NCBI GenBank assembly: GCA_028279555.1
Contig: JANQNO010000002.1
Span: forward strand, 1 to 64,000
DNA from: Sphingorhabdus sp.
Lineage (GTDB): Bacteria > Pseudomonadota > Alphaproteobacteria > Sphingomonadales > Sphingomonadaceae
Reading direction: 5' to 3'
Length of the DNA stretch: 64,000 nucleotides
Shown here: one piece after another, positions 1 through 64,000 of the stretch
Position numbering within the stretch: the stretch's first letter is position 1
Layout of the letters: each line of letters opens with the position of its first letter
The notes under the pieces: model-generated
Told to the model about the DNA's origin: nothing
The model's database searches: none
What the model saw: only the letters and a program-made list of their open reading frames with translations
Position numbers and translations under genes: made by a program

Positions 1-2
1 TG

Positions 3-440
3 AGTGGCGGTCAGGATGATGGCCAACCGATGATGGAAATGAACACGACGCCGTTGATCGACGTCATGCTCGTTCTCCTCATCATGTTTATCATCACCAT
101 CCCACCGGTGACCCATATGGTCGACATCGACTTGCCGGTTCCCAACGATGATCCCGTTGACAATCCCGTCGATCCGGTGATCAACAAGATTGTGATTGAG
201 CCGAATAACGAGATATTGTGGAATGGCACGCCGACAACGCTCGACCAGGTGATTGTTTATCTGCGGCAGAGCAAATCGATGAGCCCGGAGCCCGAATTGC
301 AGTTCCAGCCCGATCCCAATGCGCGCTATGAAACGGTCGACCGTGTGCTTGCCGAGGTCCGTAAGAGCGAGGTTACCAAATTCGGCTTTATCGGTAACGA
401 GCAATATCGCGTTTTTGGCAAGGCCGACAATCAGCCCTGA
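3..440 (+). CDS. exbD: ExbD/TolR-family biopolymer transporter, 5' truncated by window edge
   Basis: This is a component of the TonB-ExbB-ExbD energy-transducing complex, which couples the inner-membrane proton gradient to outer-membrane TonB-dependent receptors. The frame is open back to the window edge, so the true start is outside; the first in-frame Met is at 30 but the Gly/Asp-rich lead-in before it is typical of ExbD N-termini. A short cytoplasmic segment (MMEMNTTPLIDVM) leads into one transmembrane helix carrying the conserved Asp of the PLIDVMLVLLIMF motif, then a periplasmic domain of about 100 residues. It is followed by a terminator, so it is probably the last gene of a tonB/exbB/exbD operon. 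Family assignment is secure. The gene copy is uncertain, because sphingomonads often have two ExbD paralogues. Confidence 0.9.
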   Translation, partial: SGGQDDGQPMMEMNTTPLIDVMLVLLIMFIITIPPVTHMVDIDLPVPNDDPVDNPVDPVINKIVIEPNNEILWNGTPTTLDQVIVYLRQSKSMSPEPELQFQPDPNARYETVDRVLAEVRKSEVTKFGFIGNEQYRVFGKADNQP

Positions 441-473
441 TCAAACGCAAACACATATCGACATTTTTTTTAT

Positions 474-503
474 GAGGCGGCTTTCAGTGCCGCCTCTTTT
501 TTT
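474..503 (+). terminator. Rho-independent terminator after exbD
   Basis: The inverted repeat GAGGCGGC (474-481) / GCCGCCTC (489-496) has a 7-nt loop and is followed by seven T residues (497-503). It lies 33 nt after the exbD stop. The opposite strand has no T-run, so it acts on plus-strand transcripts only. Confidence 0.9.
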
Positions 504-513
504 GCCTGCTCAT

Positions 514-1104
514 CTAATCCTCGACGGCCTTTTGATAGATACTGCTGAGCGGGCGCTCGAACAGCTTCATCACCATCGGCTCGAAAAATTCGAGCGGCAG
601 CGTATCATAGTCCGGGTCGAAAGCGGGGCAGTCATATTTCTCGATGAATTCGACGGCATCGTCATACCATTCATGCCCCTTGAACTGATCGCGCATATCG
701 CGGTCGAGGCCGATGTGATGAAAGAAGTTATGCCCCTGAAACACACCGTGATTTTGCACGATCCAATTAAGTTTTTCCGACACGAAGGGTTTCAGGATAG
801 CTGCCGCGATATCGGGGTGATTGAAAGCACCCAGCGTATCGCCAATATCGTGAAGCAGTGCCATCACAACATAGTCGTCGGGCTTTCCATCGCGGTGCGC
901 GCGTGTCGCGGTTTGCAGGCAGTGGGTGAGCCGGTCGACCGGAAATCCGCCATAGTCGCCGGCCAGAAGCTGTAAATGATCGAGCACACGCTTGCCGCCA
1001 TTCGGCGCATATTCGCGCTGCTCGGCCATGATCACCTGCCAATCCTCGGCGGTGCTTTCCGACATGTCGCTAAAGCTGGCGCGATCCTTTACCTGGCTGT
1101 CCAT
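514..1104 (-). CDS. HD-domain protein, phosphohydrolase or MIOX/PhnZ-like
   Basis: The product has 196 residues when started at the ATG at 1104, which has GAGGAG about 7 nt upstream; a longer frame to 1161 lacks a site. Metal-binding HD-domain residues are visible: His61, His85-Asp86 (ALLHDIGD), His96, His119 and Asp148/149. The helix order and the WYDDAVEF stretch resemble the mixed-valent diiron oxygenases of the PhnZ/inositol-oxygenase group more than nucleotide phosphohydrolases, but this is inference. It is divergent from the LytS-like kinase gene across a short promoter region. Substrate unknown; the general HD-domain call is firm. Confidence 0.75.
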   Translation of the reverse strand: MDSQVKDRASFSDMSESTAEDWQVIMAEQREYAPNGGKRVLDHLQLLAGDYGGFPVDRLTHCLQTATRAHRDGKPDDYVVMALLHDIGDTLGAFNHPDIAAAILKPFVSEKLNWIVQNHGVFQGHNFFHHIGLDRDMRDQFKGHEWYDDAVEFIEKYDCPAFDPDYDTLPLEFFEPMVMKLFERPLSSIYQKAVED

Positions 1105-1199
1105 TTTGCTCTCCTCAATCGCTGTCCTGGTGCCTGCTATCACAAGCCATAAATGAAACAAAGCTTCATTGCGGCGCTGTTTCGGTCTATTACCGCTCC

Positions 1200-2351
1200 A
1201 TGGCCGTGATCGATCAACTGGCTGACGAGCCCTTTTTCGCCAACAAGAACAGGGCTTTCTGGTTCCTGCATTCCGCTGGCTGGGCGGGCGCTATTGCGCT
1301 GCGTTCGGCTTCTGCACTCGCCAGCGGACAGCCCTGGAATCTCTTTCTCACCATCTTCATATCAGCAGTTACCGGCTATTCCATCTCGCTGCTGCTTTCG
1401 GTGGTCTACCGGATGATTATCGAGAAAAAGCCGATCGTCACCTGGGGCACGACTTTCTTCGTCGTGACCATAGGCTCGCTGCTATACTCCTATATCGATG
1501 CCTGGGTGGCGCAAACGATGCGCCCGACGGTGGAGGGCTCTCCATTCGCGCAGCTGTGGCTCGCAGCGCTTTATATCGACGGCATTCTGCTGGGTGCCTG
1601 GACCGCGCTCTATTACGCCATCAACTTCTATGTGCGTGCCGAGGAACAGCAGGATCAGATGCTGCGGCTGGAAACCGCGGCGACGAGCGCGCAGCTCACC
1701 ATGCTGCGCTATCAGCTCAATCCCCATTTCCTGTTCAACACGCTCAACAGCATTTCGACGCTGGTGCTCACGCACCAGACCGATCAGGCCAATGCCATGC
1801 TGTCGCGGCTGTCGGCCTTTTTGCGCTTCACCCTGATCAATGAAGCCGAAGCCAAGGTGTCCGTCGCGCAGGAGGTCGAGACCCTCAAACTCTATCTCGA
1901 TATCGAGAAAATGCGCTTCGAAGAACGGCTGCGACCCAGTTTCGACATTGAGCCGCAGGCGGCCAAGGGGCTGATCCCTTCGCTGTTGCTGCAACCGCTC
2001 GTCGAAAATGCCATCAAATATGCCGTGACGCCCAAGGAAGACGGGGCGGAAATTGTCGTCAGCGTACGCAGAGTCGGCGAGAATTTGCGCCTCCTCGTGT
2101 CCGATACCGGCCCCGGTCCGCAGGATAGCGGCGCGCAAAAGACGGATTCGACCGGCGTCGGCATGGCCAATACGCGCGAGCGGCTGATGCAGGCCTATGG
2201 CGAAGATCAGCGTTTTGAACATCGTGTTCGCGAGGGCGGGGGATTTGAGGTTTTGATCGAATTGCCCTATCAGGTGAAAGAGGCCGAAGCGGTCGAAGAC
2301 AGGGTGGACAATCAGGCGGGGGCGCAACTGCAAGGAATGGCGACTGCATGA
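1200..2351 (+). CDS. LytS/YehU-type sensor histidine kinase
   Basis: This is an integral-membrane histidine kinase of 383 residues. About four hydrophobic helices lie in residues 25-145, with no large extracytoplasmic sensor domain. The His_kinase domain follows: phospho-acceptor His176 in QLNPHFLFNTLNSIS, N-box LLQPLVENAIKY (264-275), and G-box DTGPG (302-306) with a GVGMANTRERL lid. Its stop overlaps the start of the LytTR response regulator by four bases (ATGA), so the two are translationally coupled and presumably form a cognate pair. The stimulus is unknown. Related pairs in other bacteria sense pyruvate or envelope state, but nothing here fixes the signal. Confidence 0.93.
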   Translation: MAVIDQLADEPFFANKNRAFWFLHSAGWAGAIALRSASALASGQPWNLFLTIFISAVTGYSISLLLSVVYRMIIEKKPIVTWGTTFFVVTIGSLLYSYIDAWVAQTMRPTVEGSPFAQLWLAALYIDGILLGAWTALYYAINFYVRAEEQQDQMLRLETAATSAQLTMLRYQLNPHFLFNTLNSISTLVLTHQTDQANAMLSRLSAFLRFTLINEAEAKVSVAQEVETLKLYLDIEKMRFEERLRPSFDIEPQAAKGLIPSLLLQPLVENAIKYAVTPKEDGAEIVVSVRRVGENLRLLVSDTGPGPQDSGAQKTDSTGVGMANTRERLMQAYGEDQRFEHRVREGGGFEVLIELPYQVKEAEAVEDRVDNQAGAQLQGMATA

Positions 2352-3151
2352 CCATCAGGACGATTTTGGTAGACGACGAAAAACTGGCGATACAGGGCCT
2401 CCAGCTCCGCCTCGAACCATATGAAGATATTGAAATAGTAGCGACCTGCCACAATGGGCGGGAGGCGATCCGCAAAATCAAGACGCTCAAGCCCGATCTG
2501 GTATTTCTGGATATTCAGATGCCGGGCTTCGACGGCTTTTCGGTGGTTCAAGGGGTGATGGATATCGACCCGCCGCTGTTTGTGTTTGTGACCGCTTACA
2601 GCGAACATGCCATTCGCGCTTTCGAGGCGCAGGCCGTCGACTATCTGATGAAGCCGGTCGAAACGGACCGGCTGGCCGACACAATGGAGCGCGTGCGCGG
2701 CAGGCTTTCCGAACGCAAGAGCGCGGACGAGATCGAGCGGCTCAAGACGGTCATCAACGAGGTGGCACCCGAGGCAGCGGAAAATATTGCGACAGCTGGT
2801 GAAGAGGATGTCGCGGGCAGCCGCTATGAAAAGCTCATCAATGTGAAGGATCGCGGGCAGATTTTCCGGGTCGATGTCGACACGATCGAGCGTATCGAGG
2901 CGGCGGGAGACTATATGTGTATCTTTACCGCGGACAACAGCCTGATCCTGCGCGAAACGATGAAGGATCTGGAAAAGCGGCTCGACCCGCGCACATTCCA
3001 GCGCGTCCACCGCTCAAAGATCGTCAATCTCGATCAGGTCCGGCAGGTTAAACCGCATACCAATGGCGAATGCTTCCTAATCCTCGATTCCGGTGCGGAA
3101 GTGAAAGTCAGCCGCAGCTACCGCGACGTGGTCGCGCGCTTTGTGCATTGA
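2348..3151 (+). CDS. LytTR-family response regulator
   Basis: The receiver domain (residues 1-120) shows the acidic pair Asp9/Asp10, phospho-acceptor Asp55 (VFLDIQMPG), Thr82 and Lys102 (YLMKPVE). A linker leads to a C-terminal LytTR DNA-binding domain (about 160-265) ending with the FQRVHRSKIVNLDQV hallmark. It should be phosphorylated by the kinase encoded immediately upstream, whose stop it overlaps by four bases. The following phosphatase-like gene starts 7 nt after its stop, so all three are probably co-transcribed. LytTR proteins bind direct repeats; I did not identify a clear target site in this window. Confidence 0.94.
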   Translation: MTIRTILVDDEKLAIQGLQLRLEPYEDIEIVATCHNGREAIRKIKTLKPDLVFLDIQMPGFDGFSVVQGVMDIDPPLFVFVTAYSEHAIRAFEAQAVDYLMKPVETDRLADTMERVRGRLSERKSADEIERLKTVINEVAPEAAENIATAGEEDVAGSRYEKLINVKDRGQIFRVDVDTIERIEAAGDYMCIFTADNSLILRETMKDLEKRLDPRTFQRVHRSKIVNLDQVRQVKPHTNGECFLILDSGAEVKVSRSYRDVVARFVH

Positions 3152-3157
3152 TGGAGA

Positions 3158-3646
3158 ATGGCCGGCGCGCTTGAGAAAATCTTCAATTTCAGGCGTTTTG
3201 ACAAGCTGTTGACGACGTCCGGGCAGCCAAGCGAGGAACAGCTGGGTCTGCTGCGCGGCGACGGCGTCGAAACCATCATCAATCTCGGCCTGCACAGCCA
3301 CGAACGTGCATTGCCCGATGAAGCTGCGAGCTGCGATGCGCTGGAAATCCAGTATATCCATATCCCCGTCGCCTTCGATGCGCCGACCGACGAGGATTTC
3401 GAGCGCTTTTCTGCGGCTATGGATCGGAACATGGGAAAGCGGGTTCATGTTCACTGCATCGTCAATGCGCGGGTGACCGCTTTTATGTACAGACGAGCGG
3501 CAAATTCTGCCTCTCCCCAGGAGGAGAAGGCGCGCAAGATTATGGACAGCGTCTGGCGGCCGGGCGGCGTTTGGGCCAGATTTATCGGCTCCGGGGAGAG
3601 GGTCGCCGCAGAAAGCGAATATTTCGGCCGCGACTATGGCCTGTAA
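3158..3646 (+). CDS. Protein-tyrosine-phosphatase-like protein (DSP fold, C-X4-R)
   Basis: This 162-residue cytoplasmic protein resembles the small bacterial PTP-like/beta-lactamase-hydrolase-like group. Residues 10-24 (FRRFDKLLTTSGQPS) and 36-45 (GVETIINLGL) match the fold, and the presumed P-loop is VHVHCIVNARV with Cys100 and Arg105. The spacing is C-X4-R, not the canonical C-X5-R of protein tyrosine phosphatases; I recall this short loop as usual in this subfamily. It starts 7 nt after the LytTR regulator and is therefore likely in the same operon. Enzymatic activity is uncertain. Confidence 0.75.
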   Translation: MAGALEKIFNFRRFDKLLTTSGQPSEEQLGLLRGDGVETIINLGLHSHERALPDEAASCDALEIQYIHIPVAFDAPTDEDFERFSAAMDRNMGKRVHVHCIVNARVTAFMYRRAANSASPQEEKARKIMDSVWRPGGVWARFIGSGERVAAESEYFGRDYGL

Positions 3647-3709
3647 CAAAAGGCCATGATAACCGAACCTCTAACCGAGAATAGACATCGACAGAATCGG
3701 AGCGCCTTC

Positions 3710-4606
3710 ATGACCGACCCCAGCTACACCCCGCCAAAGATATGGACCTGGGATCAGGAAAGCGGCGGACGTTTTGCCAGCATTAACAGGCCTGTTGCCG
3801 GGCCGACGCATGACAAGGAACTGCCTGTCGGGAAACACCCCTTTCAGCTTTATTCGCTGGGCACGCCCAATGGCGTAAAAGTTACGATAATGTTCGAGGA
3901 GCTGGTCGAACTCGGCATTGCCGAAGCCGAATATGATGCCTGGCTGATCAACATCGGGGAGGGGGATCAGTTTGGCAGCGGTTTCGTCGATGTGAATCCG
4001 AACAGCAAGATTCCGGCCTTGATGGACCATTCGACCAATCCACCGACGCGGATATTCGAGAGCGCCTCTATACTAGTCTATCTTGCGGAAAAATTTGGAA
4101 AGTTTCTGCCGGAAGATCATCATGGGCGCACCGAAGCCATGAACTGGCTATTCTGGGTCCAGGGCTCGGCCCCCTTCCTCGGCGGCGGCTTTGGCCACTT
4201 CTATGCCTATGCGCCGGAAAAATACGAATATCCGATCAACCGCTACGCGATGGAAGCAAAGCGGCAGATGGATGTGCTTGACCGGCATCTGGCAGAGAAT
4301 AAATATCTGGCGGGGGACCAGTATTCGATCGCAGATATGGGCATTTTTCCCTGGTATGGCGGCATGGCGCGCGGCGTTCTCTATGATGCCGCTGAATTTC
4401 TGCAGGTGCATGAATATGAAAATCTGCTGCGCTGGACCAAGCAAGTGGGTGCGCGCCCGGCGGCAAAGCGCGGAATGATGGTCAACCGCACCTTTGGCGC
4501 GCCGGAAAGCCAGCTGCGCGAACGTCACGATGCGAGCGATTTTGAAGCCAACACCTTGGCCAAACGTATCGAGCGCGGTGAGGCCGAAGCGCCTGAAGCC
4601 GCCTAG
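3710..4606 (+). CDS. yghU: YghU-type glutathione S-transferase
   Basis: The product has 298 residues when started at the ATG at 3710, which has CGGAG upstream and gives the family N-terminus MTDPSYTPPKIWTWD; the frame opens at 3656 but the extra 18 residues are atypical. YghU belongs to the nu-class glutathione transferases with disulfide-bond reductase activity. The thioredoxin-like domain carries LYSLGTPNGVKVTIMFEEL, VNPNSKIPAL and RIFESASILVYL, with the helical domain from about residue 135 (MNWLFWVQG). It lies in the same direction as the LytS/LytTR group but is separated from it by a 63-nt gap, so co-transcription is possible, not shown. Confidence 0.93.
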   Translation: MTDPSYTPPKIWTWDQESGGRFASINRPVAGPTHDKELPVGKHPFQLYSLGTPNGVKVTIMFEELVELGIAEAEYDAWLINIGEGDQFGSGFVDVNPNSKIPALMDHSTNPPTRIFESASILVYLAEKFGKFLPEDHHGRTEAMNWLFWVQGSAPFLGGGFGHFYAYAPEKYEYPINRYAMEAKRQMDVLDRHLAENKYLAGDQYSIADMGIFPWYGGMARGVLYDAAEFLQVHEYENLLRWTKQVGARPAAKRGMMVNRTFGAPESQLRERHDASDFEANTLAKRIERGEAEAPEAA

Positions 4607-4631
4607 ATTCGGCAGTAGCGCTATCGGTAAA

Positions 4632-5090
4632 CTACGCGCGGCGTTCTTGGAAAAAACCGCGAAGCAGGTCGCGTGCTTCACGCTCGCATATGCCAGCGTA
4701 AATTTCCGGACGGTGGTGGATGGTATCCTGTTCAAATAGCCGGGGACCATGCTCCACCGCGCCGCCCTTGGGATCGCTTGCGGCATAGTAAAGCCGCGCG
4801 ATGCGGGCATGGGCAATCGCGCCCGCGCACATGGCGCAGGGTTCCAGCGTAACCCAAAGATCGCAGCCGGTCAGCCTGTCGCTGCCGATATTCTGTGCGG
4901 CTTCGCGCATGGCGATGATTTCTGCATGGGCGGTCGGGTCGAGTCCCGTGAGCGGCCGGTTAAAGCCCTGACCGATGACCTTTCCGTCGCGCACGATGAT
5001 CGCACCCACCGGAACCTCGCCTGCCTGCGCCGCCTGTCTGGCCAGCGCCAGCGCTGCTTCCATAAATTTCCGGGCGTGCGTAAGCGACAT
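4632..5090 (-). CDS. tadA: tRNA adenosine(34) deaminase
   Basis: TadA deaminates A34 of tRNA-Arg(ACG) to inosine so that it can read CGN codons. The 152-residue product has the zinc-dependent cytidine/adenosine deaminase signature: His55-Ala-Glu57 (DPTAHAEIIAM) and Pro84-Cys85-Ala-Met-Cys88. GEVPVGAIIVRDG forms the usual N-terminal strand. It converges on the yghU gene and is divergent from rpmB. Length and motifs are those of ordinary bacterial TadA. Confidence 0.95.
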   Translation of the reverse strand: MSLTHARKFMEAALALARQAAQAGEVPVGAIIVRDGKVIGQGFNRPLTGLDPTAHAEIIAMREAAQNIGSDRLTGCDLWVTLEPCAMCAGAIAHARIARLYYAASDPKGGAVEHGPRLFEQDTIHHRPEIYAGICEREARDLLRGFFQERRA

Positions 5091-5145
5091 GGCGGCTAGC
5101 TAGCCTTTCTCCCGCTAAAATGCACGCGCCAAGCCGAGCCTTTGC

Positions 5146-5174
5146 TTGACCTTTTGCGCTGTGGCGGGTAACGA
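5146..5174 (+). promoter_or_regulatory. Possible sigma-70 promoter for rpmB
   Basis: A TTGACC hexamer (5146-5151) is followed after 17 bp by TAACGA (5169-5174), about 60 nt before the rpmB start. The -35 is good and the -10 is moderate. Only sequence resemblance supports it. Confidence 0.4.
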
Positions 5175-5232
5175 GCAGCGCTTTCCGGGATAGCGATTCC
5201 GGCGATTCAGATAAAAATACAGGAATTTCATC

Positions 5233-5520
5233 ATGTCGCGCATTTGCGAACTGACCGGCAAGGGCCGTTTGACAGGCCATAATGTGAGCCACGCCAACAA
5301 CAAGACCAAGCGGGTTTTCCTGCCGAATCTGCAGAATGTGACGCTGCTCTCCGACACACTGGAGCGCGCATTCAAATTTCGCGTTTCAACGAGCGGGCTG
5401 CGCTCGGTCGAACATGTCGGTGGCCTGGATAACTGGTTGCTCAAAACGTCCGATGACAAGCTGTCGGCCAATGCGCGCAAAGTGAAAAAAGAGCTCAAAA
5501 AGAAACAGGCTGCCGCCTAG
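5233..5520 (+). CDS. rpmB: 50S ribosomal protein L28
   Basis: This is a component of the large ribosomal subunit. The 95-residue basic protein begins [27 protein letters not shown], the usual L28 opening, and contains the alphaproteobacterial-length core and a Lys-rich tail. An AGGA site lies about 8 nt before the ATG. It appears to be a single-gene transcript, divergent from tadA. A GCCACAT...ATGTGGC hairpin (5521-5552) follows directly but lacks a T-run. Confidence 0.97.
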
Positions 5521-5565
5521 GCCACATCTCGCCCCGTATATGGGTATGTGGCCCAGGCCGTCAGA

Positions 5566-6615
5566 TCACTTAAGGGATTCAAAGCCGGGGGCGTTTGACG
5601 CCGCCGGTTTTTTCTTGTCTGCGGCCATTTCATCCAGCGCGAATTTCATCAAAATGGTGCGCTGCCAGATGTTGAAATTGTTGTCCGAGATTATCCAGAC
5701 AATGGTGCGCCCGCTGTCCTCGCTGACCGCGAGTCCTTCCAGATTGTCGACCAATAGCGGCGGCGCGAGCCGCGCGATCACCAGCGGGCTGACCCTTTTC
5801 CCGCGGGCAATTTCCATAGGATCGAGAATGGCCAGCGTTATCGTGAAGGCATTCGGTATGCTGAAACGCCTGTTCAGCGTCAAAATCCGGCCATCAGGAA
5901 GCAGCGCGGCGTCGGTGATCCGGTATCCTTCTGGCGGTTCATAGCCAAAGGAGAAGCTCTCGGCACCTTCCTCAGCCGGATCGCCCGAAAATGCCAGCGC
6001 TTCATAGCTTCCATCGGGCAGGTCATGGCCTTCCGAAAAGACCAGGAAACGCCCGTCGCGGAGCCGGACCAGCGCTTCTCCGCCGCTGTTGGCTCCCCAT
6101 TTCTGCATGGCTTTTGGGCGGACAATGGCCTCGCGGCGTGCAAAGGATCGGCCAAAGCGGCGAATGGCATGCTTGCCTTCATAGCTTACCCAGAATTTCC
6201 CGCTCTCGGCATCGTGGAAAACGGCCTCGCTGTCGCGGTCGCTATAGTTGTGGCCCTTGGCGAAGGCATCGGGCATGGGGGCAATAAACGGTCGGTCGGC
6301 TGTCGCGTTGCCAGTGAGACCAAATCCGATCAGCGTGCCGGCGTCGCTCACCCCGATAAACCGGCCATCGGGCAAGATCGTCAGGCCGGAAATCCCGCCA
6401 AAATCCTGATTGTCGCTGCCCAGTTCCCAGGCAGCCAGAAATTCCAGATCACCAACTTTTTTGAGCTCAGGCCGGTCGGGGTCGAGAAGCAGCGGCTTCA
6501 GTGCAATATCCTGACTGCTGTTACGCTGCACAACCCGCTCGCCGCCAATCAGAATGGAGAACAGCAAAGCAAGAAAAATCAGCCGGGCCAGCAGCGAAAA
6601 CATGCTGCGTTCCAT
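5566..6615 (-). CDS. Phytase-like / esterase-like beta-propeller protein, membrane anchored or secreted
   Basis: The 349-residue product has an N-terminal hydrophobic segment (LLARLIFLALLFSILIG) acting as signal peptide or anchor. The remainder is of the phytase-like beta-propeller family (PF13449 type), with repeated blade motifs such as FGGISGLTILPDG, RDSEAVFHD, GGEALVRLRDGRFLVFSE and VDNLEGLAVSEDSGRT. Enzymatic phytase activity is not implied by this family. An alternative start at 6603 (MFSLLARL) is equally good. It is transcribed toward rpmB with no obvious operon partner. Confidence 0.8.
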   Translation of the reverse strand: MERSMFSLLARLIFLALLFSILIGGERVVQRNSSQDIALKPLLLDPDRPELKKVGDLEFLAAWELGSDNQDFGGISGLTILPDGRFIGVSDAGTLIGFGLTGNATADRPFIAPMPDAFAKGHNYSDRDSEAVFHDAESGKFWVSYEGKHAIRRFGRSFARREAIVRPKAMQKWGANSGGEALVRLRDGRFLVFSEGHDLPDGSYEALAFSGDPAEEGAESFSFGYEPPEGYRITDAALLPDGRILTLNRRFSIPNAFTITLAILDPMEIARGKRVSPLVIARLAPPLLVDNLEGLAVSEDSGRTIVWIISDNNFNIWQRTILMKFALDEMAADKKKPAASNAPGFESLK

Positions 6616-6785
6616 AACAGCCCGCCGAAAAATCCCAAGCTGCTTTAACCTGCATCATCTCACGCCGCGTTCATGTCAGGCCCCAAAATTATGAACAAAG
6701 GATAACGGCCATGTTCACGCTTGGCTCAAGGCGCAGTCGTTACACGCATGAATGTTGGGGCTGGCAATTTTTCGGAGTAGGTAAC

Positions 6786-7151
6786 ATGCAATTCAAGACA
6801 AGTTTGGGCGCGGCAATATTGGCGGCTACGACGCTGACAGGGATCGCGGCAACGCCCGCGGATGCCCATCATGGCCGCTATCATCACAATCATGATCGCG
6901 GCTACGACGATGGCTATTATGATCGCGGCGAATATCGCCGATATGAGCGCCGCAACCATCATCGCAAACGCTGCGACCGTGGCCGGGGCGGCACCGTGAT
7001 CGGCGCGATTGCAGGCGGTCTGCTCGGCAAAGAAGTCGCCCGGCGCGGGAGCAAGACCGAAGGCGCGATCATTGGTGCCGCGGTCGGCGCACTTGCAGGG
7101 CGGGCTATCGACAAGTCCGACGATCCCTGCCGCCGCCGCTATCGCCGATAG
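6786..7151 (+). CDS. Glycine-zipper 2TM-domain envelope protein
   Basis: The product has 121 residues when started at the ATG at 6786, which has a GGAG site and gives a clean signal peptide (MQFKTSLGAAILAAT...ADA). The frame opens at 6711 but the extra residues would bury the signal. The mature protein begins with a His/Tyr/Arg-rich segment and then two glycine-zipper helices (GTVIGAIAGGLLG and GAIIGAAVGALAG), the pattern of the glycine-zipper 2TM (Rick_17kDa-like) family found in the outer membrane or periplasm. A strong terminator follows at 7221. Function in the envelope is unproven. Confidence 0.85.
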   Translation: MQFKTSLGAAILAATTLTGIAATPADAHHGRYHHNHDRGYDDGYYDRGEYRRYERRNHHRKRCDRGRGGTVIGAIAGGLLGKEVARRGSKTEGAIIGAAVGALAGRAIDKSDDPCRRRYRR

Positions 7152-7220
7152 GCAATTGAACAAGGCTTCCTTTCGGATGGCGGTCCCTGAACCTTAATCC
7201 GCTTTCCAAGAGGGGCATTG

Positions 7221-7255
7221 AAAGGCCGGTGTCCGAATGGATACCGGCCTTTTTC
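7221..7255 (+). terminator. Strong Rho-independent terminator
   Basis: AAAGGCCGGTGTCC pairs with GGATACCGGCCTTT around a GAAT loop (one G-U pair) and continues into T residues to 7254. It ends the glycine-zipper gene transcript. Confidence 0.92.
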
Positions 7256-7271
7256 TATACTATGCGACTGG

Positions 7272-7481
7272 TCAATGGATGGTGCCCAACGTCGTTTCGA
7301 CATTCAGCATGATGATAAGCCGTTCAATCTGCCGCCAGCGGCAAAATTGAATATGATTGCCAACATTACGACTGGCCTCGGCGCGTTCGGCCGCCTCCAG
7401 CCCTGCTTCCCTGCCAAATTCGGAAATGAGGGCCTCTGCCTGCAAAACATCCCGATTTTCGACATAGAGCGGCAGATACAT
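7272..7481 (-). CDS. Small conserved hypothetical protein, 69 aa
   Basis: The ATG at 7481 has GGGAG about 10 nt upstream and opens a 69-residue protein (MYLPLYVENRDVLQAEALIS...) ending in RLIIMLNVETTLGTIH. It is acidic at the start, has HIQFCRWRQIERL in the middle, and has no signal peptide. I recall similar short unnamed proteins in sphingomonads but cannot give a function. The upstream in-frame extension to 7589 is basic and Pro-rich and probably not translated. It sits alone between a terminator and a divergent small membrane protein gene. Confidence 0.7.
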   Translation of the reverse strand: MYLPLYVENRDVLQAEALISEFGREAGLEAAERAEASRNVGNHIQFCRWRQIERLIIMLNVETTLGTIH

Positions 7482-7674
7482 GGGGCAGGCTCCCTTTGCT
7501 GTTTGGGCTGGCTGGTGGCAGGCAGGAGTGGGGTGGCCACCCTGCCTGCGCCGAAAGCGTTTACGGTTATCTCGTGGAGCAAGCGTCAAAGGTGATGGTT
7601 ACCCAACCGTTATCCATTTTGTAATTGGCATTTCCGCTTGCCTGCCGAGCGGTATGAATGGCAAAGCGGTGAGC

Positions 7675-7866
7675 ATGAAGGATCAGGGCACATCCAGGCC
7701 AGCAATGGCTGGCGGTTTTTTCATTGCCATAGGCTTGTTGCTGGGGATTGCATTCGGCATTTATGTTGGCCAAATCTCGCTTGGCATGATGGCTGGCTTC
7801 CTGATCGGATGCGGCGTTGCATTGCTCATTTGGGTGATCGACCGCGCCCGCAAAGATGAAAGCTAG
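7675..7866 (+). CDS. Small two-helix membrane protein, 63 aa
   Basis: The ATG at 7675 follows a GGTGAG site and yields 63 residues: a short polar start, two hydrophobic helices (about 12-30 and 34-53) separated by GQISLG, and a charged tail RARKDES. The frame opens further upstream at 7480, but that part runs antisense through the preceding gene and looks non-coding. The next gene begins 17 nt downstream, so it may be the first gene of an operon with the PQQ-type dehydrogenase. No family recognised. Confidence 0.65.
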   Translation: MKDQGTSRPAMAGGFFIAIGLLLGIAFGIYVGQISLGMMAGFLIGCGVALLIWVIDRARKDES

Positions 7867-7883
7867 GACAGGTTTAGAAAATC

Positions 7884-9227
7884 ATGTGGAAGCATATTCG
7901 TAACTTATCCATCATCTTCGTCGTTCTGGCGCTCGGCGTTTTCTGGTATCTGTCGCGTCCCGATGTCGCGCAGATTCCCGAAGAGGATCTGGTCGGGCCG
8001 ATTCGCGAATTGCCCAGCCCGCGCAGGCAGATTATACCGACCATGGTCGTGGCCGAAGCCGACAGGTGGAGTGAGGATGAAAGGCCGGTGGCCGCAGAAG
8101 GCCTGAAGGTCGAGCGTTTTGCCGCCGACCTGGATCATCCGCGCAATATCTACGTGCTTCCCAACGGAGACGTATTGGTTGCCGAAACCAACAGCCCGCC
8201 CCGGCAGAATGAGGGGATCGAGGGTTTCGTGATGAATTATCTGATGGGCAAGGCGGGCGCTGATGTTCCATCGGCCAACCGGATTACCCTGCTGCGCGAT
8301 GCCGATGGCGATGGCCGCCCGGAACTCAGGAGCGAGCTTCTGTCGGGGCTCAACTCGCCCTTTGGCATGGTCCTGATCGGGGATACCCTTTACGTGGCCA
8401 ACACGGACGCGATCGTTGCTTTTCCCTACGCCGAGGGTGACACCAAGATCACAGCCAAGGGCAGGGAGATATATAAACTCAATGCGATGCCGCCCAACAA
8501 TCACTGGACCCGCAATCTGGAAGCAAGCGCCGATGGCACGAAGCTCTACGTTGCGGTCGGGTCGAACAGTAATATCGGCGAAAATGGTATGGAAACCGAA
8601 CGCGGCCGGGCAATGGTGCTCGAATATGATATCGAAGCCGGCGAAGCCAAGCCGCTTTCGGTTGGCCTGCGCAATCCCGTGGGGCTGGATTTCGACAGCC
8701 AGGGCCGGCTTTGGACGACGGTGAATGAGCGCGACATGCTGGGCAGCGATCTGGTGCCAGATTATCTGGCGCAGGTGGAATTTGGCGCAGACTTTGGCTG
8801 GCCGCAATATTATTGGGTGGGCTATGTCGACGACCGGGTAAGCCCTGCGCCCAAGAAGGACGACTGGCAGTATAATCGCCGACCCGACTTTGCGCTGGGC
8901 GCGCATGGTGCGCCGCTCGGGCTGATCTTTGCCGATGGCGCAAACAGTACGAGGGTCCGGCTGGGCGAAAAATTTGCCCGTGGCGCTTTTGTAGCGCGTC
9001 ATGGCTCCTGGAACCGCAAACCGCCGTCGGGCTATGATGTGGTTTTTGTCAATTTCGATGCGAGTGGCCGGCCGGTCGGCAAGCTCAATCCCGTGCTTAC
9101 CGGATTTCTCGACAAGGAAGGCAAGGCGCAGGGCCGGCCCACCATGCTGGCAACGGCAAAAGACGGCGCGCTGCTGGTCAGCGATGATGTCGGCAATGTC
9201 ATCTGGCGGGTTACAACCGCCAACTAG
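7884..9227 (+). CDS. PQQ-dependent sugar (sorbosone/glucose-type) dehydrogenase, membrane anchored
   Basis: The product is a 447-residue six-bladed beta-propeller of the glucose/sorbosone dehydrogenase family. An N-terminal hydrophobic helix (residues 8-24) holds the catalytic part in the periplasm. Family motifs include DLDHPRNIYVLPNGDVLVAETN, NRITLLRDADGDGRPE, FGMVLIGDTLYVANTDAIVAFPY, GRAMVLEYDIEAG, and FVARHGSWNRKPPSGYDVVFV near the C-terminus. PQQ as cofactor is inferred from the family; no pqq biosynthesis genes lie in this window. Its TAG stop overlaps the stop of the opposite-strand acyl-CoA dehydrogenase in a shared CTAG. Confidence 0.85.
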   Translation: MWKHIRNLSIIFVVLALGVFWYLSRPDVAQIPEEDLVGPIRELPSPRRQIIPTMVVAEADRWSEDERPVAAEGLKVERFAADLDHPRNIYVLPNGDVLVAETNSPPRQNEGIEGFVMNYLMGKAGADVPSANRITLLRDADGDGRPELRSELLSGLNSPFGMVLIGDTLYVANTDAIVAFPYAEGDTKITAKGREIYKLNAMPPNNHWTRNLEASADGTKLYVAVGSNSNIGENGMETERGRAMVLEYDIEAGEAKPLSVGLRNPVGLDFDSQGRLWTTVNERDMLGSDLVPDYLAQVEFGADFGWPQYYWVGYVDDRVSPAPKKDDWQYNRRPDFALGAHGAPLGLIFADGANSTRVRLGEKFARGAFVARHGSWNRKPPSGYDVVFVNFDASGRPVGKLNPVLTGFLDKEGKAQGRPTMLATAKDGALLVSDDVGNVIWRVTTAN

Positions 9228-10951
9228 GCAGATAAAGCTTCACTATCAAGCGCATAAAGCATGTCTGCGCCTGCCATCGCGCTACCCTTCAGGCTGAGCG
9301 CTTCGGGCAGCATGACATCCAGATAATAGCGGCAGCTGGCAATTTTTGATCGCGTGAAATCGCTTCCATCGCCGCCTGCCAGCGCTGCGTCCAGCTGCCG
9401 CGCCATAAGCCAGCCAGATACAGCGACGGCCAGCATAGTGGTGAAGGGGTAGCTGCCCGCCAGCCGGTCATCAATGGATGCGCCGAGCATATATTCGGTG
9501 ACCTCTGCGCATGCGCCTGTCAGCGCCTTGAGCGCGGCATGATCACCTGATTCCCGGGCGATACGCTGGATCAGTTCACGGATAGCGTCACCCCCGCGCA
9601 AGCCCAACTTGCGGCTGACCAGATCCGCCGCCTGAATTCCGTTGGTGCCTTCGTAGATCTGCGCGATCCTGGCATCGCGGTAAAATTGTGCTGCGCCGGT
9701 TTCCTCGACATAGCCCATCCCGCCATGCACCTGGATACCAAGCGAGGCAATTTCCTCGCCCATGTCGGTGCCATAGGTTTTCGCGAGCGGTGTCAGGATA
9801 TCGACCATCTCTTTCGCGCTGTCGATATCGAGCGCCGCGCGGTCGACATAACCGGAGGCCAGATAGAGGAGCGCGCGGATCGCCTGCGTCCCTGCCTTCA
9901 TCCGCATGAGCATGCGGCGGACGTCGGGATGTTCGACAATCGCCACGGGGTCGCGCGTCTCGCCGCCTGCGCGCGCCGATTGCACGCGTTCATGCGCAAA
10001 TTCGATCGCCTTCTGTGTTGCGGCTTCGGCGATCTGCACGCCCTGGAGACCAACATTGAGGCGGGCATTATTCATCATAGTGAACATGGCCCGCATTCCA
10101 CCAAACTCCGGGCCGATCAGCTCGCCGATACAGTCTCCATTCTCGCCATAGGCGAGCACGCAGGTCGGGGACGCATTGATACCCATTTTATGTTCGATGG
10201 ATACGGTTTCGATATCCTGTTCTTCGCCAGGTGTGCCGTCATCATTCAGCCGGTATTTGGGCACCAGAAACAGCGAGATGCCTTTCGTTCCCGGCGGTGC
10301 ATCAGGGGTCCGGGCCAGCACAAGATGGACAATGTTTTCCGCCATGTCATGATCGCCGAAGCTGATATAGATTTTCTGCCCCTTGATCTGGTAGCGCCCG
10401 TCGCCGAGCGGCGTGGCAGTGGCTTTGAGCGCGCCGACATCGCTGCCTGCTTGCGGCTCGGTCAAATTCATGGTGCCGGTCCATTCGCCGGTCGACAGTT
10501 TGGGCAGATAGGCTGCCTTTTGTGCGTCGCTGCCGTGATGCAGGATCGATTCGATCGCGCCGACCGACAGGATAGGGCAAAGCGCAAATGCCATATTGGC
10601 CGCCCCCAGTGAATCGAGAGCGACCGTCGCGAGCGTGAAAGGCAGGCCCTGACCCCCATATTCTGCCGGTGCATTGATCGATCCCCAGCCATTGGCGACA
10701 TAGGATTTATAAGCGTCGGCATAGCCCTCTGGCATTGTCACCCTGCCATCTTTCAACTGTGCACCGACGGTGTCACCAACCCGGTTGAGCGGTGCAAATT
10801 CGCTTTCGGCAAATTCGCCAATGCCGCCAACGATCGCTTCCACCATATCGGGCGTCGCATCGGCGAAGCGGCCATGGCTGGCAAGCTCGTCAATCCCGGC
10901 GACGGTCCTGAGCACAAATAGCTGTTCGGTAACGGGTGCGGTGAATGTCAT
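9224..10951 (-). CDS. Acyl-CoA dehydrogenase, large FadE-like form with C-terminal extension
   Basis: This flavoprotein introduces the alpha-beta double bond into acyl-CoA in beta-oxidation or a related pathway. It has 575 residues when started at the ATG at 10951 (MTFTAPVTEQLFVLRTV); the frame extends to 11017 but overlaps the divergent sua5 gene. Visible are MNLTEPQAGSDVGALK (FAD/substrate region), GFVLVPKYR-like sheet motifs, IQVHGGMGYVEETGAAQFYRDARI, and the catalytic-glutamate segment IYEGTNGIQA. The extra C-terminal domain places it in the roughly 580-600-residue subfamily common in alphaproteobacteria. Chain-length specificity cannot be read. Confidence 0.92.
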   Translation of the reverse strand: MTFTAPVTEQLFVLRTVAGIDELASHGRFADATPDMVEAIVGGIGEFAESEFAPLNRVGDTVGAQLKDGRVTMPEGYADAYKSYVANGWGSINAPAEYGGQGLPFTLATVALDSLGAANMAFALCPILSVGAIESILHHGSDAQKAAYLPKLSTGEWTGTMNLTEPQAGSDVGALKATATPLGDGRYQIKGQKIYISFGDHDMAENIVHLVLARTPDAPPGTKGISLFLVPKYRLNDDGTPGEEQDIETVSIEHKMGINASPTCVLAYGENGDCIGELIGPEFGGMRAMFTMMNNARLNVGLQGVQIAEAATQKAIEFAHERVQSARAGGETRDPVAIVEHPDVRRMLMRMKAGTQAIRALLYLASGYVDRAALDIDSAKEMVDILTPLAKTYGTDMGEEIASLGIQVHGGMGYVEETGAAQFYRDARIAQIYEGTNGIQAADLVSRKLGLRGGDAIRELIQRIARESGDHAALKALTGACAEVTEYMLGASIDDRLAGSYPFTTMLAVAVSGWLMARQLDAALAGGDGSDFTRSKIASCRYYLDVMLPEALSLKGSAMAGADMLYALDSEALSA

Positions 10952-11006
10952 GCTGCTGTCAGAAAACCCTGTTTTGAAATGTCGGGGCGGCCTATAGCCT
11001 GCCTCC

Positions 11007-11954
11007 ATGTCTGGCACAAATCCCCAGCGTCAAGGCGCGCCTGCGGCGAAGGAAATCGCGCGCGCTGCAGCGATTCTGAAAGAAGGCGGGTTGGTCGCGG
11101 TGCCGACGGAAACGGTATATGGATTGTCGGCGGACGCCAGCAATGGAGACGCTGTAGCTGAGATCTATCGCGTCAAGGGGCGGCCCGATTTCAATCCGCT
11201 CATCGTGCATGTGCCGGATATTGCCGAGGCGGAGATGCTCGCTACCTTCGATGGCCGCGCCCGGCTATTGGCGCAGACATTCTGGCCGGGGCCGCTCACG
11301 CTGGTCCTGCCCTTGATCCATGATGCGCCGATTGCCAAGGCCGTCTCCGCCGGGCTTTCGACGATAGCCGTAAGGTCGCCGGCGCATCCGGTGATGCAAG
11401 CGCTGCTTGCCGAAAGCGGGCTTTTTCTGGCGGCACCATCGGCCAACCGAAGCGGGAAGATCAGTGCGACGCGGGCCGAGCATGTGCGCAAGAGCTTTGG
11501 TGAAGATGCACCGATGATAGTGGATGGCGGCCCATGTGCGGCGGGGGTGGAATCCACGATCGTGGCTGCCAGATCGCATGGCTGGCAGCTGCTTCGCGAG
11601 GGACCGGTGACTGCGCCTGAAATCGAGCATCTGCTGGGTGAGCCGCCGATGCAAGTTGCTGATGATCGCATCGAGGCACCGGGCCAGCTCGCCCGCCATT
11701 ATGCGCCGGTTAAGCCGCTGAGGCTCAATGCGGATGCAGCAATGGCGAATGAGTGGTATATCGGGTTTGGCAGTATGACCGGTGACGACAATCTTTCGGT
11801 AAAAGGCGATCTCGCCGAGGCAGCATCGCGGCTTTTCGATTGCTTGCACCGCGGAGATGCGAGCGATGCGCCCGCGATTGCGGTTGCCCCAGTCCCGGGT
11901 GAAGGCATTGGAGCGGCTATAAATGACCGGCTGAAAAGGGCTGCGGCAAGATGA
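11007..11954 (+). CDS. sua5: L-threonylcarbamoyladenylate synthase (Sua5 type)
   Basis: The enzyme makes threonylcarbamoyl-AMP from threonine, bicarbonate and ATP for the t6A37 modification of ANN-decoding tRNAs. The N-terminal YrdC/TsaC domain has VAVPTETVYGLSADA, KGRPDFNPLIVHV, APSANRSGKISATRAEHV and GGPCAAGVESTIV. After a linker (APGQLARHYAPVKPL) a shorter Sua5 C-terminal domain follows; at 315 residues it is the long Sua5 form, not the short TsaC. Its stop overlaps the ATG of the next frame by four bases. It is divergent from the acyl-CoA dehydrogenase. Confidence 0.95.
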   Translation: MSGTNPQRQGAPAAKEIARAAAILKEGGLVAVPTETVYGLSADASNGDAVAEIYRVKGRPDFNPLIVHVPDIAEAEMLATFDGRARLLAQTFWPGPLTLVLPLIHDAPIAKAVSAGLSTIAVRSPAHPVMQALLAESGLFLAAPSANRSGKISATRAEHVRKSFGEDAPMIVDGGPCAAGVESTIVAARSHGWQLLREGPVTAPEIEHLLGEPPMQVADDRIEAPGQLARHYAPVKPLRLNADAAMANEWYIGFGSMTGDDNLSVKGDLAEAASRLFDCLHRGDASDAPAIAVAPVPGEGIGAAINDRLKRAAAR

Positions 11955-13069
11955 GGGATTCTCTGATCCCAACTAACCCCTCCCCTTCAGGGGAGGGGCA
12001 AGGGGTGGGGGTTATCCGCAGTAGCGCTTTACTTCAGTCCCCCACCCCAACCCCTCCCCTGAAGGGGAGGGGCTTGATTTTGCTGATCGCATGCCTGTCG
12101 CTCCTTTTCTCCGCCCCACTCTACGCCGCGCCCAAGCAATCCGACATCGAAGCCTACCGCGCGCTGGTCGCGCTCGACAAACGGATCGCGACGACGGGCT
12201 ACCGGCTGGCGAAGGCCAATGCGCCCTTCTGCAAAAAGAAACAGCGCAATCCCGGCTGGGTGCTGCATAGCTACCGGCAATATCCGGACCGGGATACAGC
12301 GCGAACTGCATTTTCCTTTCGCACTGCGGTATCAATCGCAGCACTCGTGGATGGGGGACCCGCTGACAAGGCGGGGTTGAGGCCGGGTGATGGAGTGTAT
12401 CATCTGGGGAACGCAATTTCGCTAGGCACCGACAGAAAAAAACATAGGCCCAGCAATGAAACAACCAACTGGGTGCAGGCAGATATTGCACGCCTTTTGG
12501 CGCAATCGGGGCCTGTCAATCTGGGGTTTCAGACCGTTGATGGCCCACGTGATTTTGCGCTCGACCCACCTTATGTCTGCGCCTCCGATTTTGTTATTTC
12601 GACCGGCAGCAAGGCCGATGCAGGGGCTGATGGACAGCGCGTGAGAATAAGCGCAAAGCTGGCCGAATTCACGCCCGACGAGGATGAATTTGCCGCCATC
12701 GTGGCGCATGAGCTGGCGCATAATATTCTGGAACATCGTGCATTCCTGAACGCCCATAACGTCAAACGCGGTCTCGGCCGGATGTTCGGAAAGTCAAAGC
12801 GCCTTATCCGGCAGACCGAGGTCGAGGCGGACCGGCTTTCGATCTGGCTGATGGCAAATGCCGGCTATGACCCGGAGGCGGCACTGCGCTTTATCGAGCG
12901 CTATGGCCGCAAATTTGGTTATGGGTTTTTCTCCGATGGAACGCATTACAGGTGGCGCAAGCGGCGTGAAATTATGGCAGAGGAAATCGCTATCTTGCGC
13001 CGCACGGCCAGAGGCGAGGCCGGATTTGCCCCGCCTTTGCTCAAGTCTGTTACCCTTGGTGGAAAATAA
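11951..13069 (+). CDS. M48-family metallopeptidase with internal PDZ segment, N-terminus read through a palindromic repeat
   Basis: The zinc protease signature is AIVAHELAHNILEH, and the third-ligand region is QTEVEADRLSIWLMANAGYD. A PDZ-like stretch (GGPADKAGLRPGDGVYHLGN) precedes the catalytic domain. The frame opens at 11951, overlapping the sua5 stop (ATGA), but residues 9-41 are encoded by a GC-rich inverted repeat and are low-complexity (Pro/Gly/Ser). A normal signal peptide (LILLIACLSLLFSAPLYA) begins only after it. A TTG at 12074 directly after GGGGAGGGGC could be the real start (331 residues). The protein is probably periplasmic. Which start is used is undecided. Confidence 0.85.
   Translation: MRDSLIPTNPSPSGEGQGVGVIRSSALLQSPTPTPPLKGRGLILLIACLSLLFSAPLYAAPKQSDIEAYRALVALDKRIATTGYRLAKANAPFCKKKQRNPGWVLHSYRQYPDRDTARTAFSFRTAVSIAALVDGGPADKAGLRPGDGVYHLGNAISLGTDRKKHRPSNETTNWVQADIARLLAQSGPVNLGFQTVDGPRDFALDPPYVCASDFVISTGSKADAGADGQRVRISAKLAEFTPDEDEFAAIVAHELAHNILEHRAFLNAHNVKRGLGRMFGKSKRLIRQTEVEADRLSIWLMANAGYDPEAALRFIERYGRKFGYGFFSDGTHYRWRKRREIMAEEIAILRRTARGEAGFAPPLLKSVTLGGK
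11977..12073. repeat. Palindromic REP-like element inside the M48 protease frame
   Basis: Two near-identical 35-bp arms in inverted orientation (11977-12011 and 12039-12073), each itself a CCCCTCCCC/GGGGAGGGG hairpin plus a GGGGTGGGGG tail, flank a 27-bp spacer. Such elements are dispersed in many sphingomonad genomes. This copy is length-compatible with an open frame and so is translated if the 11951 start is used. Confidence 0.88.
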
Positions 13070-13147
13070 GTCCTTTATTGCAACTTAAATTTATTCTATT
13101 GGAAATGCTGCTTTTCCGGCTATTGACTCCCCATAGGAGCAGGTTTT

Positions 13148-14233
13148 TTGCAAGTCACAGGTCTCAAGAGCCAGTATCGTAGCCTGAGTGCGATGTTGTT
13201 GGCAGCTTCGCTCGCCTTGCTGCCCGCCTGCTCGCAGGAGGAAGAGGGCAAGCCAAAAGCCGAAGCCACGCAAGAAGAGACTTTTCCCGTTGCCGTGATT
13301 ACGGTCCAGGAAAGCAGCCTGCAGCGCGAAATCAATGCCGTGGGCACCATCCGTTACCGCCGCGAAACACCGCTGGGCTTTACCACCTCCGGGCGGGTGT
13401 CATCGGTGCGCTTCAACGAGGGTGACTATGTGAAGCGCGGTGCGACGCTGGCGGCTCTAGATCGGCAGAATGTCGGTGCCGATCTTTCTGTGGCACAGGC
13501 CGAAGTAGAACGGGCGCAATCGGAATTTGACCGTATTGCAACGCTCTACCAGCAGGGATGGATTACCAAGGGACAGTATGAATCGACAGAGGCCAGCCTG
13601 AAGGCCGCGCGCGCGCGGTTGACGCAGGCACGCTACGCCACCGGCACCTCGCACATCCATGCGCCATCAAGCGGTGTTATCCTGTTGCGCAATGTCGAGC
13701 CAGGCCAGGTCGTATCGGCAGGAACACCTGCTCTGATCCTCGGCGAAGATAGCGGCGGTTTCGTGTTTCGCGTGCCGGTGATTGACCGCGATGCCTCCAA
13801 GCTTCGTGTCGGAATGCCCGGGCTGATTTCGATAGAGTCGCTGGGCGGCGACCCGATAGAGGCAACGATCAGCGAGATAGATGGCCGCGCCAATGAGGCA
13901 ACCGGCGCTTTTACCGTCATCTTCCGTCTGGCGGCGCGGCCGCGCATGCGATCGGGCCAGATCGGAACGGCAACGATAACGCTTCCGGCGGCCGAGGATG
14001 GCTCCTTGCAAATTCCCGCGAGCGCGTTGTTCGGCGTGCGCACCGGGGAGGGTCTTGTCTATATTGTCGGCAAGGACAATCGCGTCGAAACACGCAATGT
14101 CCGGGTCGAGCATGTGGCAGACGAATTTGTCATCATATCGGGCGGCCTGGCACCGGGCGATGTTATCGTCACGCGCGGCGGAGAGAAACTGCGCACCGGC
14201 GTAAAAGTCAAACCTGTCGCGGCGACCGGATAG
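13148..14233 (+). CDS. RND efflux periplasmic adaptor (membrane fusion lipoprotein)
   Basis: This is the adaptor of a tripartite RND pump, linking the inner-membrane transporter encoded next to an outer-membrane channel. TTG at 13148 is chosen because AGGAG sits 9 nt upstream and it supplies the basic N-region of the signal; ATG at 13193 is the alternative. A lipobox LLPAC puts the lipidated Cys at residue 28. Then come the barrel-sandwich hybrid (RVSSVRFNEGDYVKRGATLAALD), a helical hairpin of about 60 residues, and beta-barrel domains. Only 7 nt separate it from the permease gene. The substrate is unknown. The TolC-like partner is not in the window. Confidence 0.92.
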   Translation: MQVTGLKSQYRSLSAMLLAASLALLPACSQEEEGKPKAEATQEETFPVAVITVQESSLQREINAVGTIRYRRETPLGFTTSGRVSSVRFNEGDYVKRGATLAALDRQNVGADLSVAQAEVERAQSEFDRIATLYQQGWITKGQYESTEASLKAARARLTQARYATGTSHIHAPSSGVILLRNVEPGQVVSAGTPALILGEDSGGFVFRVPVIDRDASKLRVGMPGLISIESLGGDPIEATISEIDGRANEATGAFTVIFRLAARPRMRSGQIGTATITLPAAEDGSLQIPASALFGVRTGEGLVYIVGKDNRVETRNVRVEHVADEFVIISGGLAPGDVIVTRGGEKLRTGVKVKPVAATG

Positions 14234-14240
14234 AGCAGGA

Positions 14241-17200
14241 ATGCATGTTGCCGAAATAGCGATCAAGCGCTGGCAGCTGACGCTGGTTTTGTTCACCTTG
14301 CTGGCGGCACTTGGCTATTCGGCATTTGTGCAGACACCCCGGGCGGTCGATCCCCATTTCAATATCCCGGTCGTCACTGTGGTCGCCGCCCAGCCGGGGG
14401 CCGATGCTGCCGAAATAGAACAGACCATCGCCAAGCCCATAGAAGAAACAATTCAGAGCCTGGAGGATGTAAAGGAAATCCGGTCAAACAGCTCGGACGG
14501 CAATGCCGTGATCACCACGGAATTCGACTGGTCTGGCGATCCTGAAGAGTATTTCAACGATACAGTGCGCGAAATCAACGCCATTCGCGATCAGCTGCCC
14601 GAAGGTCTGGCCGCGCTCGAGTTTGTCAAGGCGCGGACGACCAATCCTGCGATTATTCAGGTCGCTTTGATCAGCGAAACCGCCAGCTGGTACCGGATGG
14701 AAAAATATGCGCGTGACATAAAGGACGCTTTTGCCCGGCTTCGCAACGCGCGCGAGACCGAAATATACGGGCTCCCGCAGCCGGAAGTCACGGTCGCGAT
14801 TGATTCCGGCAGGCTGGCCGAACTCCAGCTGCCGGTTACCGCTGTCGCCGATGCGGTGCGTCAGGGCGGCGCGGATATTCCGAGCGGCTCGGTGACCAGT
14901 GGGAACCGCCGTTTTAACATAGAAATGGGCGGTGCATTTCGCGATTTGGAAACCGTTCGCAACCTTCCCTTGCGCAGTACGGATGGCTCGATTTTGCGCG
15001 TCGGCGATGTCGCAAAAGTAGAATGGGGATCGGAAGAGCATCGGGCGAAAACCTTCCACAACGGCCGCCGCGCCGTCTTCATTACGGCCAACCAAAAAGA
15101 TGGCGCAGATGCAACCCAGCTGCGGGGTCAGCTGGTCGATATACTGGAACGCGAAAAGAAATATCTGCCTGCCGATATCGATGCGGTGGTGCAGTTTGAT
15201 CAGAGCAAGGATATCATCTTCCGCTTGCGTGAGCTGGCGCGCGATTTCTCCATCGCCCTGTTTCTGGTGATATTTACGCTGCTCCCGCTGGGCCTTCGCG
15301 CCTCCCTGATTGTCATGATATCGATTCCGCTGTCGCTTGCATCGGGCCTGCTCGCCAACAGCTTCATGGGCTGGAATCTCAGTCAGCTTGTTGTCGCGGG
15401 CTTTATTCTTTCGCTCGGTCTGCTTGTCGACGATTCGATCGTGGTGGTGGAAAATATCTCGCGGCATCTGAGGATGGGGAAAAGGCGCGACCAAGCAGCC
15501 ATCGATGCAACCAAGGAGATCACCAAGGCGGTGCTCGGTTCAACCGGCGTGCTGGTGTTTGCCTTCTTCCCGCTGCTATTCCTGCCCGAGGGTGCCGGTC
15601 AGTTTACCCAGAGCTTCATTGGTACAATTATCTTCACAGTGCTGGCTTCGATGTTCGTCTCGCTTACAATCGTGCCTTTTCTGGCTAGCCGGATATTGCA
15701 GCGAGACGCCGATCCGGAAGGCAATGCCGTGCTCAAATGGCTCAGCCGGAATATCGAGAAATTCTATCGCCCGGCCCTGCACCGCGCGCTCAACGCACCG
15801 CGCCGCACGGTTTGGAGCGCGCTGATTATCACCAGCGCAGCCTTTCTTTTGATCCCGACATTGGGTTTCAGCCTCTTCCCCGATGCCGACACCAGCTATT
15901 TCCGCGTAACGGTCCAGGCCGAGCAGGGCGCGAGCGTCAGCCAGACCGAGGAGATCGTGAAGGAGGTATCGGCCATCCTGGCCACCGAAACTGATATCAA
16001 AGTGCGCGCGGAAAGTGTTGGCAGGCGCAATCCCCAGATATTCTACAATGTCTTCACCTTTGGCGAACGGATCAATGAGGGCGAGGTTCTGGCGGTTATG
16101 GAGCGCTGGCATGGCGAACGAAGTAGCGCAATGGTGGCACGATTGCGCAAGAAGCTTGACCAGATCGCGGGCGCGCGTGTGACACTCGTCATTTTCCAGA
16201 ATGGTGCGCCGATCAATGCGCCAGTGGAATTTCGCATCATCGGCCCCGATCTCGGCATGCTCAAGGAGCTGGCTGGAAAATTTGAAGATACGCTGCACAA
16301 GACCCCCGGGACACGCGATATTATCAATCCTGTAAGCACAGACAGGGTGGACCTTGATCTGCGGATCGATGATGCCCGCGCCGCACTGCTCGACATTCCG
16401 GCCGGTGTCCCGCGCCGGGCGACGCGCCTCGCACTGAGCGGAGAGGCGGCAGGGACATTCAGGGACAATGAGGGGGATAGCTATCCGGTTACCGTCAGAT
16501 TGCCGCTGGAAGGCTCGCAGCCGGTTTCTGCCATTGAAAATATCTATGTGCCGTCGCGCAGCGGGAGGCCGATTGCCCTAGCGGAAATATCCGATCCAAA
16601 GCTCATTTCGCAGCCACCAACCATTCGCCGGTTCAATCTGGAGCGCGTGGTGAGCGTGACCACGCAGGTCCAGCCGGGTTTCCTTGCATCGAAGGTCAAT
16701 CAGGACGCCTTTAACCGTCTCAGCGAAATCGATCTTCCAGATGGCTACCGCTTTGAGGAAGGCGGCGAAGCGCAGGCGATCACGCAGACTTTTGGCGGTT
16801 TTGGACCGATTATCCTGTTTGCGCTCTTCTCCATTTTTGCCATTCTGGTGGCGGAATTTGGCCGTTTCCGCGAAGCGCTTGTCGTTGCAGGGGTCATTCC
16901 ATTGGGGACATTTGGCGGATTGCTGGCGCTACTCGCCACCGGCAACAGCCTGTCCTTCCTGGCGGTCATCGGATTTGTCGCCTTGGTCGGGATCGAGATC
17001 AAAAACTCCATACTGCTGGTCGATTTTACCACCCAGCTGCGCGAGCAGGGGATGGAACTGCGCGAAGCGATCGAAAAGGCAGGCGAAGTTCGCTTCATGC
17101 CAGTGCTGCTCACCTCGGTAACGGCGATCGGCGGGCTGATGCCGCTCGCATTGTTTGGCGGCAGCCTCTATTCGCCGCTTGCCATTGTTCTCATCGGCGG

Positions 17201-17318
17201 CCTGATATCCTCAACCATCCTGTCCCGCATTGTCACGCCGACGATGTATCTGCTGGTCGTGCGCGGCGTCGAAACCAATGGCAAAGCCAAGCCGGAATCT
17301 GCACCGGCAAGCGCTTGA
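14241..17318 (+). CDS. RND-family efflux transporter permease (AcrB-like)
   Basis: The 1025-residue inner-membrane proton antiporter has two halves, each with one plus five transmembrane helices, and two large periplasmic loops. Proton-relay residues are present: the Asp-Asp pair in GLLVDDSIVVVENIS (TM4) and Lys in VALVGIEIKNSILLVDF (TM10). The first periplasmic porter region starts FVQTPRAVDPHFNIPVV. It is preceded by its adaptor, so the pair forms an operon, and msrA follows 46 nt later. It resembles the divergent efflux RND group without a defined drug spectrum. Confidence 0.94.
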   Translation: MHVAEIAIKRWQLTLVLFTLLAALGYSAFVQTPRAVDPHFNIPVVTVVAAQPGADAAEIEQTIAKPIEETIQSLEDVKEIRSNSSDGNAVITTEFDWSGDPEEYFNDTVREINAIRDQLPEGLAALEFVKARTTNPAIIQVALISETASWYRMEKYARDIKDAFARLRNARETEIYGLPQPEVTVAIDSGRLAELQLPVTAVADAVRQGGADIPSGSVTSGNRRFNIEMGGAFRDLETVRNLPLRSTDGSILRVGDVAKVEWGSEEHRAKTFHNGRRAVFITANQKDGADATQLRGQLVDILEREKKYLPADIDAVVQFDQSKDIIFRLRELARDFSIALFLVIFTLLPLGLRASLIVMISIPLSLASGLLANSFMGWNLSQLVVAGFILSLGLLVDDSIVVVENISRHLRMGKRRDQAAIDATKEITKAVLGSTGVLVFAFFPLLFLPEGAGQFTQSFIGTIIFTVLASMFVSLTIVPFLASRILQRDADPEGNAVLKWLSRNIEKFYRPALHRALNAPRRTVWSALIITSAAFLLIPTLGFSLFPDADTSYFRVTVQAEQGASVSQTEEIVKEVSAILATETDIKVRAESVGRRNPQIFYNVFTFGERINEGEVLAVMERWHGERSSAMVARLRKKLDQIAGARVTLVIFQNGAPINAPVEFRIIGPDLGMLKELAGKFEDTLHKTPGTRDIINPVSTDRVDLDLRIDDARAALLDIPAGVPRRATRLALSGEAAGTFRDNEGDSYPVTVRLPLEGSQPVSAIENIYVPSRSGRPIALAEISDPKLISQPPTIRRFNLERVVSVTTQVQPGFLASKVNQDAFNRLSEIDLPDGYRFEEGGEAQAITQTFGGFGPIILFALFSIFAILVAEFGRFREALVVAGVIPLGTFGGLLALLATGNSLSFLAVIGFVALVGIEIKNSILLVDFTTQLREQGMELREAIEKAGEVRFMPVLLTSVTAIGGLMPLALFGGSLYSPLAIVLIGGLISSTILSRIVTPTMYLLVVRGVETNGKAKPESAPASA

Positions 17319-17364
17319 AGCAAGCGTCGGCAAGGATTATCTTGATGCCGAAAGGAAATTCCCC

Positions 17365-17904
17365 ATGGCCAAGGAAGAAGCGATTTTTGCAGGCGGCTGC
17401 TTCTGGTGCACCGAAGCGGTTTTTGGCCAGCTGGCCGGGGTCGAGACCGTGGAAAGCGGCTATATCGGCGGGCATTTGGCAGATCCCACTTATAAGCAGG
17501 TTTGCAGCGGCAACACCGGCCATGCCGAAGCGATCAAGATCGCCTATGACAGCGATGAGATCGGTTATGCCGATTTGCTCGACATCTTCTTTGCCACCCA
17601 TGATCCGACCCAGCTCAACCGGCAGGGTAACGATATCGGAACGCAATACCGGTCCGCCATTTTCCCGGTGAATGACGAGCAGCGCGCAGCAGCAGAAGAA
17701 GGCATCAAGCGCGCACAAGGCGGCTGGGGCGATCCGGTTGTTACAACGATTGAAGAAGCCGACATCTGGTATCCGGCGGAAGACTACCATCAGGAATATT
17801 GGCAAGGCGAAGGGCAGCGAAACCCCTATTGCCTTGCGGTGATTCCGCCCAAGCTGCAAAAGCTGAAAAAAGGATTTTCGGATAGAATAGCCGGGCCCGC
17901 ATAA
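17365..17904 (+). CDS. msrA: Peptide-methionine (S)-S-oxide reductase
   Basis: MsrA repairs oxidised methionine in proteins. It has 179 residues from the ATG at 17365 (AAGGA site 8 nt upstream); the frame extends to 17230 but that part lies inside the RND gene. The catalytic motif is GGCFWCTEAVF with Cys12 as nucleophile, followed by ESGYIGG, CSGNTGHAEA, ATHDPTQLNRQGND, and AEDYHQEYW. A C-terminal PYC supplies the likely recycling Cys. It may be transcribed with the RND operon. Confidence 0.95.
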   Translation: MAKEEAIFAGGCFWCTEAVFGQLAGVETVESGYIGGHLADPTYKQVCSGNTGHAEAIKIAYDSDEIGYADLLDIFFATHDPTQLNRQGNDIGTQYRSAIFPVNDEQRAAAEEGIKRAQGGWGDPVVTTIEEADIWYPAEDYHQEYWQGEGQRNPYCLAVIPPKLQKLKKGFSDRIAGPA

Positions 17905-17939
17905 TTGTTTTGTCATGCTTTAGCCGCTAGAGCGAAATC

Positions 17940-18812
17940 ATGACGTTCAAACCCATTCGCAAAGCTGTTTTCCCGGTTGCCGGCCTGGGCACCCGCTTCC
18001 TGCCAGCGACCAAGGCGATACCCAAGGAAATGCTCCCGGTGGTGGATCGCCCGCTTATCCAATATGCGGTGGACGAGGCGCGCGAAGCCGGCATCGAGCA
18101 GATGATTTTCGTTACTGGCCGGGGCAAAAGCGCGATTGAGGACCATTTCGATATTGCTTTCGAGCTTGAACGCACAATGAGCGACCGCGGCAAGGATCTG
18201 TCGGTGTTGGAGCCAACCCGTCTCGGCCCGGGCCAATGCGCTTATGTCCGGCAGCAGGAGCCGCTCGGGCTGGGCCATGCAATCTGGTGTGCGCGGGATA
18301 TTGTCGGCGATGAGCCCTTTGCGATTTTTCTGCCCGACGAATTTATGCACGGATCACCCGGATGCATGGCGCAGATGGCGGAGCAATATCAGGAAACTGG
18401 CGGGAATATGATCAGCGTGCTCGAAATCCCGCGCGAACAGGTATCGAGCTATGGTGTGATCAAGCCTGGCAAGCGCGCGAAAGCACCGCTTACCGAAGTG
18501 ATCGGGCTGGTCGAAAAACCGGCTGTGGAAGAAGCGCCTTCGAATCTCATCCTGTCCGGGCGCTATATTCTTCAGCCCGAGGTGATGCGCGTATTGGAAA
18601 GCCAGGAAAAAGGCGCTGGCGGCGAAATCCAGCTTACCGATGCGATGGCGCATATGATTGGCGATCAACCTTTTCACGCGGTGACCTTTTCGGGCAGCCG
18701 CTATGACTGCGGCTCGGTCGCCGGTTACGTCGAAGCAAATTTGGCGCTGGGCCTCGAACGTGCAGACATCGGTGCGGACGTGCGCGAGCGTGCGACCGCA
18801 TTGCTGGTCTGA
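17940..18812 (+). CDS. galU: UTP-glucose-1-phosphate uridylyltransferase
   Basis: GalU makes UDP-glucose for surface polysaccharide and trehalose synthesis. The 290-residue product opens with the nucleotidyltransferase loop FPVAGLGTRFLPATKAIPKE, followed by MLPVVDRPLIQYAVDEA, a LPDEF metal site and IGLVEKPA. GEIQLTDAMAHM is typical of GalU near the C-terminus. It starts 35 nt after msrA, so co-transcription is possible. No capsule or LPS genes flank it. Confidence 0.95.
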   Translation: MTFKPIRKAVFPVAGLGTRFLPATKAIPKEMLPVVDRPLIQYAVDEAREAGIEQMIFVTGRGKSAIEDHFDIAFELERTMSDRGKDLSVLEPTRLGPGQCAYVRQQEPLGLGHAIWCARDIVGDEPFAIFLPDEFMHGSPGCMAQMAEQYQETGGNMISVLEIPREQVSSYGVIKPGKRAKAPLTEVIGLVEKPAVEEAPSNLILSGRYILQPEVMRVLESQEKGAGGEIQLTDAMAHMIGDQPFHAVTFSGSRYDCGSVAGYVEANLALGLERADIGADVRERATALLV

Positions 18813-18879
18813 GCGCGCCGTTCAGTATAATTTCACCTTGCCGCTGCAAGGTATGGCGGAAAAATGGAGAGAGTTTCCC

Positions 18880-19191
18880 ATGTCCATTTATAGAATGTTT
18901 CTCTGCGCTAGCTTTGCATTTGCGACTGCCGGATGCGTATCCGTGGTCAAGGATGTCGTGACCGCACCGGTGAAGGTGGTTTCCAAAACGGCTGATGTTC
19001 TGACTACCAGTCAGTCCGAGGCCGATGAAAAGCGCGGCCGCGAACTCAGGAAAAAGGAAGAAAGGCTGGGCAAGCTTGCGCGCAAACGCGACAAGGCCAA
19101 GAAAAAATGTGATCGCGGCGATGATGATGCCTGCGATGATGTGGCCGAGCTCGATGCGGAAATCGAACGCGAGCAGGACCGGCCGGTTTGA
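18880..19191 (+). CDS. Small lipoprotein with charged coiled-coil-like tail, 103 aa
   Basis: ATG at 18880 with a GGAGAG site opens a signal sequence ending in the lipobox ATAG|C (Cys18). The mature part reads VSVVKDVVTAPVKVVSKTADVLTTSQSEADEKRG, then a highly charged Lys/Arg/Glu helix and an acidic CDRGDDDACDD segment with two Cys. The longer frame back to 18703 lies inside galU and is not used. I recognise no named family, although the short VKDVVTAPVKVV start is seen in small sphingomonad lipoproteins. Confidence 0.75.
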   Translation: MSIYRMFLCASFAFATAGCVSVVKDVVTAPVKVVSKTADVLTTSQSEADEKRGRELRKKEERLGKLARKRDKAKKKCDRGDDDACDDVAELDAEIEREQDRPV

Positions 19192-19223
19192 CCGGTTTTC
19201 GATTTTGGTCGAAATCCTAAAGG

Positions 19224-19679
19224 CTAAAGATCGTTTTCCTCTGTAATCTTGTAACCAATAGAACTGCGCCAATGGGGATCGCGGTCCTTTAGCTCTTCCA
19301 CGGCATTTCTGAGCGCGGCTGCGCGCGATGTTCCAAAACCGACAGCCCAGTAATTCATGTGGGCACCATCCTGATCTTTGTCGCGCTTGCTTTGAATGAG
19401 TATCATATGGGTATGTTTGATCGCGTCCTTGCCATTGTGGCGGCAGTATGGGCGGCTATTCTTGTAGTTTTTCCGGTGGTCCGCCTTGGCAGCGCGTAAA
19501 GCGGCAAATCCATCCACGCTTCTGGTTTTTCCATACCGAGCGAAATATTCGCTGTCATAATAGTTACCGGCCTTGTTTTTCTCGCGCTCAATACAAATCG
19601 CTCCGGGGCCTGCTTGAGCTGCAGGTGCGGCCAATCCGCAGGCGATCAATGCGCCCAGTGAAACCAGAATTTTCTTCAT
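19224..19679 (-). CDS. Secreted small protein, paralogue 1 of a tandem pair
   Basis: The 151-residue product starts at the ATG at 19679 with a signal peptide (MKKILVSLGALIACGLAAPAAQA). The mature protein has GAICIEREKNKAGNYYDSEYFARYG, a second conserved Cys in YCRHNGKD, HMILIQSKRDKDQDGAHMNYWAVGFG and a C-terminal GYKITEEND. The same order of motifs occurs in the neighbouring gene at 19786-20253. One Cys pair in each suggests a disulfide. The SRAAALRNAVEEL stretch recalls DUF4189-like secreted proteins, but weakly. Function unknown. Confidence 0.75.
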   Translation of the reverse strand: MKKILVSLGALIACGLAAPAAQAGPGAICIEREKNKAGNYYDSEYFARYGKTRSVDGFAALRAAKADHRKNYKNSRPYCRHNGKDAIKHTHMILIQSKRDKDQDGAHMNYWAVGFGTSRAAALRNAVEELKDRDPHWRSSIGYKITEENDL

Positions 19680-19785
19680 GCTACCCCCAATCCCCATCAT
19701 GGTGAATGGGAATACTACCATAATCTGCTGGATTATCCACCGGACAGACTGTGAGCCGATCAAAGGCCGAATAGCCTCCTTCGCC

Positions 19786-20253
19786 CTAAAATTCGGTGTC
19801 TTCCTTGATCTTGTATCCATGCTTTGATTCGACCCAGGACCAGTCCCGGCGTGCGAGTTCCTTCTTCGCATCGCGGATTGCTTCTGAGCGCGTTGCGCCA
19901 TAGCCCAGTGCCCAGCGGTTATAGTGGGCTCCAGCATAGTCTTTCTTGCGACCGCCTTGGATGACGATCATATGACCGCCATCCATGAATTTCCGGCCTG
20001 TATTGCGGCAGCTGGGCACCAGCGTTCTGCCATATTCGTCCTGCACATCTTCGCGCGCCGCTTTTTCGGCATCATAGCCTGTTGTCCGCGAATTGCCGCC
20101 GTGCCGGGTGAAATATTCTGCATCATACCAGTTTCCTGCGACATTCTTCTTTTTCGCGATACAGATGGCCGCGCCCCGCGCCTCGGCGGTATCGACGCCA
20201 ATCAGTGCCATCGATGATGTGGCCAGAGCTATTCCAACAAGTAATTTTCGCAT
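19786..20253 (-). CDS. Secreted small protein, paralogue 2 of a tandem pair
   Basis: The 155-residue product has a signal peptide (MRKLLVGIALATSSMALIG...AEA). It shares with the downstream gene the blocks AICIxxxKNxAGNxYDxEYF, SCRNTG, HMIVIQ, GAHYNRWALGYGATRSEAIRDA and HGYKIKED, so the two arose by tandem duplication. They are in the same direction with about 105 nt between them. Binding or enzymatic role unknown; location periplasmic or extracellular. Confidence 0.78.
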   Translation of the reverse strand: MRKLLVGIALATSSMALIGVDTAEARGAAICIAKKKNVAGNWYDAEYFTRHGGNSRTTGYDAEKAAREDVQDEYGRTLVPSCRNTGRKFMDGGHMIVIQGGRKKDYAGAHYNRWALGYGATRSEAIRDAKKELARRDWSWVESKHGYKIKEDTEF

Positions 20254-20341
20254 GATATGTCCCCATCCAGTAATTGATGAGGGCAGTCATAGATCGCTCG
20301 GTTTGCGCCGGGCGTGACCTTGGTCACACTGCTCGTGTTAG

Positions 20342-20968
20342 CTACGCAATCACGTTTGCCGTGGCCATCCCTAGGGCCACGAGAATCAGGATTGTCCCGG
20401 CGATCCGCGCAATCGACAAGCCGGCAAATCGCCCCGCTGCCTTGCGGCTCGCGGCGGCAGCGACCCACGCATAGGTGAACATGCCGATGCTTTCAGTCAC
20501 AATGGTGACGCCGGCCAGGATCAGGATTTGCAGGGAAATCGAGCCATCTGGATCGATGAATTGCGGCACGAAGCTGATATAGAAGAGCAATGCCTTCGGG
20601 TTTGACATATGGACGGCAAGTCCGCTGCCAAAACCCGGCCAGAAACCCGGAGCAACTTTCTTGCCCTTTCGGGCCGCGCTTTCGGCGTCAGCGCGGATCA
20701 TTTTCCACCCCATCCAGAGCAGATAGCCGACGCCAAGCCAGCGGATGATCGCGAAAAAATCCGGTGCCGCAGCAACAAGCGCAATCAGGCCGACAGCGGA
20801 CAGGCCATACCAGATGAAATTCCCGAAATGGATGCCAGCGATTGGTCCAAGCGCACCGCGCACGCCGCCGCTTGCCGCATAGCTGGCCGTGACCGCCGTT
20901 GCTGGCCCCGGCGTCATGCAGATGGCGAGATCGGCCACGAAAAACAGGAGAATGGTCTCAATGGGCAC
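20342..20968 (-). CDS. LysE/RhtB-family amino-acid exporter
   Basis: The 208-residue inner-membrane protein has about six helices. The family opening FFVADLAICMTPGPATAVTASYAASGGVRGAL and the central SNPKALLFYISFVPQFI are clear LysE/RhtB signatures. Its start is 9 nt downstream of the MacB-like permease stop, suggesting that it belongs to that operon. The exported substrate (amino acid or derivative) cannot be told from sequence. Confidence 0.92.
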   Translation of the reverse strand: MPIETILLFFVADLAICMTPGPATAVTASYAASGGVRGALGPIAGIHFGNFIWYGLSAVGLIALVAAAPDFFAIIRWLGVGYLLWMGWKMIRADAESAARKGKKVAPGFWPGFGSGLAVHMSNPKALLFYISFVPQFIDPDGSISLQILILAGVTIVTESIGMFTYAWVAAAASRKAAGRFAGLSIARIAGTILILVALGMATANVIA

Positions 20969-20977
20969 GGCCCGTGC

Positions 20978-22225
20978 CTACTCGCTTCGCAGTGCTTCGA
21001 TAGGAGAAAGCCGCGAAGCGCGGATGGCAGGATAGCCGCCGAAAATGAGCCCGATGATTGCGGAAAACAAGATCGCCCCGATTGCCACGCCCAATCCGAT
21101 AGGTGCCGGGAAATCTGCGAACCGCTTGAAAGCCTCGGCAGCCACTTTTGCCAGCATCAGGCCCACGCCGCCGCCGATCACGCAAAGCACCGCTGCTTCG
21201 ACCAGAAACTGGTTGCGGATATCCGATCGCCGCGCCCCAAGCGCCATCCTGAGGCCGATCTCGCGCGTCCGTTCGGTGACGCTCACAAGCATGATATTCA
21301 TGATCCCGATGCCGCCGACGAGCAGCGAGATGGACGCGATCGCGACCAGCAATGCCTGAAAAATCTGCGTTGCCTCTCCCGTGACCTCGGCAATTTCGGT
21401 CGTGGTGCGCACTGTGAAGGGGTTTATCTTGCCATCCGGCACGCGGTAACGCTCTCGCAGCAGGGCCTTTATCTCTTTCTGCCCGGCGATAAGGGCGGCT
21501 TCATCATCAAACCCGACAAAGGCGATGCTGATATCGTCGGGTCCTTGCGCCGGCGTGGTGAGCAGCCTCTGACGCAGCGTGCTGATCGGCATGATGACCA
21601 GATCGTCATTGTCGGTGCCAAAGCTGCTACCCTTGCTTTCCAATACACCGATCACAGTGAAGGGAACGCGGTCTATGCGGATGGATTCGCCAACAGGATC
21701 GAAATTGCCGAAGAGATCCCCCGCGACCGTGCGCCCGATGACCACATTCCGGGCAGCACTATTGACGTCCGAATCTTCGATGAAGCGGCCTTCCTCAGCC
21801 GAAATATTCGACACAGCCCCATATTCGGGTGTCGTTCCAACTGCCTGCGTAGAGGTGTTGCGGCCGGCAGCGATAATCTGGACCGTGCTGCGCAGCTGCG
21901 GCGCTGCTGAAAACACGCCTGGAACCTGACGGACGATTTGCCGAATATCCCTTTCGGTCAAACGTCCGCGTTCCGACGGCGGTCCGCCGCCGCGCCGGTC
22001 GGGTTGCGGCACGACAATCGCCATGTTGGTGCCCAGCGCTCCAATGGATTCGGTGACCGAAACCTGAGCTCCCGCGCCGATGGCAACAGCAAGGATAACC
22101 GAAAACACACCGATCATCACGCCCAGCGCGGTCAATATGGAGCGCATCAGATTGACCCGCAGCGCGGTGAGCGCAATCGCGACATTGACGCCCCAACCGC
22201 TCAGGCTGGCTAGCAGCCTACGCAT
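20978..22225 (-). CDS. MacB-type ABC transporter permease
   Basis: The 415-residue product has an N-terminal helix (LTALRVNLMRSILTALGVMIGVFSVILAVAIG), a large periplasmic MacB_PCD domain (about 55-260) and three C-terminal helices in the FtsX-like block, including SLLVGGIGIMNIMLVSVTERTREIGLRMALGARR. MacB-type permeases move lipoproteins, siderophores, macrolides or peptides out through TolC by mechanotransmission. The ATPase is a separate gene whose stop overlaps this start by 8 nt, unlike E. coli MacB, where the two are fused. Confidence 0.93.
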   Translation of the reverse strand: MRRLLASLSGWGVNVAIALTALRVNLMRSILTALGVMIGVFSVILAVAIGAGAQVSVTESIGALGTNMAIVVPQPDRRGGGPPSERGRLTERDIRQIVRQVPGVFSAAPQLRSTVQIIAAGRNTSTQAVGTTPEYGAVSNISAEEGRFIEDSDVNSAARNVVIGRTVAGDLFGNFDPVGESIRIDRVPFTVIGVLESKGSSFGTDNDDLVIMPISTLRQRLLTTPAQGPDDISIAFVGFDDEAALIAGQKEIKALLRERYRVPDGKINPFTVRTTTEIAEVTGEATQIFQALLVAIASISLLVGGIGIMNIMLVSVTERTREIGLRMALGARRSDIRNQFLVEAAVLCVIGGGVGLMLAKVAAEAFKRFADFPAPIGLGVAIGAILFSAIIGLIFGGYPAIRASRLSPIEALRSE

Positions 22226-22934
22226 TGGCAGGCGCTCGCCGCCGGTTCTTGACAGGCTTGTCCTCGATCACCTTGCCATCGCGAAAGACGACCTGCCTTT
22301 TGGCATATTCTGCGATATCGCGTTCGTGCGTGACGAGGATAACGGTGATGCCATCGTCATTCAGCTGCTGAAAAATCGTCATGATATCGAGCGATGTTTG
22401 CGTATCGAGCGCGCCAGTGGGTTCGTCAGCGAGCAGCATCAGCGGCTCGGTGACCAGCGCGCGCGCTATCGCCACCCGTTGCTGCTGTCCGCCCGACAAT
22501 TTGGCAGGGCTGTTTTGCAAGCGGTCGCCAAGCCCCATCGCTCTCAGCTTGTCGATCGCCTTTTCCTGACGTTCAGGCCGGGACAGGCCGGCATAGATCA
22601 GCGGGACAGCAACATTGTCCACTGCGCTGGTCCGCGCCAAAAGATTAAACTGCTGGAATACAAACCCAATCTTGCGATTGCGGATCTCCGCCAGCGCATC
22701 ATTGTCGAGCTGGCCGGTATCGGTGCCGTCAAGCCGAAGGTTTCCCGATGTCGGAATGTCGAGGCAGCCAATCATATTCATGAATGTGGATTTGCCGGAT
22801 CCGCTGGCACCCATGATGGCGACGAACTCTCCATGGTCGATCGACAGGGTGACGCCGTTGACTGCGTGGATAACCTCTTCGCCCATAACATAAGACTTGA
22901 CCAGATTCTCGGTCTCAAGAAGCGGTGTCATCAT
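22218..22934 (-). CDS. MacB/LolD-type ABC transporter ATP-binding protein
   Basis: The ATPase subunit has Walker A GASGSGKST (about residues 43-50), Q-loop FVFQQFN, signature LSGGQQQRVAIARAL, Walker B LLADEPTGALD and switch His in VTHERD. The start is taken at the ATG-ATG at 22934, which overlaps the end of the adaptor gene; the frame is open to 22958. It lies between the adaptor and permease genes in a tightly overlapping operon. Role: powering the MacB-type efflux complex. Confidence 0.93.
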   Translation of the reverse strand: MMTPLLETENLVKSYVMGEEVIHAVNGVTLSIDHGEFVAIMGASGSGKSTFMNMIGCLDIPTSGNLRLDGTDTGQLDNDALAEIRNRKIGFVFQQFNLLARTSAVDNVAVPLIYAGLSRPERQEKAIDKLRAMGLGDRLQNSPAKLSGGQQQRVAIARALVTEPLMLLADEPTGALDTQTSLDIMTIFQQLNDDGITVILVTHERDIAEYAKRQVVFRDGKVIEDKPVKNRRRAPANA

Positions 22935-24189
22935 CTTCCGCCATGTCGCCCGGTTCATCTCGCGGTTTGAGCGATTTGGTTCGCAGCAGGATTTCTTCGC
23001 CGCCTTTCAGGCCCTCGACAATCTCGGTATAATCATCGCCGCGAATGCCGACCTTTACCTTGCGCAAGCTCGGCCGGTAAGCATCATCGGTTGCGACGAA
23101 GATAGTCGGCTGCTTGTCGCCTTTTCTGTCCCCGTCATTTTCGGCGTCGGCATCGCCTGGTAAATCGCTCTGCCGCGGCCGGAAACGCAGGGCCGCCGAG
23201 GGCGCACGCATCACATTCTTCTTCGCGCCGGTAACGATCTCGACATTGGCGGTCATGCCGGGGAGCAGCTTGCCATCCTGATTGGCGACATCGATGATCA
23301 CCAGGTAATTGACGACATTCTGTGTCTCTACCGGTGCCTGGCGCACCTGCCGGACCTTGGCGGTGAATCGCTCGTCCGGATAGCTGTCCACCGTAAAGGT
23401 CACATTCTGGCCTTCGCGCACCTGCCCGATATCGGCTTCGTCCACCGATGCCTCGACCTGCATCTGCGTAATATCGGCCGCGATCTCGAAAAGGTTGGGG
23501 GTCTGAAATCCGGCGGTCACTGTCGAGCCCGGTTCGACCAGCTTGTTGATGATCACGCCGCTCGACGGAGCGATGATATTGGTCCGGTTCAGATCGAGCT
23601 GCGCCGATGACAGTTCGGCGTTGGCCTGGCTGATTTGTGCCCGCGCGCTCGCCGCCTGAGTCAATCCGACTTGCAGACTGTTGCGTGCGCCGATGAGCTG
23701 CGCCTCGGCCTGGTCAAGCGCAGTCTTTGACAAAAACCCCTTGTCGGCCAGTGTCTTGCGCCGGTTATATTCGCGTTGCTGGATGGTCAGATCATTGCGG
23801 GCCCGGGCGATATTGGCCTCGGCCTGCTGCAGGCTCGATTGCGCGAGTGCCACCGAGGCGCGGCCCTGCTGCACCCTTGCGCGCACGCGCGTTTGATCGA
23901 TTACCGCGAGAACCTGTCCGGCCTTTACCTGTGAATTGAAATCGACATTGACCCGCACGACCTGCCCGGACACTTCGGCACCGACATTGATGGTGTTGAG
24001 TGCGCGCAGCTTGCCGCTTGCCGAAACCACGCGTTTTACTTCGCCGCGCCCTGCCGTTTCGGTGACATAGGCATATTCCGGTTTGCTAGGGACGAGCAGG
24101 GAATAGGCTGCATAGGCTGCAAGCAGGGCGATAAGCCCCGACCAAATCGGATGCGCCCTTATCCAGCCAAAAACTGTTTTCACCATCAA
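22915..24189 (-). CDS. MacA-like periplasmic adaptor of ABC efflux pump
   Basis: The 424-residue protein has one N-terminal transmembrane helix (IWSGLIALLAAYAAYSLL), a barrel-sandwich hybrid (GEVKRVVSASGKLRALNTINVGAEVSGQVVRVNVDFNSQVKAGQVLAVID), a long alpha-hairpin (Ala/Gln-rich, about 95-200), and beta-barrel and membrane-proximal domains. This matches the HlyD/MacA adaptor family. It is first in an operon adaptor-ATPase-permease-LysE. The outer-membrane partner is not encoded here. A long Asp/Glu-rich loop (about 340-360) is an odd insertion near the C-terminus. Confidence 0.92.
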   Translation of the reverse strand: MMVKTVFGWIRAHPIWSGLIALLAAYAAYSLLVPSKPEYAYVTETAGRGEVKRVVSASGKLRALNTINVGAEVSGQVVRVNVDFNSQVKAGQVLAVIDQTRVRARVQQGRASVALAQSSLQQAEANIARARNDLTIQQREYNRRKTLADKGFLSKTALDQAEAQLIGARNSLQVGLTQAASARAQISQANAELSSAQLDLNRTNIIAPSSGVIINKLVEPGSTVTAGFQTPNLFEIAADITQMQVEASVDEADIGQVREGQNVTFTVDSYPDERFTAKVRQVRQAPVETQNVVNYLVIIDVANQDGKLLPGMTANVEIVTGAKKNVMRAPSAALRFRPRQSDLPGDADAENDGDRKGDKQPTIFVATDDAYRPSLRKVKVGIRGDDYTEIVEGLKGGEEILLRTKSLKPRDEPGDMAEDDDTAS

Positions 24190-24366
24190 ACGCCCTTTAC
24201 CTGGATCGTCTATATGCCGGGTTTTTCAAAAAGGGCAGCGCTTTATGACGAATATCGCTTTCTGTTCGAGCAGGGGCGGCGTGGCTTTCCGTTCATCGAC
24301 AGATCAGCAAGCAGTCACTATGCTTGGCATCCAGGGGTCGCATTTTGCTGTCGAGGGAGAATAGCA

Positions 24367-25758
24367 TTGCGAAAATTCGAGATAGCAATTGGTCTGCTTT
24401 TTCTGGGCCTCATTTTTCTGGTGGCTGCCTTGATTCCGGATCATGGCAGGTCGCTGCAAGCCCAGAATGCGAGCCAATATGGTAATCTGCAGCGCATTTA
24501 TCTCTCCAATTTCTTTTGCAGAACTGTACAGAAAGACTCGGCCTTCAATCCGAGCAACGAAATCGGGCTGATCGTGTCCTACCAGGAAAACAGCCCGGGT
24601 AAGCCCTCTCAGCGATTCACGCGCATTTTCCCCAACCCCGGCCTGTATGACATGACGGCTGGGAAGCTCTATACCATCTTGCCGAGCAATGGCCGGATAT
24701 GGAGCGGCGAAGCGCGAGGCCTGTTTGTTGCTGCCGCCGCAGTGGAAGTGGATGACCGGCCGGGCATCAAGCGCAAGACAGTCGATGAGGTCGGCCGTCA
24801 GGCCGCCGCCTGGTCTTTCCCGGGCAGCTACCGCAATCCATCGCTGGCCTATACCGACAGGCTCCGGCGGAGTTATCGCGGCGCAGTCCGGCAGATTCTG
24901 GCCGCCGGAGAAGATGACTATGCAGGTGCGGATCTGGTCTATATCGATGGTGAAAATCAGGAAAAAACAGTCGATTGGGGAGAGACAGAGTTCCAGACCG
25001 ATCATATCAGGTCGAGATACACCAATACGAAGCTCGACTATCATTTCAAACTGCGCATGACCGCAGGGGGCAGCGATTGCACGGCCTATTTCCGTTATGA
25101 CAGGGCGGAGAAATTTGGCGAATGGCCGCAGGATATCCAGGCCCTTCCATCCGATCCGCTGGCGCTGAAACAGGAACATGTCTGTATTGCCGGGAGTAAA
25201 AGATGGCATGTCAAAGACGGAAATCTGCTGCGCTATCTTGGCGGCGGCGGCCGGACGACTGACGGGCACAGCTATACGCCGCGCGACAGAAACTGCCTTT
25301 TCGAATTTGACATTGCGAAAGGCCGGCCGGGAGCCGGCAGCTATTGTGTTGCCGACAGAGGCAAGCTGCGCCGTAAAGATTCGCGCGGGCGGAGCGTGGG
25401 AAGCTGCTATCGCTGTTCCGGGCAGCAATGCCGCGATGGTGCGATGCCATCCGCAGGCGGCGGCGGGCAAAGGGCATCTTACCGGGTTGGCCGGGATATG
25501 ATCTGCAATGCCTATGGAAAGAATTACCACCTCACAGGCGACCGGGTATTGAGCCACGACGGTGTCGGCGGAAAGGCGCTATCGCGCGGCAATTTGAAAG
25601 CAGCGGCGGATAAGAACTGCCATTTCATGATGCATATGGACGGCATCAATCAGAAATTCTGCATGGGCGACTATGGTCATCTGACGCTGACCAGTTCCAA
25701 GGGCAAGCGGCTGGGCAGCTGCCGCGCCTGTTCGGGAGATGCTTGCAAGGAACAATGA
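24367..25758 (+). CDS. Unrecognised extracytoplasmic protein with two six-cysteine modules
   Basis: TTG at 24367 follows a GAGGGAGA site and gives a normal N-terminus, MRKFEIAIGLLFLGLIFLVAALI (anchor or signal), making 463 residues; the frame is open to 24151 but that part is atypical. Residues 30-260 are unrecognised and contain few Cys. The C-terminal third is a tandem duplication: Cys at 273, 310, 327, 347, 350, 355 and again at 380, 418, 432, 452, 455, 460, each copy ending in GSCxxCSGxxC. The even spacing suggests disulfide-bonded domains outside the cytoplasm. It is divergent from the MacA-like operon, and a shared terminator separates it from rpoC. Confidence 0.75.
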   Translation: MRKFEIAIGLLFLGLIFLVAALIPDHGRSLQAQNASQYGNLQRIYLSNFFCRTVQKDSAFNPSNEIGLIVSYQENSPGKPSQRFTRIFPNPGLYDMTAGKLYTILPSNGRIWSGEARGLFVAAAAVEVDDRPGIKRKTVDEVGRQAAAWSFPGSYRNPSLAYTDRLRRSYRGAVRQILAAGEDDYAGADLVYIDGENQEKTVDWGETEFQTDHIRSRYTNTKLDYHFKLRMTAGGSDCTAYFRYDRAEKFGEWPQDIQALPSDPLALKQEHVCIAGSKRWHVKDGNLLRYLGGGGRTTDGHSYTPRDRNCLFEFDIAKGRPGAGSYCVADRGKLRRKDSRGRSVGSCYRCSGQQCRDGAMPSAGGGGQRASYRVGRDMICNAYGKNYHLTGDRVLSHDGVGGKALSRGNLKAAADKNCHFMMHMDGINQKFCMGDYGHLTLTSSKGKRLGSCRACSGDACKEQ

Positions 25759-25760
25759 AA

Positions 25761-25790
25761 ACCCCGCCGGAATCGCTCCCGGCGGGGTCT
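25761..25790. terminator. Bidirectional terminator between rpoC and the six-Cys protein gene
   Basis: ACCCCGCCGG (25761-25770) pairs with CCGGCGGGGT (25779-25788). A-rich sequence on the left and T-rich sequence on the right (TCTGTTTAATTT) let it serve both converging genes. Confidence 0.85.
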
Positions 25791-25811
25791 GTTTAATTTG
25801 GCTCTTGCTCG

Positions 25812-30083
<4,272 letters not shown>

Positions 30084-30165
30084 TTCATTTTCCTCATCGG
30101 GCTCTTGCCCAGTGAATTAACAGTCGGGGCGGTTGGACAGGGCGGCCTAATGACCGCCTTGCCTA

Positions 30166-33100
30166 TTATTCCGCCGCCTCGGCCAGATCGTCGCCATCCT
30201 CATTCTCTTCTTCATCGTCGAAGCTTTTGAGGCCGACATTGAGGCCAAGCGAACGCATTTCCTTGACCAGCACGTTGAAGCTTTCCGGAATACCGGTTTC
30301 GAAGCCATCGTCGCCCTTGACGATGCTTTCGTAAACCTTGGTCCGGCCGATCACATCGTCCGATTTGACCGTCAGCATTTCCTGCAGCGTGTAGGCCGCG
30401 CCATAGGCCTGCAACGCCCAGACCTCCATTTCGCCGAAACGCTGTCCGCCAAACTGGGCCTTACCGCCGAGCGGCTGCTGCGTAACCAGACTGTACGGTC
30501 CGATCGAACGGGCGTGGATCTTGTCATCGACCAGATGGTGCAGCTTGAGCATATAGATATACCCCACTGTCACCTTGCGGTCGAATTTGTCACCCGTGCG
30601 CCCGTCATACAGATCGCTCTGACCCGAGGGATCGAGCCCGGCACGTTCCAGCATGCGGGAGACATCGGCTTCGCGCGCGCCGTCGAATACCGGGGTTCCC
30701 ATTGGAATGCCGCTGGTCACGTGGCCGGCAAGATCGATAATGTCGCTGTCCGGCCGGTCCTTGATCGCTTTGGCATAATTGTCGCCATAGGCGTGGATCA
30801 GCTTTTCGCGCACCGCTTCGGGCGGCTTGGTTGCTTCCGGGTTGGGGTTGGCGTGACGCCAGTCCTCGAGCGCTTCCTGCACCTGTTTGCCCAGGCCGCG
30901 TGCGGCCCAGCCAAGATGGGTCTCGAAAATCTGCCCGACATTCATGCGGCTGGGAACGCCCAGCGGGTTGAGCACGATGTCGACCGGTGTGCCATCTTCC
31001 AGAAAGGGCATGTCCTCGACCGGCAGGATGCGCGAAATCACACCCTTGTTGCCGTGGCGGCCCGCCATCTTGTCGCCTGGCTGAAGCTTGCGCTTCACGG
31101 CAACAAAGACCTTGACCATCTTGAGAACGCCGGGTGCCAGCTCATCGCCGCGCTCCAGCTTCTCGCGCCGGTCCTCGAACTTCTCTACAATCAGTTTGAC
31201 GGCATCGTCATATTGCTGCTTGACGGCTTCCAGATCGCCCTGGACCTTGTCGTCGGCAACCGCAATTTTCCACCATTCATGCTTCTCGACCTGCTCGAGA
31301 TTGTCGGCATCGATCTTGGAGCCTTTCTTCAGGCTTTTCGGACCGGCAGCTACCTTCTGGCCGACCAGCATTTCGCGCAGGCGGTTATAGGTCGCACGGT
31401 TGAGAATAGCGCGTTCATCTTCGCGGTCTTTGGCGAGGCGTTCGATTTCCTCGCGCTCGATCGCCATCGCGCGCTCATCCTTGTCGATGCCGTGGCGGTT
31501 GAAAACGCGGACTTCGACAACCGTGCCGGCAACGCCGGGCGGAAGCTTCAGTGACGTATCGCGTACATCGCTGGCTTTCTCGCCGAAAATGGCGCGCAGC
31601 AGCTTTTCTTCCGGCGTCATCGGGCTTTCGCCCTTGGGCGTGATCTTGCCCACGAGAATATCGCCGGGATGCACTTCTGCACCGATATAGACAATGCCTG
31701 CCTCATCGAGATTGCGCAGCGCTTCTTCGCCGACATTGGGAATATCGCGGGTGATATCTTCGGGGCCCAGCTTGGTATCGCGCGCCATGACCTCGAACTC
31801 CTCGATGTGGATCGAGGTAAAGACGTCATCCTTCACGATGCGTTCGGAAATGAGGATGGAGTCCTCATAATTATAGCCATTCCACGGCATGAAGGCGACG
31901 AGGCTGTTCTTGCCGAGTGCCAGTTCGCCCAACTCTGTGGACGGACCGTCGGCAATCGTCTCGCCCGCGATCACTTCGTCGCCAACCTTCACCAGCGGCT
32001 TCTGGTTGATGCAGGTATTCTGGTTCGAGCGCTGGAATTTCTGCAGCGTGTAGATATCGACGCCGCTCTCACCAGCCTTCACTTCGCCGGTCACGCGGAC
32101 AACGATACGTGTTGCGTCGACCTGATCGACGATGCCGGCGCGGCGGGCAGCGATGGCTGCGCCGCTGTCACGGGCCACGGTTTCTTCCATGCCGGTGCCA
32201 ACGAATGGCGCTTCGGCGCGGAGCAAAGGCACGGCCTGGCGCTGCATGTTCGATCCCATAAGCGCGCGGTTCGCATCGTCATTTTCCAGGAAGGGAATGA
32301 GCGATGCAGCGACCGATACAAGCTGTTTCGGTGAAACGTCCATCAGCGTGATCTGCTCGCGCGGAGCCATCAGAAACTCGCCGCCTTCACGGGCCGAAAT
32401 CAGCTCTTCGACGAAGCTGCCATCCTTGTTGAGATCTGCATTGGCCTGTGCGACCGTGTGCTTTTGTTCTTCCATCGCAGACAGATAGACGACCTCATTG
32501 GTAACCTTACCGCTTTTGACGAGGCGATAAGGCGTTTCGATAAAGCCATATTTGTTGACCCGGCTGAAGGAAGCCAGCGAGTTGATGAGGCCGATATTCG
32601 GACCCTCCGGCGTCTCGATCGGGCAGATGCGGCCATAATGCGTCGGGTGCACGTCGCGCACCTCAAAGCCGGCGCGTTCGCGGGTCAGGCCGCCCGGGCC
32701 GAGCGCCGATACGCGGCGTTTGTGGGTGACTTCCGAAAGCGGGTTGGTCTGATCCATAAATTGCGAGAGCTGCGACGAGCCGAAAAACTCGCGCACGGCT
32801 GCGACGGCGGGTTTCGCATTGATCAGATCGTTGGGCATGACGGTCGAAACATCGACGCTGCTCATACGTTCCTTGACTGCGCGCTCCATGCGCAGCAGCC
32901 CGACCCGGTACTGGTTCTCGAGCAGTTCACCGACCGACCGGACGCGGCGATTGCCGAGATTGTCGATATCGTCAATCTCGCCTTTGCCGTCTTTCAGGTC
33001 GACCAGTTCCTTGACCACAGCGAGAATATCTTCCTTGCGCAGCGTCGTCAGCTCGTCCGGCGCATCGAGATCGAGGCGCATGTTGAGTTTTACGCGGCCA

Positions 33101-34344
33101 ACAGCGGAAAGATCATAGCGCTCGCTGTCAAAGAACAGCCCTTCGAACAGCGCATCAGCGGTCTCGCGGGTTGGCGGCTCGCCTGGGCGCATGACGCGGT
33201 ATATGGCGTCGAGGCCCATATCGCGATTTTCAGCCTTGTCGGCCTTGAGCGTATTGCGCATCCATGCGCCGGTGATGACATGATCGATGTCGAGCAATTC
33301 GAGCTTTTTGACGCCGGCCTTGTCGAGCTTTTCAAGATTTTCAGCAGTCACTTCGTCGCCGGCTTCGATATATATCTCGCCGGTCTTTTCATTGATCAGG
33401 TCATAGGCCGAATAGCGTCCGAAAATCTCCTCTGTCGGGATCAGCAATTCTTTCAATCCGTCTTTGACGGCCTTGTTCGCGCCGCGCGGCGTGATCTTCT
33501 GGCCTGAGGCAAAAACCACTTCGCCGGTCTTGGCATCGACAATGTCGAAGAGCGGCTTTGTTGCGCGCCACTGATCGGCGTTGAACGGAATTTTCCAGCC
33601 ATCCTTGGCGCGTTCAAACGTCACGCGGTCATAGAAATGCTCCAGAATTTCCTCGCTGGTGAGGCCCAGCGCATAGAGCAGCGTGGTAACCGGCAATTTG
33701 CGCTTCCGGTCAATACGCACATTGACGATGTCTTTGGCGTCAAATTCGAAATCCAGCCAGCTACCGCGATAGGGGATAACCCGCGCGGCAAAAAGAAACT
33801 TGCCTGAGCTATGGGTTTTGCCGCGGTCATGATCGAAGAGCACGCCGGGAGAACGGTGCATCTGCGAAACAATGACGCGCTCGGTGCCATTGATGAAGAA
33901 GGTGCCATTCTCGGTCATGAGCGGCATGTCGCCCATATAGACGTCCTGCTCCTTGATATCGAGAACGCTGCGCGCTTCGGTATCTGGATCGACCTCGAAG
34001 ACGATCAGGCGAAGCGTGACCTTCATCTGGGCCGCATAGGTTATTCCGCGCTGGCGGCATTCCTCGACATCATATTTCGGATCTTCCAGCTCATAATGGA
34101 CGAAGTCGAGCTCTGCCGTGCCGGCGAAATCGCGGATCGGGAAAACGCCGCGCAGCGTTTTTTCGAGGCCCGAAACATAATCGCGCGATGGATCGGAACG
34201 CAGGAATTCATCATAGGATTCGCGCTGCACCTCGATGAGGTTCGGCATATCGATCACTTCGTGAATGTCGCCGAAGATTTTGCGGATGCGCCGGGCGCGG
34301 GAAAGCGGTGTCGACTTGTGGGTCGCGATTGCCTTGGTTGCCAT
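30166..34344 (-). CDS. rpoB: DNA-directed RNA polymerase subunit beta
   Basis: This is the 1392-residue catalytic subunit. The rifampicin-binding region reads [23 protein letters not shown], with the usual Asp, His and Ser positions present and Thr where E. coli has one of its two Asn, so no classical resistance substitution is seen. Other landmarks are [12 protein letters not shown]-like [14 protein letters not shown] and the C-terminal [25 protein letters not shown]. It ends in an acidic tail. Unlike the common arrangement, rplJ-rplL are not adjacent: about 3 kb of other genes intervene. Confidence 0.99.
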
Positions 34345-34620
34345 GGAAAAATGTCGCCTTGTATGTATAAATTAAATACCACTCTGGCGCAGGTCTTACC
34401 AACAGCAAAAGACCGCATGACAAACGGCCCCAGCTCGGAGGTCGAGTCAAACAGTCTTACGCGTCGGTAAAACCAGAAGCTTCAATGCGTTAGCTTTGCT
34501 GCGCGACGTCAAAGCTTGTTCCGAAGATTCCGGTGTTGCAAGAGATATATGGAGGCATCGGGATGATGTCAACGCCGACCGGGAAGCTTCTTTGGGCCGA
34601 CGGTCATCTGACGATTGTAA
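34345..34620 (-). other. rpoB leader/promoter region, no gene seen
   Basis: These 276 nt upstream of rpoB contain no ORF with a usable start and start site. A short GGTCTT/AAGACC hairpin (about 34393-34415) lies in the presumed leader. The rpoB promoter must be here or further upstream, because a terminator sits at 34621-34672; I could not pick it with confidence. Confidence 0.5.
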
Positions 34621-34672
34621 AAGGACGCAGATGCCAGCGAGATGCTCAATCCGATGCGGCATCTGCGTCCTT
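34615..34672 (-). terminator. Rho-independent terminator upstream of rpoB
   Basis: A perfect 15-bp inverted repeat (34621-34635 / 34658-34672; AAGGACGCAGATGCC and its complement) encloses a 22-nt loop. On the minus strand it is followed by TTTT then ACAATC. It ends the transcript of the small gene at 34756-34956 and insulates rpoB. Confidence 0.82.
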
Positions 34673-34755
34673 CGCTTGCATTCGGCGCTTTATGTGTTGG
34701 GCAGCGGAATCGGACCAGACTTCAACCACCCAACATTTGCGCCGATTCAAGACAT

Positions 34756-34956
34756 CTATTCGATCGAGCGGGCTTGTTGCTTGCGAAAGGGCATCGAAAA
34801 ACCCAAGCCGGGCCCGTTCTTTTGCTCCAGCGCGCTGCGGTACCTGTGCCGATGCATCGCTGCATGGAAGCGCGATATGGCCTCGCGCTCGCACTGGCTG
34901 GCGGCTTCTTCCTCGCCCTCGGATGAAAGCGGAAATTGTATACCGGTCGTGGTCAC
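34756..34956 (-). CDS. Small hypothetical protein, 66 aa, GTG start
   Basis: GTG at 34956 is preceded by GAGGGG with 8-nt spacing and is followed by a terminator about 80 nt beyond the stop, both good evidence for a real gene. The protein is hydrophilic: MTTTGIQFPLSSEGEEEAAS, then CEREAISRFHAAMHRHRYRSAL and a basic end (PFRKQQARSIE). A central charged helix is likely; there is no signal or transmembrane segment. I recognise no family. Longer overlapping frames on both strands (34496-35000) lack such signals. Confidence 0.65.
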   Translation of the reverse strand: MTTTGIQFPLSSEGEEEAASQCEREAISRFHAAMHRHRYRSALEQKNGPGLGFSMPFRKQQARSIE

Positions 34957-35133
34957 TGCATATTCCCCTCAAAAAAGGAATGACGGTTGATGTCCGCTAA
35001 GCATTCCCGCAAGCAGTTAAGATAACTTAGCTATTTCAGTGTGTTTGCTCCGGTGCGGAGCGAATCCAAAACCGGCTTTGTGGCGGGTATTCAGGCCACG
35101 GTATCATGGGAGCAGGCAGCACCTGCGGGCCTG

Positions 35134-35670
35134 TTAGTCGCCGCCGAACGCCATCAACGCTTCGACATTCACTCCATTCTGGCGCAGTTTTTGCGCGCCG
35201 CCCAGATCGGGCAAATCGACCATGAAGAGCGCCTGATCGCATCGTCCGCCGGCTTCGCGGATCAATTCCAGCCCGGCGAGCGCAGTCCCGCCGGTCGCGA
35301 TCAAATCGTCGACCAGCAAGACCTTTTGCCCTTTGCGGACATGGCCGACATGCATCTCGATACGGTCGGTGCCATATTCCAGCGCATAATCGACACCGAT
35401 CTTTTCGCCGGGCAGCTTGCCGGGCTTGCGGATCATGAGTTTGCCCAGACCGAGCGCATAGGACAGGCCGGCAGCAACGATAAACCCGCGCGCTTCGATC
35501 CCGGCGATCAGCTGTGTGTCCTTGTGGGCAAGGGCGGCCAGCCGGTCTATCGTCTTTTTGAAGCCGTCTCCATCGAGCAGCAGCGTTGATACATCGCGGA
35601 ACATGATCCCCGGCTTGGGATGATCGGGAATGGTGCGGATCAGCGCGGCAAGATCGGCATTGTCGGTCAT
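35134..35670 (-). CDS. apt: Adenine phosphoribosyltransferase
   Basis: Apt salvages adenine to AMP with PRPP. The 178-residue protein has FRDVSTLLLDGDGFKKTIDRL, AGIEARGFI, the PRPP-binding loop VDDLIATGGTALAGLELI, and KPGKLPGEKIGVDYALEYGTD. The upstream nucleosidase gene ends 10 nt before this start, so the two are an operon: the nucleosidase releases adenine and Apt recycles it. Confidence 0.96.
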   Translation of the reverse strand: MTDNADLAALIRTIPDHPKPGIMFRDVSTLLLDGDGFKKTIDRLAALAHKDTQLIAGIEARGFIVAAGLSYALGLGKLMIRKPGKLPGEKIGVDYALEYGTDRIEMHVGHVRKGQKVLLVDDLIATGGTALAGLELIREAGGRCDQALFMVDLPDLGGAQKLRQNGVNVEALMAFGGD

Positions 35671-35680
35671 GCGCCTGTCA

Positions 35681-36358
35681 TTACAGCAGTTCGATGAATT
35701 TGACAGCCGCCTTTGCCGCGCGCTGCGCAGCGGCTTTCAGATTGGCCTCGAAGTCACCGGCGCTGGCTCCGTCGGCATCGTCGGTTGCCGCCTTGATCGC
35801 GGCCCAAGGCAGGCCAAGCCGATCAGCAAGCTGCGCTATCGCCCCGGTTTCCATATCGACCAGATCGGCTTGCAATTCATCGCGCAGATAGGCCGAGCGT
35901 CCGGCATGCTCTATAAAGGCATCAGCAGTGGCGATCATCGCCTGCGGCAGGCCCAGCCCGGACGGCTGCGGCATGCTATGAAAGGGCGTCCAGTCATTCG
36001 GGCCGATCGGCCAGCTGCCCGCGCGGTAATGCACGAAGCCTGAGCCGCGCTGCGCGCCATAGTCGGATTGCAGCGCTTCATGCAGATAGAAGCAGTCGCC
36101 ATCGATCCCGCTGATCCTGCCTGCGGTGCCGACGACCATCAGCAGCTCTGCCCCGATCTCCCGCGCCAGCCAGCTGGCCGCCCCGGCGGCATTTACCTTG
36201 CCGATACCGCTGCACAGCAGGTGGATCTGCTTGCCAGTAACCTCGCCGAGACTTGCTGCCCCAAAAGGCGTTTCCCTGCGTTCGGGCAGCGCTTCGGCGG
36301 AGAACGCCTCGGCTTCGGCCTCGACTCCGGTGATGATGGCGATGCGCGATATTCCCAT
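35681..36358 (-). CDS. MTA/SAH nucleosidase-type phosphorylase-superfamily protein
   Basis: The 225-residue protein is of the purine/uridine phosphorylase fold: GVEAEAEAF at the start, LLCSGIGKVNAAGAASWL, LMVVGTAGRISGIDGDCFYL, and VDMETGAIAQLADRLGLPWAAIKAATDDADG with the ribose-binding Met-Glu and catalytic Asp. This fits 5'-methylthioadenosine/S-adenosylhomocysteine nucleosidase or a futalosine-type hydrolase; its coupling to apt favours an adenine-releasing role. It is divergent from the DUF2975 gene across the operator region at 36414-36473. Confidence 0.85.
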   Translation of the reverse strand: MGISRIAIITGVEAEAEAFSAEALPERRETPFGAASLGEVTGKQIHLLCSGIGKVNAAGAASWLAREIGAELLMVVGTAGRISGIDGDCFYLHEALQSDYGAQRGSGFVHYRAGSWPIGPNDWTPFHSMPQPSGLGLPQAMIATADAFIEHAGRSAYLRDELQADLVDMETGAIAQLADRLGLPWAAIKAATDDADGASAGDFEANLKAAAQRAAKAAVKFIELL

Positions 36359-36413
36359 GCCCGCGCCTTAGGCCAGCATCGATCCGCTGGAAAGCCGCGA
36401 TTCTGCTGCGACA

Positions 36414-36473
36414 TATCGAAAAACGATAAATCGGATTGACTTTATCGAAAAACAATATTATTGATATTCGATA
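36414..36473 (+). promoter_or_regulatory. Operator/promoter of the DUF2975-HTH pair with three TATCGAA half-sites
   Basis: TATCGAAAAAC occurs at 36414-36424 and 36443-36453, and an inverted copy (TATTCGATA) at 36465-36473; the first copy continues into a TATCGAAAAACGATA palindrome. A TTGACT (36436-36441) with TATTGA 17 bp downstream forms a plausible promoter overlapped by the sites. This arrangement suggests autoregulation by the HTH protein encoded downstream. Confidence 0.65.
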
Positions 36474-36491
36474 AATGAAAGGAAGAATGAT

Positions 36492-37046
36492 ATGACAGAG
36501 GTGAAGAAGGATCCCGTGCTCGCCATTTCCAAATTGCTGATCCGCTTCATGCAGTTTTTCAGCATCGCCGGGATGCTGGCGCTGGCCGCGGGTGCGGTAA
36601 GCGTGCTGGTCTGGCAGGAGACATTGCTTGGCGAATTGAGGCCTGCCTATCCCGACATATCGGGCAGTTTCCCCTGGCTCATATCCGCTTTTCTGCTGAG
36701 CATGATCCCGCTGATAGGGCTGTTCTGGCTGCAGCTCAGCCGGCTCCGCGCGATCGTCGGCACCGTCGATGAGGGCAATCCCTTTGCGCGCATCAACGGG
36801 CAGCGCATGCGGCTTATCGCCATACTGATCATCGCGCAGCAATTTGCCGTGCTGCTGATCATGCCGCTGGTTGCCGCGATACAGTCTGCGGCCGGGCGCT
36901 TCGTGGGGCAGGGCGGCGATGAACTGGCGACAATGGATTTCGACATGAGTCTGACGGCCCTGCTGGTGGCGTTGCTGCTCATTATCCTGGGCCGCGTCTT
37001 CGAACAGGGTGCGGACATGCAGGACGAGCTTGAGGGAACCGTCTGA
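36492..37046 (+). CDS. DUF2975-family membrane protein
   Basis: The 184-residue protein has four hydrophobic helices (about 25-48, 64-83, 113-135, 155-172) and the polar loop RLRAIVGTVDEGNPFARINGQRMRLIAI typical of DUF2975. These proteins are nearly always encoded with a small HTH regulator, as here, where its stop overlaps the regulator start by one base. Function of the family is unknown; a sensor or anti-regulator role is inferred from synteny. Confidence 0.88.
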   Translation: MTEVKKDPVLAISKLLIRFMQFFSIAGMLALAAGAVSVLVWQETLLGELRPAYPDISGSFPWLISAFLLSMIPLIGLFWLQLSRLRAIVGTVDEGNPFARINGQRMRLIAILIIAQQFAVLLIMPLVAAIQSAAGRFVGQGGDELATMDFDMSLTALLVALLLIILGRVFEQGADMQDELEGTV

Positions 37047-37270
37047 TGCCGGTTTCCGTCAAACTCGATGAACTGCTTCAAAATCGCAAAATGACGCTGA
37101 CACAGCTGGCCGAGCGCGTCGATATTACGCTCGCCAATCTCTCGATCCTGAAGACCGGCAAGGCCAAGGCGATCCGCTTTTCGACGCTGGACGCATTGTG
37201 CCGGGAGCTCGATTGTCAGCCGGGCGACCTGCTGGGCTATAGCGCGAAGAAAAAAGCCAAGCGCAAATAG
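37046..37270 (+). CDS. Small HTH (XRE/Cro, YozG-like) transcriptional regulator
   Basis: The 74-residue protein is almost entirely one HTH domain: KLDELLQNRKMTLTQLAERVDITLANLSILKTGKAKAIRFSTLDALCRELDCQPGDLLGY, followed by a Lys/Arg tail. The YozG-like partner of DUF2975 proteins has this size and motif. It begins at the overlapping stop of the DUF2975 gene. The TATCGAA sites at 36414-36473 are its likely operator. Confidence 0.92.
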   Translation: MPVSVKLDELLQNRKMTLTQLAERVDITLANLSILKTGKAKAIRFSTLDALCRELDCQPGDLLGYSAKKKAKRK

Positions 37271-37271
37271 A

Positions 37272-37297
37272 AAGGGCGACCCATCTGGGCCGCCCTT
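37272..37297 (+). terminator. Hairpin after the HTH gene
   Basis: AAGGGCG...CGCCCTT (37272-37278 / 37291-37297) with an extended inner stem (one mismatch) lies 2 nt after the HTH stop; the run after it is CTTCCTCT, so termination may be weak. Confidence 0.6.
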
Positions 37298-37299
37298 CT

Positions 37300-37448
37300 T
37301 CCTCTCCCGTTTACGGGGAGGATACGAATTCTTGATGCGGTACCATCTAGATGAAGTTGGAGGGGGCAGTATTCGTAGGACCCTCTCCAAGCGCGGCTAG
37401 CAAGCAGGCTTGCCAAGCCTTGCTATCCTCTCCCGCAGGCGGGAGAGG
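37300..37448. repeat. REP-like palindromic region between the HTH gene and rplL
   Basis: The segment contains TCTCCCGTTTACGGGGAGG, an inverted TACGAAT/ATTCGTA pair (37323-37329 / 37371-37377), an AGCAAG/CTTGCT pair, and a perfect 10-bp hairpin CCTCTCCCGC/GCGGGAGAGG (37427-37436 / 37439-37448). No ORF is seen. It may also act as the 3' end signal of rplL on the minus strand. Confidence 0.7.
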
Positions 37449-37456
37449 AATAGAGC

Positions 37457-37840
37457 TTATTTGAGCTCGACGCTGCCGCCGGCACCTTCGATCTTGCCCT
37501 TGATTTCTTCGGCTTCAGCCTTGTTGACGCCTTCCTTGAGCGGTTTGGGCGCGCCTTCGACAAGAGCCTTGGCTTCGGTGAGGCCGAGGCCGGTGATGGC
37601 GCGAACTTCCTTGATCACAGGGATCTTGTTGCCGCCATCGCCGGTGAGAACAACGTCGAATTCGTCTTTCTCTTCGGCAGCGCCGCCGGCATCACCGCCG
37701 CCAGCGGCAGCAGGACCGGCAACCGCAACAGCAGCTGCTGCGCTCACGCCCCATTTTTCTTCCAGAGCCTTGGCAAGGTCTGCAGCTTCCATCACGGTCA
37801 GTTCGGAAAGCTGGTCTACAAGCTTTTCAATATCAGCCAT
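37457..37840 (-). CDS. rplL: 50S ribosomal protein L7/L12
   Basis: This stalk protein recruits translation factors. The 127-residue product has the N-terminal dimerisation domain ([31 protein letters not shown]), an Ala/Gly-rich hinge (about 38-55) and a C-terminal domain with [34 protein letters not shown]. It lies 66 nt after rplJ. Here rpoB does not follow; the next minus-strand genes belong to an interposed group. Confidence 0.98.
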
Positions 37841-37906
37841 TATTCTAACACTCCAATTTCTATTCGCATGTAAGGGCGAGGTGCTCCCCGCCTGGTAAGT
37901 TGAATT

Positions 37907-38422
37907 CTATGCGGCCTCGCTGGCCCCATATGCGCCAAAAACCCGGGCCAGTTTCGAGGCCGGTGCGGTCGACAGCTGGGCGATCTTGGTTGCAGGCGCA
38001 TTGAGCAGACCCACAATCTTTCCTCGCAGTTCGTCGAGCGACGGCATCGAAGCCAGCGCCTTGACGCCATCGATATCAAGGACGGTATCGCCCATCGCGC
38101 CGCCGACAATTTCAAGCTTGTCATTGGCCTTGGCGAACTCGACCGCAATTTTTGCTGCGGCTACGGGATCGCCCGATGTGGCAAGCGCAGTCGGGCCGGA
38201 GAGCAGGTCGCTCAGCGGTTCATACTGCGTGTCCTTGAGAGCAATTTTGGCAAGGCGGTTCTTGGCGACCTTGTAGGCAGCGCCGGCTTCGCGCATCTTC
38301 AAGCGAAGGTCGGTCGAATCGGCAACGGTCAGGCCCGCATTGCGAGTGACCACGACAACCGCGGCTTCGTTGAAGGTTGCATTCAGCGCAGCAACCGCTT
38401 CGGTCTTTTCAGAACGGTTCAT
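37907..38422 (-). CDS. rplJ: 50S ribosomal protein L10
   Basis: L10 anchors the L7/L12 stalk. The 171-residue product begins [20 protein letters not shown] and includes [23 protein letters not shown]-like core ([20 protein letters not shown]) and a C-terminal L12-binding helix. In many bacteria L10 with L12 represses its own mRNA through a leader; the 295-nt region upstream could carry this. Confidence 0.98.
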
Positions 38423-38717
38423 GCATTACTCCTTGTCCGGCTTTGCTTGCGGCAGAACCACAGGCGCGGCCAAAACGCGACTATGCGAATGGCCCTACGG
38501 GCAGTCCGCGTTACTTATGTCCGTGGGGAGTGAAAGGAGAGGGCGGACAAAAGTCACGCCGCTTTCCGTCAAATTTCAAATCCCCGTCTAGGCTGGAAAT
38601 TAAGGGAAGCCAATTCTTCCCACCGGCTGTCTCGGACGGTGACCGGCGAGCAAACCCGCCGTTCGGGCGCGTCCATTAGCAGGGCAGGCCGGGAAGTCAA
38701 GCAGGAAGCTGCGCAGA
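38423..38717 (-). promoter_or_regulatory. rplJ leader / promoter region
   Basis: This gap between the TrxR-like gene and rplJ has no ORF with a start site. The minus strand carries TTGAAATTTGACGG, which could supply a -35, and several GC-rich segments able to pair (for example GGACAT...). An L10 autoregulatory leader is expected from family knowledge but I did not fold it, so the call is tentative. Confidence 0.35.
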
Positions 38718-40340
38718 TCAGGACATTCGCGCATCATTGACGAAATTCCAGATATGCGAAATCACTACCGAGCCCTCACCGACGGCAGAAGCGACGCGCT
38801 TTACCGAGCCGGCGCGTACATCCCCAACAGCATAGATGCCGGGAGAGGAAGTTTCATAGGGTGATTCGACACCCACCATATCACCGCATTTTACAAAGCC
38901 CCTGTCATCGAGCTCCGAAAATCCGCAAAGCCACCCTGTATTGGGCGCTGCGCCAACCATGATGAACAGCGCGCCAACATCGATATTGCGCTGCTTTCCA
39001 TCCTGCATCACTTGAATACTGTCCAGCCTGCCATCACCATGTAGCCCGGCGACTTGAGTATTGTAGTGAATCGTGATGTTTGGCTCGGATTCCAGCCGGC
39101 TGGTCAGATAGCTCGACATGGAATCGGACAAAGATTTGCCGCGCACCAACACATGCACATGTTTTGCAGTGCGGCTCAAAAACATCGCTGCCTGCCCGGC
39201 CGAATTCCCGCCGCCGATGATTGCCGCCTCTGTATCCCGGCAATAGCGCGCCTCCATATCGGTCGCTGCATAATAGACGCCGTTGCCTTCGAACTCCTCC
39301 AGCCGTTCGAGCGGCAATTTGCGATATTGCACGCCCGTCGCAATCAAAATGGCCTTGGTGCAAATCTGCCCGCTACAGTCGAGCTTCACGCAAAACAGCC
39401 CATTCTCAAGCCGTTCGACAGCGGTGACGCGGCGCGGAACGGCAAATCGGGTGCCGAATTTCAATGCCTGCACATGGCCGCGCCAGACAAGGTCCGCACC
39501 GGATATCCCGGTGGGGAAACCCATATAGTTTTCGATCCGGCTGGAGGTTCCCGCCTGTCCGCCGATAGCGACGTCATCGACCACCATCGCCGACAGACCT
39601 TCAGCGCCTGCATAAACGGCAGCGGCCACGCCGGCGGGACCACCACCGACGATCAGCAGGTCATAAACATCCTCCTCGCCGATATCCTCCTCCATACCGA
39701 GCAGCCGCGCCACCTTGATCGGCGTTGGATCCTCGATCACCTGGTCCTTGCCGAATATCACCGCAGGCTCTTCGAGTGATATGCGGCAGGCTTCGGCTTC
39801 GGCGGTTGCCGCTGGCGTGTTGAGATCGAGCGCTTCGAAGGGTATCTTATTGCGGCTGGCAAAAGACATGATGCGGCGCAGCATAGGATCGCGGTCCGCG
39901 CCGATAATCTTGAGAGAGCTGTCATTATCCTCCAGCTGCCGGCGCCGGCGTGCGGCGAAAACGGTGATGATAATATCGGACATTTCGGGGATCTTCGACA
40001 TAAGCTCGAGCATGTCGCTGCGTGGTACCTCCAGCGTCCGCGTGTCCTTTGCCGCGCGCATTGGCAGCGTGATATTGCCGCCGCTCAGGAAGGAAATCTC
40101 ACCCATGAACTGGGTCGGGCCAAGCGATGCTTCGAGGTGACGTTCGCTTGTGTAGGGATTGACGACTTCGATCTCGCCATCGATTAAGTATATGAAGCGA
40201 TCGAGCGGATCGCCGACCTCTACTACCATATCGCCTTTGGCATACCGGCATTCTGTGCCAACCGCGCGCATCGCCTCGACATGGCTTTCATGCAGCGGGG
40301 TGCGCTGCATCTGGCGCAGGTCGGCAGCAAGCGATTCCAT
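38718..40340 (-). CDS. cNMP-binding domain fused to thioredoxin-reductase-like flavoprotein lacking CxxC
   Basis: The 540-residue product starts at the ATG at 40340 (AAGGAAA 8 nt upstream); the frame opens at 40448. Residues 1-130 are a cyclic-nucleotide-binding domain (GDMVVEVGDPLDRFIYLIDGEIEVVNPY). Residues 140-200 resemble a short glutaredoxin-like segment. The remainder is a pyridine-nucleotide disulfide oxidoreductase: FAD site VGGGPAG (about 231-237), NADPH site GGGNSAGQAA (376-385), GDVRAGSVKRVASAVGEG at the end. Where TrxR has CATCDG, this protein has YAATDM (357-362), so it lacks both redox cysteines. Lies between rplA and rplJ. Confidence 0.88.
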   Translation of the reverse strand: MESLAADLRQMQRTPLHESHVEAMRAVGTECRYAKGDMVVEVGDPLDRFIYLIDGEIEVVNPYTSERHLEASLGPTQFMGEISFLSGGNITLPMRAAKDTRTLEVPRSDMLELMSKIPEMSDIIITVFAARRRRQLEDNDSSLKIIGADRDPMLRRIMSFASRNKIPFEALDLNTPAATAEAEACRISLEEPAVIFGKDQVIEDPTPIKVARLLGMEEDIGEEDVYDLLIVGGGPAGVAAAVYAGAEGLSAMVVDDVAIGGQAGTSSRIENYMGFPTGISGADLVWRGHVQALKFGTRFAVPRRVTAVERLENGLFCVKLDCSGQICTKAILIATGVQYRKLPLERLEEFEGNGVYYAATDMEARYCRDTEAAIIGGGNSAGQAAMFLSRTAKHVHVLVRGKSLSDSMSSYLTSRLESEPNITIHYNTQVAGLHGDGRLDSIQVMQDGKQRNIDVGALFIMVGAAPNTGWLCGFSELDDRGFVKCGDMVGVESPYETSSPGIYAVGDVRAGSVKRVASAVGEGSVVISHIWNFVNDARMS

Positions 40341-40394
40341 GGCGAGTTTCCTTTTGGCGAAATGGAGCAGAAACCAAATGTAGAGACCAATATG

Positions 40395-40430
40395 CAAAAG
40401 AAAAGGGCCGGAGCGTTGACCCCGGCCCTT
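40395..40430 (-). terminator. Rho-independent terminator of the rplK-rplA transcript
   Basis: On the minus strand AAGGGCCGG...CCGGCCCTT (40430-40422 / 40411-40403) is followed by TTTTCTTTTGC. It lies about 100 nt after the rplA stop, beyond a REP-like repeat, and separates the ribosomal genes from the TrxR-like gene. Confidence 0.85.
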
Positions 40431-40442
40431 CAATCTCATTTT

Positions 40443-40520
40443 CGTCATCCCGGCGGAAGCCGGGTTCTCCTAAAGCTTTGCGCTTTACCGAAAGAGATTC
40501 CGGCTTCCGCCGGAATGACG
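40443..40520. repeat. REP-like inverted repeat after rplA
   Basis: Arms CGTCATCCCGGCGGAAGC... (40443-40467) and its near complement (40496-40520; 22 of 25 positions match) flank an AAGCTTTGCGCTT core. The CGTCAT(T/C)CCGGCGGAAGCCGG sequence is a dispersed intergenic repeat seen in many alphaproteobacterial genomes. Confidence 0.82.
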
Positions 40521-40529
40521 CGGGCTTTC

Positions 40530-41228
40530 TTAAGCCCCCTCGATCTCTGCAAGATCGATTTTGATGCCGGGGCCCATCGAAGAGCTGACCGACAGCTTTT
40601 TCACATATTTGCCCTTGGCGCCTGATGGCTTGGCCTTGACAATAGCGCCGACAAGCGCATCGAAATTGGCGCGCAGATCGGCCTCCTTGAAGCTTGCCTT
40701 GCCGATGCCGCTATGGATGATGCCGGCCTTTTCGACGCGGTATTCGACCTGACCGCCCTTTGCATCGGCGACGGCCTTTGCAACATCCGGCGTCACGGTA
40801 CCGAGCTTCGGGTTGGGCATCAGGCCCTTGGGGCCGAGCACCTTGCCGAGCCGGCCGACGACGCCCATCATGTCCGGGGTTGCGATCACGCGGTCATAGT
40901 CGAGATTGCCCGCCTGCATATCTTCCATCAGGTCTTCTGCGCCGACCTTGTCCGCGCCTGCTTTCTTCGCTTCCTCTGCCTTCGCATCCTTGGCGAATAC
41001 GGCAACCTTGGCATCCTTGCCGGTACCCGAAGGCAGGCTGATGACGCCGCGCACCATCTGATCGGAATGGCGCGGATCGACACCCAGATTCATCGCAATC
41101 TCGATGCTCTCGTCGAATTTCGCCGTGGCGAGTTCCTTGGTGAGCTTGAGCGCTTCGTCTACGCTGTAAAGCTTCTCGCGGTCGACCTTATCGGCCCAGA
41201 CCTGCTGTTTCTTGGATAATTTTGCCAT
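40530..41228 (-). CDS. rplA: 50S ribosomal protein L1
   Basis: L1 forms the mobile stalk near the E site and can repress its own operon. The 232-residue product starts at the ATG at 41228 ([19 protein letters not shown]), 4 nt after the rplK stop; the longer frame lies inside rpl[33 protein letters not shown] and the C-terminal [15 protein letters not shown] are L1 hallmarks. Confidence 0.98.
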
Positions 41229-41232
41229 TGCG

Positions 41233-41661
41233 TCAGCCCTCCACTTCCAGGCCCATCGCGCGGGCAGAGCCGGCGATGATCTTGACCGCTGCGTCCATGT
41301 CATTCGCATTGAGGTCCGCCATCTTGATCTCGGCGATTTCTTCCAGCTGCTTGCGGGTGATCGTGCCGACGACTTCCTTGCCGGTTTCGCCCGAGCCTTT
41401 TTTCAGCTTCAGCGTCTTCTTGATCAGATAGCTGGCCGGTGGGGTCTTTGTGGTGAAGGTAAAGCTGCGGTCCGCATAGACCGTGATCTTCGTCGGGATC
41501 GGCGTATTCTTCTCGAAATTGTCGGTCGCCGCGTTGAACGCCTTGCAGAAATCCATGATATTCACGCCGCGCTGACCCAGCGCCGGGCCGATCGGGGGTG
41601 AGGGGTTGGCTGCGCCGGCGGGAACCTGCAGGCTAATATAGCCGTCAATCTTCTTGGCCAT
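41233..41661 (-). CDS. rplK: 50S ribosomal protein L11
   Basis: L11 is part of the GTPase-associated centre and needed for the stringent response. The 142-residue product begins [40 protein letters not shown], with the usual C-terminal [40 protein letters not shown] strong GGAGG site precedes the ATG. The gene upstream on the same strand is an acyl-CoA synthetase, not nusG as is usual. Confidence 0.98.
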
Positions 41662-41860
41662 AAATGGCCTCCTTTCATTCTGTCTCCGCCGAAGCTCCCG
41701 GACATCCGGGGCGAAGGCGGATCAAATTAAGCGGTGCAAACGACCGGCAAATGCCAGCCTCCCGCATAGAATCGCTGATGAGTTACCCCAAGCGAAGGCG
41801 CGCGGATAGGCGAAGGCGCGCGCAGATGCAAGACTTTTCAAGGCTGCAGAAGCAGCCCGG

Positions 41861-43501
41861 TCAGGCCATTTCGCTGGTTTGCGCCAACGCCATTGCCTTT
41901 GCCCCCTTATAGTCGGGTTTGCCATTGGCGGCGCGCGGTACGGTATCGACCATGACATAGCCGCGCGGTGCCTTATAATCGGCCAGCCGCCCGCGCACAT
42001 GGTTCTTGAGCGTATCCGGCTCGATCTCGCCCCCGCCGCTCGCCGATATGACGGCGGTAACGCGCTCACCGAAGCGGTCGTCCGGTACGCCCACGACCAG
42101 GCAATCATTAACGCTGTCATGCGTCTTGAGCGCCTCCTCGACCTCTTCGGGGAAAATCTTCTCACCGCCGCTATTGATGCAGATCGAACCCCGGCCGAGC
42201 AGAGTGATGGTTCCGTCCGCCTCGATCGTCGCATAGTCGCCGGTGATCGAATAGCGCACGCCATCGAAAGTCGGGAATGTTGCGGCGCTCTTTTTTTCGT
42301 CCTTGTAATAGCCCAGCGGCACCATGCCGCCATTGCAGATCAGCCCCTTTTCGCCCGAACCCGGCTCTACTTCGCGCCCGTCTTCGGTGAGGATTTTGGT
42401 GGTATCGTTAAGCTCGAATTTTGCGGTCTGGCCGATGCCGACATTTTCGCGTGTGGTCACCGACACGCCCATGCTGCCCTCGGTCGCGCCGATGCTGTCG
42501 AGGATGGCGATGTTCATATGTTCGAGCAGGCCTGCCTTGTTTTCCGCCGACCACATAACGCCCGACGAGCTCATCTTGGTGAGCGAGGAAGTGTCATAGG
42601 GCTCGCCGCGTTCTTTTGCCGCATCAAGCGCAGCGAGCAGCGGCTTGGCAAAAACATCGCCGACGATGGTGAGATCGCTCGCCTTTTCCTTTTCCACCAA
42701 CTGCCAGACCGGATCGGGATCGAAATGCCTGTTGTCGAACAGGATGACCGCGCCGCCAGCGGCATGCGGGATCATCGCGCCGATCCACATGCCGGTGCCA
42801 TGCATCAACGGGCAGGCCGGAATTGACTTGGGCAGCATGCCCGCAGCCTGCAGGCGCAGCACGCAGGCACCGAAATCATCCGGTCCGGCAGGCGGCTCCA
42901 GCCCCAGCACTTCGAAACCCCGGCCCATCAGAGCGCCGGCAAAAGTCTTGTGATCATACATCACGCCCTTGGGCATGCCCGTCGTGCCGCCGGTATAGAG
43001 CATGTAGATGTCATCTTCGCTGCGCTCGATAGCAGGCATCGGGTCAGCAGCCGCCAGCGCGCCTTCATAATCCACCGCGCCATCGAGAGATTCGCCGCTG
43101 CCATCATCGATCTGCAGAAACAGTTTCACGCCGGGAATCCGGTCGCGAATGGCGGCAACAACGGGCGCGAAGCGGGCCTGAAAGACGAGCGCTTCGCTGT
43201 CGCTATTCTCGATGATGTAAACAAGCTCGTCTTCGAGATAGCGGTAATTCACGTTGATCGGGCACAGCCGCGCTTTGAAGGCGGCAAATTGCGCTTCCAT
43301 ATATTCGGCGCAATTATGCGCATAGAGTGCAATCTTGGCACCGGGTTTCAGGCCATATCCGGTATAGACCTGCGCCAGCCTTGCCGCCCGGTCTTCATAT
43401 TCGCGCCAGCTATAGCGCCGGTCGCCCTGCACAATCGCCGGTTCGTCCGGAACAGCGCGCGCAACATTTTCCCAAATATCTGCCAGATGCCATGCTGCCA
43501 T
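41861..43501 (-). CDS. Acyl-CoA synthetase (AMP-forming) inserted between nusG and rplK
   Basis: The 546-residue adenylate-forming enzyme activates a carboxylic acid to its CoA thioester. The AMP-binding P-loop [11 protein letters not shown] is at about residues 169-179, with [13 protein letters not shown] as the A5 motif and the C-terminal [42 protein letters not shown]. It resembles long/medium-chain fatty-acid or bile/steroid-type acyl-CoA ligases of alphaproteobacteria; the acid cannot be inferred. It is flanked by ordinary spacers (99 nt to nusG, 199 nt to rplK) and shows no repeat or integrase. Confidence 0.92.
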
Positions 43502-43601
43502 CGTCCACTCTCCTGCGATTCTCTCCAGAATCGAAGCTAGGCCAAGGCCCGGGCCGGTGCAACTTTTCAGATTCGGGAAAGGACGCCGCGCGCAGGCAGC
43601 A

Positions 43602-44144
43602 TCACTTCATCAATTCGACTTCCTCGAAATCAAGCTCGACCGGCGTCGCGCGGCCGAAGATCGACACCGATACCTTGACGCGGTTCTTGTCGAAATCGAG
43701 CTCCTCGACAACGCCATTGAAGCTCGCAAAAGGCCCGCCCAGCACCTTGATCTGGTCGCCAATTTCATAGTCGACGGTAACGCGCTTCTTGGGCGCTGCT
43801 TCCAGCTCTTCCTTGGTGTTGAGGATGCGGGCAGCCTCGGCTTCGCTGATCGGCTGCGGCTTGCCGCTCGAGCCCAGAAAGCCGGACACTTTCGGCGTGT
43901 TCTTCACCAGGTGATAGACATCGTCGGTCATCGCCAGCTTGGCGAGCACATAGCCGGGGAAGAATTTGCGTTCGGCCTTCACCTTTTTGCCGCGGCGCAC
44001 TTCGGTGACCTCTTCGGTCGGCACCTCGACAGCCTCGACCAGCGGGGTGAGTTCGAGCCGCTTTGCTTCCGCCAAAATCTGGTCGCGAACCTTGTTTTCG
44101 AAGCCGGAATAGGCGTGAATGATATACCAGCGAGAGGATGCCAT
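43602..44144 (-). CDS. nusG: Transcription termination/antitermination protein NusG
   Basis: The 180-residue product has the NGN domain with [21 protein letters not shown] and [14 protein letters not shown], then a KOW domain with [24 protein letters not shown]. NusG binds RNA polymerase and links it to Rho, NusE and the leading ribosome. It follows secE by 38 nt on the minus strand. Confidence 0.98.
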
Positions 44145-44182
44145 GGGTTTGTCTGCTTTTCCTGTTTTGCGTCCCGAAGGGA

Positions 44183-44401
44183 TTAGTTGGCGAGATCGAG
44201 CAGCGCATTGACGACGCCCGAAAAGACGGAGTCAATGCCCAGGAAGAAGATCGCAAGGATCGTCGTCATAATAAGCACCATGATCGCCGTCTGGACGGTT
44301 TCTCCGCGCGTAGGCCAAACCACCTTGCCGACTTCCGAGCGCACCTCGCGCATGAATTTGCCGGGGCTCGTCTTCTGCTTTTTGACGTTGGTATCTGCCA
44401 T
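44183..44401 (-). CDS. secE: Preprotein translocase subunit SecE
   Basis: SecE is the essential clamp of the SecYEG channel. The 72-residue single-helix form has the conserved KFMREVRSEVGKVVWPTRGETVQTAIMVLIMT stretch (amphipathic helix then hinge) and a C-terminal membrane helix. It heads the secE-nusG transcript; no tRNA-Trp lies directly upstream as in many genomes. Confidence 0.96.
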   Translation of the reverse strand: MADTNVKKQKTSPGKFMREVRSEVGKVVWPTRGETVQTAIMVLIMTTILAIFFLGIDSVFSGVVNALLDLAN

Positions 44402-44543
44402 GCTCTCGCTTCCTGTCTGCTTCGCTTCCCGGGATAAGCGCCATCGCTCCGACCAGCGGGGTCGAGAGCGATATAGGTTCCGATTTCGGAAAGCGCTAGG
44501 GCATTAGCCGCAGATTCGCGGTTAGGCAAGGGCAGAGTCGCGC

Positions 44544-45119
44544 TTAGCGCGCCCGATTGGCGGCGATGATTTCACCGATCCAGGGCAAATGCTCGCGGCC
44601 GACAAAAAGCTGCTCGTCAATCACATAGGCGGGGGCATCGATCACGCCGCTTTCCATCGCGGCAGACTGGATAGCTGCAAGCTTTTCCCTCGCCTTGGCA
44701 AAGCCGGCAGTGTCTGCGCCCACCTCGGCCAGCAGCGCGCTGACCACGGCTTCATCGTCCAGGTCGGCCCCCCGGACCCAATAGGCAGCGAAGGCAGCCT
44801 GAATAAATTCCAGCGGGTTACCATCATAAGCAGCGAGCGCGGCAAGCGCGGCTTCCGACCCCGGCATGGGGTCAGGGAAGCGCATTTCACGGCCCAGCGC
44901 CTTTGCATAAAAAAGATGCGTATCGCGCTGCGCTCTTGCCCTTACCCTCCGATGCCGCTCGCCAACGGTTTCGTCTGACTTTTCGGGTGGAATATTGAAA
45001 GGGCGCGTAGAGAATGGGAGCCACTTGGTTTCAACGCCGGTTTCCTCGATCAGCGCGATTGTCGGCTCCAGCGCCAGATAGGAAGCCGGTGATTTGAAAT
45101 CGATAAAGATAGTCAGCAT
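44544..45119 (-). CDS. DsbA-fold protein, 2-hydroxychromene-2-carboxylate isomerase-like (copy 1)
   Basis: The 191-residue thioredoxin-like protein begins MLTIFIDFKSPASYLALEPTIALIE, the Ser-containing kappa-class GST/HCCA isomerase opening without CxxC. The helical insertion includes HLFYAKALGREMRFPDPMPG, and the end is DAPAYVIDEQLFVGREHLPWIGEI. Kappa-type enzymes use glutathione to isomerise ring-cleavage products, but the true substrate here is unknown. Its start overlaps the stop of the second DsbA-fold gene by 7 nt, so they are co-translated. Last of the four-gene operon that starts at 47167. Confidence 0.85.
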   Translation of the reverse strand: MLTIFIDFKSPASYLALEPTIALIEETGVETKWLPFSTRPFNIPPEKSDETVGERHRRVRARAQRDTHLFYAKALGREMRFPDPMPGSEAALAALAAYDGNPLEFIQAAFAAYWVRGADLDDEAVVSALLAEVGADTAGFAKAREKLAAIQSAAMESGVIDAPAYVIDEQLFVGREHLPWIGEIIAANRAR

Positions 45120-45805
45120 GGCGGGAGACCATCCTTGCCGATGCCGTAAGCGATGTCGGGCGCGGGTCCATCGCGGCCCGACAAATGCCAGCGCAAATAG
45201 GGAATATGCTCGCGGCCGAACAGGATGTTGCCACCCAAAACAAAAGTCGGCACGCCATATATGCCTGCCGGATGGAGCTGCGGCTGCAAAGCATCATGCA
45301 GGGCGCGCCCATCACCCTGCTGAAACGCATCAAATCCTGCGGGATCGATCCTGGCCTGTTGGAGGCAAGCCTCGACAACCGACACATCCTCGATGTCCAG
45401 CTCACGCCGCCAGAAGGGCGGATAGACTGCGTGAAGATATTCGCCCAGCCGGTCGCGCGCCGTCTGCATCGCCCAGAAAATTCCGATATTGGCGATGCTG
45501 CTGTCCCAGATTTTCTCGGTGCCCTTGAGGATCAGCCCCTGCCGCTCGGCATAACGCCGCGCATCTTTATAGGCATATTTGACCATCGCCCATTGGGTCG
45601 ACGATCGTTTGCTCTCGACGACCTTGCCCTTTTTCTTGCGCGCAGATCCCAGATAGCTTGGAATATCGAGGGTGAGTGGCCGCCAGTCGAATTGCAGGTT
45701 AAGCTGCTCCTCAAGAGCCAGTAGCGGGCGGTAGGCGGCAAAGGCGTAGGGACTCTTGATGTCGATATAGACGATCAGGGGCGCGTCGCTTTCCAGGGCT
45801 TTCAA
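45113..45805 (-). CDS. DsbA-fold protein, 2-hydroxychromene-2-carboxylate isomerase-like (copy 2)
   Basis: The 230-residue relative has VYIDIKSPYAFAAYRPLLALEEQL at the start, in which SPYA occupies the GSH-binding Ser position, and VPTFVLGGNILFGREHIPYLRWHL near the end. An Arg/Lys-rich loop (YLGSARKKKGKVVESKRSSTQW) is an insertion not seen in copy 1. It starts 1 base inside the upstream gene (ATGA overlap) and overlaps copy 1 by 7 nt. The two copies are clearly related but have diverged, which suggests different steps or a heterodimer. Confidence 0.83.
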   Translation of the reverse strand: MKALESDAPLIVYIDIKSPYAFAAYRPLLALEEQLNLQFDWRPLTLDIPSYLGSARKKKGKVVESKRSSTQWAMVKYAYKDARRYAERQGLILKGTEKIWDSSIANIGIFWAMQTARDRLGEYLHAVYPPFWRRELDIEDVSVVEACLQQARIDPAGFDAFQQGDGRALHDALQPQLHPAGIYGVPTFVLGGNILFGREHIPYLRWHLSGRDGPAPDIAYGIGKDGLPPC

Positions 45806-46263
45806 GCGGGTTTCTCCCTCGGCCGGTTCGCCAGCCCGCCATGGTCCTGCGCCGAACGCCAGATTTGCACCTCATGGTCGATCAGACGCCATTCGAATTG
45901 GCCTTCGCTGTTTGGGCGCTTTTCCAGCCTGCTCTTGTAAAGCCCGCGTAGCTGAACCAGCTTACCCTTGCCCTTCGAATGGCCGTCCGCGTCATAATAG
46001 GCCTCGGCGCTGGCAACATGCCCGTCAATCTCTATGAGCGGCGTGTAAAGACAATGGCGCAAACCCTCGACAGGATCACGCATCTTGGCAATCCATTTGG
46101 AAAAGCCCGCCCTTGCTTCATCGACGCCATGATGCAGGTTGCCGCTGAAATCGAGGCGGCAATCGTCCCAGAAAAAAGCGGCTATCTCGTCAGCCGATCC
46201 GCGATCGACCGCAAAGCAATAGCGTGCAAACAGATTCTGGATCTGTTCATGGTCCGATGACAA
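45802..46263 (-). CDS. SnoaL/NTF2-like protein
   Basis: The 153-residue protein of the SnoaL-like/NTF2 fold (DHEQIQNLFARYCFAVDRGSADEIAAFFWDDCRLDFSGN) has the cone-shaped pocket pattern DCRLDF...ARAGFSKWI...LRHCLYTPLIEIDGHVASAEAYYDADGH. Members act as isomerases, dehydratases or small dioxygenase-beta-like subunits. It sits between a 2OG dioxygenase and two DsbA-fold enzymes in a tightly packed operon (4-nt overlap with the next gene), which supports a shared catabolic role. Confidence 0.82.
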   Translation of the reverse strand: MSSDHEQIQNLFARYCFAVDRGSADEIAAFFWDDCRLDFSGNLHHGVDEARAGFSKWIAKMRDPVEGLRHCLYTPLIEIDGHVASAEAYYDADGHSKGKGKLVQLRGLYKSRLEKRPNSEGQFEWRLIDHEVQIWRSAQDHGGLANRPREKPA

Positions 46264-46282
46264 GGCTTGCTCTCCCGCGGCG

Positions 46283-47167
46283 TTAGCCGAGTTTCTCTAA
46301 CATGCGCGCAGGATGCATGCCATCGACATAGCCCATGAAGGGCAGGTGGATATTATATCCCAGCAATTCTTGCACACGTTTGGGAAAGCCGGCGACCTTT
46401 TCCGGCGATACGGCGATCAGCTGCTGTTCCAGCGGGCGGCACCATCCCTTGCAGAATTGCGGTGTGACGATGAGCCGCGGAGCATCGCTGTCATTCGCGC
46501 CGCCGCGGTGCCATAGCGTACCTTTGGCGATCATCAGAGATCCAGCGGGCATGGTGGCCTTGATCGCCTGAAAATGATCGTCGCTCTTTTCGCTGCCGCC
46601 ATCGATCCGGCCGGTGATGAAGTCTTCTGCCTGATTGGCTCCATCGGGCTGTTCCTCGCCCCATTTGTGGCTGTCGGGAATGATCTCGGTCGCGCCATTG
46701 TCGCTGGTCGTGTCGCTGATCGACCAGAAGGTCGACATGGAAAGCGGTTCGCGCGGGCGGGCGAGGCCGCAATGGCTGTCGTCGAAATGCCAGGGCTGCG
46801 CGGTTTCACCGGGCAGCAGGTTGATGGCGAGGCAGGCGTAGAGAAGCACGCTTGCGCCGAGTTCGCGCTCGGCAAAGGCCAGCTGCAAGGGATGCGAAAT
46901 CAGGTCGGCAAAAACCGGATCCTTGTCGAGCATCGCATAGACGCGATTGGAATCTGCGCCTTCGAAATTGTTGCGCCCGCGAATATCGGCATCGATCCAT
47001 GGCTTGAGCGCCGCGCGCTGGACCTCCAGCTCCTCCGGCGTCAGCACATTTTCAAAGATGACATAGCCCTCTTCCTGAAACTGCTCCCAGGCATCGTCGA
47101 AGCTGCGACCACCTAGCCACGGCGTCAGGTCGACATCTGTTAATTCAATACTTCTGGCGACATTCAC
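46283..47167 (-). CDS. Phytanoyl-CoA-dioxygenase-family (2-oxoglutarate/Fe(II)) protein, GTG start
   Basis: GTG at 47167 has GGAG 8 nt upstream and gives 294 residues; the frame to 47212 runs into the promoter/operator. Iron ligands are His127-Phe-Asp129 (PWHFDDSHCG) and His220 (TLWHRGGAN), and Arg231 is the likely 2OG-binding residue. The double-stranded beta-helix and N-terminal helix FQEEGYVIFENVLTPEELEVQ match PhyH. It is the first gene of the operon and faces a TetR gene. The substrate is unknown. Confidence 0.9.
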   Translation of the reverse strand: MNVARSIELTDVDLTPWLGGRSFDDAWEQFQEEGYVIFENVLTPEELEVQRAALKPWIDADIRGRNNFEGADSNRVYAMLDKDPVFADLISHPLQLAFAERELGASVLLYACLAINLLPGETAQPWHFDDSHCGLARPREPLSMSTFWSISDTTSDNGATEIIPDSHKWGEEQPDGANQAEDFITGRIDGGSEKSDDHFQAIKATMPAGSLMIAKGTLWHRGGANDSDAPRLIVTPQFCKGWCRPLEQQLIAVSPEKVAGFPKRVQELLGYNIHLPFMGYVDGMHPARMLEKLG

Positions 47168-47215
47168 GATATATTCTCCACTAGATGAGGCCGTTATCCG
47201 AATCATTATCAAAAC

Positions 47216-47237
47216 TTTGAATTGAATTCAATTCAAA
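47216..47237. promoter_or_regulatory. Perfect 22-bp palindrome, likely TetR operator
   Basis: The half-site TTTGAATTGAA followed by its complement forms a perfect 22-bp palindrome (47216-47237, centre GAATTC), lying between the divergent PhyH and TetR genes, about 49 nt from one start and 48 from the other. Size and position suit a TetR dimer site controlling both directions. Confidence 0.8.
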
Positions 47238-47284
47238 AATGCGCTAGAGCTTTCGGTGTAAATACGGAAAGGCTGGTTTTTGGG

Positions 47285-47896
47285 ATGGCGGCTGCGGCGC
47301 AAAGCAAAGACAGGGCGGAGAAAAAAGTCATGCGCGCGGCCAGAATATTGGCGGCGGCGGAACGGCTCTTGCTGGCTAATGACGGCGAGCTGGAGATGAG
47401 CCAGGTTGCGGAGGAGGCCAGCGTCTCGGTGGGGCTGGCCTATCACTATTTCGGTTCGAAGTCGGGAATGCTCGGCGCGATCATCGACGCCTTTTATGAT
47501 CGCTACAATGCGGTGGTGAACCAGTATATCGATCCCGACATCAATTGGGGCGTGCGCGAAAAGGACAGGCTGCTCGCCTCTATCAATTTTCTCTATAGCG
47601 ACGCGATGGCACCCATGGTTCTCGGCAAGATGGCGCAGACGCCGCAGGTGGTCGCCATCGAGGCGGCGCGCCAGCAGGAAATGATCGAGCTGGCGACGCG
47701 CAATATCCGCTCGGGAATGAGCAGGGGACATCTCAATCCGCATATCGATCCCGACATAGCCGCCGCCGCGATCACAGGGGCCATGCGTCAATGCTTCATC
47801 CACGCCTTTGCCATGAAACCGCGGCCCGATGCGGAATTGCTCGCGCAGCAACTGTGGGGTTTGATCTCCGGCGCGGTGGGGCTTTCCAAGCGTTGA
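47285..47896 (+). CDS. TetR-family transcriptional regulator
   Basis: The product has 203 residues from the ATG at 47285, downstream of GGAAAGG; the frame opens at a TTG inside the palindrome. The HTH is at about residues 36-58 (EMSQVAEEASVSVGLAYHYFGSKSGMLGAIIDAF), followed by a helical ligand domain with a TetR_C pattern (LYSDAMAPMVLGKMAQTPQVVAIEAAR). Facing the PhyH operon over a palindrome, it is most likely a repressor that senses a substrate or intermediate of that operon. The ligand is unknown. It is followed by purT. Confidence 0.92.
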   Translation: MAAAAQSKDRAEKKVMRAARILAAAERLLLANDGELEMSQVAEEASVSVGLAYHYFGSKSGMLGAIIDAFYDRYNAVVNQYIDPDINWGVREKDRLLASINFLYSDAMAPMVLGKMAQTPQVVAIEAARQQEMIELATRNIRSGMSRGHLNPHIDPDIAAAAITGAMRQCFIHAFAMKPRPDAELLAQQLWGLISGAVGLSKR

Positions 47897-47946
47897 GCCT
47901 GCGCAGCGCTTTGCAAAGCGGCATCGACACATTATCCATCGCTTCC

Positions 47947-49149
47947 ATGAGTCACATTGTCAAAATCATGCTGCTGGGGAGCGGCGAGTTGGGCCGCGAA
48001 TTCGTCATTTCGGCCAAGCGCCTCGGCGCATATGTCATTGCCTGCGATAGCTATGACCATGCGCCGGCGATGCAGCTGGCGGATGATCGCGAGGTGTTTT
48101 CGATGCTCGACGGCGACGCGCTGCGCGCGGCCATCGAAAAGCATGATCCGGACTATATCGTCCCTGAGATAGAGGCGATCCGCACCGAGATACTGGCCGA
48201 GATGGAAGCGGAAGGGCGCAACATCATCCCAAGCGCCAAAGCCGCACAGCTCACCATGAACCGCGACGCGATCCGCGATATGGCCGCCAAAGAACTGGGT
48301 CTGCGCACTTCGGGTTATGAATATGCCGAAAGCCGCGAAGAAGCGCTCGCCGCCGGTGAAAGGCTCGGTTTCCCGCTCGTCGTCAAGCCGGTCATGTCAT
48401 CATCGGGCAAAGGCCAGAGCAAGGCGAATGACGCCAAAGAGCTGGGCGAGGCCTGGGACTATGCGGTGGCCAATATGCGCGGCGATCGGGCCCGCGTGAT
48501 CGTCGAGCAATTTATCGATTTCGACTATGAAATAACCCTGCTTACTATCCGCACGCAAGATGGCGTTCGCTTTTGCTCGCCGGTCGGCCACCGGCAGGAG
48601 CGCGGCGACTATCAGGAGAGTTGGCAGCCCGCCGCCATGGCGAAGGCGGATCTGGAGCAGGCGAAAGCGATGGCTGCGCAAGTGGTTGAGGCCCTGTGTG
48701 CCGGAAACAAATGGGGCTACGGCTTGTTCGGCGTCGAATTTTTCGTGTGCAAGGATGGCGTGGTCTTTTCCGAGCTCTCGCCGCGACCGCATGATACCGG
48801 CATGGTGACGCTGATTTCGCAGCAGCTCAACCAGTTCGATCTGCATGCGCGGGCCATTCTCGGCCTGCCGATCCCGCATCAGGATGGCTCGATTGCCATG
48901 GCAAGCGAGGCCGCCGCCAGCGCGGTCATATTGGCCGACCGGGATTGCGAAAAATTCAGCTATCGGGGCATCGATGATGCGCTTGCCTTGGGTGGGAGCC
49001 AAGGCGCGGTCGATATCCGCATTTTCGGCAAGCCCGTGACGCGGCCCTATCGCCGCATGGGGGTTGCTCTTGCAACGGGCGGCGATATCGGAGCTGCTCG
49101 ATCGCTGGCGGCCGAGGCGGCCGGGAAGGTCATTATCAACTATCGCTAG
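47947..49149 (+). CDS. purT: Phosphoribosylglycinamide formyltransferase 2 (formate-dependent)
   Basis: PurT is an ATP-grasp enzyme that uses formate to formylate GAR in purine synthesis. It has 400 residues from the ATG at 47947. MLLGSGELGREFVISAKRLGAYVIACDSY, EIEAIRTEILAEME, KPVMSSSGKGQSKAND, GLFGVEFFVCKDGVVFSELSPRPHDTGMVTL and FDLHARAILGLPIP are PurT landmarks. It lies 50 nt after the TetR gene in the same direction; a functional link is not implied. Confidence 0.96.
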   Translation: MSHIVKIMLLGSGELGREFVISAKRLGAYVIACDSYDHAPAMQLADDREVFSMLDGDALRAAIEKHDPDYIVPEIEAIRTEILAEMEAEGRNIIPSAKAAQLTMNRDAIRDMAAKELGLRTSGYEYAESREEALAAGERLGFPLVVKPVMSSSGKGQSKANDAKELGEAWDYAVANMRGDRARVIVEQFIDFDYEITLLTIRTQDGVRFCSPVGHRQERGDYQESWQPAAMAKADLEQAKAMAAQVVEALCAGNKWGYGLFGVEFFVCKDGVVFSELSPRPHDTGMVTLISQQLNQFDLHARAILGLPIPHQDGSIAMASEAAASAVILADRDCEKFSYRGIDDALALGGSQGAVDIRIFGKPVTRPYRRMGVALATGGDIGAARSLAAEAAGKVIINYR

Positions 49150-49169
49150 TGTCAAACGGACCCTGTCAA

Positions 49170-50036
49170 ATGTACCAAAAACTAAGCGAGATTAACCGCA
49201 GACCCGCTCTTTTTGAACGCTATACGGCAGAATCGCTGTGGGCCGATGAGTATAGGTCAAAGCGGATGCTGGCCTTCCATCTGAACGAAGCGATTGATGT
49301 GTCATCGCGGAACATTCAATCGATTGATGCTGCCGTTTCCTGGATAGTGGGCAAATTTGATCTAGGGCCTGGCAAATCGCTCTGCGACTTTGGTTGCGGA
49401 CCGGGGCTCTATACGTCGCGTTTTGCGGCGTCGGGGGCGGAGGTGACGGGTTTAGACTTTTCTGCAAACTCAATTCGATATGCCCGTGAACAGGCTGATC
49501 GCGCCAAGCAGAAGATCAACTATATCCACACAAACTATCTGGAGTTTGAGCCCACCGATCAGTTCGACCTGATCACCATGATCATGTGCGATTTTTGTGC
49601 CCTCAGCCCTTCACAAAGGAAACACCTGCTCAATCTGTTTGACCAATGCCTGAAGACAGATGGCGCGATCCTTTTGGACGTATATTCAATGGCTGCTTTT
49701 TCCGAACAGGAGGAAGCCAGCTATCATGAGAAGAATCAACTGGATCATTTCTGGTGCGAAGAGGACTATTTTTGTTTCGTCAACCGGTTCAAATATGACA
49801 GCGATGCCGTTTTTTTGGACAAGTATGACATCTTTCCAGAAAATGGCGGGGCTGAAACGGTCTACAACTGGCTGCAATATTTCAGCCCTGACAGTTTGAG
49901 CGGCGAGTTGGAAGCCGCAGGTTTCGCCATCAAGGACATCTACGCAGACGTTGCGGGCAATGCCTTTTCAAAACAGCATAGCGAGTTCACGGTTGTCGCG
50001 ACGAAAACGAGGGCCCGGCCTGATGTCAGCTGTTGA
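49170..50036 (+). CDS. Class I SAM-dependent methyltransferase
   Basis: The 288-residue product starts at the ATG at 49170 (MYQKLSEINRRPALFERY), the usual opening of this group; a GTG at 49149 is an alternative. Motif I is LCDFGCGPGLYTSRFAASGAEVTGLDFS (about 71-98), and motif II-like MIMCDFCALSPSQRKHLLNLFDQCLKTDGAILLDVYS follows. Related proteins occur in distant bacteria including firmicutes. Codon usage is more AT-rich (AAA, AAT, TTT) than in its neighbours, hinting at acquisition. Its last 11 bases overlap the opposing aldehyde dehydrogenase gene. Confidence 0.85.
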   Translation: MYQKLSEINRRPALFERYTAESLWADEYRSKRMLAFHLNEAIDVSSRNIQSIDAAVSWIVGKFDLGPGKSLCDFGCGPGLYTSRFAASGAEVTGLDFSANSIRYAREQADRAKQKINYIHTNYLEFEPTDQFDLITMIMCDFCALSPSQRKHLLNLFDQCLKTDGAILLDVYSMAAFSEQEEASYHEKNQLDHFWCEEDYFCFVNRFKYDSDAVFLDKYDIFPENGGAETVYNWLQYFSPDSLSGELEAAGFAIKDIYADVAGNAFSKQHSEFTVVATKTRARPDVSC

Positions 50037-51408
50037 TTACGATCATCTTCTCGATAGTCATTTCATGCATCGTGTAGGGGATGCCGCCAACGCCGTGGCC
50101 CGATTGCTTGAGCCCGGCAAATGGCATCCAGTCGACGCGAAAAGCCGAGTGGTCGTTCACCATAACAGCTGAAGCGTTGATGTTGCGATAGGTGTGCATT
50201 GCTGCGTTCAGATCGTTGGTGAAAACTGCAGCCTGAAACGACAGGTCGAGAGAATTGGCCTGCGTGATCGCTGCATCGACATCATCGTAGGAATAAAGGC
50301 ACACGACCGGCCCGAAGACTTCATTCTGCGAAATCGTCGCATCGGCGGACGGGTCAAGCAACAGGGTCGGCGCATAGGTTGTCTCGGAGAGCTTATCTCC
50401 GCCGCAAAGCAGCTGCGCTCCGCCCTTGACCGCCTCTTCGACCCACTCGGCCACGCGCTCGACTTCCTTTGGACGGATCAGCGGCCCGCATTCGGTGTCT
50501 TCGTCGATCGCATTGCCAACCTTGAGCGCCTTGGCGCTTTCAGTGAGTTTCGCCGCCAAATCATCAATGACGGAGCTATGCGCGAAGACGCGCTGCACCG
50601 ACACGCAAACCTGGCCCGAGTGATAAAACCCGCCCTTGGTCAGATGCTGCACCGCCGCGTCGATGTCGGCGGTGGCGTCAACGATCACCGGTGCTGCGCC
50701 GCCATGCTCGAGCGCGCACCGCGTGCCCGGAGCCAGTTTTGAACGAAGCATCCAGCCAACGCGCGCCGAACCAATGAAGCTGAAAAAGGCAACGCGCGGA
50801 TCTGTCACCATCTTCTCGGCTACGTCCACATCGCAGGCTGCGGCCTGGCACAATGCAGGAGGAAGCCCTGCCTCGTGCAAGATCGAGACGAATTCGAAGC
50901 AGGAAAGCGGGGTGTCTCCCGCTGGTTTTACGATCACCGGGCATCCTGTGGCAACGGCAGGAGCGACCTGATGGACGATCAGGTTGAGCGGGTGATTGAA
51001 GGCCGAAACTGCGACCACTGGACCGATAGGCTCGCGCATGGTCCATGCCATGCGGCCATCGCCGGCTGCAGTCAGCCCCATCGGGATTTCTGTTCCCTTC
51101 AGCGCGCCCAGCTCGTGAATGCACAGTTCCATGCCATTGATCGCGCGGTCAACCTCGACTCGTGCATCGATCAGCGGCTTGCCGCCCTCATTGGCGATCT
51201 GGAAGGCGAGATGCTCACGCCGTTCCTGCATGATCTTCATGGCCTTTTGCAGGATTGCAGCGCGCTCATGCGGTTTCATCCAGGCCGAGCGGTCCTCGGA
51301 AAACTGCTTCGCTTGCGTCAGAAAAGCATCGATATCTGCCCAGTCGCTTGTGGGAACGCTGCCGATGACCGACAGATCGAAAGGGTTGACGACTTCTTGC
51401 ATATTCAC
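50026..51408 (-). CDS. Aldehyde dehydrogenase family protein
   Basis: The 460-residue NAD(P)-dependent enzyme has Asn138 (AFNHPLNL), the general-base Glu234 in LEHGGAAP (His in place of the usual Leu), and catalytic Cys268 in GQVCVSVQR. It begins 19 nt after the acetolactate-synthase-like gene on the same strand, forming a pair. That pairing recurs in several proteobacteria, suggesting that the ALDH acts on a product of the TPP enzyme. The substrate is unresolved. Confidence 0.9.
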   Translation of the reverse strand: MNMQEVVNPFDLSVIGSVPTSDWADIDAFLTQAKQFSEDRSAWMKPHERAAILQKAMKIMQERREHLAFQIANEGGKPLIDARVEVDRAINGMELCIHELGALKGTEIPMGLTAAGDGRMAWTMREPIGPVVAVSAFNHPLNLIVHQVAPAVATGCPVIVKPAGDTPLSCFEFVSILHEAGLPPALCQAAACDVDVAEKMVTDPRVAFFSFIGSARVGWMLRSKLAPGTRCALEHGGAAPVIVDATADIDAAVQHLTKGGFYHSGQVCVSVQRVFAHSSVIDDLAAKLTESAKALKVGNAIDEDTECGPLIRPKEVERVAEWVEEAVKGGAQLLCGGDKLSETTYAPTLLLDPSADATISQNEVFGPVVCLYSYDDVDAAITQANSLDLSFQAAVFTNDLNAAMHTYRNINASAVMVNDHSAFRVDWMPFAGLKQSGHGVGGIPYTMHEMTIEKMIVINS

Positions 51409-51427
51409 ATCCTTCCCATCGGATCGA

Positions 51428-53086
51428 TCAGAGCTTTGCGCTCAATTCCTTTATGTCATGATTGAGGATTTGGTCGTTTTCGCTGTAGTCGACCGGGCAA
51501 TCGATTAGATGCACACCCGGCGTGTCGCGGCAATGCGCGAGGAGCTCCGTCAGATGCTCGGACGATTCGACCCGATGCCCCTTCGCGCCGTAACTCTCCG
51601 CATATTGCACGAAATCCGGGTTGCCATAAGTCAGTCCGAAATCATCGAAGCCCATATTGGCCTGCTTCCAGCGGATCATGCCATAGGCGTCATCGCGCAG
51701 GATCAGCACGGTCAGATTGAGACCGAGGCGAACAGCGGTCTCCATCTCCTGACTGTTCATCATAAAGCCGCCGTCGCCGCAGATCGCCATAACCTTACGT
51801 TCTGGGTAAAGCATTGCGCTCATCATCGCCGATGGCAGGCCAGCGCCCATCGTCGCCAGCGCATTATCGAGCAGTACCGTGTTCGGCAGATAGGCGGTGT
51901 AGCCACGCGCAAACCAGATTTTGTAGATGCCGTTATCGAGGCAGATAATTCCGTCTCGCGGCATGCAGCCGCGCACTTGCTTCACCAGATGCGGCGGGAA
52001 GATCGGGAAACGCGTATCGGCGGCGAGCGTGCCGGTATGCTCCAGTTCAGCCTGATGATATTCGAGAATTTGATCAAAATTCCAATCACGATTGGGGCTG
52101 ATGTCTTCCTTGATCTGCCAGATCGCATTGGCGATATCGCCGATTACTTCGATCTGCGGAAAATACACCGGATCGACTTCGGCAGTCTTGGTCGAAACGT
52201 GAATCACAGTAACGCCGTTATCTTTCATGAAGAAAGGCGGTTTCTCGATCACATCATGGCCGACATTGATAATACAATCGGAAGCCTCAACCGCGCGATG
52301 TACAAAATCGCCCGCCGACAAGGCCGCGCAGCCGAGGAATTTCGGATGCCGTTCGTCGATCACACCTTTGCCCATCTGGGTTGTCAGGAAGGGAATGCCG
52401 GTCTTCTCGACAAACTGCTCCAGCATCCGGCCCGACAGTCTCCGGTTGGCACCCGCGCCGATGATGAGTACCGGGTTTTCGGCGGATTCAATCGCCTCGA
52501 CTGCCCTGCGAACGGCTTTCTCTTCCGCCGATGGACGGCGCGCAACGCTCTTGGGCAAGGGCTTGAAATCGGTAGCTTGCTCTTCGGCGATATCTTCGGG
52601 CAGCTCGATCAGAGTCGCACCGGGTTTCTCCTCTTCAGCCAGCCGATAGGCTTCGCGCACGCGGCTGGGCAAGTTATCACCAGCCGCGATCTGCACCGCA
52701 TATTTGGTCACCGGCTCCATCAGCGAAACGACGTCGAGAATCTGGAATCGGCCCTGCTTGGATTTCTTGATCGGTTTCTGACCGGTAATCATCAATACGG
52801 GCATCCCGCCGAGCTGGGCATAAGCAGCGGAGGTCACAAAGTTCGTCGCGCCGGGGCCGAGCGTCGCCAGGCACACGCCTGTCTTGCCGGTATGACGCCC
52901 ATAGGTCGCGGCCATGAAACCAGCGCCCTGCTCATGGCGGGTCAGGATGAGCTTGATCTTGTCTGACTTGCCCAGCGAGTCGAGAAGATCGAGATTCTCT
53001 TCTCCGGGTACACCGAAAATATACTCGCAGCCTTCAGCTTCGAGACAATCGATGAATACGTCAGATGCTTTTTTGGTCTCGGTCAC
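51428..53086 (-). CDS. Acetolactate-synthase-like TPP-dependent enzyme, GTG start
   Basis: The product has 552 residues from GTG at 53086 (GGAGGACAGGAAAA upstream); the frame continues to 53134. Glu52 (TRHEQGAGFMAA) activates TPP, and the TPP/Mg motif is GDGG at 437-440 (ICGDGGFMMNSQEMETAV) with RDDAYG. The central domain has GAGANRRL. It is not linked to a small subunit (ilvN), and the ALDH neighbour points away from branched-chain amino acid synthesis. A role in acetolactate, glyoxylate carboligase-like or alpha-keto acid metabolism is possible. Confidence 0.9.
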   Translation of the reverse strand: MTETKKASDVFIDCLEAEGCEYIFGVPGEENLDLLDSLGKSDKIKLILTRHEQGAGFMAATYGRHTGKTGVCLATLGPGATNFVTSAAYAQLGGMPVLMITGQKPIKKSKQGRFQILDVVSLMEPVTKYAVQIAAGDNLPSRVREAYRLAEEEKPGATLIELPEDIAEEQATDFKPLPKSVARRPSAEEKAVRRAVEAIESAENPVLIIGAGANRRLSGRMLEQFVEKTGIPFLTTQMGKGVIDERHPKFLGCAALSAGDFVHRAVEASDCIINVGHDVIEKPPFFMKDNGVTVIHVSTKTAEVDPVYFPQIEVIGDIANAIWQIKEDISPNRDWNFDQILEYHQAELEHTGTLAADTRFPIFPPHLVKQVRGCMPRDGIICLDNGIYKIWFARGYTAYLPNTVLLDNALATMGAGLPSAMMSAMLYPERKVMAICGDGGFMMNSQEMETAVRLGLNLTVLILRDDAYGMIRWKQANMGFDDFGLTYGNPDFVQYAESYGAKGHRVESSEHLTELLAHCRDTPGVHLIDCPVDYSENDQILNHDIKELSAKL

Positions 53087-53246
53087 TTTTCCTGTCCTCC
53101 CAATAGGCCGGCGGGCCAGCTTGCATTGCAGCATGCAACGCTTCGGTGTTCGCTAGGTGTCACGATTTGGTTACTCTGCAGGCATCAGACAACGCAGATT
53201 GGAAAAGCGATTGGCAGGGCAATAACTCTGCAGGGTGCAGCCTTGG

Positions 53247-55292
53247 CTATTCTTCTTGCGCGTCCTTTTTCAGATATTTGTTGAACCAGGCAATCGTATA
53301 ATCGGTCTTCGCATTGAGGCGTGATGGCCGGCCGGCAATCCCGTGATTTGTATCGGGAAGCCTCACCATCACACTGGGAATCTGGCGCAGCTGCAGTGCC
53401 TGATAGAATTGCTCGGTTTCAGAGATCGGCGTGCGCCAATCCTCTTCGCCTGTGATCAGCATGGTGGGCGTGGTGACATTGCCGACCAGCGACAGCGGCG
53501 AGCGCTCCCAATAATGATCGAGATGCTCCCATGGTGGCCCTGGGAACTGGTTGGCGATCTGCCCGATATAGCTGTCTGCCGTCAGCACTTTCGAAACCCA
53601 GTTGATCACCGGCTTCGCCGCCACTGCGGCATTGAAACGGTCGGTCAGGCCAATCGCATAGGCGGTTGCGATGCCGCCTGCCGAGCCGCCCGCGATGAAC
53701 AGATTGTCCTTGTCGGCAAAGCCATTGTCGATGGCCCAGTCCACGGCCGACATATGGTCGGCGAAATCGTCGGGACTTGAATATTTGTATTTGAGCAGAT
53801 TGGCGAACTCGCTGCCATAGCCGATCGATCCTCGGTGATTGTCGTAAATGACGACATAGCCGGCCGCCGCCATGCGTTGAAGCTCGGCGGAAAAATGCGG
53901 TCCGTAGGCGAGATGCGGGCCGCCGTGAATTTCGATGATCAGGGGATATTTTTTCCCCGCCTGATAGCCTGGCGGCGTGATCATCCACCCCTGGATTTCG
54001 AGCCCGTCCAGCGAGGAGTTATAGGTAAATTCGCGAAGCTGGCCGAGATCGCGGTGCGCGAGGAGCTCTTCATTGAGCGCGGTCAGCCGCCGTGTCCGGC
54101 CGCTCTTGTAGGCATAAAGGTCCGCCGGGCGATAGGCGCTGCCCTTGGTATAGACCAGACTGCCGCCCGGCCCGGCGTCATAGGTGCCGCTGACATAGGG
54201 CCTGCCGATGGATGTACCCCCGATGCCCTTGACGGCGACCCGGCGCTTTCCGTTCACATTGACAGCGCCGATCATGTTTTCGCCGCGATGCTGATAGGTG
54301 AATGCCAGTTCGCGGCCCGTGAGCCATTGCAGATTGCCGGCCCGCCGGTCCAATGTCCCGGTCAGATTTTTCTGATTGCCGCCGTCGCGATCCATCAGGA
54401 AGACCGAGCTTGGCACAAAAGGCACCCTTTCGTTGCTTGTCCGCAGATAGGCAATGTGACGGCCACTCGGCGAAACTCGGGGGCTGGATTCGACGCCGGG
54501 CATATCGGTGATCTGGGTCAGTTTGCCGCTATTGACATTGACCGAGAAAATATCCGCCTCGCGGCTTTGCAGTTCCCAACCCGGGTCGCGGTTGGCGGAA
54601 AACAGGATCTCCTGCCCGTCGGGCGTGAAAGACAGCCTTCCGTCATGGTGAAAATCCCCGCTGGTGAGCTGGCGGGCCGTGCCGCCTTCCGCAGGGAGAA
54701 TGAAAATATGGTCATAGGCCAGTTCCTGAAAGCCCTGGGCGTTGGTGCGATAGCGAGCACGATCGATAACCTGCGCCGGCTCGGCCCATTTTGCGCCTTT
54801 CGGTTTCTTGGCCGGGGTGATGAGCCTTTCGGCCTTCTTCTTCACCGCCATGGAAAAGGCGAGCGCGCTACTATCCGGTGACCAGGTGAGGCCGTTCGGT
54901 CTCTCCTCGAAGCTGTTCAGCAGCGCATCGCGGCCCGAAGAGAGATAGTGCATATACAGGGCGGAGCGCCCCTTGTCGCTCTTCAGATAGGCAATACGCG
55001 TGCCATCCGGCGACCAGCGCGGCGATGAATATGACCCATCCTCGGCCAGCAGGGGTTCATGCTTGCTGCCTTCCAGATCGGAGAGCCAGACATGCGACCG
55101 CGTCCTGTCCGTCATGATATCATTGGACCGGCGCAGATAGAGCACCTGCTTGCCATCGGGCGATATCTGGGGGCCATCTGCCCATTCGAGTTCGAACACA
55201 TCGTCTGGCGAAAACAGCCGTGGATTATCCTCAGCTTGCGCCTGAGTGCCGAAACTCATCGCCAGAAGCAGGACGGGTATGGTTCTTTTCAT
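53247..55292 (-). CDS. S9-family (prolyl oligopeptidase-type) peptidase, secreted
   Basis: The product has 681 residues from the ATG at 55292 with a signal peptide (MKRTIPVLLLAMSFGTQAQA). The longer frame runs through the tRNA gene and cannot be right. The N-terminal half is a WD-like beta-propeller (GTRIAYLKSDKGRSALY, SPRVSPSGRHIAYLR); the C-terminal hydrolase has GGSAGGIATAYAIGL with the catalytic Ser, Asp in TGEEDWRTPISETEQF and His in DTNHGIAG. It is probably a periplasmic acylaminoacyl/dipeptidyl-type peptidase. The GGSAGG elbow lacks the usual Tyr. Confidence 0.92.
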   Translation of the reverse strand: MKRTIPVLLLAMSFGTQAQAEDNPRLFSPDDVFELEWADGPQISPDGKQVLYLRRSNDIMTDRTRSHVWLSDLEGSKHEPLLAEDGSYSSPRWSPDGTRIAYLKSDKGRSALYMHYLSSGRDALLNSFEERPNGLTWSPDSSALAFSMAVKKKAERLITPAKKPKGAKWAEPAQVIDRARYRTNAQGFQELAYDHIFILPAEGGTARQLTSGDFHHDGRLSFTPDGQEILFSANRDPGWELQSREADIFSVNVNSGKLTQITDMPGVESSPRVSPSGRHIAYLRTSNERVPFVPSSVFLMDRDGGNQKNLTGTLDRRAGNLQWLTGRELAFTYQHRGENMIGAVNVNGKRRVAVKGIGGTSIGRPYVSGTYDAGPGGSLVYTKGSAYRPADLYAYKSGRTRRLTALNEELLAHRDLGQLREFTYNSSLDGLEIQGWMITPPGYQAGKKYPLIIEIHGGPHLAYGPHFSAELQRMAAAGYVVIYDNHRGSIGYGSEFANLLKYKYSSPDDFADHMSAVDWAIDNGFADKDNLFIAGGSAGGIATAYAIGLTDRFNAAVAAKPVINWVSKVLTADSYIGQIANQFPGPPWEHLDHYWERSPLSLVGNVTTPTMLITGEEDWRTPISETEQFYQALQLRQIPSVMVRLPDTNHGIAGRPSRLNAKTDYTIAWFNKYLKKDAQEE

Positions 55293-55444
55293 GATGGACC
55301 CCGAAATAGCTGTTACATTTATGCTGGCTTGCGCAAAAAACCGCCGGTTGGCAACAAAAAGAAATCGCTGGACGCATGCCGACCCTCGATTTCGCGAGCC
55401 ATAGCAATGCGCACATTCGCAGATAGCAGGTGTTGGCTGGAAAA

Positions 55445-55520
55445 TGGCAGGGGTGACAGGATTCGAACCCGTGGCCCTCGGTTTTGGAGACCGATGCTCT
55501 ACCAACTGAGCTACACCCCT
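55445..55520 (-). tRNA. tRNA-Trp (anticodon CCA)
   Basis: The 76-nt cloverleaf is complete: acceptor AGGGGTG/CACCCCT, D-arm GCTCAGTTGGTAGAGC, anticodon stem with CGGTCTCCAAAACCG (anticodon CCA), T-arm GGGTTCGAATCC, discriminator G and encoded CCA. It lies between the TonB-dependent receptor and the S9 peptidase, both on the same strand. Confidence 0.97.
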
Positions 55521-55625
55521 GCATGGGTGGTCCGATTGCGGACAGGCGGGGCAATTAGCGCCAAACGCAGGATAGGGCAAGCGCGTTTCCGCGCTCGCCA
55601 TCCCGTCACAAGAGCCGCCCGGCGA

Positions 55626-57962
55626 TCAGAATTTGAATCCGGCCTCGACGCCCCAGATCCGCGGCTCGTTGACGAAACCGGTCAGATTGTTGAAATCGAT
55701 GCCGCCGACGGCCGACGCATCATTGGTGATGTTGCGGACAAAAGCGGCAACGTCGAAACTGTCGGTCTGATAGCCGATGCGAAGACCGCCCTCGAGCTGG
55801 CTGCGATCCTGGAATTCCACCGATTCATACAGGAAGAAATTGATTCTAGAACGATAGGACCAGTCGGTGAAGGCGTAGACCTCGCCATCGCCCACCGGCA
55901 TGCCGAAACGCGCCGACCAGTTTGCTATCCAGCGCGGGCTCTGCGGCAGGCTGTTGCCATCGATATTGACGATCGCAGAGCTGAAGGGCGCGGCTGGCGT
56001 TACGATGGGATCGAGGATGGTGCACAGCGACGGGTCGCCGGGCAGCAGGTCCACGCGAACGGCGCCGCATGCTGCCGTGGTCAGGTCGGGATCCCGAATT
56101 TCGGTATTATTGTAGCTCAATCCGGCGGTCAGCAGAACCATACTGCTGGGCTTGAACTGCGCATCCAGCTCGAAACCATAGCCCCGCACATTGTCGGCGT
56201 TGATCAGGCGGTTTGCGTTCACGCCCCCGCCAACAGCGGTCAGCTGCGCATTGTTGAGATTATAGAGGAACCCGTTGAGATTAATGCGCGCACGTCCGTC
56301 GAGCAAATCGGCTTTCAGGCCGGCTTCATAGGACTGAATGGTCTCAGCGTTGCCGATCGTTACTCCATCTTCGAGCGGCGTTGCGGTTGCCGGTGGGAAG
56401 AGTATGCGGCCCTGGATCGAGGGCGCACGGTATCCGCGTGCGACGCGGGCATAAAGATTGAGATCATCGCTCGCTGCAAAATTGATGCTGGCATCCCATG
56501 TGATATTGTCGTCTTCGACCTGGCGCGTAACTGTGCCCAGCGGGTTCTGAAGGAATGCCGGAAACTGCGTATCCTGCGTACGCGCCACGAAATAGTCGCG
56601 GCTGTCGTCATTATAGCGAATACCGCCAGTGATGCTCAGCTGCTCGGTGAGCGCGTAGGTTAGCGATGCGAATGCACCGAAGGCCTCACTGTCCTGACGC
56701 TGGCTGACCAGAATATTGACGCCGCCCGGAGCGTTCAGAGGGTCGCCCAAGGTCGAGTAATTCTCGCTGACGATGCGCAGACTTTCGTCGAAGAAGAAGA
56801 TACCAGCCTGATAGCTCAGCGGGCCGTCATTGTTGCTTTCGAGGCGAAGCTCCTGGGTGAACTGGTGGAGTTCGGGAATGCTGTCGCGGGTCTCGGCGGT
56901 AAAGGGGATATTGCCGGGGCCGGTTAGCGCGGGCGGCAGGAAGTTGGCACCGAAGCCGCCATCGACATCGCCCACCGATGACGCATTGCCGCCCCAATAG
57001 CTGGTCACCGAAACCAGTGTGACGGGTCCGAAATCATGGCTGAAGCGAGCGGCGAAATTATAGGTCTCGACATTCTGTTCATTCTGGCCGTCGGTGGAAA
57101 CCGAGAAGCGGTCGAAATTCCCGTTCAGTCCGCGCTGCCCGCGGGTAAAGACATTCGCGCGGAATACCCGGGCGGTACCGTCCAGATTGCGGTACTGGCC
57201 GGTCAGCAGAAGCTGCGTTTCATCGGTCGGAGCAAGCAGAAGCTGCAGCCGGGTTGCAAACTCGGTATAACCTTCAAAGGCATTCGTTTCAGGCGCGGAA
57301 GGATTGGTGTTGTCGACCCAGCCATCCTGCCGCTGCAGCATTGCAGAGAGGCGTGCGGATGCCTTCTCGCCAAGCGGAAAGCTCACCGCGCCCTGGGCAT
57401 TGACATTGTTGAAGCGGCCATAGCTGACACGTCCATAGCCGGTGACATCATTTTCGGGCTTTGCAGAATCGAATTTTACGATTCCAGCCGGAGTATTGCG
57501 TCCGAAAAGCGTGCCTTGCGGACCGCGCAAAACCTCTACGCGATCAAGGTCGAATACCGGAAAGCCTTTGAGGATCGGGTTTTCCAGAACCACATCATCG
57601 TAGACCAGGCTGACCGGCTGCGATGCGTTGAAATCGAAATCGGTGTTTCCAAGGCCGCGGATGTAAAAGCGCGGGAAGGTCCGGCCGAAGGAGCTTTCCA
57701 CCACGAGGCTCGGAACCCGGGCCGATAGCGCGCGGACATCCTGACCGCCCGAACCGATCGCATCAAGCGCCTCATCGTTGAGCACCGAGATGGAGATGGG
57801 AACATCCTGAAGATTTTCCTCGCGGCGCTGCGCGGTAACGACGATATCGCCAAGGCCGTCATCTTCGACTCCCTCCACGTCTTGCGCCGCCGCAGGCGCG
57901 GCGCTCGCGAGGGATGCTCCAAGGGCGATGGAGGAAATGAGGCTGAGATGGTGAAGACGCAT
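55626..57962 (-). CDS. TonB-dependent outer-membrane receptor
   Basis: The product has 778 residues with a signal peptide (MRLHHLSLISSIALGASLASAAPAAA), then a TonB-box-like DIVVTAQRREENLQDVPISIS, a plug domain with RFYIRGLGNTDFDFNAS and GPQGTLFGRNTPAGIVKFDSAKP, and a 22-strand barrel ending in an aromatic GVEAGFKF. It belongs to the large sphingomonad group of non-siderophore receptors (carbohydrate, aromatic or oligomer uptake). No regulator, FecR or hydrolase gene is directly linked, so the ligand is open. Confidence 0.93.
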   Translation of the reverse strand: MRLHHLSLISSIALGASLASAAPAAAQDVEGVEDDGLGDIVVTAQRREENLQDVPISISVLNDEALDAIGSGGQDVRALSARVPSLVVESSFGRTFPRFYIRGLGNTDFDFNASQPVSLVYDDVVLENPILKGFPVFDLDRVEVLRGPQGTLFGRNTPAGIVKFDSAKPENDVTGYGRVSYGRFNNVNAQGAVSFPLGEKASARLSAMLQRQDGWVDNTNPSAPETNAFEGYTEFATRLQLLLAPTDETQLLLTGQYRNLDGTARVFRANVFTRGQRGLNGNFDRFSVSTDGQNEQNVETYNFAARFSHDFGPVTLVSVTSYWGGNASSVGDVDGGFGANFLPPALTGPGNIPFTAETRDSIPELHQFTQELRLESNNDGPLSYQAGIFFFDESLRIVSENYSTLGDPLNAPGGVNILVSQRQDSEAFGAFASLTYALTEQLSITGGIRYNDDSRDYFVARTQDTQFPAFLQNPLGTVTRQVEDDNITWDASINFAASDDLNLYARVARGYRAPSIQGRILFPPATATPLEDGVTIGNAETIQSYEAGLKADLLDGRARINLNGFLYNLNNAQLTAVGGGVNANRLINADNVRGYGFELDAQFKPSSMVLLTAGLSYNNTEIRDPDLTTAACGAVRVDLLPGDPSLCTILDPIVTPAAPFSSAIVNIDGNSLPQSPRWIANWSARFGMPVGDGEVYAFTDWSYRSRINFFLYESVEFQDRSQLEGGLRIGYQTDSFDVAAFVRNITNDASAVGGIDFNNLTGFVNEPRIWGVEAGFKF

Positions 57963-58168
57963 GGAAAGGCTCCAAAATTATGATGATGCAAGTGGGTGAT
58001 TGGCCAAGGCGGATAAAGCCGGGGCAATTTCGGTCAAGCTGCATGCGTCAGATTTCTGTGGATTCTCTCACATTTGTTGCAGTTAGGTGACTCCTGAACG
58101 GCCAAATGCCTGCATGACAGACGGGCGTCATTGTGTTAGCCCAGTTTACAAGTTTTAGGGGGCATCGA

Positions 58169-58966
58169 ATGGGCGAAGAGGCAGCGACGGAACCAGAAGA
58201 CACGCCCCGGCATATGCAGGGGAAAATCTGGGAATGGATCAACCGGACCGATCTGATCTACGTTATATCGGGCGGTGCATTGGGCGGTTTCCTGATGCCG
58301 CTGGTGCGGCGTTTCCTCCGATCCGAAACGCCTTTCAACGAAGCGATCAAAACGCCCGAATATTATGATGCCTGGTTTCTGGCCGCATTGCTTGGTGCCA
58401 TTTGCGCTGGGGTAGTCGTCTACTCGCTGTCCTATTCGGAGAATAACAACCGGCGGCAGGTCTTCTTCATTGCGCTTCTGGCTGGCCTTACCTTTCCGGG
58501 TTTTCTCTCCGGAGCGCTCGATATCGAACAGACCAAGGAACAGATCAGCGAAACCGTTCTCGATGCAAAACTCGCTGGCGCAACGGCAGATGGGGCTGGC
58601 ACAAAGAAAGAAAAAGAGGTTCTTGCCGAAAAGGGCAGCGAGCTGCTCGTCACCGCGCTTGAAAAGGTCGATGCTGAGGCGCTTGACGAAGCCGACAAGA
58701 TCAAGGTCGAAAAGGACGCCCAGGAAGCGATCGATAGCATAGCGGCGAGCGCGGTGGAGGAAGATGGAAAGATCAATCCGGTCATCGCCCTGCAGGTCGA
58801 GCAGGTGGTCAACAAGGCCAAGAGCCAGGGCTATGATGTGGCACCGCGCGACGGCGTTGCGCAGAAAGTGGTGAAGGGCCTCAACGCGCAGATCGAGGAT
58901 GAGAACCGCGCGGCAAGGCGGCGGCTCGACCGAACCGGTGCGCGGAGAATTGTCGGGCCGCAATAG
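58169..58966 (+). CDS. Unrecognised membrane protein with charged helical tail
   Basis: ATG at 58169 has AGGGGG 6 nt upstream and gives 265 residues. Three hydrophobic segments (about 28-48, 69-88, 97-116) are followed by a long Glu/Lys/Ala-rich helix (LAEKGSELLVTALEKVDAEALDEADKIKVEKDAQEAIDS), probably a coiled coil, and a basic end. No family recognised. It is divergent from the TonB receptor and followed by the inverted-repeat element at 59002. Confidence 0.75.
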   Translation: MGEEAATEPEDTPRHMQGKIWEWINRTDLIYVISGGALGGFLMPLVRRFLRSETPFNEAIKTPEYYDAWFLAALLGAICAGVVVYSLSYSENNNRRQVFFIALLAGLTFPGFLSGALDIEQTKEQISETVLDAKLAGATADGAGTKKEKEVLAEKGSELLVTALEKVDAEALDEADKIKVEKDAQEAIDSIAASAVEEDGKINPVIALQVEQVVNKAKSQGYDVAPRDGVAQKVVKGLNAQIEDENRAARRRLDRTGARRIVGPQ

Positions 58967-59001
58967 ATGCCGGAACAAACCAGTCGCCTGGGGTCCTGAT
59001 C

Positions 59002-59262
59002 CTAGAGCCTGTTTCACTCAAGCTAAGTCGTCACACTCTCCCTTCGGCTGGCTGCTTGCAGCAGCCGCTCAGGATAAACTGCATTTTCGATGCAGGCGAG
59101 TGTCTATCCCGTCTGTCCGGCTTGGCAATCGATTTGGGTTTGATTGAAACTTGGGATAGACCCCAGCCTTGACCAACGGTCAAGTTTATCCTGAGCGACG
59201 CCACAGGCGGCGTCGAAGGGCTGGGGTGACGGGTGGTTCAACGCAAGTAAATCATGCTCTAG
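59002..59262. repeat. Nested inverted-repeat element (MITE/REP-like)
   Basis: Three nested complementary pairs are visible: CTAGAGC (59002-59008) / GCTCTAG (59256-59262); CTCAGGATAAACT near 59069-59081 / AGTTTATCCTGAG near 59183-59195; and GTCTATCCC (59102-59110) / GGGATAGAC (59153-59161). Each half also carries its own small hairpin. No ORF spans it. Such non-coding palindromes are dispersed in sphingomonad genomes; the right end supplies the gshA stop codon. Confidence 0.72.
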
Positions 59263-60632
59263 AAACTCGCCTCATCGTATATGCGGGAGATGTCTCCCTG
59301 CCATTCGCCGTGATATTTTTCCAGCAGCTGTTCGGCCGGCGTTTTCCCCTGGGCCACGATTTCACGCAGGGGATCGAGAAATCCGCTTTCATTGTCGCCG
59401 CTGCTGTTAAGCCGCGCGCGCGCCGTCAGTCCGCCTGAAGCGATATCCAGAATGCGCGGCGCAAGATCCTGCAATGTGCCGCCGCCCGGTAGCGGTGCCC
59501 GCAGCCCCGATTTGGGCACTGCGTTGCGAAGCGCCTCGCGTTCATCCATCGACCAGTGTTTGACCTCATCCCAGGCTGCTTCAAGCGCCGCGTCGTCATA
59601 CAGCAGCCCGACCCAGAAGGCGGGCAGCGCGCAAATCCGGTTCCACGGCCCGCCATCCGCACCGCGCATTTCCAGAAAACTCTTGAGGCGAACTTCGGGG
59701 AAGGCGGTACTGAGATGATCCCACCAGTCGCTGGCGGTGGGTCTTTCGCCGGGCAGGGCTGGAAGTTCGCCTTTGAGAAAATCCCGGAAACTTTGCCCCG
59801 CTGCATCGATATATTGCCCGCCGCGAAACACGAAATACATCGGCACATCCAGCATATATTCGGCCCAGCGCTCATAGCCGAAGCCGTCTTCGAATACGAA
59901 GGGCAGCATCCCGGTGCGGTGCGGATCGGTGTCGGACCAGATATGACTGCGGTAAGAGAGGAAACCGTTGGGTTTGCCCTCGGTGAAGGGTGAATTGGCA
60001 AAAAGCGCGGTTGCGAGCGGTTGCAATGCCAGCGAGGCACGGAATTTCTTCACCATGTCGGCCTCGGACGAATAGTCCAGATTGACCTGAATGGTGCAGG
60101 TTCTGAGCATCATGTCGAGACCGAGCGAGCCGACCTTCGGCATATGTCGCATCATGATTTCGTAGCGGCCCTTGGGCATGATGGGTAATTCTTCGCGGGT
60201 CTTGTCCGGCCACATGCCAAGGCCGATAAACCCAACGCCGCATTTCTCGCCGATCTGCTTGACCTGTTTCAAATGACGACCCGTCTCGTTGCAGGTTTCG
60301 TGGAGATTCTCGAGCGGCGCACCGGAGAGTTCAAGCTGACCCGCGGGTTCCAGGCTGATCGTCCCATCTGCGCCCGACATGGCGATGACATTGCCATCCT
60401 CTTCGACCGGCTCCCAGCCAAATTCCTGCGTGGCCAGCAGGATATCGCGGATCCCGCATCTCTCTTCATAGGAGGGTGCATGATGGTCAGTCCGGCAGTA
60501 GACGAATTTTTCATGCTCGGTGCCGATACGCCAGTCCGATTTGGGCTTCTCGCCGGCGATCATCGGGGCGATGAGCTCGCTCATTGTCTCGACAATAGAA
60601 GGGTTGCTATCTGAAACCGACCGCGTGCTCAT
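59259..60632 (-). CDS. gshA: Glutamate-cysteine ligase, plant/alphaproteobacterial type
   Basis: The enzyme catalyses the first step of glutathione synthesis. The 457-residue product belongs to the plant-type family: WRIGTEHEKFVYCRTDHHAPSYEE, ISLEPAGQLELSGAPLENLHETCNE, LGMWPDKTREELPIMPKGRYEIM, MLRTCTIQVNLDYSSEADMVKKF and LPAFWVGLLYDD. It is related to the YghU-type and DsbA-fold GSH-using enzymes elsewhere in the window only by cofactor. Its TAG stop lies in the terminal repeat. Confidence 0.96.
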   Translation of the reverse strand: MSTRSVSDSNPSIVETMSELIAPMIAGEKPKSDWRIGTEHEKFVYCRTDHHAPSYEERCGIRDILLATQEFGWEPVEEDGNVIAMSGADGTISLEPAGQLELSGAPLENLHETCNETGRHLKQVKQIGEKCGVGFIGLGMWPDKTREELPIMPKGRYEIMMRHMPKVGSLGLDMMLRTCTIQVNLDYSSEADMVKKFRASLALQPLATALFANSPFTEGKPNGFLSYRSHIWSDTDPHRTGMLPFVFEDGFGYERWAEYMLDVPMYFVFRGGQYIDAAGQSFRDFLKGELPALPGERPTASDWWDHLSTAFPEVRLKSFLEMRGADGGPWNRICALPAFWVGLLYDDAALEAAWDEVKHWSMDEREALRNAVPKSGLRAPLPGGGTLQDLAPRILDIASGGLTARARLNSSGDNESGFLDPLREIVAQGKTPAEQLLEKYHGEWQGDISRIYDEASF

Positions 60633-60684
60633 GGCAACGCTTTAGGTGGCAATTGGGGTGCTGCCTAGCCCCAATTATGGCTGC

Positions 60685-62622
60685 TCAGTCGATCGTTACG
60701 CTGAAAATCAAGGCCATGCTGGCACCCGATGCCAGCGAGGTATGCGTTATGGTAATCGTTGAGCCAGATATCGAAGCGCCGACCGGATCGCTCTCATCGG
60801 TGCCGGTTGCATTGTCATCTTCGACCGTGGAGGCGCTGCCGCAGCTGTTGCCGCTGCGCATGCTGCCCGCTTCGAAACTGACATTGGCCGGCAGCGTATC
60901 GCTGGCGCTGACGGTATCCGCCGCGGCGGGGCCGGCGTTGCCAATGGTGATGCAATAGCGCACAACAGCGCCGGGCAGTGCCTTGGGATTGCTGGCGCTG
61001 ACTCCGTCGGAAATGACACTGGAAATCTTGGTAACCGATAGCGCAGCCCCTGCGACATCGAAACTGAAATCGTCGATATTCCAATAGTTGGCTTCGGTTT
61101 GCGCGGCTGGCTGGCCATTGCGATGGACAAGGCCATTATTGGCCGCGCCCAGCGTGCTGTTGCTGGCATCATCGGCAAAAACCCGGAGCGTCCAGCCGGT
61201 ACTGGTCGCTGCTGACAGGGGGATGGTATAGGTCGGGTTGCTGCCATCCGAGCCATCATTGGTCCAGGTTGCATCGCCCGCGACCGCATCGCCATGCGTG
61301 CCGTCATTATACAGCCGGATATTGCTGGCAACCAGAGTCCCGCTGTCATCATAGACATTTGCGGTGACCGGATTGCCCGCACCGGTCGGATCGGCATCCA
61401 CCGTAGCGGAGATCGTCATTGTTTGCCCGGGGACAAAGCTGCTGGAGGTGCTGCCGGCGACGCCAAAGCCCTCCGGCGTGCCGAGCGTGCCGTTTACGAT
61501 CGACCACTCGATATCGTCGATCAGGAACCAGCTTCTGAAGCTCGAGGCGTGGTTGGACGAAAAGCGGATCGTGACGGTTTGGCCGGCAAAGGCGGCGAGT
61601 GACTGGGTATGTGTCCACCAGGGCTCAGCGCCGTTGGCGACGGTCATGCCAGCGGTATGCGTGCCGCCGGTATTAAAGTCCCAGCCATTATAGGGACCAT
61701 AGCCGGAATTGGTTGGGTTTTGGGAACCTGTGCCGAAATTCGGCGCAAATGGACGCGTCACATAGTTGCCCGCCGTCGGACCGACGATTTCCGTTGTCGT
61801 CGTGCCGACAATCTGGATGCGGATAAAATCCCAGCGCGTTGCACCATTGGCCGAACTGTCCCAGCCCTGCGGTTTCCATCGCACGGTAATGCTGCCTGGA
61901 TTGGTCGCTGGTACAGTAATAGTGCGCGAAAGAACCGCGCGGTCGGTACCATTGCCATCCGCGTTGGTGCGTGCGCCGATCAGATAGGAAAAATTACCGG
62001 TATTGGCGTTGCCGTTCGTGTTGACCGTGGTGTTGTCGGCGACGGTTACATTTTCGTTCGGTCTGACCTGAGCGTCATAGGTCGTGGCCGCGCGCGTCCC
62101 GGTCCAGTTGGTTGGATCTTCCTGTCCCGTGCTGGAGCGTTCGAAGTTGGCATTGATCGGTGTTTGCGGGTTCGCTGCCTTCGCGCCATTCTGGGTGATG
62201 TCGAAATAAATGTAATAGGTCTGCGCGCCGCCATCCTCGACAATCCATTTTACCTCGCCGCGGTTGTTTCCTGCGGCATCGGTGGCGTCGTTGAATATCC
62301 GGTCTGTATATTCCTGCGTGGTCGCGAGCGTGCCGCCGGGCCGCACGACGCGTACCGAGTTGATGTCGAAAGTGCCGGTAATGCCGAGCTGCGTCATGAG
62401 CGTGGCGAAATCGACATTTACCTTGGCGGTGCTGTTGACGCTGGATGTCGCGGGAAGCGTTACCGGCACGCGGTAGTGCCAGTCTTCGCCGCTCGCAACG
62501 CCGTCTGGATCCCACCATCCTGGCGCGCGCAGGTCTGCCTGCGCCGGGAGGAACGGCACAGCCAGAAGGGCGGCCAACAGTGCAAGACAGGCGGCCCGGA
62601 AAGTCAGGAGCCCACAATCCAT
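60685..62622 (-). CDS. Secreted protein with C-terminal DUF11-like module
   Basis: The product has 645 residues with a signal peptide (LLTFRAACLALLAALLAVPFLPAQA). The mature start DLRAPGWWDPDGVASGEDWHYRVPVTLP and the long Thr/Asn/Gly-rich beta-sandwich region precede a DUF11-type module (SVTKISSVISDGVSASNPKALPGAVVRYCITIGNAGPAAADTVSASDTLP) and a closing ALIFSVTID. The composition suggests cell-surface or extracellular location. No sortase or PEP-CTERM signal at the end. No clear Shine-Dalgarno precedes the ATG. It is divergent from the next surface-protein gene. Confidence 0.8.
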   Translation of the reverse strand: MDCGLLTFRAACLALLAALLAVPFLPAQADLRAPGWWDPDGVASGEDWHYRVPVTLPATSSVNSTAKVNVDFATLMTQLGITGTFDINSVRVVRPGGTLATTQEYTDRIFNDATDAAGNNRGEVKWIVEDGGAQTYYIYFDITQNGAKAANPQTPINANFERSSTGQEDPTNWTGTRAATTYDAQVRPNENVTVADNTTVNTNGNANTGNFSYLIGARTNADGNGTDRAVLSRTITVPATNPGSITVRWKPQGWDSSANGATRWDFIRIQIVGTTTTEIVGPTAGNYVTRPFAPNFGTGSQNPTNSGYGPYNGWDFNTGGTHTAGMTVANGAEPWWTHTQSLAAFAGQTVTIRFSSNHASSFRSWFLIDDIEWSIVNGTLGTPEGFGVAGSTSSSFVPGQTMTISATVDADPTGAGNPVTANVYDDSGTLVASNIRLYNDGTHGDAVAGDATWTNDGSDGSNPTYTIPLSAATSTGWTLRVFADDASNSTLGAANNGLVHRNGQPAAQTEANYWNIDDFSFDVAGAALSVTKISSVISDGVSASNPKALPGAVVRYCITIGNAGPAAADTVSASDTLPANVSFEAGSMRSGNSCGSASTVEDDNATGTDESDPVGASISGSTITITHTSLASGASMALIFSVTID

Positions 62623-62819
62623 TGCAACTTTGTAGAGTAACTTGGTTAACAGATTCTAAGCAGTTGGGGCAGTCGGATATGGCTTGCCAGCCGGAAAGTG
62701 GTGGCATTCGCCAATGGATGTAAAATTGTATGGGTTTTACGAGTGAGGTTACGCCGAATTAACCATTTTGGATGAAATATACTCCGAATTGGATTTAATT
62801 GGATTGGACGTAAACCATT

Positions 62820-64000
62820 TTGCCAAACCGGCTGAGACATTGGAGCCCAAAAGGGCCTCGGTTGTGCTGCGTGCTGCTTGCCCTCATTGCAGGCGCTCAT
62901 ACCCCTGTTTTTGCTCAAACTAGCTGCAGTGCTGCCAACCAGTATGTCTTTGATTTTGGCACACAGGCCACGCAAACCTTAAACTACGCCAACAACTACA
63001 ACTATACAGCAACCCGGACCGCTGGCGGCTCTGTTAACGTCAATGTCAGTTTTGCCACATTTGGATTGGCATCCTCAATTGTGGCTGGCCGGCAGATGCC
63101 GGAAATTAGCAATCTGATATCTGGCGCTGTCATCCAGAATTCCCTGGTGATTGGTTCCATATTTACCGGACGGACGCCCAACATCGCGCTTAACAACAGG
63201 GTTGTTGCAACCACATTTACATTTTCCCAACCCGTCCGGGAGGTAAGGATTGCGACGCATGATATTGATTTCGCTTCGAACCAGTTCCGTGACTATGTGC
63301 AGATTCTGGGCAGGAATGGCGCTGCTGCATATACTGGAAATCTGTCTTCCCCGGCTGGCAACAACAACCAGGGCGGGCCAATAACCGCTGCTGGGTCTTC
63401 GCTTTCATTTGGGCCCGCCGCCACGCCGGTGGCAATTACAGTCGACCAAGCTCAAGGCCTGTCGGCCAGTGGCAACAATGCCGATACGGGCAACATTGAT
63501 ATTCTGTTTGATGAACCTGTTACCTCTGTGGAATTGCGCTATGGTAACGCACCCCTCGTGGCTGGAGAGACCAACACTGGCCAACAGGCAATTGGCGTTT
63601 CGCGCATTGCCTTTTGCCCACTGCCAGATCTGTCGGTTGTCAAGTCGTCCAACTCTGTCGAAACTTCGGGCATTCACCGCTTCGACATTCCGGATTCGGA
63701 TGTACAATATAGCCTTCAGGTGACCAACAATGGCGACAGTACGGTCGATGCCAACACGATTGCTCTCGCCGACATTCTGCCGCCGGATGTGGAGTTTTTC
63801 AACGGAGATATCGATGCCGGCTCTCCGGGCGTCCAGAATTTTCTGATAACATCTGGCAGCAGCGGTTTAACATTGGGATCTGCAGATATCAGCTATTCCA
63901 ATGATGGGGGTGCAACCTTCACCTACTCGCCAACAGCGGGCTATGACGACAATGTGGATGCCGTGAGATTTGAACCACAGGGAACCATGGCTGCCAACAG
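62820..64000 (+). CDS. Secreted DUF11-like surface protein, 3' truncated by window edge, probable TTG start
   Basis: A continuous frame of 393 codons runs from 62820 to the window end with no stop. There is no ATG before the signal peptide; TTG at 62820 gives MPNRLRHWSPKGPRLCCVLLALIAGAHTPVFA|QTSC, and GTG at 62871 is an alternative. The mature part has a first beta-sandwich (about 35-240, ending SRIAFCPLP), then a DUF11-like module, DLSVVKSSNSVETSGIHRFDIPDSDVQYSLQVTNNG, in common with the divergent neighbour. It is Asn/Thr-rich and more AT-rich than most of the window. Confidence 0.75.
   Translation, partial: MPNRLRHWSPKGPRLCCVLLALIAGAHTPVFAQTSCSAANQYVFDFGTQATQTLNYANNYNYTATRTAGGSVNVNVSFATFGLASSIVAGRQMPEISNLISGAVIQNSLVIGSIFTGRTPNIALNNRVVATTFTFSQPVREVRIATHDIDFASNQFRDYVQILGRNGAAAYTGNLSSPAGNNNQGGPITAAGSSLSFGPAATPVAITVDQAQGLSASGNNADTGNIDILFDEPVTSVELRYGNAPLVAGETNTGQQAIGVSRIAFCPLPDLSVVKSSNSVETSGIHRFDIPDSDVQYSLQVTNNGDSTVDANTIALADILPPDVEFFNGDIDAGSPGVQNFLITSGSSGLTLGSADISYSNDGGATFTYSPTAGYDDNVDAVRFEPQGTMAAN

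Follow-up and report, generated by a model that had tools for sequence, protein, structure and literature searches.

The segment between secE and purT in the window (the whole stretch of 64,000 nucleotides analysed here) is best explained as an oxygenase cassette that moves horizontally and is regulated locally, with a TetR switch and glutathione-type enzymes, a reading to which we give a probability of roughly 0.58. Since the TetR and its operator recur with PhyH or Rieske oxygenases across the class, sequence comparison suggests that the old conserved core consists of TetR, operator and oxygenase, and that the SnoaL gene and the pair of DsbA-fold genes are lineage-specific.

The cassette comprises a TetR gene divergent from a row of PhyH, SnoaL_4 and two DsbA-fold genes, with a palindrome in between (Table 1). 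The earlier note had proposed four minus-strand genes facing a TetR gene, and Pfam families and coordinates agree with this; DSBA PF01323 was matched twice, at E 2.9e-13 and 4.2e-12, by the two DsbA-fold proteins. The stop/start overlaps described for the row exist between SnoaL and DsbA-A (4 nt) and between DsbA-A and DsbA-B (7 nt), but PhyH and SnoaL are separated by a 19-nt gap. The PhyH start is most likely GTG 47167 rather than that of a longer ORF; GGAGAA precedes this codon, and the resulting length agrees with relatives starting MNVA. For TetR, ATG 47285 is the most likely start, rather than TTG 47222 within the palindrome. A simple sigma-70 scan gave no promoter-like match between the TetR and PhyH genes. 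Overall, the claims that the genes form an operon and that the TetR is its regulator hold.

Table 1. Features of the cassette (positions in the window).
Feature	Coordinates	Strand	Basis
Whole segment, presence/absence, 3.4 kb between secE and purT	44519..47944	.	BLASTN
DsbA-fold protein B, 191 aa, paralogue of protein A	44544..45119	-	Pfam DSBA PF01323
DsbA-fold protein A, HCCA-isomerase/kappa-GST-like, 230 aa, TTG start	45113..45805	-	Pfam DSBA PF01323
SnoaL_4 / NTF2-like protein, 153 aa, TTG start	45802..46263	-	Pfam SnoaL_4 PF13577 E 2.1e-19
PhyH-type Fe(II)/2-oxoglutarate dioxygenase, 294 aa, GTG start	46283..47167	-	Pfam PhyH PF05721 E 2.7e-25
22-bp perfect palindrome TTTGAATTGAATTCAATTCAAA, proposed TetR operator	47216..47237	.	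exact symmetry, position, conservation
TetR-family repressor, 203 aa, ATG 47285	47285..47896	+	Pfam TetR_N PF00440 E 3.2e-9

The palindrome is exact, as first noticed, and lies 47-48 nt from both start codons; its inner 20-mer consists of a pair of TTGAA pentamers facing a pair of TTCAA pentamers. Palindromes of at least 22 bp occurred in 1 of 60 first-order random sequences of window size, and length alone is only moderately unusual; position and conservation exceed chance. No further site within 3 mismatches of the 22-bp sequence was found in the window, and the assembly contains neither a second exact site nor another site within 3 mismatches of the 20-mer core.

To follow the site across genomes, 80 PhyH loci were selected by likeness to the window's PhyH, 74 of which were long enough upstream to be counted. 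In these, TetR and palindrome occur only together, at 17 loci, and 57 have neither: a site at up to 2 mismatches accompanies 17/17 TetR-bearing versus 0/57 TetR-less loci. The exact 20-mer core was found in 7/397 genomes of the family, one site each, always between the TetR gene and a phyH/oxygenase operon, while a scan of the class at up to 1 mismatch gave 3/385 genomes, all three with the site beside a TetR of the same family. Together the two pattern scans yield nine genomes (the window's own is counted in both), and in all nine a same-family TetR and an oxygenase gene adjoin the site; the palindrome is thus not scattered over unrelated promoters. TetR relatives with 35-70% identity adjoin the same operator and an oxygenase gene, and the exact operator with PhyH is retained at TetR identities of 41% and of 35%. 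Membership of the TetR family shows in the N-terminal HTH domain and in an operator at the gene's own promoter that is conserved with the protein. Exceptions to this conservation are loci L154 and L158. Genome G945 has PhyH and TetR without a recognisable operator, operator-like sites have 3 mismatches in G838 and 5 in G899, and the 10.5 kb seen of a Rhodococcus ruber plasmid encode a TetR of 39% identity but contain neither PhyH nor a site at up to 5 mismatches. At locus L035, PhyH, SnoaL and the DsbA pair are present without TetR or operator; these last two are also absent from L044 of the same clade. Position, symmetry and conservation argue for repression of both promoters by TetR on the palindrome, and judging from the sequences the TetR very probably regulates itself and controls phyH through this putative operator.

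The regulator does not always go with PhyH. A TetR profile search at E 1e-20 had matches in 7/385 genomes of the class, and an oxygenase gene adjoins the TetR in all seven (PhyH in 4, Rieske in 3). At locus L027 the palindrome is followed by genes for a Rieske oxygenase, PhyH and a caspase-domain protein; at L157, genes for TetR, a Rieske oxygenase (47% identical to that of L027), a DsbA-fold protein and a GST stand in a row. Because similar TetR/operator units precede Rieske genes instead of, or together with, PhyH elsewhere, the chemical class sensed by TetR is probably shared across lineages and the oxygenase interchangeable. The row at L157 also means that the pairing of an oxygenase with glutathione-type enzymes recurs, which favours a functional link.

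The window's PhyH is predicted with high confidence to be an active 2OG dioxygenase. By alignment and model, none of the residues expected of a working Fe(II)/2-oxoglutarate dioxygenase is missing and the fold is the right one: the HxD...H iron triad and the 2OG-binding arginine are present, with jelly-roll fold matches. H127, D129, H220 and R231 are kept in 28/28 aligned rows and in 40 or 41 of 41 rows of another alignment (28 and 41 of the 91 PhyH rows used). The closest known systems are the PhyH-type Fe(II)/2OG dioxygenases SptF, PrhA, AndA and FtmOx1 from fungi and oxygenase 8zyb, from which the window's protein differs by an identity of just 21-24% and by its own C-terminal motif, GYVDGMHP. 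The solved structures closest to it in fold have polycyclic rather than acyl-CoA substrates, taking substrates from entry titles and families from the fold list only. PHYHD1, the only human protein among the matches listed up to E 0.01 (E 9e-4), is uninformative on substrate, and no characterised member of the PhyH subfamily was found. Marine as well as other bacteria carry this subfamily; at 38/60 fully visible loci, PhyH stands without any TetR, SnoaL or DsbA gene. On a PhyH tree of 85 rows (quick search without bootstraps; stop signs in matches set to X; partial or near-duplicate rows L034, L090, L102, L107 and L109 left out), TetR presence changes 9 times versus about 20 when shuffled; several branches are long and deep placements are unsure.

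The downstream genes are less constant. All five genes occur together in only 3/60 fully visible PhyH loci, SnoaL in 5/60 and the DsbA pair in 15/60; of the neighbourhood conservation expected for the cassette, the TetR-PhyH part is kept but the five-gene set is not, and we reject the latter as a conserved unit. A similar unit of TetR, PhyH and the DsbA pair occurs in a cultivated relative, Parasphingorhabdus flavimaris (L038). DsbA-A and DsbA-B are 26% identical, and DsbA-B follows DsbA-A in relatives too; at L132 the pair starts 24 nt after a gamma-glutamyltranspeptidase gene. Both proteins lack CxxC, and DsbA-B has no cysteine at all, so that a role as DsbA disulfide oxidoreductase is rejected. 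In the HCCA isomerase/kappa GST branch, a serine at the CxxC position activates glutathione, and the sequences have this serine: both proteins contain a KSP motif, and Ser18 of KSP in DsbA-A aligns over a Ser of 2imd, which we take to be NahD. The DsbA-A profile matches the 2-hydroxychromene-2-carboxylate isomerases 3fz5 and 2imd. DsbA-A thus resembles the 2imd branch in profile and in the active-site serine replacing the thioredoxin cysteines; it differs in that the profile E is only 3.7e-4, that two diverged paralogues form an overlapping pair and that the operon is without naphthalene genes. Single-sequence searches with DsbA-A, DsbA-B and SnoaL gave no PDB matches at 0.01. The AlphaFold model of DsbA-A is poor (pLDDT 48.9) and unfit for structure search, and the fold assignment therefore rests on profile matches.

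Presence and absence of the segment point to mobility. Genome G403 of the same genus (locus L160) lacks it, with 75 bp between the secE flank and purT; BLASTN homology to the window stops at 44518 and resumes at 47945. At loci L031 and L050, whose flanks are 91.6-94.6% identical, the TetR-PhyH-SnoaL genes of one are replaced in the other by a different PhyH (68% DNA identity), with the same DsbA pair downstream. Other PhyH versions (56-59% identity) sit in the secE/nusG flank of L070, L074 and L077, and genome G397 of the window's genus (L174) has a different PhyH (57%) near nusG without the cassette's TetR, so this may just be a spot where PhyH genes accumulate. A foreign origin by composition was rejected: the cassette's GC of 57-60% is no different from that of its flanks.

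In the mechanism we propose, TetR, perhaps as two dimers, would occupy the palindrome, halfway between tetR and phyH, and close both promoters until a hydrophobic compound binds the repressor and the operon opens. PhyH would then oxygenate the inducing compound or its product, and DsbA-A and DsbA-B would draw on glutathione either to isomerise or to trap the reactive product; the SnoaL_4 protein may, at a guess, be an accessory enzyme. In other lineages, a similar TetR/operator would control a Rieske oxygenase in place of, or along with, PhyH. That oxygenase and DsbA pair work in one pathway seems slightly better than an even bet, and the order of hydroxylation then isomerisation is plausible only. 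Isoprene (iso) gene clusters rely on a diiron monooxygenase together with canonical GSTs, neither of which is in this operon with its PhyH dioxygenase; an isoprene-type oxygenase-GST cluster was rejected for want of soluble diiron monooxygenase genes. Such clusters do resemble the proposed working of the cassette, with oxygenation followed by glutathione conjugation in a GST-type step, according to the available part of PMC4676930.

We put the chance that the purpose is catabolism, not detoxification, at one in two. Detoxification or resistance, with the oxygenase and glutathione enzymes inactivating a hydrophobic toxin that comes from algae, sponges or competitors, falls somewhat short of even odds. 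A local TetR is the usual arrangement for resistance genes. The cassette shares this arrangement, encodes glutathione-type enzymes and varies in presence between related genomes; it is a single small operon in which Pfam found no uptake, CoA or central-pathway genes. Against detoxification, Pfam found no efflux or transport gene in it either, and PhyH often stands alone.

It is rather unlikely that TetR-operator-PhyH and the DsbA pair are two independent units at one permissive spot just upstream of secE. The other PhyH versions in the secE/nusG flank (L070, L074, L077 and L174) would fit this, as would the 7/13 fully visible TetR loci that have PhyH without DsbA genes. In an order-wide scan, DsbA-A was found in 8 genomes, adjoining PhyH in four (G000, G153, G203 and G243) and apart from it in four: G278, G455 and G461 have PhyH elsewhere, and G180 has none at E 1e-15; in one of these four, DsbA-A comes immediately behind the gamma-glutamyltranspeptidase gene. 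However, the window's genes overlap by 4 and 7 nt, the DsbA pair comes straight after PhyH in two distinct clades of the latter and is kept across the cassette swap, and a separate TetR-Rieske-DsbA-GST row exists.

A lipid pathway appears improbable. Here the substrate of PhyH would be a lipid of the fatty acyl, phytol or glyceryl-ether type, and alpha-oxidation or ether cleavage would release an aldehyde, plus glycerol in some hosts. An aldehyde dehydrogenase gene follows PhyH at 17 Halieaceae-type loci, the clusters of the L084 glycerol kinase and acyl-CoA dehydrogenase genes have members in 18 and 19 loci (only L084 was typed), and PhyH has a fatty acid desaturase gene as its immediate neighbour in Parasphingopyxis and L146. 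For SAR86, the available part of PMC11582366 proposes, from annotation, phytol side-chain alpha-oxidation by PhyH. Yet none of these aldehyde dehydrogenase, glycerol kinase, acyl-CoA dehydrogenase or desaturase genes is in the window's operon, PhyH of those loci is 47-57% identical and without TetR, the loci are related and so represent few independent events, and the polycyclic substrates of the nearest folds, by entry title, also speak against it. Ether cleavage of alkylglycerols from the Halieaceae-type gene order is kept only as part of this pathway; the titles and abstract beginnings of the papers listed gave no bacterial 2OG enzyme for it. Alpha-oxidation with the TPP enzyme and aldehyde dehydrogenase at 50-53 kb was not adopted because the TPP enzyme (51428-53134), which matches acetolactate synthase PRK08322 well above the cut-off, lacks a counterpart at E 1e-5 in the remaining PhyH loci, whose aldehyde dehydrogenases reach just ~30% identity.

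Literature searches, mostly outside subscription journals, found neither the operator sequence nor papers combining PhyH with TetR in Sphingomonadales or with HCCA isomerase and SnoaL, and the available parts of PMC3704786, PMC4676930 and PMC11582366 do not describe a TetR-PhyH-DsbA system. In Novosphingobium, PhyH likewise stands beside a regulatory gene, LuxI, but is convergent with the LuxI/LuxR circuit, unlike the window's PhyH (PMC3704786, in its available part). Identity to the window's PhyH is just 26% for a plasmid PhyH that neighbours an acyl-homoserine-lactone synthase gene (H17).

We tentatively suggest, at rather less than even odds, that the TetR with its (TTGAA)2-(TTCAA)2 operator is an undescribed sensor family, present in several alphaproteobacterial lineages and on a conjugative plasmid. 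On this reading it would respond to a single class of hydrophobic compounds and stand in front of oxygenases that can be exchanged for one another (PhyH alone, Rieske alone, the two together, or PhyH plus a desaturase); some lineages would add DsbA-fold and GST enzymes that depend on glutathione and complete a shared oxygenate-then-glutathione pathway for the compound. Two unrelated iron chemistries, 2OG and Rieske, share this kind of putative switch. Because the operator is closely tied to one regulator family, it can be used as a genomic tag for this TetR family and its oxygenase, and would offer a handle on the inducer, and so on the substrate, of the PhyH subfamily.

The four genes downstream of the palindrome form a row (table below): SnoaL_4 and the gene for DsbA-fold protein A overlap by 4 nt, and those for proteins A and B by 7 nt. 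The stop/start overlaps described in the earlier note are thus present at the last two junctions but not between PhyH and SnoaL_4, which are 19 nt apart. The inner 20 bases of the palindrome consist of two TTGAA pentamers opposite two TTCAA pentamers, an arrangement that is compatible with two repressor dimers. A palindrome of such length occurred anywhere in 64 kb in 1 of 60 random sequences, which is uncommon but not impossible, and the case for an operator therefore rests on conservation.

Features of the cassette in the window
Feature	Position	Strand	Spacing
PhyH, SnoaL_4 and two DsbA-fold genes	44544-47167	minus	
TetR gene, facing the four-gene row	47285-47896	plus	
Palindrome TTTGAATTGAATTCAATTCAAA	47216-47237		48 nt to likely PhyH start, 47 nt to likely TetR start

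Searching named genomes with PhyH as query provided 80 loci, selected by likeness to the PhyH of the window and hence biased towards its kin. For the 74 loci with at least 0.7 kb upstream, we scored TetR within 1.6 kb and the site within 2 mismatches. Seventeen loci have both and 57 have neither; none has one without the other. The regulatory unit proposed earlier is real and conserved. The site is also present in L036, one of the six shorter loci, where the contig starts 7 bases ahead of it. The exact 20-mer occurs in 7 of 397 family genomes, as a single copy in each and always (7/7) with TetR on one side and the phyH operon on the other. G417 and G429, from a second family of the order, keep an exact site although their TetR is 41% and their PhyH 57-58% identical. 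Of 385 class genomes, 3 have the site within 1 mismatch: that of the window, G727 (TetR-PhyH-fatty acid desaturase, exact site) and G929 (TetR-Rieske oxygenase, one mismatch). TetR-PhyH with a 3-mismatch site is found on pDCA, a conjugative plasmid of Xanthobacter flavus that also carries a haloalkane dehalogenase. Operator and regulator form one unit.

With the TetR profile (E 1e-20), 7 of 385 class genomes were retrieved, and in all seven an oxygenase adjoins TetR: PhyH in G000 (the host genome), G727, G729 and G945, and Rieske in G838, G899 and G929, the G838 gene being assigned to this type because it is 62% identical to the G929 gene. Four of the seven are preceded by a site with no more than 2 mismatches; the G838 site has 3 mismatches, that of G899 reads TTGAGTTGAGCTCAATATAA, with both left pentamers altered in the same manner, and G945 has none within 5 mismatches. 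The two oxygenase types are tied together by L027, from the window's own family, where Rieske, PhyH and a caspase-domain gene lie behind the palindrome. Counting against a TetR-oxygenase link, a 39% TetR on a Rhodococcus ruber plasmid is surrounded by transposase and integrase genes, and the 10.5 kb around it contain no site and no PhyH. A further Rieske-type gene (L031:3278-4522 and equivalents), only 26-33% identical to the TetR-linked ones, lies approximately 2.5 kb from PhyH, with or without TetR, in 28 loci, some of which are one genome counted twice.

Neither DsbA-fold protein contains CxxC; both have KSP, and the KSP serine of protein A aligns with a serine of 2-hydroxychromene-2-carboxylate isomerase. 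The pair is uncommon: of 396 genomes of the order, 8 have protein A at E 1e-20, and in 4 of these 8 it adjoins PhyH; the pair follows PhyH in 15 of 60 fully visible loci. It directly follows a gamma-glutamyltranspeptidase gene in G278 and is located elsewhere in G461 and G180, the latter having no PhyH at E 1e-15, while G455 has protein A (50% identity) without protein B. In L031 and L050, with flanks 91.6-94.6% identical, the same pair is preceded by TetR-PhyH-SnoaL or by a different PhyH without TetR; the same exchange is seen in L033/L052 (flanks 92-93%) and, at 77-85%, in L031/L110 and L124/L051. L157 has the row TetR-Rieske-DsbA-GST, in which the DsbA-fold protein is at most a distant relative of the pair, given that BLAST found no match at 1e-3. 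That the pair is kept across PhyH exchange, taken with the L157 row, favours but does not prove a functional link between oxygenase and glutathione-type enzyme.

The five genes are a discrete segment, since homology of G403 (same genus, L160) to the window covers the secE side as far as 44518 and is then absent until 47945, ahead of purT; in G403 the two flanks are separated by 75 bp. Other genomes of the genus gave no PhyH at E 1e-20 (0/3), no exact 20-mer (0/10) and no TetR at E 1e-15 (0/24). One of these 24, G397 (L174), has a different PhyH (57% identical) near nusG, suggesting that PhyH genes are drawn to this location as such. Cassette and flanks do not differ in base composition. In the window, secE and tRNA-Trp (44401-55445) are approximately 11 kb apart; three genus genomes (L165, L166, L178) have tRNA-Trp, secE and nusG inside one 3.5-kb locus. 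This stretch carries differing PhyH versions in differing sphingomonads (L070, L074, L077, L174) and resembles an exchange hot spot. An acyl-CoA synthetase gene (41861-43501) separates nusG and rplK, which are adjacent in relatives such as L031.

PhyH has other neighbours elsewhere. Among the scanned loci, an aldehyde dehydrogenase gene follows it in 17 of Halieaceae type, and in L084 it is also followed by a glycerol kinase gene, scoring above the cut-off for GlpK, opposite an acyl-CoA dehydrogenase; the Halieaceae-type order could point to chemistry that releases glycerol, from ether lipids or otherwise. In two lineages (L057:6091-7897, L146:6995-8799), PhyH lies directly next to a gene of the fatty acid desaturase family, which is on its upstream side in one lineage and on its downstream side in the other; these desaturases share 39% identity. 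A Peptidase_C14 (caspase-domain) gene lies immediately 3' of PhyH in two sphingomonads (L027:8620-10266, L032:7901-9559), and SnoaL comes right after it in one of the two. Elsewhere in the host genome, a further region matches PhyH distantly (32% identity; contig C1, 126102-126572), and a 45% relative (L105) comes from a metagenome bin titled Klebsiella pneumoniae, a title that may be wrong.

Hydroxylation followed by isomerisation, the pathway proposed in the earlier note, is a reasonable, unproven reading of the cassette. The core of the unit is TetR, operator and oxygenase, to which SnoaL and the DsbA-fold pair are additions in the window's version.
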